From: a virus
Reading direction: 5' to 3' (one strand)
Length of the DNA stretch: 25,922 bases
IMG/VR virus record: IMGVR_UViG_3300044858_003183
Span: 1-25,922 of that record
The position numbers and the translations under genes were made by a program. The notes beneath the pieces were generated by a model. It was not told where the DNA came from, searched no databases, and saw only the letters and a program-made list of their open reading frames with translations. Of the stretch, positions 1-25,922 are shown in pieces. Each line of letters starts with the position of its first letter. Positions within the stretch are counted from its first letter, which is position 1.

Positions 1-113
1 GTCGCCTCCATGCCCTCGGGCTCCCATCGGTAGTAGGTCCGACGACCATCGGCACACCACGCCCCGAGGAGCCGTCGACGCATTCGGAGCCATCTCTCCG
101 GGTCGTGCTTCAT
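1..113 (-). CDS. Hypothetical protein, N-terminal part (cut by window edge)
   Basis: The start codon ATG at 113 overlaps the TGA of the upstream gene (ATGA, four bases), which fixes the start by the coupling pattern used throughout this window. Thirty-seven codons are visible before the left edge. The fragment begins MKHDPERWLRMRRRLLGAW and is rich in Arg and aromatic residues (W, YY), with no membrane segment. I do not recognise a family. Its place after the RecT gene suggests an accessory or DNA-metabolism role, but that is only inference from context. Confidence 0.6.
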   Translation of the reverse strand, partial: MKHDPERWLRMRRRLLGAWCADGRRTYYRWEPEGMEA

Positions 114-541
114 GGTGCGCCGTCCGGGTCGCCCGGAGGACCGAAGTCCTCCGACCCCCAGTCAGCCGAGCCGACCGTCGAGGACGGAGCCGGGGTCTCG
201 ACCTTAAATCGTTTGACGTCTCGCGTCCGCGTGACCCTGAGTCGCTCCGCCTCCGGGACGGAGAGGACGCAGCGGTCCGCGAGGCGATCGAGCGCCTGCC
301 TCTGGAGCTCGATTCGATTGAGGGCGTCCGCTTGCATATCCCAGCATGCGGACATGCTGTCGAGATTGCGCGTCCCGACCTCGTCGACACATGACCGGGT
401 CGCCGACTCGATGCTCCGACCGACCTGCTCCCCATTCCGAGCGCCGACGATAAACGTCCCCGTCACTCCGAGGAGGACGCCGAGACCCATAGCTATCCAG
501 TCGAATCCGCGCGGCTCTTTCTCTCCGACGACGATGCTCAT
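110..541 (-). CDS. Single-pass membrane protein of unknown function (143 aa)
   Basis: The product has a short cytoplasmic-type N-terminus followed by one clear hydrophobic segment at about residues 14-33 (DWIAMGLGVLLGVTGTFIVG). A hydrophilic region with helical, heptad-like stretches follows (about residues 40-100), and the C-terminus is rich in Pro, Gly and acidic residues. Three cysteines lie in the soluble part. The ATG at 541 overlaps the preceding TGA by four bases. No catalytic motif is visible and I do not recognise the family. A membrane-anchored helical protein in an early-type operon could be an exclusion factor or an i-spanin-like protein, but the sequence does not decide between them. 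Confidence 0.75.
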   Translation of the reverse strand: MSIVVGEKEPRGFDWIAMGLGVLLGVTGTFIVGARNGEQVGRSIESATRSCVDEVGTRNLDSMSACWDMQADALNRIELQRQALDRLADRCVLSVPEAERLRVTRTRDVKRFKVETPAPSSTVGSADWGSEDFGPPGDPDGAP

Positions 542-771
542 GACTGGACCCCCAGCGCCTCAAGGCGGTCGATGATGTCTTGGATGTGTCGAATCGCCTG
601 CGCCTGGGTCGACGTGCCTCGACCGAAGACGAGCGCGCCCGAGTAGAGGCCCGCGACGTAGACATCGACGATGCGCTCGGAGGTCATCGCCCCACGGTCA
701 CACGCCCGGACCGCCGCGCGGACGACCCGCGTCCGGAGCTCCTCGATCTCCTCAATGTCTCGGACGCTCAT
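538..771 (-). CDS. Small hypothetical protein (77 aa)
   Basis: This is a short, mostly helical, soluble protein with an acidic N-terminus (SVRDIEEIEELRTRVVRAA) and a central hydrophobic stretch around VYVAGLYSGALVFG that is too short and polar for a confident membrane segment. The ATG at 771 overlaps the RecT stop by four bases, and its own TGA overlaps the next ATG in the same way, so it sits inside a coupled run of genes. I do not recognise a family. Its position directly after a RecT-type annealase, where phages often carry exonuclease or SSB genes, is noteworthy, but the protein is too small and lacks motifs for either. Confidence 0.7.
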   Translation of the reverse strand: MSVRDIEEIEELRTRVVRAAVRACDRGAMTSERIVDVYVAGLYSGALVFGRGTSTQAQAIRHIQDIIDRLEALGVQS

Positions 772-1616
772 CGCTCGCCCTCCTCATAGCTGACGGTCTG
801 ACTCATCGCCGCGTCCCGCTTAGCAGCCCATCCCGCGATGTGCGCCGCGCCCTTAGGCGTCCCGAGGTAGCGGACCGCCGCCTCGAGGCGGTCGATGGGA
901 GCGGTCCCGAGGTCGAGACCGTCCCGCGAAATGAGCTCCTCGACGAATGCCGGGGCGTCATACTCGACCAGCATCATCGAGGAGATGAGCGCCCGACGAC
1001 GGTCCTCGGTCGAGGGCTCGGAGGCCGGGACGATCTCGACCACATCGACCGCGAGCGCCTGAGCTTTCGCCTGGACGGGCTCGACCGGACGGAGCGTCTC
1101 GACCTTGACCGAGTCGAGCGGAGTCGCGAGCTCGTCGGGGTCGTAGATGCCCGCGACGAGGTCCGGGTAGACGATGCGGGCGAGCGCCGACGCGCATCGA
1201 GCGCGGAGCATCGCCTCCGGGTAGGAGCGCCATCCCTGACCGTTTGTGAGCCCCGCGCGTTGAGCCTGCTCGATGGTCCACGTCAGGACCGTCGGCTCCG
1301 TGTCGCCCTTGCGCCTGGTCGTGTAGGTCGCCCGGGTCGGGGTCGTCTCGACGCATCGCCACTCGACACATTCTCCGGACTTGCGGACGAGGGCGACCGT
1401 CGCATCCGCCGAAAGCGTGACCTTCCCTTTGATGACCGAGAGCATCCGGAGCGATTGCATCGGGGCGAAACCGAGCTCCCGCCCCGCCATGAGAACAATC
1501 AGCGCGTCCTGAGGGCGATTCCGGAGCGCGTCCGGAGCGAGCGCGCTCGAGGCCGCGACGACCGCCGTCGGACCGAGAGCGTCCGCGCCGAGGATGATGT
1601 CCGTATTGCTTGCCAT
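768..1616 (-). CDS. recT: RecT-family single-strand annealing protein
   Basis: The 282-residue product matches the phage RecT/Bet annealase pattern. It has an N-terminal helical part, a conserved core GRELGFAPMQSLRMLSVIKG (about residues 46-65) followed by KVTLSADATVALVRKSG, then the region EAMLRARCASALARIVYPDL and IYDPDEL (about 134-163). The C-terminal third is variable, as is usual for the family. RecT proteins pair complementary single strands during phage recombination and normally work with a 5'-3' exonuclease. No such exonuclease is visible here, so it may lie beyond the left edge. The ATG at 1616 follows a GAAAGG ribosome binding site, just below three tandem hairpins. Confidence 0.87.
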   Translation of the reverse strand: MASNTDIILGADALGPTAVVAASSALAPDALRNRPQDALIVLMAGRELGFAPMQSLRMLSVIKGKVTLSADATVALVRKSGECVEWRCVETTPTRATYTTRRKGDTEPTVLTWTIEQAQRAGLTNGQGWRSYPEAMLRARCASALARIVYPDLVAGIYDPDELATPLDSVKVETLRPVEPVQAKAQALAVDVVEIVPASEPSTEDRRRALISSMMLVEYDAPAFVEELISRDGLDLGTAPIDRLEAAVRYLGTPKGAAHIAGWAAKRDAAMSQTVSYEEGER

Positions 1617-1629
1617 GTGTTGACCTTTC

Positions 1630-1694
1630 GCCGCTCCCCAGCGGCTTCGTGTTGCATCCCAGACCGCCGGAGCGGTTTCGCCCTCCGCCGAGGG
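1630..1694 (-). promoter_or_regulatory. Three tandem hairpins in the leader of the RecT gene
   Basis: Read on the minus strand, the 82-base spacer between the 68-residue gene and recT contains three perfect short hairpins in a row. They are CCCTC-GGCG-GAGGG (1694-1681), ACCGC-TCCG-GCGGT (1676-1663) and GCCGCT-GGGG-AGCGGC (1645-1630). The last ends directly before the GAAAGG ribosome binding site at 1629-1624. There is no T-run, so a classical intrinsic terminator is unlikely. Attenuation, mRNA protection or control of RecT translation are the open options. Confidence 0.5.
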
Positions 1695-1698
1695 CTCG

Positions 1699-1905
1699 TC
1701 AGTGGGTCGCGTGCTCCGACTCGATACCAGCCGCGACCGCGACGAGAGCCGCCATGTCGCCAGCGGAGGTCATAACCCGCACAGAGTTAGCTCCGTCCGT
1801 CGACGGAAACCCCGCCATATCTCCGCGAGCGTCGCAGGCCCGCATGAAAGCCCACGCCGCGCTCATCGTCGAGAAATTGAAAACCTGATTAGCTCGCTCG
1901 CCCAT
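1699..1905 (-). CDS. Small hypothetical protein (68 aa), first gene of the left operon
   Basis: The ATG at 1905 is preceded by a GGAGAG ribosome binding site seven bases upstream, and the gene lies directly behind a good sigma70-type promoter. The product (MGERANQVFNFSTMSAAWAF...) is soluble and mildly acidic, contains three methionine-flanked hydrophobic patches and one cysteine, and has no recognisable motif. As the first gene after a promoter and upstream of recT it may be an early protein. An inverted repeat overlapping both the promoter -10 box and the ribosome binding site implies specific control. I do not recognise a family. Confidence 0.7.
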   Translation of the reverse strand: MGERANQVFNFSTMSAAWAFMRACDARGDMAGFPSTDGANSVRVMTSAGDMAALVAVAAGIESEHATH

Positions 1906-1908
1906 GTT

Positions 1909-1952
1909 GTCTCTCCGTTGTCCGTGGCCGACTCCCCGTCGACAAGAGAGAC
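1909..1952 (-). promoter_or_regulatory. Inverted repeat spanning the -10 box and the ribosome binding site
   Basis: On the minus strand GTCTCTCTTGTC (1952-1941) is complementary to GACAACGGAGAGAC (1922-1909), giving 12 pairs with a two-base bulge and an 18-base loop. The 3' arm contains the GGAGAG ribosome binding site of the 68-residue gene, and the 5' arm touches the -10 hexamer. It could act as a DNA operator, or as an RNA hairpin that hides the ribosome binding site if transcription starts further upstream. Confidence 0.45.
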
Positions 1953-1979
1953 CATAGCCCCGCCTCTTTCAGTTTGCAA
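1951..1979 (-). promoter_or_regulatory. Sigma70-type promoter of the left operon
   Basis: TTGCAA (1979-1974) and TATGGT (1956-1951) are separated by 17 bases, each matching four of six consensus positions. Upstream at about 1980-2006 is a T-rich tract on the minus strand, the most AT-rich stretch I noticed in the window, which could serve as an UP element. It lies in the 168-base gap between the holin-like gene and the 68-residue gene, where an independent transcript would be expected to begin. The assignment is by eye only. Confidence 0.5.
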
Positions 1980-2073
1980 ATAAAAACAGTAGAAAAAGAG
2001 AGGCCTCGTGTCGATTGTCGCAAGTCCGCGCCGTTGCTCGACTTGAGCGCTTAGCCTGGACGACGGAGTCCGC

Positions 2074-2397
2074 TCACTCGCTCGGCTTGTCGTCGTCTCG
2101 ACCCGAGGTCCGTGCTCCGAACTGATAGCCAAAGACAACGAGGACGATCGATTTGATTAAGTCGAAGAGCCCGCGCCTGAGGTCGTCGCTCATGAGCTGG
2201 ACATCCCACGAGACCATAGCGTCCGCCGCGAAAATCCCGAGGAAGACCGTGAGGACGAACGCCACGAACCGCGTGAGCCACTCACGTTGGCCCAGCTCCC
2301 GCGGGATAATGCTGTTCACATACCAGACGAGGAGGGCGACGACCGCGACGCTCAGGACGACGCCGAGGACCATGATAGGCGTATCACCGTGAAGCAT
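2074..2397 (-). CDS. Holin-like small membrane protein (107 aa)
   Basis: The protein has three hydrophobic segments at about residues 7-31, 42-63 and 77-94, short charged loops, and a hydrophilic C-terminal tail with alternating charges (RTSGRDDDKPSE). This size and topology fit phage holins, which form lesions in the inner membrane so that the endolysin or spanin system can act. The ATG at 2397 overlaps the TAA of the preceding tail gene (TAATG). Its place at the end of the tail module is a usual holin location. A holin cannot be assigned from topology alone, and other small phage membrane proteins look similar. Confidence 0.55.
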   Translation of the reverse strand: MLHGDTPIMVLGVVLSVAVVALLVWYVNSIIPRELGQREWLTRFVAFVLTVFLGIFAADAMVSWDVQLMSDDLRRGLFDLIKSIVLVVFGYQFGARTSGRDDDKPSE

Positions 2398-5390
2398 TAG
2401 CCGACGTCTTTCCCGCGGTCGCCCGCCGCTCCGAGCGTATGAGCCGCGTCGGAGAGGTAGGCATAGCGCCGCGTCGTCGAGGTCGCGTCATCGTAGGACG
2501 CATGGTCGAGGCCGTCTCCCGCGACCAGACCATGAGCCGCGGAGAGCTCGACGACGTCGCCGACGATGCCGACGATGTCCCGCTCGACGCCCGCGCCCCA
2601 GTTGCCCGCCGGGATACATCGGACGCGGTCGCCCGCGCTGAAGTAGTCGAGGCCCGTCCGAGCGAGGTCGGTCTGAGTCTCGCCCGTCGCCGGGTCGATG
2701 GTCGAGGTGTAGAGGTTTGAGTAGGTCTGGACCTCCGTCGGACTGACGACCGAGAGGACCTCGAGGGACGGGACCCAGCCCGCCGGACGGAGCCCGGTCG
2801 ACTGGAGCGTGAGACCGAGACGACCGCCCGACCAGTCCCGCTCAAGGCCCATCACGCGACACGGCTCCGAGACGAGACCGAGCGTCCCGTCGATGCGGAC
2901 CGCGCTCGAGCTCGTCAGCGTGACCGCGTCTCCGACCGCGACCTCGAGCGCGCCCGGATGGTCGATAGAGACCGCGAGTTGATACCGGACGCGAGGCACC
3001 CCGACACGCCGCCTCATGTGCTGGATGACCGGGAGGAGTGCCGCGACCGCCTCAAGCGGACCGCCGTCGACGTTGATTCCCCGCATGTCGAGGGCGAGTT
3101 GCTCGCCGCCGTCTCCGCCCGCCGCATCGACCGCGTCCGAGTCGACGAATGTCGTGACCCTCGTCGGCTTGCCCGAGCCGTCATAGTTGGTCGAGAGCTT
3201 GTAGGCGCGGACGACTTGCCCATCGACCGCGGATGTAACCTGTCCGTCCGCGAGGATGTCCGCGTCCTCGATGACCATGACCGGAGCCGCGTCCGACGCT
3301 GGGGAGAGAGAGACGAGGGCGAGCTTTTGACGCCCGTCGAGGTAGCGCTGAACGACCGCGCCGCCGAGTAGAGTCAGGACGTCCCCGAGCGAGTCCTCGA
3401 CGGTCTGGGTCGAGTCGACGTCGAACGTCGCCCCCTCGAGCGCGGAGGGGATCGGAAACGTAAAGAAAGACGGCTCGAAGATGTCCGACTGGTCGAGGTT
3501 CGCCCCGTATGGGTAGACGTCCCACGCCCCATTCGTCCCGGCTCCGACCCCGCTCTCCATGAGTCGGAGGAGGAGCTCGGTCGGAGGCGTCCCGTAGCTC
3601 CGCGCCTGGGGCGTGACCGTGACCGGGGTCCCATGATCGAGAGCGTAGAGGCCCGGGTCGGAGACCGCGGAGACCGCGAGGGCGTAGCCGATGGGGTCGC
3701 CCGTGTCAGGGTCGAGGACGACGGAGGAGCCCGCGATCTCGACGTCGAATGAGCCCGTCGAGTAGTTGAGATCGTCGCCTCCGGAGATGCGGACCGACAT
3801 CGGACCGCCCGCGCTCCAGATGTCCTCCTCGACAAGGATGTAAGGCTCCGCGCTCTGGTACCACGCGAGCGCGGGACCTCGACACGGGAGAGCCGTCAGC
3901 GCTCCGAGGGTAGCCTCGCCCGTGATGCGCTCATTCCGTATCGCGACCGACCCGGCCTCGAGGTCGATGAAGTGAGCCGCATCGTCCGGGCCTCGATAGT
4001 CGAGACCGACGCAAATGTCCGCCGGGCTCGGGACCCATCGGAGCGTGAGCTCGGAGTCCGCCTGAGGCTCCTCGACGAGCCCCGCCCTAAACTCCCAGCT
4101 CCCGACGCCTTGCGCCATCGACACGGAGGCCCATCGCCCCGCGTCGCCCTGGGTCGTGTCGACGGTCCAGCGGTCGAGGCGATGCGTCGCGAGGTTGTAG
4201 GCCGCGAGCCCAGCGTCCGCGCCCGCGATGGCGACGAGGAGACGCTCCGGCCACGCGACGACCTGAGGCCCGCTGTCGTCGATGAGCGAGAGCCGCGCGT
4301 CCTCCGCGAGCTCTGGATTGCGGAGGCGGTAGCTCCCGACCGGAGGGTTAGGGTCGAGGTCGAGCTCCAGCCCTGGGAGCCGAGCCGTCGTCTCGTATCG
4401 CGTCCCCGAGAGGAGGACCGCTCCGCTCCGAGGATGACCCGCCGGGAGCGTGATGTCTGATTGCGCGACATGGGCGTCGTATGTGTCGGACGTCAGTTGA
4501 GCATCGACCGCGACGACGTCGACGACGCCGCGATAGGCCGCGCCGACGGGCCAGACCTGACGGATGCGGACGTCCGACGCGCGCCCGGGCGTGAAGTAAT
4601 GCCACCCGCGGAGGAGCTTAGTCGAGGTCGCCCCAGCGGAGAGACGCTGTCGCATCGCCGCGGACATCGCCGCGATTTTGACGGTTAGCGTCATGCCATC
4701 GCCGGAGAGCTCGGGCTCCCGGTCGAGGACGCCGCGCCATATCTCGACATAGGCTCCGACGCGGACGCCGTCGACGACCGGAGCCGCTCGGACGATTGCG
4801 GGACGCCCTCTCCAGTAGGTCACATCGCGAGTGACCGTCGGCTGAGCGCCGCGCGTCGGCTGGTAGAGATGGCGAGCGATGCGCGTATCTGCGACGCCTC
4901 GAGCGCATCCCTGGAGTTGCGTCCCGATGGTCGCCGTCGGCTGCATAGCTTCGAGGCCACAATGGACGAGACCAGACCACGCCGACACATCGTCGACGAC
5001 GTCGACATCCGTCGGGCCCGCTTCGTGAGGGACCGTCCCCGCGAGCTTCGTCCCGGTAGCGCCTCGAGGACCGATGCGCCGGAGGGTCGACACGGGGTCG
5101 ATGGAGTGTGTCGCCGCGGTCCGCGTAGCCGCTGAGACCGGAGCGTCCCGCGCCGCGAGACGTACCGTCACCGGGGCCTGAGAGACTTTCGAGCGGATGT
5201 CGTCGACGGTCGCCGACTCCGCCCCGAGGGAGAGGAGAGCGCAGACGTCCCGATAGTCGAGCCCGGTCGTCCCTGGTATCGGCTCGACGTCCGGAGCGGG
5301 CCCGCAGTAGTAGCGGTCCGTGACACCGGAGATGACGAGGACGACCGCGAGCTCGCGACCGCGGAGAGCATCGACGAGAGGATCGCTCAT
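2397..5390 (-). CDS. Large tail-tip / tail hub protein (997 aa)
   Basis: This is the largest complete protein here and the last of the tail genes. It is rich in beta-type sequence, Asp, Val and Gly, with no signal peptide or membrane segment. The C-terminal 150 residues (from about EVLSVVSPTEVQTYSNLYTS) have repeated short beta motifs. Position and size fit a tail-tip protein of the host-specificity (lambda J-like) or hub type, which forms the end of the siphovirus tail. I see no enzymatic motif. I chose the ATG at 5390 because it overlaps the upstream TGA as ATGA. A GTG 15 bases earlier (5405) is possible but lacks that coupling. Confidence 0.65.
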   Translation of the reverse strand: MSDPLVDALRGRELAVVLVISGVTDRYYCGPAPDVEPIPGTTGLDYRDVCALLSLGAESATVDDIRSKVSQAPVTVRLAARDAPVSAATRTAATHSIDPVSTLRRIGPRGATGTKLAGTVPHEAGPTDVDVVDDVSAWSGLVHCGLEAMQPTATIGTQLQGCARGVADTRIARHLYQPTRGAQPTVTRDVTYWRGRPAIVRAAPVVDGVRVGAYVEIWRGVLDREPELSGDGMTLTVKIAAMSAAMRQRLSAGATSTKLLRGWHYFTPGRASDVRIRQVWPVGAAYRGVVDVVAVDAQLTSDTYDAHVAQSDITLPAGHPRSGAVLLSGTRYETTARLPGLELDLDPNPPVGSYRLRNPELAEDARLSLIDDSGPQVVAWPERLLVAIAGADAGLAAYNLATHRLDRWTVDTTQGDAGRWASVSMAQGVGSWEFRAGLVEEPQADSELTLRWVPSPADICVGLDYRGPDDAAHFIDLEAGSVAIRNERITGEATLGALTALPCRGPALAWYQSAEPYILVEEDIWSAGGPMSVRISGGDDLNYSTGSFDVEIAGSSVVLDPDTGDPIGYALAVSAVSDPGLYALDHGTPVTVTPQARSYGTPPTELLLRLMESGVGAGTNGAWDVYPYGANLDQSDIFEPSFFTFPIPSALEGATFDVDSTQTVEDSLGDVLTLLGGAVVQRYLDGRQKLALVSLSPASDAAPVMVIEDADILADGQVTSAVDGQVVRAYKLSTNYDGSGKPTRVTTFVDSDAVDAAGGDGGEQLALDMRGINVDGGPLEAVAALLPVIQHMRRRVGVPRVRYQLAVSIDHPGALEVAVGDAVTLTSSSAVRIDGTLGLVSEPCRVMGLERDWSGGRLGLTLQSTGLRPAGWVPSLEVLSVVSPTEVQTYSNLYTSTIDPATGETQTDLARTGLDYFSAGDRVRCIPAGNWGAGVERDIVGIVGDVVELSAAHGLVAGDGLDHASYDDATSTTRRYAYLSDAAHTLGAAGDRGKDVG

Positions 5391-6028
5391 AGCGTTTGAC
5401 CCCACACCGGGAGAATCGCGACCGCGTGCAGTCGAGCGGAGACCGTCGAGGCTCTGACGACCGCGACAGCCTCGCGGAGGTCATAGGTCGAGGCGACCGT
5501 CTCGAGCGCTCGAGGGAGGGACGGTAGCGCCGCGACCGCGAGACCTGGTCGACGTAGGTCCCCGGAGTAGTACCACGTCGGGACGAGCCGCCGGGACCCG
5601 TTAGGCCGCTCCTCCTCATTCCCCCGGAGCGAGCCGTCGGAGCGTTGCCACTTAATACCGACGTCGACGACGGAGCCGCCGACGTCCTCGAGATGGACCG
5701 TGACCGAGGGCGTCGATGTCCCGCCCTCCGCCTCCGACGAGACGAGGACCGCGACCTGTAGCGCCTCATCGAGAGGCCCGACCAGATACGCCGCCCGGAC
5801 GGTCTGGTTGATTCCGTTCGATGAGTGCACATAGCCGTTGAGGTTTGCCGCCGCGGTCTCGACGACCTGGGAGACGTGGACTGTCTGCCAGCTCCGAGCG
5901 TAGACGCCCGCGACCGTATTGACCCCGTCCGCGAGCGCCGCGAGGGTCTGCCCGAGGACGGGCCTCGCCGACTGAGTCGGGAGCGGAGACGGAGGGACGA
6001 GCCGCCGGGAGGTGTAGGGAACCGTCAA
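5387..6028 (-). CDS. Minor tail protein, unknown (213 aa), TTG start
   Basis: The reading frame is open well upstream of 6028, but that part overlaps the preceding gene and has shadow-like Arg/Gly/Pro composition. The natural start is the TTG at 6028-6026, which overlaps the previous TGA as TTGA, the same geometry as the ATGA and GTGA junctions elsewhere. The product begins MTVPYTSRRLVPPSPLPTQS, is mainly beta-type, and has no motif I recognise. Lying between two tail-tip genes, it is probably a structural component of the tail tip. Confidence 0.6.
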   Translation of the reverse strand: MTVPYTSRRLVPPSPLPTQSARPVLGQTLAALADGVNTVAGVYARSWQTVHVSQVVETAAANLNGYVHSSNGINQTVRAAYLVGPLDEALQVAVLVSSEAEGGTSTPSVTVHLEDVGGSVVDVGIKWQRSDGSLRGNEEERPNGSRRLVPTWYYSGDLRRPGLAVAALPSLPRALETVASTYDLREAVAVVRASTVSARLHAVAILPVWGQTL

Positions 6029-7086
6029 GAGAAGCTCCAGAGTAACAGGCCGTGGACCGCGTCGACCGTCGACATCGCCGTCGGTACCGTATCCCATGTC
6101 GCCGGGTCTGGCTGGGGCCACACTCGGACCGCTTGCCACTGGACGGAGAGGTCTTGAGCATACGCGCCCGCGCGGTCTGTCCGCCGGAGCTCCTCGGTCT
6201 TCGCGTCTCGGACGGAGAGCGCGCCGAACTCGATGGTCGACGACGAGAATCCGCCCGCGCCGCCGGAGTGCTGGACGATGACCTCGCCCGCCGCCGCGCT
6301 CGAGGCGACGACCCGCGCGAGGAGGTCGAACGCTCGGTCCGCCGAGTCGATGAATCGAGGCGATAGCCATTGATGGGCGTAGGGAGGGAGGCGGTCCTGA
6401 TTCGCGAGCTCGACGTTTTGGAGGTCCGAGACGTTGAGATGCACCCTCGGGAGCGCGCCGAGAGCGTCGATGGTCGCGTAAATCTGGGAGCCTACGCGAG
6501 CGGAGAGCGGTCGGTCCGCGACGAGCTCCCCATCGTCGACCGCCGTCCGACCGTCCGCCGTCGTCCCCGCTGGGAGAGACGCGAGAGCGGGCCAGTAGAC
6601 GAGGAGGGACGCGACCTCGATAGCGTTAGTCGACCCCGCGAGGCGGAGTCGGATGGTCTCCCGCGAGAGAATCCACGCGACATCGAGCGTCCCCGTGTAT
6701 GCCTTCCATGTCGCGTCGAGACCGGTCGTCGCATTGACCGTGAAAGAGTCCGCGCCGTTGACCGACTGGACCGTAACCGAGTGAGAGGACCCCGCGACGC
6801 CCGACCGGACTCGAGCGATGACGACGACCGAGACGACCGAGCCGCCCTCGAGCTCCGGAATGACCCACTCCGCGACCGTCGCCGGGACTGGAGAGGTCCG
6901 AGCACACGGGACCGACCCCGCGGTCTCCGCCCACGCCTGAGCGATGACCGGAGCCCGGGCGACGTGAGCTAGGCTCCAGTTGACCGCCGCCCCGAGCGCC
7001 GCGACCGTCGTCGCCTTAAGCGGCTCGCCCGTGAGGAGGGTCGACGGGTCGACGGGAGTCAGTGTCGCCGGGATGGTCCGCGCCAC
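6025..7086 (-). CDS. Putative minor tail protein (353 aa)
   Basis: A GTG start at 7086 follows directly after the TAA of the preceding gene with no gap. The product is a soluble, beta-rich, Ala/Val/Ser-rich protein. The middle part (about residues 70-190) looks like a jelly-roll or carbohydrate-binding-like region, with repeated short strands (SVVSVVVIARVRSG, SHSVTVQSVNGADSF, TIRLRLAGST). That fold is a guess from strand pattern only. Position between the distal tail and hub genes suggests a tail-tip structural protein. I do not recognise a specific family. Confidence 0.6.
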   Translation of the reverse strand: MARTIPATLTPVDPSTLLTGEPLKATTVAALGAAVNWSLAHVARAPVIAQAWAETAGSVPCARTSPVPATVAEWVIPELEGGSVVSVVVIARVRSGVAGSSHSVTVQSVNGADSFTVNATTGLDATWKAYTGTLDVAWILSRETIRLRLAGSTNAIEVASLLVYWPALASLPAGTTADGRTAVDDGELVADRPLSARVGSQIYATIDALGALPRVHLNVSDLQNVELANQDRLPPYAHQWLSPRFIDSADRAFDLLARVVASSAAAGEVIVQHSGGAGGFSSSTIEFGALSVRDAKTEELRRTDRAGAYAQDLSVQWQAVRVWPQPDPATWDTVPTAMSTVDAVHGLLLWSFS

Positions 7087-8364
7087 TTAGGGCTCCTCCG
7101 CAATCGTGACCGAGACGTCAGAGCTCCGGACCCGCGCTCCGTCGAGACCGAACGTCGAGGTCGAGGAGCTCGAGCTCGCGACGCGCCCGACGATGCGCCC
7201 CTTTAGATGCTGAGTCGTGTAGGCCGTCGAGAACTCCGGGACCGTCTCGCCCGTGTAGAGTTGTTCGATGTGCCGATGTCGTCGAGGGTCGCCGATGTCG
7301 AGCCAGAGCGTCAGAGGTTGACCGCGCCCCGAGGAGGGCCAGAAGGCGCGGACCGCCTGCCCCTCTTGGTCGAGCTGGGAGGTCGGGCCTCGGAGTGTGT
7401 AGGTCACATCGTGGAGCGTCGACGCGCCGATGTGTCGTCCTCGAGCTCGTCCGTTCGCGAGGGTTACGGCTCCGTCGATGCTCTCCGTGCTCACCTGGTA
7501 TCGGCTCATTCCTCGATACAGGACGAGGACCGCCGGACACGGGTACGTCGCCGTGAGGATGGAGCGACCGAGGACCGTCGAGACCGTCTCCTCGCCCGTG
7601 AACCCGAAGAGCCTCCGGAATGCGAGGCCCGCGTCCGTCGCGAGCCACGTCACCGCGGAGACGCTCGACGGGTAGGAGGTCCAGACCTTGCCCGCCGCAT
7701 CGACGCCCCAGCGGATGCGGAAGTCCGGAGAATCCGAGTAGAAGTTGTCGAGACGCTCGAGGGAGGACACGGGCCCGAGCCCGTCCTCCGAGTCCGTAGA
7801 GGCGCGGAGCGCGGTCGGGATAGCCTGGACCCGCGCCGTCGTCGTCGAGAGCGCGCAGGCCGTCGCGCCGTCCGTGATGGTGATGGCATTCGGGGCGACG
7901 TAGAGGTCGACGTTCCCCCTCTTCCATGCGTCCGGAGCCGTCACCTGTTGATAGGTCCCGACCGTCGAGGAGCTGGTCGTCCCGGTCGCGAATCCCCACG
8001 CATTCCCGGAGCTCGCCGCGAGGTCGAAAGACGCGAGGTCGACCGTCGGGACACGGACCGCGACCCGGTCGTCCTCCGTGATGATGACCTCCCACGAATC
8101 GCCCGGGGAGCCGCCCGCCGTGACCCAGCTCGAGCGGAGCTCCTCCGTCATCGAGCGCCCGGTCTGCGACCCGTAGCCGTTGAGGAACCCGAGGATGTCG
8201 GGGAACCGACCGCCGGAGAACGTCTGAGCCGCCGGGGTCACGATGACGTCGACGCCGCCGCGCTGGAAGATGGGCTCGCCGAGGAGCTCCGCGACATCGA
8301 CGCCGCGGAGGAGCGCTGGATACTTCTTCGCCGCAGGCTGAGAACCGAGGACGAGGGAACCCAT
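7087..8364 (-). CDS. Distal-tail-position structural protein (425 aa)
   Basis: The ATG at 8364 overlaps the tape measure stop as TAATG. The gene immediately after a tape measure in siphovirus operons usually encodes a distal tail (Dit-like) protein that attaches the tip to the tail tube, and this is the reason for the call. Visible features are beta-rich composition, a region with WLDIGDPRRHRHIEQLYTGE near residue 370, and a Ser/Thr-rich stretch near the C-terminus (VASSSSSTSTFGLDG). No enzymatic residues are evident. The family assignment is inferred from gene order, not motif. Confidence 0.6.
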   Translation of the reverse strand: MGSLVLGSQPAAKKYPALLRGVDVAELLGEPIFQRGGVDVIVTPAAQTFSGGRFPDILGFLNGYGSQTGRSMTEELRSSWVTAGGSPGDSWEVIITEDDRVAVRVPTVDLASFDLAASSGNAWGFATGTTSSSTVGTYQQVTAPDAWKRGNVDLYVAPNAITITDGATACALSTTTARVQAIPTALRASTDSEDGLGPVSSLERLDNFYSDSPDFRIRWGVDAAGKVWTSYPSSVSAVTWLATDAGLAFRRLFGFTGEETVSTVLGRSILTATYPCPAVLVLYRGMSRYQVSTESIDGAVTLANGRARGRHIGASTLHDVTYTLRGPTSQLDQEGQAVRAFWPSSGRGQPLTLWLDIGDPRRHRHIEQLYTGETVPEFSTAYTTQHLKGRIVGRVASSSSSTSTFGLDGARVRSSDVSVTIAEEP

Positions 8365-10217
8365 TAGGCGACCGCCAGTCTAGAGGAGGCGAGGGACCCG
8401 GACCGGGACTCCCGCTGGGATTGTCTGACGAGGACGTCCGAGACTTGCTCGACCCCGAGGACGACCGTCACATTCATCGACGGGCTCGACTGACCCGGAG
8501 CCGAGTAACTCGCCGTCCTGTCACCTCCGCCGCCCGCCGCGCCTCCGCCGCCCGCGCTCGGGGCGTCCGTCTTGCCGGCGCCGAGAGCTCGAGCCGTGAG
8601 ACCCAGAGTCACACCGACCGCCGCCATCGCCGCCGACGCCGCGCCGAGGGTCGCCGGATTCCACCACGGACCGAGGAGGCCGGGCGAGAATGCCGACGCG
8701 ATCGCCGCGGCTCCGAGGAAGACGGAGTAACTGAGCGACTGAGACGCGAGCGAGGCCGCGACCTCTCCCGCGACTTTCTTGAAACTCTTTCCGAAAGCGC
8801 CGCCCGTGATGATGAGCTGAGCGAGGGCCCCGCCGACAGCGTCCGCGAATCCCTTGACCGCTCCGACCCCGATGCTCTGGAGGTCGAGCGCGCTCTGAGT
8901 CACGCTCGCGAAGTTTTCCCGGAGCTTCGCGCCCTGGTCCTCGAGCTGGATAGCGAGCGACGCCGCCGCGTCTCCATCGAGCGCCGCTTGGAGGCGTCGA
9001 GCTCGACCCGCCTCCTCTTCCTGTCGCGCCGCCTCCGCGCCCTCGACGACGCCTCCGACCATGCCGACGCCCGACGCCGCCGCCACGCCGACAGCCTGGA
9101 GTCCGGGGAGGTATCCCGCGATGGTCTGACCCGCCGCCGCCAGAGACGCCGCGAGCGCCGCGCGCTCGTTCGCCGCGTTGATGTCCGCAATCGCCGACGC
9201 CGCCTCTTTTCCGAGCTCCCGGAGCCGGAGGAGTTGAGCCTCGTCGTCTTTGCGCCGCCTCTCCGCCGCCGCCTCTTCCTCTGCCTCCGCTTTACGCCGC
9301 TGCTCTTGGGCGCGCTTGAACGCCTCCGCCGCCGCTTGACGCGCTTTCTCTTGCTCCTCGATGCGCTTACGAGCCGCCTCCGCATTGAGCGCCGCGGCTT
9401 TCGCCGCTGCCTCTTCGCCTCGGGTCTGAAGCCCGAGAGACTTCCTCGTCCGGTCGTCCTGGTCCTGAGCCTCTTTCGCCGCCGTCCGACGGAGGTCGAG
9501 GAGCTCGACATATCGAGCGAGCGCCGCCGCCGCCGCCTCCTCCGCCGCTCGAGCTTGCTTAAAGAGGGAGTTCGATTGAGCGACCTCGTCGCGGTCCTGG
9601 CTGTTCTTGAGCTTCTGAGCCTTGAGCCTTGCGTCCGCCGCTTCCTGCTCTTTCGCGAGTCGGAGCGCGGTCGCCTGGAGCGCCTCATCGTCGAGCTTCG
9701 TGAGACGGTCTTTGAGCGTCTTCGCGAGCGTCGCGCCCACGTCGGAGAGGATGCGCTCCGCGTCCGATAGCTGAGCGGGCGTCTGTCCGATCTGCGAATA
9801 GAACGCCTCGATGTCCGAGGTCGACGCCTTAGCCGCGTCCCCGATTTTGCGGAGCTCCGCCGTTATCTGCTCCGAGCTCTTCGCAAAGACTCCGGCTTGC
9901 TTGCCCGACTCGAAAAGGGCTTTCCCCATCTCGACGAGCTGCTGGATGACCTGCCCCAGCGGACCCGCCAGACCGACGCCGAGAGCGACCGACGCGAGGT
10001 CGACCGCTCCCGAGAACGTCCGCATCGGCTTCTCGACCTTGTCGACCGCGTCGTCGAGCGACCGCGTCGCCGCCTCGAATCGACCGATGAGACCGCCCGA
10101 TTTACCAGCCTTCTCCCCGGCCTCGCGAGCCGCCTCGCCGATTTTGCGGAGCTTGGCCTCGGACTCCGCCGCGCCCGTTACCTCGACGTCGACTCCGATT
10201 TTCCCGTCCGAGACCAT
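8364..10217 (-). CDS. Tape measure protein (617 aa)
   Basis: The product has the classic tape measure layout: a charged N-terminal helical part, a long Ala/Glu/Lys/Arg-rich coiled coil (about residues 150-350), hydrophobic segments (about 355-392 and 450-545), then a Gly-rich linker (AGGGGAAGGGG, about 555-566) and a short tail. Such proteins set tail length and pass into the cell during DNA entry. At roughly 0.15 nm per residue, 617 residues predict a tail near 90 nm. The ATG at 10217 has a perfect GGAGGTGA ribosome binding site overlapping the stop of the chaperone frame. Gene order after a frameshifted chaperone pair supports the call strongly. Confidence 0.85.
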   Translation of the reverse strand: MVSDGKIGVDVEVTGAAESEAKLRKIGEAAREAGEKAGKSGGLIGRFEAATRSLDDAVDKVEKPMRTFSGAVDLASVALGVGLAGPLGQVIQQLVEMGKALFESGKQAGVFAKSSEQITAELRKIGDAAKASTSDIEAFYSQIGQTPAQLSDAERILSDVGATLAKTLKDRLTKLDDEALQATALRLAKEQEAADARLKAQKLKNSQDRDEVAQSNSLFKQARAAEEAAAAALARYVELLDLRRTAAKEAQDQDDRTRKSLGLQTRGEEAAAKAAALNAEAARKRIEEQEKARQAAAEAFKRAQEQRRKAEAEEEAAAERRRKDDEAQLLRLRELGKEAASAIADINAANERAALAASLAAAGQTIAGYLPGLQAVGVAAASGVGMVGGVVEGAEAARQEEEAGRARRLQAALDGDAAASLAIQLEDQGAKLRENFASVTQSALDLQSIGVGAVKGFADAVGGALAQLIITGGAFGKSFKKVAGEVAASLASQSLSYSVFLGAAAIASAFSPGLLGPWWNPATLGAASAAMAAVGVTLGLTARALGAGKTDAPSAGGGGAAGGGGDRTASYSAPGQSSPSMNVTVVLGVEQVSDVLVRQSQRESRSGSLASSRLAVA

Positions 10218-10218
10218 G

Positions 10219-10584
10219 TCACCTCCGCGAGCTCGAGCGCGTGACCTCGTACCCCTCGACGACCCGGAGCTCGCGAGCGAGCGTCAGGACGCCATCGAGG
10301 ACGACCGCCGCCGGACATGGTACCACATCCTCCGCGCTCTGGCCCCTCCCGGTCCATTCGTAGACGTCGAGGACGACCCCGACCCACGCCGCGGAGACCT
10401 CGCATAGAGGACACGCCGCGAGGTCCTCGTGAGTCTCGCTCTCGAGAGCCATCGTCAGCGGGCCCGGCTCATGAGGGAGACCGTCCCGCTCCGCGCATCT
10501 CTGACACCCCTCGACATGGAGTCGGACTCCATGCCTCTGGGCCGCGCCTCGCCACGCGATAGACCTCAGGGCGAGGGCTTGGAT
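10219..10584 (-). CDS. Tail assembly chaperone, second (-1) frame, gpT-like extension
   Basis: This frame is open from the slippery site at 10590-10584 to a TGA one base before the tape measure ATG. If entered by -1 slippage, it adds 121 residues to the first 143 of the upstream frame, giving a 264-residue fusion in the manner of lambda G-GT. In fusion numbering it carries two CxxC pairs, C170-C173 (CQRC) and C201-C204 (CPLC), 27 residues apart, a likely zinc ribbon. An ATG inside the frame at 10452 would give a 77-residue protein, but it would remove the first CxxC pair and has no good ribosome binding site, so I prefer the frameshift product. Confidence 0.7.
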   Translation of the reverse strand: MQALALRSIAWRGAAQRHGVRLHVEGCQRCAERDGLPHEPGPLTMALESETHEDLAACPLCEVSAAWVGVVLDVYEWTGRGQSAEDVVPCPAAVVLDGVLTLARELRVVEGYEVTRSSSRR

Positions 10585-10590
10585 TTTCCC
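10547..10590 (-). promoter_or_regulatory. Programmed -1 ribosomal frameshift site with downstream stem
   Basis: The heptamer GGGAAAA (10590-10584) stands in the correct phase (G GGA AAA) relative to the upstream frame. Seven bases later a perfect 7-bp stem, CCTCGCC (10576-10570) with GGCGAGG (10553-10547), encloses a 16-base loop that contains the zero-frame TGA. Slippage joins the two chaperone frames. The arrangement is the known one for siphovirus tail assembly chaperones. Confidence 0.75.
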
Positions 10591-11012
10591 AGCGTCGAGA
10601 CCCTCGCCACATGGTCGACGACCTCGGAGACGAGCGAGATGACCGCCGCTCCTTCGAGCCTGTCATAGAGTCGAGCGACCGGGTAGCCCGACGCCCCGCG
10701 GACGATGTCCGGGAAGTCCGAGATGCTCTCGATGACGTCCGCCGCTATCGCCTCGAGGCGAGCGAGGCCCCGAGAGATGTCGTCTCCCTCGGGCTCCCGC
10801 GCCGCCCGGAGGTCATGGAGAGCGACCGAGCGTTTACTGAGCGCCCGCGCCTCGACCCATGTCGCATTGTCCGGGACGACGAGGGCTCCGATGTCCCGAG
10901 TCTCCGCATAGACACGACACGCCTCCTCATCGTTCGCCGACTGAATAGCCGGGTCGCAGAGGAGGACGAATCGCGTCGGAATGGCCGCCGACACGACTAC
11001 GGTAAGAGCCAC
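10566..11012 (-). CDS. Tail assembly chaperone, first frame, gpG-like (148 aa)
   Basis: The 148-residue product lies between the tail tube and tape measure genes, the fixed position of siphovirus tail assembly chaperones. These bind the tape measure protein and recruit tube subunits, and are absent from the virion. It is a soluble, largely helical protein with an acidic middle. It ends five residues after the GGGAAAA slippery heptamer, so most ribosomes would make this short form and a minority the fusion. The start is GTG at 11012 with AAAGG eight bases upstream, twelve bases after the tail tube gene's stop. Confidence 0.72.
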   Translation of the reverse strand: MALTVVVSAAIPTRFVLLCDPAIQSANDEEACRVYAETRDIGALVVPDNATWVEARALSKRSVALHDLRAAREPEGDDISRGLARLEAIAADVIESISDFPDIVRGASGYPVARLYDRLEGAAVISLVSEVVDHVARVSTLGKSKPSP

Positions 11013-11023
11013 GGTCTAACCTT

Positions 11024-12316
11024 TCAGGAACAGAACGCGAGGAGGAAGTAGGCCCCATTCGCCGCGGTCGGGGTCCCGCTGGTCCCGACGTATTCGCTCG
11101 AGGCCGCGGAGAGAGTGCACGTCGAGTATGACCGTTCGTCCTCGACCGTGTCGCCCGGGAGCTCCGAGACATACGCCGACGGGATGATGAGCGCCGCGCC
11201 CGCGAGCTCTCCGCCCTCGAGCGGGAGAACCCAAGTATAGGTCGAGCCGAGCCGGAGCCAGTCGCGGAGCTGGGCTCTCGCGAAGTCGCTGAACGTGAGC
11301 GAGACCGTACACTGAGCGGAGACGACCTCCGCATCCGCCGCCCCGACGATGCTCGTCGTCGCAGAGCCGACCGGGTCGAGACCGATGGCGATGGTCGCCT
11401 CCCAGCCGCGGAGCGTCGCGACCGTCCGCGCGCCCGTGGTGATGTCGCCGTAAACAGCTTGTCCCCAGCGCTTGAGCGCCGTCCCGTTTCCGATGTTGCT
11501 CGGAGCCGCGAGCGCGCCGCCGTAGGCCTGCGTCGTCTTGTATGCGGGCGAGAGCTGGACGCTAATCTCCGCGGTCCGCGAGTCGTCGCCCGCGAACGCG
11601 AGCCCGATCTGATTCGCGCGACATCCCGTCGCCTCGACCTCTCGAGCGCGGTCGCGATACCGGACCGCGAGGGACGTCGCCCCGACCGCCCCGATCTCCG
11701 GATAGACGACCGAGCATAGCTTGACCGAGTCGCCGATTTGGGGAGCCGCCGAGAAAGCGGGTCGGACCGTGACCTGATTCGTCCCGGCATTGATGGCCGT
11801 GACGATTCCGTACTCCGTGAGCCGCGCCGATGAGACCCACGCGACGACGTCGCCCGGATTCGTCAGACTGAGGTCGCCCGCCGAGACCTCGAACACGGTC
11901 GTCGAGACCGCCGCCGTAACCGTGACAGCGGAGCCGCCGGTCTTGCTTACCGTCCCGAGGGAGGTCGCGAGGAGCTCCTTCAGTCGGGTCGACCCGAAGT
12001 TGAGACCCTGAGCGCTCTCGCCCTTAAAGACGAGCGTGAAGTCCCCGAGCTCCCGGATAGCGGGCTCGCCGCTGGACAGATACGGAGCCTCGACCTCCGG
12101 GACTTGACCCGCGCCGCTCGTCGAGACCGAGGGCTCCGAATAGAGCGGGATGGTCGCCGACTCCGCCGCGCTCGACGAGCTCGTCCGCGTTGGCTTGATG
12201 GCGTTGTAAGTCAGGCCCGACGTGTCGACGAGCGCATGGTCCGTCGCGCTCGGGCTCCCGTAGGTCGATTCGATGGCGATGGCGACACTCTGTCCGCCGA
12301 GACGTCCCGCGCTCAT
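11024..12316 (-). CDS. Major tail tube protein (430 aa)
   Basis: The product begins MSAGRLGGQSVAIAIESTYG, a typical opening for tail tube proteins with N-terminal beta strands, and is Ser/Thr/Ala/Val-rich with alternating strands throughout. A middle insertion (about residues 115-200, VSAGDLSLTNPGDVVAWVSS and onward) could be an extra surface domain. At 430 residues it is longer than the minimal tube fold, consistent with such an insertion. The ATG at 12316 has a strong AAGGAG ribosome binding site and overlaps the previous TGA as ATGA, which excludes the longer open frame reaching 12811. It lies just upstream of the chaperone pair, as in other siphoviruses. Confidence 0.75.
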   Translation of the reverse strand: MSAGRLGGQSVAIAIESTYGSPSATDHALVDTSGLTYNAIKPTRTSSSSAAESATIPLYSEPSVSTSGAGQVPEVEAPYLSSGEPAIRELGDFTLVFKGESAQGLNFGSTRLKELLATSLGTVSKTGGSAVTVTAAVSTTVFEVSAGDLSLTNPGDVVAWVSSARLTEYGIVTAINAGTNQVTVRPAFSAAPQIGDSVKLCSVVYPEIGAVGATSLAVRYRDRAREVEATGCRANQIGLAFAGDDSRTAEISVQLSPAYKTTQAYGGALAAPSNIGNGTALKRWGQAVYGDITTGARTVATLRGWEATIAIGLDPVGSATTSIVGAADAEVVSAQCTVSLTFSDFARAQLRDWLRLGSTYTWVLPLEGGELAGAALIIPSAYVSELPGDTVEDERSYSTCTLSAASSEYVGTSGTPTAANGAYFLLAFCS

Positions 12317-12768
12317 ATGCTGCTCCTTACGTTTAGGCGGACACGGAGGACGTATCCGGTAACTCGGTCGATGTCGCCCCGGGTCTCGACTTGCGTCTCC
12401 GGTAGGACCGCGAGGTCGGAGACGTGAGGGGCCCAGAAAGAATGAAGCCGGAGCGCGCCGATAATGAGCGCCGCGTCCGAGGTCGGAGCCCACGTCGCGA
12501 GCGGTCCGAGGTCCGCGTCCCGGTAGAGGACGACGACCGTCAGCGCTTGCGAGACCTCGTCGAGCGCGTCGCCCTGGACGAGGCCCGTGTCGATGATGGC
12601 TCCGGTCTCGATGTAGACCGCCCGCGAGCCGACTCGGTCGGACTCCGCGAAGAGCTCGCCCTCGCTCCGGACCTCCGGGACGACGAGGAGCCGGAGCCCT
12701 GGGGCGTGACTCGGCTCGAGCGCCGCGAGGAGAGGCCCCATCGCCTCGACTAGGGTCTCGACGCTCAC
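12313..12768 (-). CDS. Tail terminator-like neck protein (151 aa)
   Basis: A 151-residue soluble alpha/beta protein encoded immediately before the tail tube gene, where siphoviruses carry the tail terminator that caps the tube and joins it to the head. The sequence shows alternating strands and helices (LRLLVVPEVRS, ALTVVVLYRDAD, YVLRVRLNVRS at the C-terminus), compatible with the terminator fold, but I see no decisive motif. The start is GTG at 12768, overlapping the preceding TGA as GTGA. The function is inferred mainly from gene order. Confidence 0.6.
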   Translation of the reverse strand: MSVETLVEAMGPLLAALEPSHAPGLRLLVVPEVRSEGELFAESDRVGSRAVYIETGAIIDTGLVQGDALDEVSQALTVVVLYRDADLGPLATWAPTSDAALIIGALRLHSFWAPHVSDLAVLPETQVETRGDIDRVTGYVLRVRLNVRSSI

Positions 12769-13337
12769 GCCTGCTGACCCGCCGTCGAGCGCTGCGCCGC
12801 CGCTCCGACAATCTCCGCGAGGACCGCGTTAAGGTCCTCGACGTTTCGCGGGCTGACTCCGAGCCACTCCCGCTTCGCGTTTACCGCCGCAGCGTAGGCC
12901 GTCGCCGAGCCCCGCACCTCGATGCGCGCCTGATTAGTCGTCGTCCGCGTGACCCGCAGACTCCGCGAGAGTTGACCCGAGAGGATAAGGTCGACCTCGA
13001 CGGAGCCCTCGGTTAGACCCTTGCGGCTCTCCGCCTTATATTGACGGTAGCCGTCCGGGTAGTAGCGCCCGACCGCTTCGCCCTTGCGAGGTCCTCGGCG
13101 ACCTATCCACTCCGTCCCGCCCTTAGGCTTCAAGCGCCGCGCGGTCTCCGAGGCGTAGTAGACGACGCGAGGCTTCTCGGAGTAGGCGTCGAACCGCGTA
13201 TCCTTGACGTCGAGGCCCTCGAAAAAGGCCCGCTGGATGATGCTCGCTCGGAGCGTCTCCGCGATGTCCTTCATCGCCGATTCGTCGATGAAGTAGCGCG
13301 GGAACTTCGTGAGGTCGATTTTGACTTTGATGCCCAT
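12765..13337 (-). CDS. HK97 gp10-like / neck protein (190 aa)
   Basis: The product begins MGIKVKIDLTKFPRYFIDES and is basic, with a central stretch rich in Lys, Arg, Tyr and Gly (about residues 70-110). It has a C-terminal part with a strand-rich region (EVDLILSGQLSRSLRV, ARIEVRGSATAYAAAVNAKREWLGVS). The pattern 'L-SG-L..S-' followed by 'Y-A-----R-WLG-S' is common in gp10-like or virion morphogenesis proteins that act at the head-tail joint. The ATG at 13337 lies three bases after the preceding stop. I am fairly sure it is a neck protein and less sure of the exact family. Confidence 0.6.
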   Translation of the reverse strand: MGIKVKIDLTKFPRYFIDESAMKDIAETLRASIIQRAFFEGLDVKDTRFDAYSEKPRVVYYASETARRLKPKGGTEWIGRRGPRKGEAVGRYYPDGYRQYKAESRKGLTEGSVEVDLILSGQLSRSLRVTRTTTNQARIEVRGSATAYAAAVNAKREWLGVSPRNVEDLNAVLAEIVGAAAQRSTAGQQA

Positions 13338-13340
13338 GCG

Positions 13341-14378
13341 TCAGCGCTCGTCCGTTACGCGAGCGCGGTCGATGGGATAGGGAGCCGCGTCCGTCACGAA
13401 GTCGACGACCCCGCGATTCGTGAAGGTCGAGCCGATGCGAGAGGTCATCCGCGAGACGACCGCCGCGAGTTGCTCGCCTGGGTCGACCTCCCCGTTACGG
13501 TCGAGGTCGGACCAGTCGACGAGGGCGAGTTGAGCCTCGAGCTCCGCGACCGCCCGCTCCCGGTAGTAGGTCGCGAGGGTCGTCCGGTCCTGTCCTCCGA
13601 CCATCGTCCCGTCGAGGATGTTCGCCGCCGCGAGGTAGGCGTGAGACCTCGCGAACGCTCGACCCGGGAGGACATCCTCGACGCGCGGAGCGATGCGCGT
13701 CCGGATGAGCCCGATGAGCTCGTCGAGCGCCGCCTCGCGCTGGGCCCTCCAGCTCGACTGCCCGACCGGACGAGTCCGGAGGTCCGGGACATAGCCGAGG
13801 AGGTCCGCGTCCCCGAGCTCCGTCCCGAAAGCCATCGCGACGACGTGGAGGACGTCTCGGTCTCGACGATAGTCGATAGCCTCGCCGCTGATAGGGTCCG
13901 AGGCCGTGTAGTCCACGGTCCAGCGGATGCCCCGCGTCGGAGTCGCCGGGAGGTCTCCCGACGGTATGGTCGCCGAGTACTCCGACCAGTAGAGGGACGG
14001 ATTCGACCCGACGATGTCGACCGGGAGAGGGAGCGCCTCCGCGAGCTCGAGGACGCCCGTCCCCGCGCCGATGGAGACGACGCGGACGACCCGCACCGGA
14101 GCGCCGACGATGCCCTCCCCGCGGAGGACCGCGGGAGACGGAGAGCCTATCGCAGACAGCGCCGCGAATGACCCCGAGACGCCCCATGTGACCGTGAGCG
14201 AGCGACGGTCCGCGGAGATAGCCGAGACCGTATCGGGAGACCTTGTCGCCGTGAGCGCGTAGGTCTGAGACCCCGCGGGCCAGTCGACGACGAGAGACGG
14301 AGCCGCGACGACGTAGCCATCCGGAGCCGCCCAGCGGAATCGATGAGAGAGTCCCGTGATGAGCTTTCGCGCGGTCAT
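13341..14378 (-). CDS. Head-tail adaptor with N-terminal beta domain and EF-hand loop (345 aa)
   Basis: The N-terminal half (to about residue 150) is beta-rich. The C-terminal half is helical with a run typical of gp6/gp15-type head-tail adaptors (WRAQREAALDELIGLIRTRI, AFARSHAYLAAANIL, YYRERAVAELEAQLA). It is followed at residues 291-302 by DLDRNGEVDPGE, which fits the 12-residue EF-hand calcium loop (D1, D3, N5, G6, V8, D9, E12). Adaptors connect portal and tail. The loop may bind a metal ion at this interface. The ATG at 14378 lies 31 bases after the upstream stop with only a weak AGGG ribosome binding site, a relatively wide gap for this operon. Confidence 0.65.
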   Translation of the reverse strand: MTARKLITGLSHRFRWAAPDGYVVAAPSLVVDWPAGSQTYALTATRSPDTVSAISADRRSLTVTWGVSGSFAALSAIGSPSPAVLRGEGIVGAPVRVVRVVSIGAGTGVLELAEALPLPVDIVGSNPSLYWSEYSATIPSGDLPATPTRGIRWTVDYTASDPISGEAIDYRRDRDVLHVVAMAFGTELGDADLLGYVPDLRTRPVGQSSWRAQREAALDELIGLIRTRIAPRVEDVLPGRAFARSHAYLAAANILDGTMVGGQDRTTLATYYRERAVAELEAQLALVDWSDLDRNGEVDPGEQLAAVVSRMTSRIGSTFTNRGVVDFVTDAAPYPIDRARVTDER

Positions 14379-14409
14379 GGCGACACCCTACCACATCGCG
14401 CCGCGCGAG

Positions 14410-15246
14410 TCACCGCGCCGCGGAGTTAGCCGCTCGGACGTCCGCCTCGGTCGCCTCTTTGTAACCCCAGCGCTTCGCCTGGCTGAGAGGGACCGCGAGC
14501 CACGAATGGCGACAGTTGTATCCGCCGCCCGACTCTAAGGGATGGGGGAGCCCGGTCTGATTGTTGTCGAGCCGCCGGACGAGGTCCCGCGAAAACCAGA
14601 GCCCGACGCAGGCCTCGCAAAAGGGCCGCGTGAGCCCGTCGTCCGGGCCTCCGTAGGCGTAGCCGACCGGGAGGTCGGTCGTGTCCGCGTAGGCGTTCGC
14701 CAACGCTCGAGCATAGACCGCGGTCTGGGTCCGAGCCTCCGTCGATGCTCGCTCGAGGGAGACCCCGAGACGGTCCGAGAGGCGGGACGATAGCTCCGTG
14801 AGGCTCTCGAGGCGGTAGCCCTCCCGCATGAGCGGGACGAGCTCCGTCGAGAGCGTGAGATTTATCGCCCGGAAAGCGTCGACCGCGTCCCGTTGCGCCG
14901 CGTCGATGATGGTCGCGAGCTCCTCGACATCGACGACCGTCTCCGGGTCGAGCCCGACCTCCCGAAGAAACTCGGGAGTCGCGCGCTCGATGGCGTCGAG
15001 ACCGTCGAGCCACTGGTCTTGTATCTCGCCCGTCTCGTCCGCGACAGCCGCCGCGACCTGGTCGAGTTGGAGCGCGAGAATCCCCGCGCGCCAGTCGCCG
15101 CCGCCCGCATCCGTCGCGAGCTCGAGGAGTCGGTCGCGTAGGGAGTCACGGAGCCCGACGAGCTCCGCGCCGATACGATTCCCGAGGCGGTCGAGGTCGG
15201 CCTGACGACGACGGAGCGCCGCGCGGATGTCCGCCGGGATCGCCAC
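14410..15246 (-). CDS. Minor head protein, MuF / SPP1 gp7-like (278 aa)
   Basis: The first two thirds are long helices (ADIRAALRRRQADLDRLGNR to about residue 150). The C-terminal part carries the head morphogenesis signature: RASTEARTQTAVYARALANAY, then PFCEACVGLWFSRDLV and GGGYNCRHSW, a cysteine/histidine cluster at C210, C213, C245 and H247. Proteins of this family associate with the portal and enter the procapsid, and some carry toxins or ejection functions. No extra toxin domain is seen here. The GTG start at 15246 directly abuts the TAA of the preceding gene. The family call is good, the exact role in this phage less so. Confidence 0.75.
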   Translation of the reverse strand: MAIPADIRAALRRRQADLDRLGNRIGAELVGLRDSLRDRLLELATDAGGGDWRAGILALQLDQVAAAVADETGEIQDQWLDGLDAIERATPEFLREVGLDPETVVDVEELATIIDAAQRDAVDAFRAINLTLSTELVPLMREGYRLESLTELSSRLSDRLGVSLERASTEARTQTAVYARALANAYADTTDLPVGYAYGGPDDGLTRPFCEACVGLWFSRDLVRRLDNNQTGLPHPLESGGGYNCRHSWLAVPLSQAKRWGYKEATEADVRAANSAAR

Positions 15247-15513
15247 TTAGCCGCGCCGCTTACGCGACACAAGGACCTTGGGCGCAGATAAAGGGACGTC
15301 GACCGGAGCCGCGTCCGAGGGCCCGCCCGCCTCGAGGATGGAAGCGATGACCGCCTCGACCTCTGGAGGCGCCCGGTACTCGAGGAGGACCGCGTCCGAC
15401 CCTAGCAGCCGCGAGGCCGCGAGCCACTGTTCCCGCGTCATGTCGACCTCGACCGGCGCGTTGTACCAGCCGAACCGAGGTAGAGGACGAAGGAGTCGGA
15501 CGCGGGCTCCCAT
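15247..15513 (-). CDS. Small hypothetical protein in head module (88 aa)
   Basis: The ATG at 15513 overlaps the major capsid stop as TAATG, and the stop abuts the GTG of the MuF-like gene. The product starts MGARVRLLRPLPRFGWYNAP and ends in a very basic tail (VLVSRKRRG). The central segment VDMTREQWLAASRLLGSD looks like a short helix-forming unit. Small proteins at this position in head operons are often head-tail joining or 'Rho-N-like' proteins, but I see nothing that confirms this. It is probably a real gene because of its exact fit between coupled neighbours. Confidence 0.65.
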   Translation of the reverse strand: MGARVRLLRPLPRFGWYNAPVEVDMTREQWLAASRLLGSDAVLLEYRAPPEVEAVIASILEAGGPSDAAPVDVPLSAPKVLVSRKRRG

Positions 15514-16571
15514 TAGGCGACGACCGCCGTCACCAAATAACCGAGGTTCGTGTCGCAGACGACCTCGTCGGAGTAGACCTCCGCCGCGACGATGGTCCCG
15601 ACCGCCTGGGGGGGAGCCGTCTCGTACGAGCGGACGGAGATCGGGAGGGCGATGCCATCCATGCTCACGCCCTGACCCGAGAGGCCGTCCTCGACGAGGA
15701 GGAGCGCCGCGACCGCGCGGGTCATGATGTCGCCCGACGCATTCGCCACGGTGTCCGCACCCTCGAGGCAGCCCATCCAGAGGCTCTTGCCCCAGATGTA
15801 GGAGCTCGCGAAAGCCACGCCGTCCGCGCTGGTCTGCTTCCGACCGCCGCCGATGATGAGGTTCAAGCCGAGCTCCGCGCGGACCATGTCCACGAGGAAC
15901 GCATCGCTCGCGACCTGACGAGCCGCCGGAGCCGCGCCGCTCGTGACGACGCGAATGCCCGAGGCCGCGAGGCTAACCGCCAGAGCGTCCGCGACCTCGC
16001 GACCCATGATGACCGTGTCCGCGTCCCGCCCGTAGGCCTGAGCGCGGAGGATGGTCTTGATGAGGTGGAGGTCCTGCATCGGGGTCGCCGTGACCGTCGT
16101 CGACCACTGAGAGCCCGCGCCGCTCACCGCGCCGAGGGCCGCGTCGGGCCAGTTGCTCGCGTTGAAAAAGAGGTCCGCCGTGCGGGTCTCCATGTCGAGG
16201 GCGAGCTTGCGCCCGATGGCGCCCGCCTCGCGCTCGCTCAGGTCCGTCGGGAACTGCGACCGCTGGGAGAGCTTCGTCGGGATGACGTCGCTCGCCAGCT
16301 TGTACTCCTCGCAGCTATAGAGGACGGAGGTCGGAGCGCCGAGAGCGCGCCGCGGGTAGTCAGCGCCGAGAGCCGTCGCGACGACCTGGGGCGAGCCCAT
16401 GTAGCCCGAGGAGGCCTCGACGAAGATCGTCCCGCGATGAGCGGTCGGGGCGACCTGCTGGATCGGGAGCTTGGGGAAGACCAGACCCGCCACGCTCTGA
16501 GCCGCGCCGATGGCCGCGCCCGAGAGGATGGGGGAGACTGGGGCGAGCTGGGAGAGATTAGCAGCGCTCAT
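15513..16571 (-). CDS. Major capsid protein (352 aa)
   Basis: The protein resembles lambda E / HK97-fold capsid subunits. It has an N-terminal arm (SAANLSQLAPVSPILSGAAI), a KLPIQQVAPTAHRGTIF strand region, then SDVIPTKLSQRSQFPTDLSE with a long spine-like helix (AGAIGRKLALDMETRTADLFFNAS). A C-terminal axial-domain pattern follows (YIWGKSLWMGC...). It is encoded just after a decoration protein and protease, and before neck genes, as expected. The ATG at 16571 has a strong GAGGTGAT ribosome binding site that overlaps the upstream stop, fitting the high expression a capsid gene needs. No proteolytic delta domain is obvious at the N-terminus, so scaffolding probably comes from the protease gene's C-terminal product. 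Confidence 0.85.
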   Translation of the reverse strand: MSAANLSQLAPVSPILSGAAIGAAQSVAGLVFPKLPIQQVAPTAHRGTIFVEASSGYMGSPQVVATALGADYPRRALGAPTSVLYSCEEYKLASDVIPTKLSQRSQFPTDLSEREAGAIGRKLALDMETRTADLFFNASNWPDAALGAVSGAGSQWSTTVTATPMQDLHLIKTILRAQAYGRDADTVIMGREVADALAVSLAASGIRVVTSGAAPAARQVASDAFLVDMVRAELGLNLIIGGGRKQTSADGVAFASSYIWGKSLWMGCLEGADTVANASGDIMTRAVAALLLVEDGLSGQGVSMDGIALPISVRSYETAPPQAVGTIVAAEVYSDEVVCDTNLGYLVTAVVA

Positions 16572-16579
16572 GTATCACC

Positions 16580-16975
16580 TCAGGGGAAGATTGAATGGTG
16601 GATGTTGAGCTCAGCGGTCGCGCCGTCAGCGGTCGCGCCCGTCGAGGTCGAGCCGCTCAGGACGACGCCGATGATACGGTCGCCCGAGGCAGCCGCGACG
16701 AGCTTGCCCGAGGCGTCCGCCGTAACGAACTTGCCCGGGTCGATGGCGCCCGACGCGACCGCGAACGGACACACGCCGAGAAGCTGGACGTCGACGATGT
16801 CGCCCGCGACGCCGCTCGTCAGAGCCACGCCGAGGAGGTACTCGCCCGCGCCCGTCGCCTGAGCCGCCGCCGCGATGCCGCCGCTCAGACCGTCCGCCTT
16901 GACGATGCGACCGCGCGTCACGGTCCCCGTGAGGCGGTACGACTTGATCGACTGGAGACCATTCACGCTTGCCAT
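16580..16975 (-). CDS. Capsid decoration protein, DUF2190-like (131 aa)
   Basis: A 131-residue, Ala/Gly/Val-rich, beta-type protein with the pattern of DUF2190-like head stabilisation proteins: repeats of 'GRIVKADG', 'YLLGVALTSGVAGDIVDVQLLG' and 'GKFVTADASGKLVAA'. These proteins sit on the capsid surface at trimer positions. It lies between the protease and major capsid genes, matching the lambda C-D-E order. The ATG at 16975 is one base after the preceding stop, with an AAGGGGG ribosome binding site. The exact subfamily is uncertain, but position and composition agree. Confidence 0.75.
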   Translation of the reverse strand: MASVNGLQSIKSYRLTGTVTRGRIVKADGLSGGIAAAAQATGAGEYLLGVALTSGVAGDIVDVQLLGVCPFAVASGAIDPGKFVTADASGKLVAAASGDRIIGVVLSGSTSTGATADGATAELNIHHSIFP

Positions 16976-16976
16976 A

Positions 16977-17375
16977 TCACGCCCCCTTGAGCCCGCGGAA
17001 TCGCGCGAGCATGTCGTTAGCGCGGGCGACCTCAGCCTCCCGCGGGTTCATCTTGACCGTCTCGACGTCCGCCGCCGCGCCACCATGACCGACCGGGCTC
17101 GCGACCGCGACGATAGGCGAGAGGTCCGAGAGCATCGCCCCGACCTCCTCGACCCCGAGGCGAACCGCCCGCTCGACCCACTCACCGCGCCGCGCCTGGG
17201 GGATGCGCCCCGCCGAGACGTGAGTCTCGACCATGCGCTCCGCGTCGCGCTTCTGGAGCTCCGCGGTAGCCGTAGCCGCCGACGTCGCCGCCGCCTCGAG
17301 CTGAGCGCGGACCGCGTCCAGCTCCGTCTTAAGCGCCTCGACCTGAGCGTCGAGCGCCTTCTTCTCCTCGCTCAT
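16977..17375 (-). CDS. In-frame scaffold protein from internal start (132 aa)
   Basis: An ATG at 17375, codon 378 of the protease gene, is preceded by GGAGG eight bases upstream. The encoded segment MSEEKKALDAQVEALKTELD and onward is a charged coiled coil about 60 residues long with a more globular end. This repeats the lambda C/Nu3 arrangement, where the scaffold is translated from within the protease gene. A second in-frame ATG at 17390 (codon 373) is an alternative start. The scaffold would guide capsid assembly and then be degraded by the protease. The internal start is inferred, but the ribosome binding site is good. Confidence 0.6.
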   Translation of the reverse strand: MSEEKKALDAQVEALKTELDAVRAQLEAAATSAATATAELQKRDAERMVETHVSAGRIPQARRGEWVERAVRLGVEEVGAMLSDLSPIVAVASPVGHGGAAADVETVKMNPREAEVARANDMLARFRGLKGA

Positions 17376-18506
17376 GTCGAGGGCCTCCATGTCTCCGTCT
17401 GAGGTAGACGCGGAGGCCGTGACGGTCCGGACACGCCGCGCATAATCGAGAGGCATCGAGCCTCCGAGAAACATCCAGTCGTCGGACTCGGACGCGATAC
17501 GGTCCGCGAGTCCTCGAGAGACAGCCTCCGCCGCACCGTAGACGGACCCATCGCCGAGAGCCTCGACGGTCGTCCCGCGGTCCGCGGCAATCTCCGCGAG
17601 CATGACGCCCGCCATCTCATCGACGCGCCTCTGGAGGCCCGCGATGTAATCCGCATCGTCGACGGATGCGCGCTTCTTCGGGGTCTGACTCGAGACGACC
17701 TCGACCGTCTGACCCTGCTCCGCGTCGCGGTAGAGGGTCGTGATGACGCCGACGGAGCCTAGCTGAGCGAGAGGAGACGCGACGATCTCGTCCGCCGCCG
17801 CCGCGACCCAGAGCGCCGCGGACGCCGCCATCCCGGAGACGTAGGCGACGACGTAAATCCCCGCGTCGCGAGCTCGAGCGATAGCGCGTCGAGTCTCCCG
17901 GACTCCCGAGACGTAGCCGCCCGGGGAGTCGACGTGGAGGACGACCGTCCGCTCGCCCTGAAGCTGAGCGCGTCGGAGCTCCATCCGGGCCCCGTAGTAA
18001 TCCATCGGGTAGAGAGGGCCCTCGACATGCACGACCGAGAGCGCGCCCTCGATGTGTCGTCGAGGAGCGCCCGACATGAGCGCGCCGACGTGACTCGGCT
18101 CGACAGCCATCGCCGAGACGCCCGGTTGGACCCGAGCGCCCGTGTCGCCGCCCTGGTCGAGCTCCCGAGCGCGTCGGATGAGGTAGGCCTGCTGGAGACC
18201 CTCGACCCAGTCCTCGCCCGGGTCGCCGCCCCAGAGGAGCCACGCGACATAGCCGGGAGACTCGGAGCCCGGGACGTCGTCGACGCCCTCCTCCCAGTCG
18301 CCCTCATGTCGAGCGAACCATGCCGGAGCCTCGACCGTCGCCCATTCCTCCGACTGAGGCTCGCCCGCCGCGATGCTATTCGCTCGACGGATGGTCTCCG
18401 GATTAGGCTCGCCGCTCTTCCCGGCCTGATGTAGCTCGACGCCCAGACGCGCCGCGTCGCGGACCGCCTCGGGAGGAGTGAGCTCTTCCTGAGTGAGGAG
18501 AGGCAT
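16977..18506 (-). CDS. S49-family head maturation protease fused to scaffold (509 aa)
   Basis: Residues 150-345 form a SppA/lambda C-like S49 peptidase, with the oxyanion-type motif HVDSPGG (191-197) and likely nucleophile S229 in SGMAASAALWVA. The likely catalytic Lys is K277 or K278 in SSQTPKKRAS. Residues 1-110 are an extra domain with TPPEAVRDAARLGVEL, WFARHEGDWEEG and PGYVAWLLWGGDPGEDW, a module I recall from other phage head proteins but cannot name. Residues 378-509 are a coiled-coil scaffold that can also be made alone. The enzyme would cut scaffold and perhaps portal or capsid termini inside the procapsid. The ATG at 18506 overlaps the portal stop as TAATG. Confidence 0.82.
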   Translation of the reverse strand: MPLLTQEELTPPEAVRDAARLGVELHQAGKSGEPNPETIRRANSIAAGEPQSEEWATVEAPAWFARHEGDWEEGVDDVPGSESPGYVAWLLWGGDPGEDWVEGLQQAYLIRRARELDQGGDTGARVQPGVSAMAVEPSHVGALMSGAPRRHIEGALSVVHVEGPLYPMDYYGARMELRRAQLQGERTVVLHVDSPGGYVSGVRETRRAIARARDAGIYVVAYVSGMAASAALWVAAAADEIVASPLAQLGSVGVITTLYRDAEQGQTVEVVSSQTPKKRASVDDADYIAGLQRRVDEMAGVMLAEIAADRGTTVEALGDGSVYGAAEAVSRGLADRIASESDDWMFLGGSMPLDYARRVRTVTASASTSDGDMEALDMSEEKKALDAQVEALKTELDAVRAQLEAAATSAATATAELQKRDAERMVETHVSAGRIPQARRGEWVERAVRLGVEEVGAMLSDLSPIVAVASPVGHGGAAADVETVKMNPREAEVARANDMLARFRGLKGA

Positions 18507-19888
18507 TAGACGCCCTCGGGGATAGGTGAAGATGGAGGAGAGAGAGGAGCCGGACGAAGAGTCCGACCGAGACGCTCACGCTCGGAGCGGACCTCCGCCG
18601 CGCGGGTCGGAGCCGGGAGCTCGAGCGCCTGACGTATAGCCCGCTCGTCCTCTGCGCTCGGAGTAATGACCCCAGCGGAGAGGAGCGAGACGACGTCCGA
18701 GACCTTCTCGACCCACAAGTTGCTCCGGATGCCCGAGTATGTCAGGCGCGGGAGCTCGTCGAGCGGGATCGGCCCGATGTTCGCGAGGACAATCGCGCGG
18801 AGGTATCCCGCGAGGCCCTCGGAGACCCACTGACAGAGGTCGCCCGCCATCTGCGCCGCGAGCTCCGCGTGAGTCTGCGCCGTCGCGTAGGCGCCCGAGG
18901 AGGTAGCGCTCCCGAGGGCGAGATGCTGAGCATAGAACGCCTGGAGGATTTCTCGGCTGAGAGCTTCGATGGTCGCGTTGAGGCCCTCGACCGAGGATGG
19001 AGCCGAGAACGTCAGCGTCGCCCACGATGGGAGGACGAGCGCGCTCTCCTCATGGGAGGTATATCGTCGGAGCGTCTCGAGGAGCTCGTCGCGAGCCGCC
19101 TCATACTCCGTCGCGCTCGGAGCCGTCCCGTTTATACGGGCGAGCCGCTCCTCGTCGATGGAGATGGTCGGAGTCGGGACCGCGTAGCGCTGGGAGAGGA
19201 CCTGTCGGAGCTGCGCCGCTCGACGATAGTCCTGAGCGAGCGGCTCGACCTGACGGAGGAGCCCGACGCCCTCGACGCCCTCGGAGAGCGAGGGCCAGAC
19301 GAGATGGACGAGCCGCTCGTAAGGGATGCGGACATCGCCGACGCTTGACAGACCGCCGGGCTCCCGGAGCCACTGGTCGACCGCGACGAGGCGTCGCCCC
19401 TCATATACCCATCGCCTAATGCTCGACTGGTCGCGAGGCTCGAGGTCGATGTAGGTCGTCCCTTGGTATGGATAGGCGACCATCTCCGCGAGGCTGAACC
19501 CGTAAAGCGCGCCGACGAGGAGCTGACGGAGACGGGCCTCCCAGCTAGGGAGACTCAGGACCCGACCATCCCACTCGATGACCGGAGCCGAGTAGCCGCC
19601 GAGACCGAGCGTCCGCCGGATGACCTCCGCCGCCGCCTCCGACGCCGCAGAGTCCGGAGCCGGAGCGACGTCCCACGTCGCGGAGGTCGCGAGCCCGAGG
19701 AGGGCCTGAGCTCCTACCGCACACGGAGCGCAGCGCATCGCCTGACGGTACGCCGCGATGCGAGGAGCGACCGCGACTAGGCGCGTGTTCGTCTCCCCGT
19801 CATTGACCGGGAGAGACTGAGTCCCGACGCCCTGACCTGGTATGGCCTCGGGAGCGGAGTAGCTCTGGACTCGGGTCGTGATAGCCAC
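18506..19888 (-). CDS. Portal protein, DUF935 / Mu gp29-like
   Basis: Residues such as WEARLRQLLVGALYGFSLAEMV, RIPYERLVHLVWP and LSREILQAFYAQHLALGSATSSGAYATAQTHAELA match the gp29-like (DUF935) portal family, which forms the dodecameric DNA gate at the capsid vertex. The C-terminal 50 residues are Arg/Pro-rich. The start is unsure. I prefer the GTG at 19888 (MAITTRVQSYSAPEAIPG). A GTG at 19924 gives 12 more residues, but it lies right behind the 12-bp RNA stem and adds an atypical N-terminus. Neither has a clear ribosome binding site, which is odd for a head gene and suggests that the structured leader takes part in its expression. Confidence 0.8.
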   Translation of the reverse strand: MAITTRVQSYSAPEAIPGQGVGTQSLPVNDGETNTRLVAVAPRIAAYRQAMRCAPCAVGAQALLGLATSATWDVAPAPDSAASEAAAEVIRRTLGLGGYSAPVIEWDGRVLSLPSWEARLRQLLVGALYGFSLAEMVAYPYQGTTYIDLEPRDQSSIRRWVYEGRRLVAVDQWLREPGGLSSVGDVRIPYERLVHLVWPSLSEGVEGVGLLRQVEPLAQDYRRAAQLRQVLSQRYAVPTPTISIDEERLARINGTAPSATEYEAARDELLETLRRYTSHEESALVLPSWATLTFSAPSSVEGLNATIEALSREILQAFYAQHLALGSATSSGAYATAQTHAELAAQMAGDLCQWVSEGLAGYLRAIVLANIGPIPLDELPRLTYSGIRSNLWVEKVSDVVSLLSAGVITPSAEDERAIRQALELPAPTRAAEVRSERERLGRTLRPAPLSPPSSPIPEGV

Positions 19889-19925
19889 GGGCCAGAGACT
19901 AGCACATACCGTCAGAAGATGCACA

Positions 19926-20024
19926 CCCCGTCAGGACACGCACGCCGGAGCGTGCTCGAGGCGTCCGACGCGACCGTCTATCGATGGTCGGGCCAGAGCT
20001 CCGCGGGCCTCGGTCCTGACGGGG
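19926..20024 (-). ncRNA. Structured RNA domain II, closed by a perfect 12-bp stem
   Basis: On the minus strand CCCCGTCAGGAC (20024-20013) pairs perfectly with GTCCTGACGGGG (19937-19926). Nested directly inside is CGAGGC (20012-20007) with GCCTCG (19962-19957), capped by a CGACC/GGTCG hairpin (19990-19986 with 19975-19971). A second hairpin GCACGC-TCCG-GCGTGC sits at 19955-19940. The domain ends two bases before a possible portal start, so it may be a leader element or part of one longer RNA with the domain upstream. No known RNA family is recognised. Confidence 0.5.
19984..20018 (-). repeat. 35-base direct repeat, copy 1
   Basis: This copy differs from the one at 20165-20199 at two of 35 positions and lies 181 bases away in the same orientation. 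The conserved core on the plus strand is GGGCCAGAGCTCCGCG followed by GCCTCGGTCCTG. The two copies flank the first structured RNA domain, and this one forms the 5' part of the second. They could be protein-binding sites such as terminase recognition repeats, or a duplicated RNA module. Confidence 0.75.
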
Positions 20025-20036
20025 GATGCAAAGAGT

Positions 20037-20156
20037 AGCGCGTCTCAATGGGGCCACGGACCGAAGTCCGCGGAAAACGGGCCGCCTCGCTCGTCATCAT
20101 CGACGAGCTCTGCGCTTCAATGGGGCCGCGGACTAGCCGCAGAGGGGAGACGCGCT
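20037..20156 (-). ncRNA. Structured RNA domain I, cloverleaf-like, UUCG-capped
   Basis: On the minus strand AGCGCGTCTC (20156-20147) pairs perfectly with GAGACGCGCT (20046-20037). This closes a junction with three arms: CTCTGCG/CGCAGAG (20144-20138 with 20114-20108), CTCGTC-GATGAT-GACGAG (20107-20090) and CCGCGGAC-TTCG-GTCCGTGG (20073-20054). The last arm has a UUCG tetraloop and one G-U pair that would be A-C on the other strand, so the minus strand is the likely RNA. Two copies of a GGCCCCATTGA motif lie in the loop of arm one and beside arm three. No T-run or obvious known family is seen. Confidence 0.55.
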
Positions 20157-20164
20157 GTCAAAGA

Positions 20165-20199
20165 ATGGCCGGGCCAGAGCTCCGCGAGCCTCGGTCCTG
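20165..20199 (-). repeat. 35-base direct repeat, copy 2
   Basis: This partner of the copy at 19984-20018 is 33 of 35 identical. It lies between the second micro-ORF and structured RNA domain I. Unlike copy 1, its right-hand flank (GCGGGAACC on the plus strand) has no distant complementary arm that I can find, so only copy 1 is built into a long stem. Confidence 0.75.
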
Positions 20200-20210
20200 C
20201 GGGAACCGAA

Positions 20211-20276
20211 TCAGATGATGCTGTACAGGCCGCCGTGACAGGCGATGAGGACGATCTTCACGAAGATGGCAGTCAC
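20211..20276 (-). CDS. Micro-ORF 2, hydrophobic 21-residue peptide
   Basis: A GTG at 20276 has GGAGG six bases upstream and overlaps the stop of micro-ORF 1 as GTGA, the junction style of real genes in this window. The peptide begins MTAIFVKIVLIACHGG and ends LYSII, mostly hydrophobic with one Lys, one His and one Cys. It could span or lie on the inner membrane, or serve as a leader peptide whose translation affects the downstream RNA. It is too short for family assignment. Confidence 0.5.
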   Translation of the reverse strand: MTAIFVKIVLIACHGGLYSII

Positions 20277-20341
20277 AGGGAACCTCCGCAGCTATGGGCG
20301 AGGAACTTCGCGATGATGAGGAGCGACGTGAACGAGACCAT
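20273..20341 (-). CDS. Micro-ORF 1, hydrophobic 22-residue peptide
   Basis: An ATG at 20341 is preceded by GGAGG five bases upstream, one of the best ribosome binding sites in the window. The peptide begins MVSFTSLLIIAKFLAHSC and ends GGSL, with a hydrophobic core and one Lys. Its end resembles that of micro-ORF 2 (LAHSCGG against LIACHGG), hinting at a duplicated unit. Such coupled micro-ORFs could be leader peptides, small toxins or membrane peptides. No function can be assigned from sequence. Confidence 0.5.
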   Translation of the reverse strand: MVSFTSLLIIAKFLAHSCGGSL

Positions 20342-20468
20342 GCGACCCTCCAGAAGTTGCGGGGTCGGGCTCTCTCGACGCGCCGCCGCGACCTATTCGC
20401 GACACTCACCCCGAGAGATTGACTCGCCAGACCTCGGGCGAATACGACCGAGGACGACCCCGACCCCG

Positions 20469-20496
20469 ACCCTACCACGCCCCTCGACCGCGTCAA
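20469..20496 (-). promoter_or_regulatory. Candidate promoter between terL and portal
   Basis: TTGACG (20496-20491) and TAGGGT (20474-20469) are 16 bases apart, just after the terL stop. The -35 box is close to consensus and the -10 box is moderate. A transcript from here would have a leader of about 120 bases, then the two micro-ORFs, the structured RNA domains and the head genes. GTGGTAGGGT recurs before the adaptor gene at 14394-14385. Confidence 0.4.
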
Positions 20497-20498
20497 GT

Positions 20499-21902
20499 CT
20501 AGCGCTCATCGAGCGCGCTCGATGGAGCTCGACGCGGAGGAGTTGGTCGAGCATCCCGCTCTCGAGGCGCGTCCGCGAGATACCAGAGGACCTCCCGGAC
20601 CGCGTAGCGGAGGCAGTCCGCGTGATGGTCATGCGTCCCGTCTTTGCTCGGTCGACCCGGAGCCCGCTCATCCCAGCGGTAACCCGTCATCGCCCGAGCG
20701 AGCGTCCGCCTCGAGGCCGGAGCCCGGAGGCCCGCATCGTAGAGGGTCCGGTCGACCGTCAGAGCGCCGCGCTCCAGCGCCAAGTTTACCCGCGTACACC
20801 CCGAGACGATGTCCCGCCGCTCGGGGTCACGCTCGACCCGCGGGAGGATGCCGAGCCCTCGAGGAGGAGCGAGGGCGACGAGGTCGAGGTCCGCGACTCC
20901 GGTCTGAGCGGAGCGCGCCGCGCCCGCCGGGTCCGCGACGATGGAGTCGACCGGGAGATGTCGAGACCCCGCGGTCCAGAGGCGACGCGGGACGAGCTCC
21001 GCGCCGAGACGCGCGAGGAAGTCCGGGAGGGTCTCATCGTCCGGAGCCCACTCTCGGAGGACATGCCATCGACCGCGCGTGAGCTCGACGAGGAGGAGCG
21101 CGCAGGGAAACCGGAGACCGAAGTCGAGAGCGAGCATCGTCCGCATCGACCCGAGGTCGACGGCCTCCGAGGTCACGCATCGCTCCGGAGCCCATGCGTA
21201 GAAGACGGACCCGACCGGAGGGAGAGGGCGATTCTCGACGAGCGCCGCGTAGTCTCGCGAGCTCAGGGTCTCCCGCATCCGGTCGAGCCATCCCTCCCCG
21301 AGATGTCGCGCGTTCTCCGCGCTCTGGGGTAGGTATGCCGCGCCGCCGATATCCCGCGTCCGGTCGACCCACCATGCTGGCTCGACCGGGATGCCACACG
21401 TCACGACCAGAGGTCGCCGCTCGACGCCCTCCGTATCCCGGACCGGGACGCGAGCTCGAGAGCGAGCCACGTCGAGGACGTCGGAGCGGAGGACCTGACA
21501 CTCGTCGATAAGGACGCCGTGAGCGTTGAGGCCCTCGATAGGCGACGAGCCGGGCCCGCTGTTCTGGGGCGTGTCGAGATGAGCGAGGAGGAGTCGCGAG
21601 CCGTTCGGCCAGACGAAAGCCTGCTCAGACGCCGCGAAGACGACCGGGCTCCCCGCGAGGAGCCCGTGCAAGTGCGGGAGGTGAACGTCCCTCAGCCGTC
21701 GAAAGGTATCCATACCGACGACGACGAGCGCGCCCGGTCGCGTGTCACAGAGCATGACCGCGAGCGCGCAGAGGGCGAGGCTCTTCCCCGACCCCAAACC
21801 CCCGCGGACCGCCGCGACATCCCTCGACCATGACCCCGAGAGACCTCCGCCGATAAATCGACGCTGCCACGGGAGGAGGGCTAGCTCGCCGATGCGAGGC
21901 AT
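20499..21902 (-). CDS. terL: Terminase large subunit (467 aa)
   Basis: The motor of DNA packaging. An N-terminal ATPase has Walker A GGLGSGKS (residues 34-41) and Walker B VLID-E (130-134, with catalytic E134). A C-terminal RNase H-like nuclease has acidic residues D260 in LALDFG, D324 in IVADPAG and D429 in DHHADCLRYA. All key residues are present, so the enzyme should be active. At 467 residues it is of usual length. The ATG at 21902 lies three bases after the small subunit stop. A 600-base gap with structured RNA follows instead of the portal gene directly. The headful or cohesive-end mechanism cannot be told from the sequence. Confidence 0.92.
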   Translation of the reverse strand: MPRIGELALLPWQRRFIGGGLSGSWSRDVAAVRGGLGSGKSLALCALAVMLCDTRPGALVVVGMDTFRRLRDVHLPHLHGLLAGSPVVFAASEQAFVWPNGSRLLLAHLDTPQNSGPGSSPIEGLNAHGVLIDECQVLRSDVLDVARSRARVPVRDTEGVERRPLVVTCGIPVEPAWWVDRTRDIGGAAYLPQSAENARHLGEGWLDRMRETLSSRDYAALVENRPLPPVGSVFYAWAPERCVTSEAVDLGSMRTMLALDFGLRFPCALLLVELTRGRWHVLREWAPDDETLPDFLARLGAELVPRRLWTAGSRHLPVDSIVADPAGAARSAQTGVADLDLVALAPPRGLGILPRVERDPERRDIVSGCTRVNLALERGALTVDRTLYDAGLRAPASRRTLARAMTGYRWDERAPGRPSKDGTHDHHADCLRYAVREVLWYLADAPRERDARPTPPRRAPSSALDER

Positions 21903-21905
21903 CGA

Positions 21906-22370
21906 CTAAGCCGTTCCCCTCGGAGGCGGGTCGTCCCCGTGCGCCTCGCTCGGCATATGGACGAGCTGACGGAGGAGAGGCGCGATGTTCGCCCCCTGGT
22001 TGTTGACGTTAGTCGTCACAACGACCTCCGGCTTTTGTGGCCACGTCGCCGGGTCGAGACGCTCGAGGAGCCACGCCGACGCCCTCCAGTCCCGGTCCGA
22101 GTGCTCCATGATGCGAGCGACGAGCGCCGCTCGGGAGCGCTCCCGGGAGAGGGTCCAAGCGTTCGCGAACTTGGCGTATTGGCCGCCTTCTTTCGCGCGA
22201 GAGAGCCATAGGTCGATGACGTCGACGGAGACGCCCGCGAGCGCCGCCGCATACTTGACGACGCCCGTCCGCTCGAACTCCTCGCAGAGTCGCCGGATGG
22301 TCTCGTCCGTGCAAAGACTCGGGCGTCCCGGCCTCTTATGCTCGGTCTTAGGTTTTCTCGGGGTAGGCAT
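21906..22370 (-). CDS. terS: Terminase small subunit (154 aa)
   Basis: The product has a basic N-terminus (MPTPRKPKTEHKRPGRPSL), a helix-turn-helix around residues 37-63 (VVKYAAALAGVSVDVIDLWLSRAK), a helical oligomerisation region, and a flexible acidic C-terminus. This is the usual build of small terminases that bind the packaging start site and hand DNA to the large subunit. It lies directly before terL. The ATG at 22370 overlaps the preceding stop as TAATG, which excludes a longer open frame extending to 22781. Its binding site may be the direct repeats downstream of terL, but this is only a suggestion. Confidence 0.8.
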   Translation of the reverse strand: MPTPRKPKTEHKRPGRPSLCTDETIRRLCEEFERTGVVKYAAALAGVSVDVIDLWLSRAKEGGQYAKFANAWTLSRERSRAALVARIMEHSDRDWRASAWLLERLDPATWPQKPEVVVTTNVNNQGANIAPLLRQLVHMPSEAHGDDPPPRGTA

Positions 22371-22771
22371 TAGGCCGCGACTCCGAGCCCGAGGAGAGAG
22401 GTCCGCGCCTGAGCGACAAGCCGCTGGAGGGTCTGTACCCGATTCTCCGCCCCGAGGTCCGCGACGACCGGGGCCCCGTAGCTCTGGCCCGTCTGTTGCC
22501 AATAGCCGAGGAGTACGGCGGGAATCTTGCGCCGCCGCGCCGCGAGGAGGAGATGGTCGAAGAAAACCCGCTCGCTCGGGGCGAGCTCCCCGACCTCGAC
22601 GTCCTCCGCGACGAGGACGAGGTCCGGAGGAGGCTCCTCGTCGAGCTGTCGCATCGCGTCGAGGACCTGAGTGTAGACCGTGACCGACCCCGCGCCGCCC
22701 GTGACGATGGTCGCCGCGTGTCGCAGTAGGTCCCGCCCCGCCGCTGTCTCCGCGTAGACAAGGATATTCAT
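22370..22771 (-). CDS. Receiver-like (CheY-fold) protein lacking the phospho-site
   Basis: The 133-residue product shows the alternating strand-helix order of a response regulator receiver: MNILVYAE (strand 1), VTVYTQVLDAMRQL, PDLVLVAED (strand 3, residues 49-57), FDHLLLAARRRKIPAVLLGY (helix and strand 4), VQTLQRLVAQAR (last helix). The usual acidic pair after strand 1 is absent. The position of the phosphoacceptor Asp is Ala55, and the conserved Lys near strand 5 is missing. If the fold is right, it is a pseudo-receiver that cannot be phosphorylated normally. It sits between the lysis-type genes and terS, coupled to both by overlaps. Function is unknown and the fold call is moderate. Confidence 0.6.
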   Translation of the reverse strand: MNILVYAETAAGRDLLRHAATIVTGGAGSVTVYTQVLDAMRQLDEEPPPDLVLVAEDVEVGELAPSERVFFDHLLLAARRRKIPAVLLGYWQQTGQSYGAPVVADLGAENRVQTLQRLVAQARTSLLGLGVAA

Positions 22772-23031
22772 AGGCTGTCACTGCCTCCTCTGAGCTTGAG
22801 CTCGACGCGCTGGAGGACGTCGGTCCGGAGGCCCTGGAGCTTTTCGCTCAATGTCCGACCAGAGACCCGCGTGTCCTCGAGCTCCTTAACTTTCGATTCT
22901 AGCCGAGACAGGTCCCGACGCAACGCCTCGACCTCGAATCCTACACGCGACGCCGACGACACGACTCTCCAAACAGCGCCCGCGATAGTGAGCGTCCCGC
23001 CTGCTATCCCGAGGACCTGGAGGGCATCCAT
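22768..23031 (-). CDS. Membrane-anchored coiled-coil protein, i-spanin-like (87 aa)
   Basis: One N-terminal membrane segment (about residues 5-25, QVLGIAGGTLTIAGAVWRVV) is followed by charged coiled-coil helices (about 32-53 and 61-80, EVEALRRDLSRLESKVKELED). This layout fits inner-membrane spanins and also small holin-associated proteins. It is shorter than typical i-spanins. The ATG at 23031 overlaps the preceding TAA as TAATG. With two lipoproteins and a small membrane protein upstream it looks like part of a lysis cassette. The spanin role is an inference. Confidence 0.6.
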   Translation of the reverse strand: MDALQVLGIAGGTLTIAGAVWRVVSSASRVGFEVEALRRDLSRLESKVKELEDTRVSGRTLSEKLQGLRTDVLQRVELKLRGGSDSL

Positions 23032-23378
23032 TAGGGACCATGCTCCTCGAGGGCCCGGAGCCGCTCGAGCTCCCAGCGCTCGAGCTCCGCCGCCTGAGCG
23101 ACCTCGTCGTCCGACGCCGCGAGCCACGCTTGGGCCGCCGCCGCGATGGACACTGAGAGGACGACCGCCCCGGCTCGAGCGGAGAGCGCTCGACAGTCCT
23201 CCGCGGTCTGGTCGGGACACGATGAGGCGATGGTAGCGACCCCGGTCCCGAGCGTGACGAGACCGATAGCGACCGCCCGCTCCGCTGGAGATGGTCGGAG
23301 TCGAGGCTCGTCGTCCCCCTTGCGAGGAGCCGCGCCGCATCCGATGAGGCTCATCGCGAGGAGGAGTCGAGAGGTCAT
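23031..23378 (-). CDS. Lipoprotein with two further hydrophobic segments (115 aa)
   Basis: The product has a lipoprotein signal, MTSRLLLAMSLIGCGA, with the lipobox LIG-C at residues 11-14. Two more hydrophobic stretches follow (about residues 30-50, AVAIGLVTLGTGVATIASS, and 62-84, GAVVLSVSIAAAAQAWLAA), then a Glu/Leu-rich helical C-terminus. The frame is open further upstream, but composition changes there and the ATG at 23378 overlaps the previous TGA as ATGA. It may be an outer-membrane or inner-membrane lipoprotein in the lysis cassette. The extra hydrophobic parts are unusual for an o-spanin. Confidence 0.65.
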   Translation of the reverse strand: MTSRLLLAMSLIGCGAAPRKGDDEPRLRPSPAERAVAIGLVTLGTGVATIASSCPDQTAEDCRALSARAGAVVLSVSIAAAAQAWLAASDDEVAQAAELERWELERLRALEEHGP

Positions 23379-23587
23379 GCGGGAGGACCGCCAGAGGCCG
23401 GAGGAGGCGCGGGAGGATGCGAGTCCCTCTCCGCCATTGAGCGACCCGCGAGGACGCCGATGATGCCCGCGATTTGCGCGATGGCCCCATCCGTCGAGCC
23501 CTCGCCATGGATGGCGAGGACGGTAATCGCGACGATGCCGACGACGCCCGCGACGAGCGTCCGGTAGCCTCGGAGAGAGCCCCTCAC
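23375..23587 (-). CDS. Small two-segment membrane protein, holin-like (70 aa)
   Basis: Two hydrophobic segments lie at about residues 10-27 (TLVAGVVGIVAITVLAI) and 34-49 (GAIAQIAGIIGVLAG), separated by a short acidic loop. They are followed by a Pro-rich hydrophilic tail (HPPAPPPASGGPPA). Small phage holins often look like this. The GTG start at 23587 overlaps the preceding TGA as GTGA. It lies between two lipoprotein genes, so a role in lysis or in membrane organisation of the spanin-like proteins is plausible but unproven. The window has a second holin candidate at 2397-2074. Confidence 0.6.
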   Translation of the reverse strand: MRGSLRGYRTLVAGVVGIVAITVLAIHGEGSTDGAIAQIAGIIGVLAGRSMAERDSHPPAPPPASGGPPA

Positions 23588-23901
23588 GGAGCCGACTCGG
23601 GAGCCGGAGAGGGAGCCTCAGTCGGAGCCGCGCTCGGAATCTCGACGACGCGAGGAGCCTCACACGCGACCGTGACCCGCTGGGGCCCGACCTGGACGAC
23701 GACCGACACGCCGACGAGCGGGAGACCGTGCGCCTCGGGGAGCGGGAGGTCCAGAGCGCCGACGGGCGTCGAGCATACCCACGGACGATGCGCGCTCGAG
23801 GAGCTCGACGACGGGACCGACGAGGGACCCGGGACCGGAGGGAGATGAGCGCCCGAACACGCCCCGAGGAGGAGCGCGGAGAGAGAAAGCCTCGACGTCA
23901 T
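23584..23901 (-). CDS. Pro/Ser-rich lipoprotein, o-spanin-like candidate (105 aa)
   Basis: The product begins [17 protein letters not shown], with the lipobox LGA-C at residues 12-15. A Ser/Pro-rich linker follows (residues 20-40), then a beta-type middle ([20 protein letters not shown]) and a Pro/Ala/Glu tail. Proline-rich small lipoproteins next to an i-spanin-like gene recall Rz1-type outer-membrane spanins, though here the order is reversed and the protein is longer. The ATG at 23901 has GGAGG six bases upstream and overlaps the fibre stop as ATGA. The lipobox is clear, the spanin role a guess. Confidence 0.65.
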
Positions 23902-25922
23902 GCTGGACCTCCGCCGCCGAATCCGCGACCCCGGAACGTATAAGCCGGAGTCGCCTGGTTATTCCCGCTGCGCCACTGGAGCGACGCGATACGCATGACC
24001 CGCGTATTCGTGCCCGGATTTCTCCCGAACCGGATGAGCCCGGCCGCGCTCGAGCCCGCCGTGACATTCGACCCATTCCAAGAACCGACGAGGAACTCGC
24101 CACAGTAGAGAGAGTAGACGATTTGAGCGACGGACGTCAGGGTCGCGCCGGAGTGAATCCGCGTCGCCCGAATGGTCATCGTGACCCAACTCGCTCGGAC
24201 GTCCGCGGTCTCGATCTTGACCTCCTCCGCGGTCCCGTTCTGTCGACATGCGCCCGTGCTGCTCGCGCCCGCGAGGAACTGCGGGATGGTCGTTGAGACC
24301 TGCTTGCCGAGCGCGCCGATGAACATGGGAGAGCCCGTCGAATCCTCGCCCGGCATCCAGACGCGTGCGCGCAGTTCCCACTCATCGACCGGGGTTGCAG
24401 GCTGGATGTTTAGCTCTTGCTGACCGCTCGCGTTGGTCGGCGTGAACTCCCAGCACGAGACGCCCTCATAGGTCACAGCAGAGCCGCCGAACGCGCCCGC
24501 GCCGACAACCGCAACAGCGGAGATGTTCGCCGAGCCCGTGTAGTTCGCCAACGTGACAGGCGACCCGGCCGCCGCGGACCATTGGAAGGTCCACGCATCG
24601 GCGGTGAACGGCGACGCGACGACGCCCGTGAGCTGAGAGCCATCGACCGCCGGGAGCTGAGCCGAGCCGTCGAGGACGACGACGTTCCCCGCGCTGGTCC
24701 CGGTCGTGAGACCGAGCGTCGCTCGAGCGGTAGCCGCGTCCGCATCGTCGAGGAGCGTCCGGGCGAAAGAGGTCAACGTCGCGACCGACGCAGTATCGAC
24801 GCCCGTGAAGTATGGGAGCTGGTCCGCCGCGGTCGTGAGACCCGCGAGAGCCGTCAGCGTCGCGTCGGAGGCCTGAGCGCCGAGGGTCGTCCGAGCCGTC
24901 GCCGCGTCCGCGTCATCGAGGAGCGTTCGCGCGTAGGACGTGAGCGTCGCCAGAGCCGCGGAGCTCGCCCCCGTGTAGTAGGGGAGGCGGTCCGCCGCTG
25001 GGGTCAAGCCGTTGACCGACGTTAGCGCGGCGCCGAGCAGGGCAACGCCGCCCGCGTAGAATGTCGTCGACGCGCCGAACTGCCATCGACCGTTGAGCGT
25101 CGCGCTCGCCGTGGGCGCAGCGAAACCGCCCGCGCTGTCGCTGATGGCAACGCGCAGCGCGCTGCCGCTGTTATTCGTCAGAGTGCCGAGGAACAGGCAG
25201 CGGTCAAAGAGTAGCACGCCGGTAAAGCCCGCAGGCACGACGACGTTGCCGACCTCGCAACCGACGACATAGACCGTTTGAGAGATTGCGCCGAGGGTCA
25301 GACCGCCGAGCAGCTGACAGCGCTCGATACGATGCACGCCCGCGCCCGTCGTCGAGATGGTCGTGAGCCCTTCAATCTGGAGATTGACGAGCCGCGCTCG
25401 GACGACGTTGTTCCCGACCGTCAGCGCTCGGCTGGACGACAGGGAGGCGATAGTCCCGCCGAAGTCGCCCGCTTGGGGCCCGATGATGGCGAGGTTGTTT
25501 CGTCCGCTGGGGATCGTGACCGTCGCCCCAGCATAGGAGCCGGGTCCGACGATGACCTGACAGGCCGGACCGACCGGAGTCGCGTCGATGGCTGTCTGGA
25601 TGTCCCGCGTCGGGCTCGCCGCGACGAGGCTTCCGTGAGCGAAGTCGGAGAAGGTCTGAGCGGGTAGCTCCTCGAAACGGTCCGTGAGACCCGTCACCAG
25701 AGTCGTCCCCGCCGCCCCCGTGTCGCCCTGAGGACCCTGAGGTCCGGTCGGACCCTGAGCGCCCGCGGGCCCGGTCTCGCCCTGGATGCCCTGAGAACCC
25801 GCCGGGCCCGTGTCGCCCTGAGGACCCGTGTCGCCCTGGATGCCCTGGATGCCCTGGATACCCTGCTCGCCCTGGATGCCCTGCGGACCTTGCGGACCCT
25901 CGGGACCAGCGGGACCGACAGC
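23898..25922 (-). CDS. Collagen-like tail fibre / receptor-binding protein (C-terminal part)
   Basis: The frame is open to the right edge, so the gene starts outside the window and 674 residues are visible. In-window residues 1-70 are Gly-X-Y collagen-like repeats ([28 protein letters not shown]). Next comes a beta-helix-like region (from about residue 105 to 285) with an N-cap [20 protein letters not shown]. Two 56-residue-spaced copies of a phage fibre repeat follow (core LPYxTG and [14 protein letters not shown]). The last 200 residues look like a lectin-type jelly roll ([16 protein letters not shown]). Such proteins bind the host surface. Codon choice in the beta-helix part (more GGC, CTG, GCA) differs from neighbours, suggesting a swapped module. 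Confidence 0.82.
24711..25011 (-). repeat. Tandem fibre repeat (two copies)
   Basis: Two copies of about 135 bases, spaced 168 bases apart (24711-24843 and 24880-25011), encode the repeated unit AADxLPYxTG...[24 protein letters not shown]. The unit is widespread in phage tail fibres and side tail proteins. It probably extends the fibre shaft, and recombination between copies can change its length. Confidence 0.75.
25710..25922 (-). repeat. Collagen-like Gly-X-Y coding repeat
   Basis: More than 20 consecutive Gly-X-Y triplets, including tandem nine-base units GGCATCCAG (GIQ), lie at the right edge. They form a trimeric shaft. Such DNA is prone to length changes by slippage. Confidence 0.85.

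Follow-up and report, generated by a model that had tools for sequence, protein, structure and literature searches.

The window, that is, the whole stretch of DNA analysed here, is a viral record of 25,922 bp and an incomplete contig, in which terL, terS, and the portal, protease and capsid genes were identified via PHROGs. It also encodes a RecT-like annealing protein (768-1616). The genes terL (20499-21902; PHROG terminase large subunit) and portal (listed ORF 18506-19924; PHROG and Pfam Portal_Mu) are both located on the minus strand and are separated by a gap of 574 bp, in agreement with the original prediction of an interval of about 600 bases. That prediction placed two consecutive multibranched RNA domains in the gap, and their closing stems proved exact in position: in domain 1, AGCGCGTCTC (20156-20147) pairs with GAGACGCGCT (20046-20037), while in domain 2, CCCCGTCAGGAC (20024-20013) pairs with GTCCTGACGGGG (19937-19926), and the UUCG and UCCG hairpins are likewise present. 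Folding analysis showed that the segment 20210-19880 (331 nt) beats every dinucleotide shuffle (z = -3.76), as do domain 1 alone (z = -3.69) and domain 2 (module D) alone (z = -5.64), so that the structure indeed exceeds what composition explains. Both domains are thus structured, but they do not form a like pair, domain 1 being a CRISPR cassette found in some relatives and domain 2 a covarying RNA found in nearly all of them. Two direct repeats had been overlooked, one of 35 nt (20165-20199 and 19984-20018) and one of 22 nt (20112-20133 and 20040-20061), the latter corresponding to the 3' part common to both CRISPR repeats.

Scans of IMG/VR for relatives yielded 45 terL loci and 45 portal loci (loci outside the window are designated by L numbers). 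In these relatives the terL-portal gap can be as short as 17 bp or as long as 1282 bp, though the adjoining proteins can exceed 97% identity. In the direction of transcription, the gap is ordered as P, module A, optional B1 and B2, optional module C (equivalent to domain 1), module D and a TAGNNT box. The 574-bp gap is therefore a mosaic of exchangeable modules, consisting of a probable promoter, a structured RNA, two tiny ORFs, a mini-array and a portal-proximal RNA, and the RecT-like protein is a plausible driver of recombination between modules. Whole ORFs are also found in some gaps, several having been inserted in that of L010 (3300-4583) and one of about 110 amino acids, membrane-protein-like, occurring in those of L071, L070 and L015, which supports a general insertion hotspot. 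No tRNA or tmRNA was found in the region, nor any Rfam match at gathering score, and blastn of the region against INPHARED returned no match. The terL relatives in INPHARED are only about 24% identical, and annotated isolates were consequently of no help; terL had no match in GTDB genomes, so that no prophage or host was identified. WhiB, taken as an actinobacterial host marker, was absent in the eight relatives checked.

Directly after the terL stop, a consensus reading points to a probable promoter P (TTGACG-16 nt-TAGGGT; 20469-20496, minus strand), and the same block occurs in most relatives; a sigma-70 scan gave no promoter at its threshold, P included. It is followed by module A (20358-20466, minus strand), an RNA that forms a three-way junction, in which the invariant stretch GCGAGTCA separates hairpins 1 and 2; its folding likewise beats every shuffle (z = -4.52). 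In an alignment of 11 sequences, hairpin 2 had 93% of cells paired and 8 of its 20 pairs changed on both sides, while the changes in step seen in the closing stem were judged by eye only, the MAFFT alignment slipping there. Two tiny ORFs come next: B1 (MVSFTSLLIIAKFLAHSCGGSL; 20273-20341, minus strand), which lies after GGAGGG and shares its frame and its CGGSL C-terminus with 8 distinct relatives, and B2 (VTAIFVKIVLIACHGGLYSII; 20211-20276, minus strand), which overlaps the B1 stop, is kept in 10 distinct relatives and, in the IMG/VR search, was confined to the present phage group. The two peptides (20341-20211, minus strand) are hydrophobic, with 22 and 21 amino acids and the C-termini HSCGGSL and ACHGGLYSII, have good ribosome-binding sites, and are optional in relatives and restricted to the phage group. 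Between B and C lies D' (20165-20199, minus strand), which duplicates the 5' half of module D in truncated form with 94% identity and forms the 35-nt direct repeat. This element does not occur in relatives in which C follows A or B without a break, and it is a recombination scar. A further structured RNA, module A0, was observed after promoter P and ahead of module A in the gaps of L053 (4608-4780), L063 (4512-4690), L010 and L008; it ends in a hairpin resembling an intrinsic terminator and reached no Rfam family.

Domain 1 (20151-20042, minus strand) is a CRISPR repeat, a 35-nt spacer and a second repeat. The first repeat, R1 (20114-20151, minus strand), is type I-G like and comprises the hairpin CUGCGG-CUAGU-CCGCGG, CCCC and the handle AUUGAAGC; the spacer GCAGAGCTCGTCGATGATGACGAGCGAGGCGGCCC (20079-20113, minus strand) varies among relatives while the repeats are kept; and the terminal repeat, R2 (20042-20078, minus strand), has the hairpin CCGCGGAC-UUCG-GUCCGUGG and the altered handle AUUGAGAC. 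A covariance model built from 40 bacterial repeats, with no phage sequence, was scored at every position of the window and recovered R1 with 29.1 bits (20147-20114; E = 1.2e-6) and R2 with 27.7 bits (20078-20042; E = 3.4e-6), the next-best match in the 26 kb having 8.2 bits (E = 2). The two repeats are in the same orientation and both belong, by this model, to a cellular CRISPR repeat family. In accordance with these results, the two best matches of Rfam RF01330 (CRISPR-DR16) were the domain 1 repeats, over the full length 1-37, with 21.0 bits for R1 and 20.1 bits for R2, under the gathering score of 35. The R1 of the window is more degenerate than that of relatives, since the same bacterial model gave 42.4-42.5 bits for R1 of L019, L027, L035, L042, L043 and L008, which is nearer to the roughly 48-55 bits of long arrays on other viral contigs.

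These results also changed the reading of the predicted architecture of domain 1. The stems of its three proposed hairpins exist, yet the three-hairpin form is not the minimum-energy fold, in which, CRISPR repeats being palindromic, the arms of the two repeats pair with one another, and the middle hairpin lies inside the spacer and is not conserved, being absent in L035. The bracketing inverted repeat formed by the closing stem (5' arm 20147-20156, 3' arm 20037-20046, minus strand) is near-invariant in four cassettes, with the outermost pair lost in L035. Covariation is uninformative in a stem that varies so little, and it neither supported nor refuted the predicted pairing.

A pattern scan of GTDB showed that the repeat core GGCCCCATTGARRC occurs twice at CRISPR spacing in at least 115 stretches of bacterial or archaeal genomes. 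Most of the stretches listed are long arrays in which hairpin stems vary and the core is constant, and the nearest repeats among the matches listed are from Planctomycetota. PADLOC placed Cas7g and Cas56g beside an array of the same repeat family in Singulisphaera sp. GP187 (L125), and a Cas4-Cas1g fusion beside another in a Pirellulaceae genome (L105), so that the family was assigned to type I-G by proxy of these neighbouring cas genes. Type I-G repeats have 36 nt, and Csb2 cuts them 4 nt 3' of the hairpin base, leaving an 8-nt handle (PMC9638904); the modal spacer of the type I-G system of Bifidobacterium lactis is 35 nt (PMC12915315). The arrangement CCGCGG-CCCC-AUUGAAGC of R1, followed by a 35-nt spacer, fits this published layout. 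The handle of R1 is canonical in every cassette and R2 ends in AUUGAGAC in all of them, unlike the last repeats of bacterial arrays, which end in AGC or AAC. The ending GAGAC is also found in the second repeat of L212 and L215, which are apparently unrelated viral contigs. PADLOC detected no cas or defence protein among ten window proteins, the contig being incomplete, and no type I-G leader was recognised in front of the array, the gap starting with the promoter-like P. Short arrays of the same repeat family, with one or two spacers, were also observed at L212 (820-960), L215 (110-240), L203 (540-700; also L207) and L208 (2110-2290); in L212 and L203 a terminator-like hairpin follows directly, while in L215 an SSB-like gene lies immediately downstream of the array.

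Among relatives whose neighbouring genes are 77-99% identical, some have this cassette with a different spacer, some have one repeat only, and others lack it altogether. Three unrelated spacers occur at this one locus, one of them in two variants, and they define the groups of the window, of L050 and L008, and of L035, L063 and L043, with essentially identical repeats. The L050 and L008 spacers match except for the first 12 nt; a synonymous-only difference between them (AEYERATIRART and SEYERATIRART) was considered and rejected, as just three informative changes are too weak. Spacer length is 35-36 nt across cassettes in groups with 98% and 82% identical terL, and L058, L056, L033 and L006 have a single repeat of the R2 type at the same locus; many other relatives have no repeat there.

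The window spacer had no convincing protospacer in INPHARED phages, PLSDB plasmids, IMG/VR or related contigs, and the other cassette spacers had no above-chance target in INPHARED, IMG/VR or the relatives. Searching IMG/VR with exact and codon-degenerate protospacer patterns recovered the arrays themselves only, and bacterial spacers of the same repeat family showed no real excess of matches to the phage group over reversed spacers. The complement of the window spacer (20113-20079, minus strand) reads AASLVIIDELC, a Walker B-like motif found in 2 of 2277 bacterial spacers, and the best plasmid match of the spacer was IstB (E = 0.02). An ATPase gene as target is a possible hint from a motif spotted post hoc, and is taken as a lead only. 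Regarding structure, 96% of GC-matched bacterial spacers fold less well than that of the window, and some spacers form 7-bp hairpins. Spacer hairpins were seen in the window, L050 and L203, and 4-10% of bacterial spacers fold equally well; as the L035, L212 and L215 spacers are unremarkable in folding, a conserved spacer hairpin was not established.

Repeat identity, orientation and spacer turnover were observed directly, and they are consistent with a mini-array that serves as a crRNA source, borrowing the type I-G Cascade of the host against a rival element, a reading to which we give an even chance of being correct. The mini-array would be transcribed as part of the late operon, with P as the probable promoter, and the Cas5-Cas6 fusion of the host (Csb2) would cut each repeat four nt past the hairpin, thereby freeing one crRNA composed of the AUUGAAGC handle, the 35-nt guide and the R2 hairpin. 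This crRNA may then be loaded into the host Cascade and aimed at a rival phage or another mobile element, in what would amount to a form of superinfection exclusion. The altered handle of R2 would be harmless, because no spacer comes after it. What favours a guide is that the R1 handle and the spacer length are kept while the spacers turn over.

The counter-defence role in the original prediction is a near fit for domain 1, either as a CRISPR mini-array or as a CRISPR-repeat mimic, and the second of these is the main competitor. As an RNA anti-CRISPR similar to Racr, the cassette would offer repeats that host Csb2 binds and cuts, so that type I-G Cascade is titrated or misassembled and the spacer is filler. 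A decoy is favoured by the relatives L058, L056, L033 and L006, which retain one repeat as solitary repeat units do, by the 7-bp hairpins of some spacers, and by the failure to find a protospacer in the databases searched. Moreover, in RacrIF1 the stem-loop is important while the 8-nt handle is dispensable (PMC10651486), and the single repeat retained here is the one with the altered handle. However, in most carriers both repeats are present, the R1 handle is intact and the spacer measures 35 nt, all of which is needless for a decoy; spacers are replaced between close relatives, and neither L035 nor the mini-arrays of L212 and L215 have the spacer hairpin. We therefore consider the decoy a possible explanation, with clearly less than an even chance. 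The mini-array and the RNA anti-CRISPR states may also interconvert, with the locus displaying both.

That the cassette is a decaying or passenger fragment of a host array, with no present function, appears unlikely. It would account for the lower score of the window R1 compared with that of relatives and for module borders that resemble short-homology recombination scars such as D' in a phage that carries RecT. Nevertheless, the cassette recurs in the groups with 98% and 82% identical terL with its hairpins, R1 handle and 35-36-nt spacer kept, which argues against decay, since decay would break them. The proposal of a single structural RNA, in which a closing stem surrounds three hairpins and the CRISPR resemblance is incidental, is largely refuted and very improbable, because its strong folding (z = -3.69), perfect 10-bp bracket and middle-segment hairpins in the window and L050 are set against two independent matches to the bacterial repeat model (E of about 1e-6), a spacing of one CRISPR unit, and a middle segment that changes in sequence and does not conserve its hairpin.

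Module D (domain 2; 19920-20030, minus strand) consists of a closing stem, a nested helix and two hairpins, and is present in nearly all relatives, being missing from L034, L037 and L038; in L034, terL and portal nearly touch (17-bp gap). Across 20 sequences, 96.6% of cells were paired, and 9 of 37 pairs had both sides changed compared with 3.8 expected, a count as high being reached in 0 of 500 shuffles, while sliding the partners destroyed the pairing. The sample of relatives is small and includes close ones, so that cells are not independent events, yet the four helices, of varied composition, agree in covariation. The closing stem shows U-A to C-G and G-C to A-U changes in eight sequences. 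The compensatory changes anticipated for the domain 2 arms were thus found. Neither module D nor module A had an Rfam match at gathering score.

A -10-like TAGNNT box recurs across relatives 6-7 nt before the portal start codon, and in the window the candidate box TAGTCT (19896-19901, minus strand) lies 7 nt before a GTG at 19888. Judging from this box, the probable start of portal is 19888, without a leader, instead of the listed ORF start at 19924, which would place module D at the tail of the upstream transcript. From that position, our best guess for domain 2 is a structured RNA distinct from domain 1 that acts in cis, serving for processing, stability or insulation at the junction of the terL and portal transcripts. 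Of the roles suggested for the region in the original prediction, portal-gene leader or processing element suits domain 2, while no evidence supported a packaging RNA. The location of domain 2 between terminase and portal, its presence in nearly all relatives and its strong covariation would suit a packaging RNA or a portal leader of the riboswitch kind, but we find such a role doubtful, given that the domain is absent in L034, with its 17-bp gap, L037 and L038, and that the portal mRNA excludes it if the TAGNNT box is a promoter. The packaging RNA of phi29 is a structured RNA linked to packaging genes; domain 2 shows no similarity to it via Rfam, and the kind of position and the architecture differ.

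Taken more broadly, the terL-portal gap might be a dedicated hotspot for RNA cassettes, whose modules are swapped between near-identical phages as weapons or counter-defences. It would contain mini-CRISPR units whose guides can be exchanged, mimics made of one repeat, no fewer than three structured RNAs not yet described (A, A0 and D) and tiny hydrophobic peptides. This joint proposal is speculative and, as a whole, rather improbable. If it were true, these RNAs would represent novel kinds of RNA-based agent, acting in anti-defence or between phages. In any case, modules A and D are two covarying RNA families without an Rfam entry, and the locus points to a site of RNA cassette exchange that would repay mining for further counter-defence RNAs. 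Although mini-arrays and RNA anti-CRISPRs of phages have been described before, how they arise can seldom be seen. Here, full-array, single-repeat and empty forms occur at one locus, with the guide changing between close relatives, and the locus thus offers a natural series for the conversion of a mini-array into an RNA anti-CRISPR or the reverse. The effector concerned has been described as the last of type I to be characterised (PMC9638904).

Compared with Rfam RF01330 (CRISPR-DR16), the phage repeats have the core GGCCCCAUUGA instead of GGCCUCAUUGA. The cassette resembles the Racr and solitary repeat units (Camara-Wilpert et al., 2023; PMC10651486) in being a phage-encoded, intergenic repeat mimic in the sense of transcription. 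A single repeat with no second one within 100 bp was found in L058, L056, L033 and L006 only, whereas the window has two repeats and a full-length spacer, and the main text of the Racr paper contains neither 'I-G' nor 'I-U'. Virus-borne mini-arrays directed against rival elements have been shown for the archaeal viruses SPV1 and SPV2 (Medvedeva et al., 2019; PMC6858448). The present mini-array differs from these and from their phage counterparts in that no cell-like leader was seen, no protospacer was found and the terminal repeat has a phage-specific GAGAC end, and also in that type I-G repeats are carried by a tailed phage inside a late packaging operon. It is like them in having 1-2 spacers between repeats of a cellular family, in its intergenic location with no cas gene among the proteins scanned, and in spacers that differ at the same position between close relatives.
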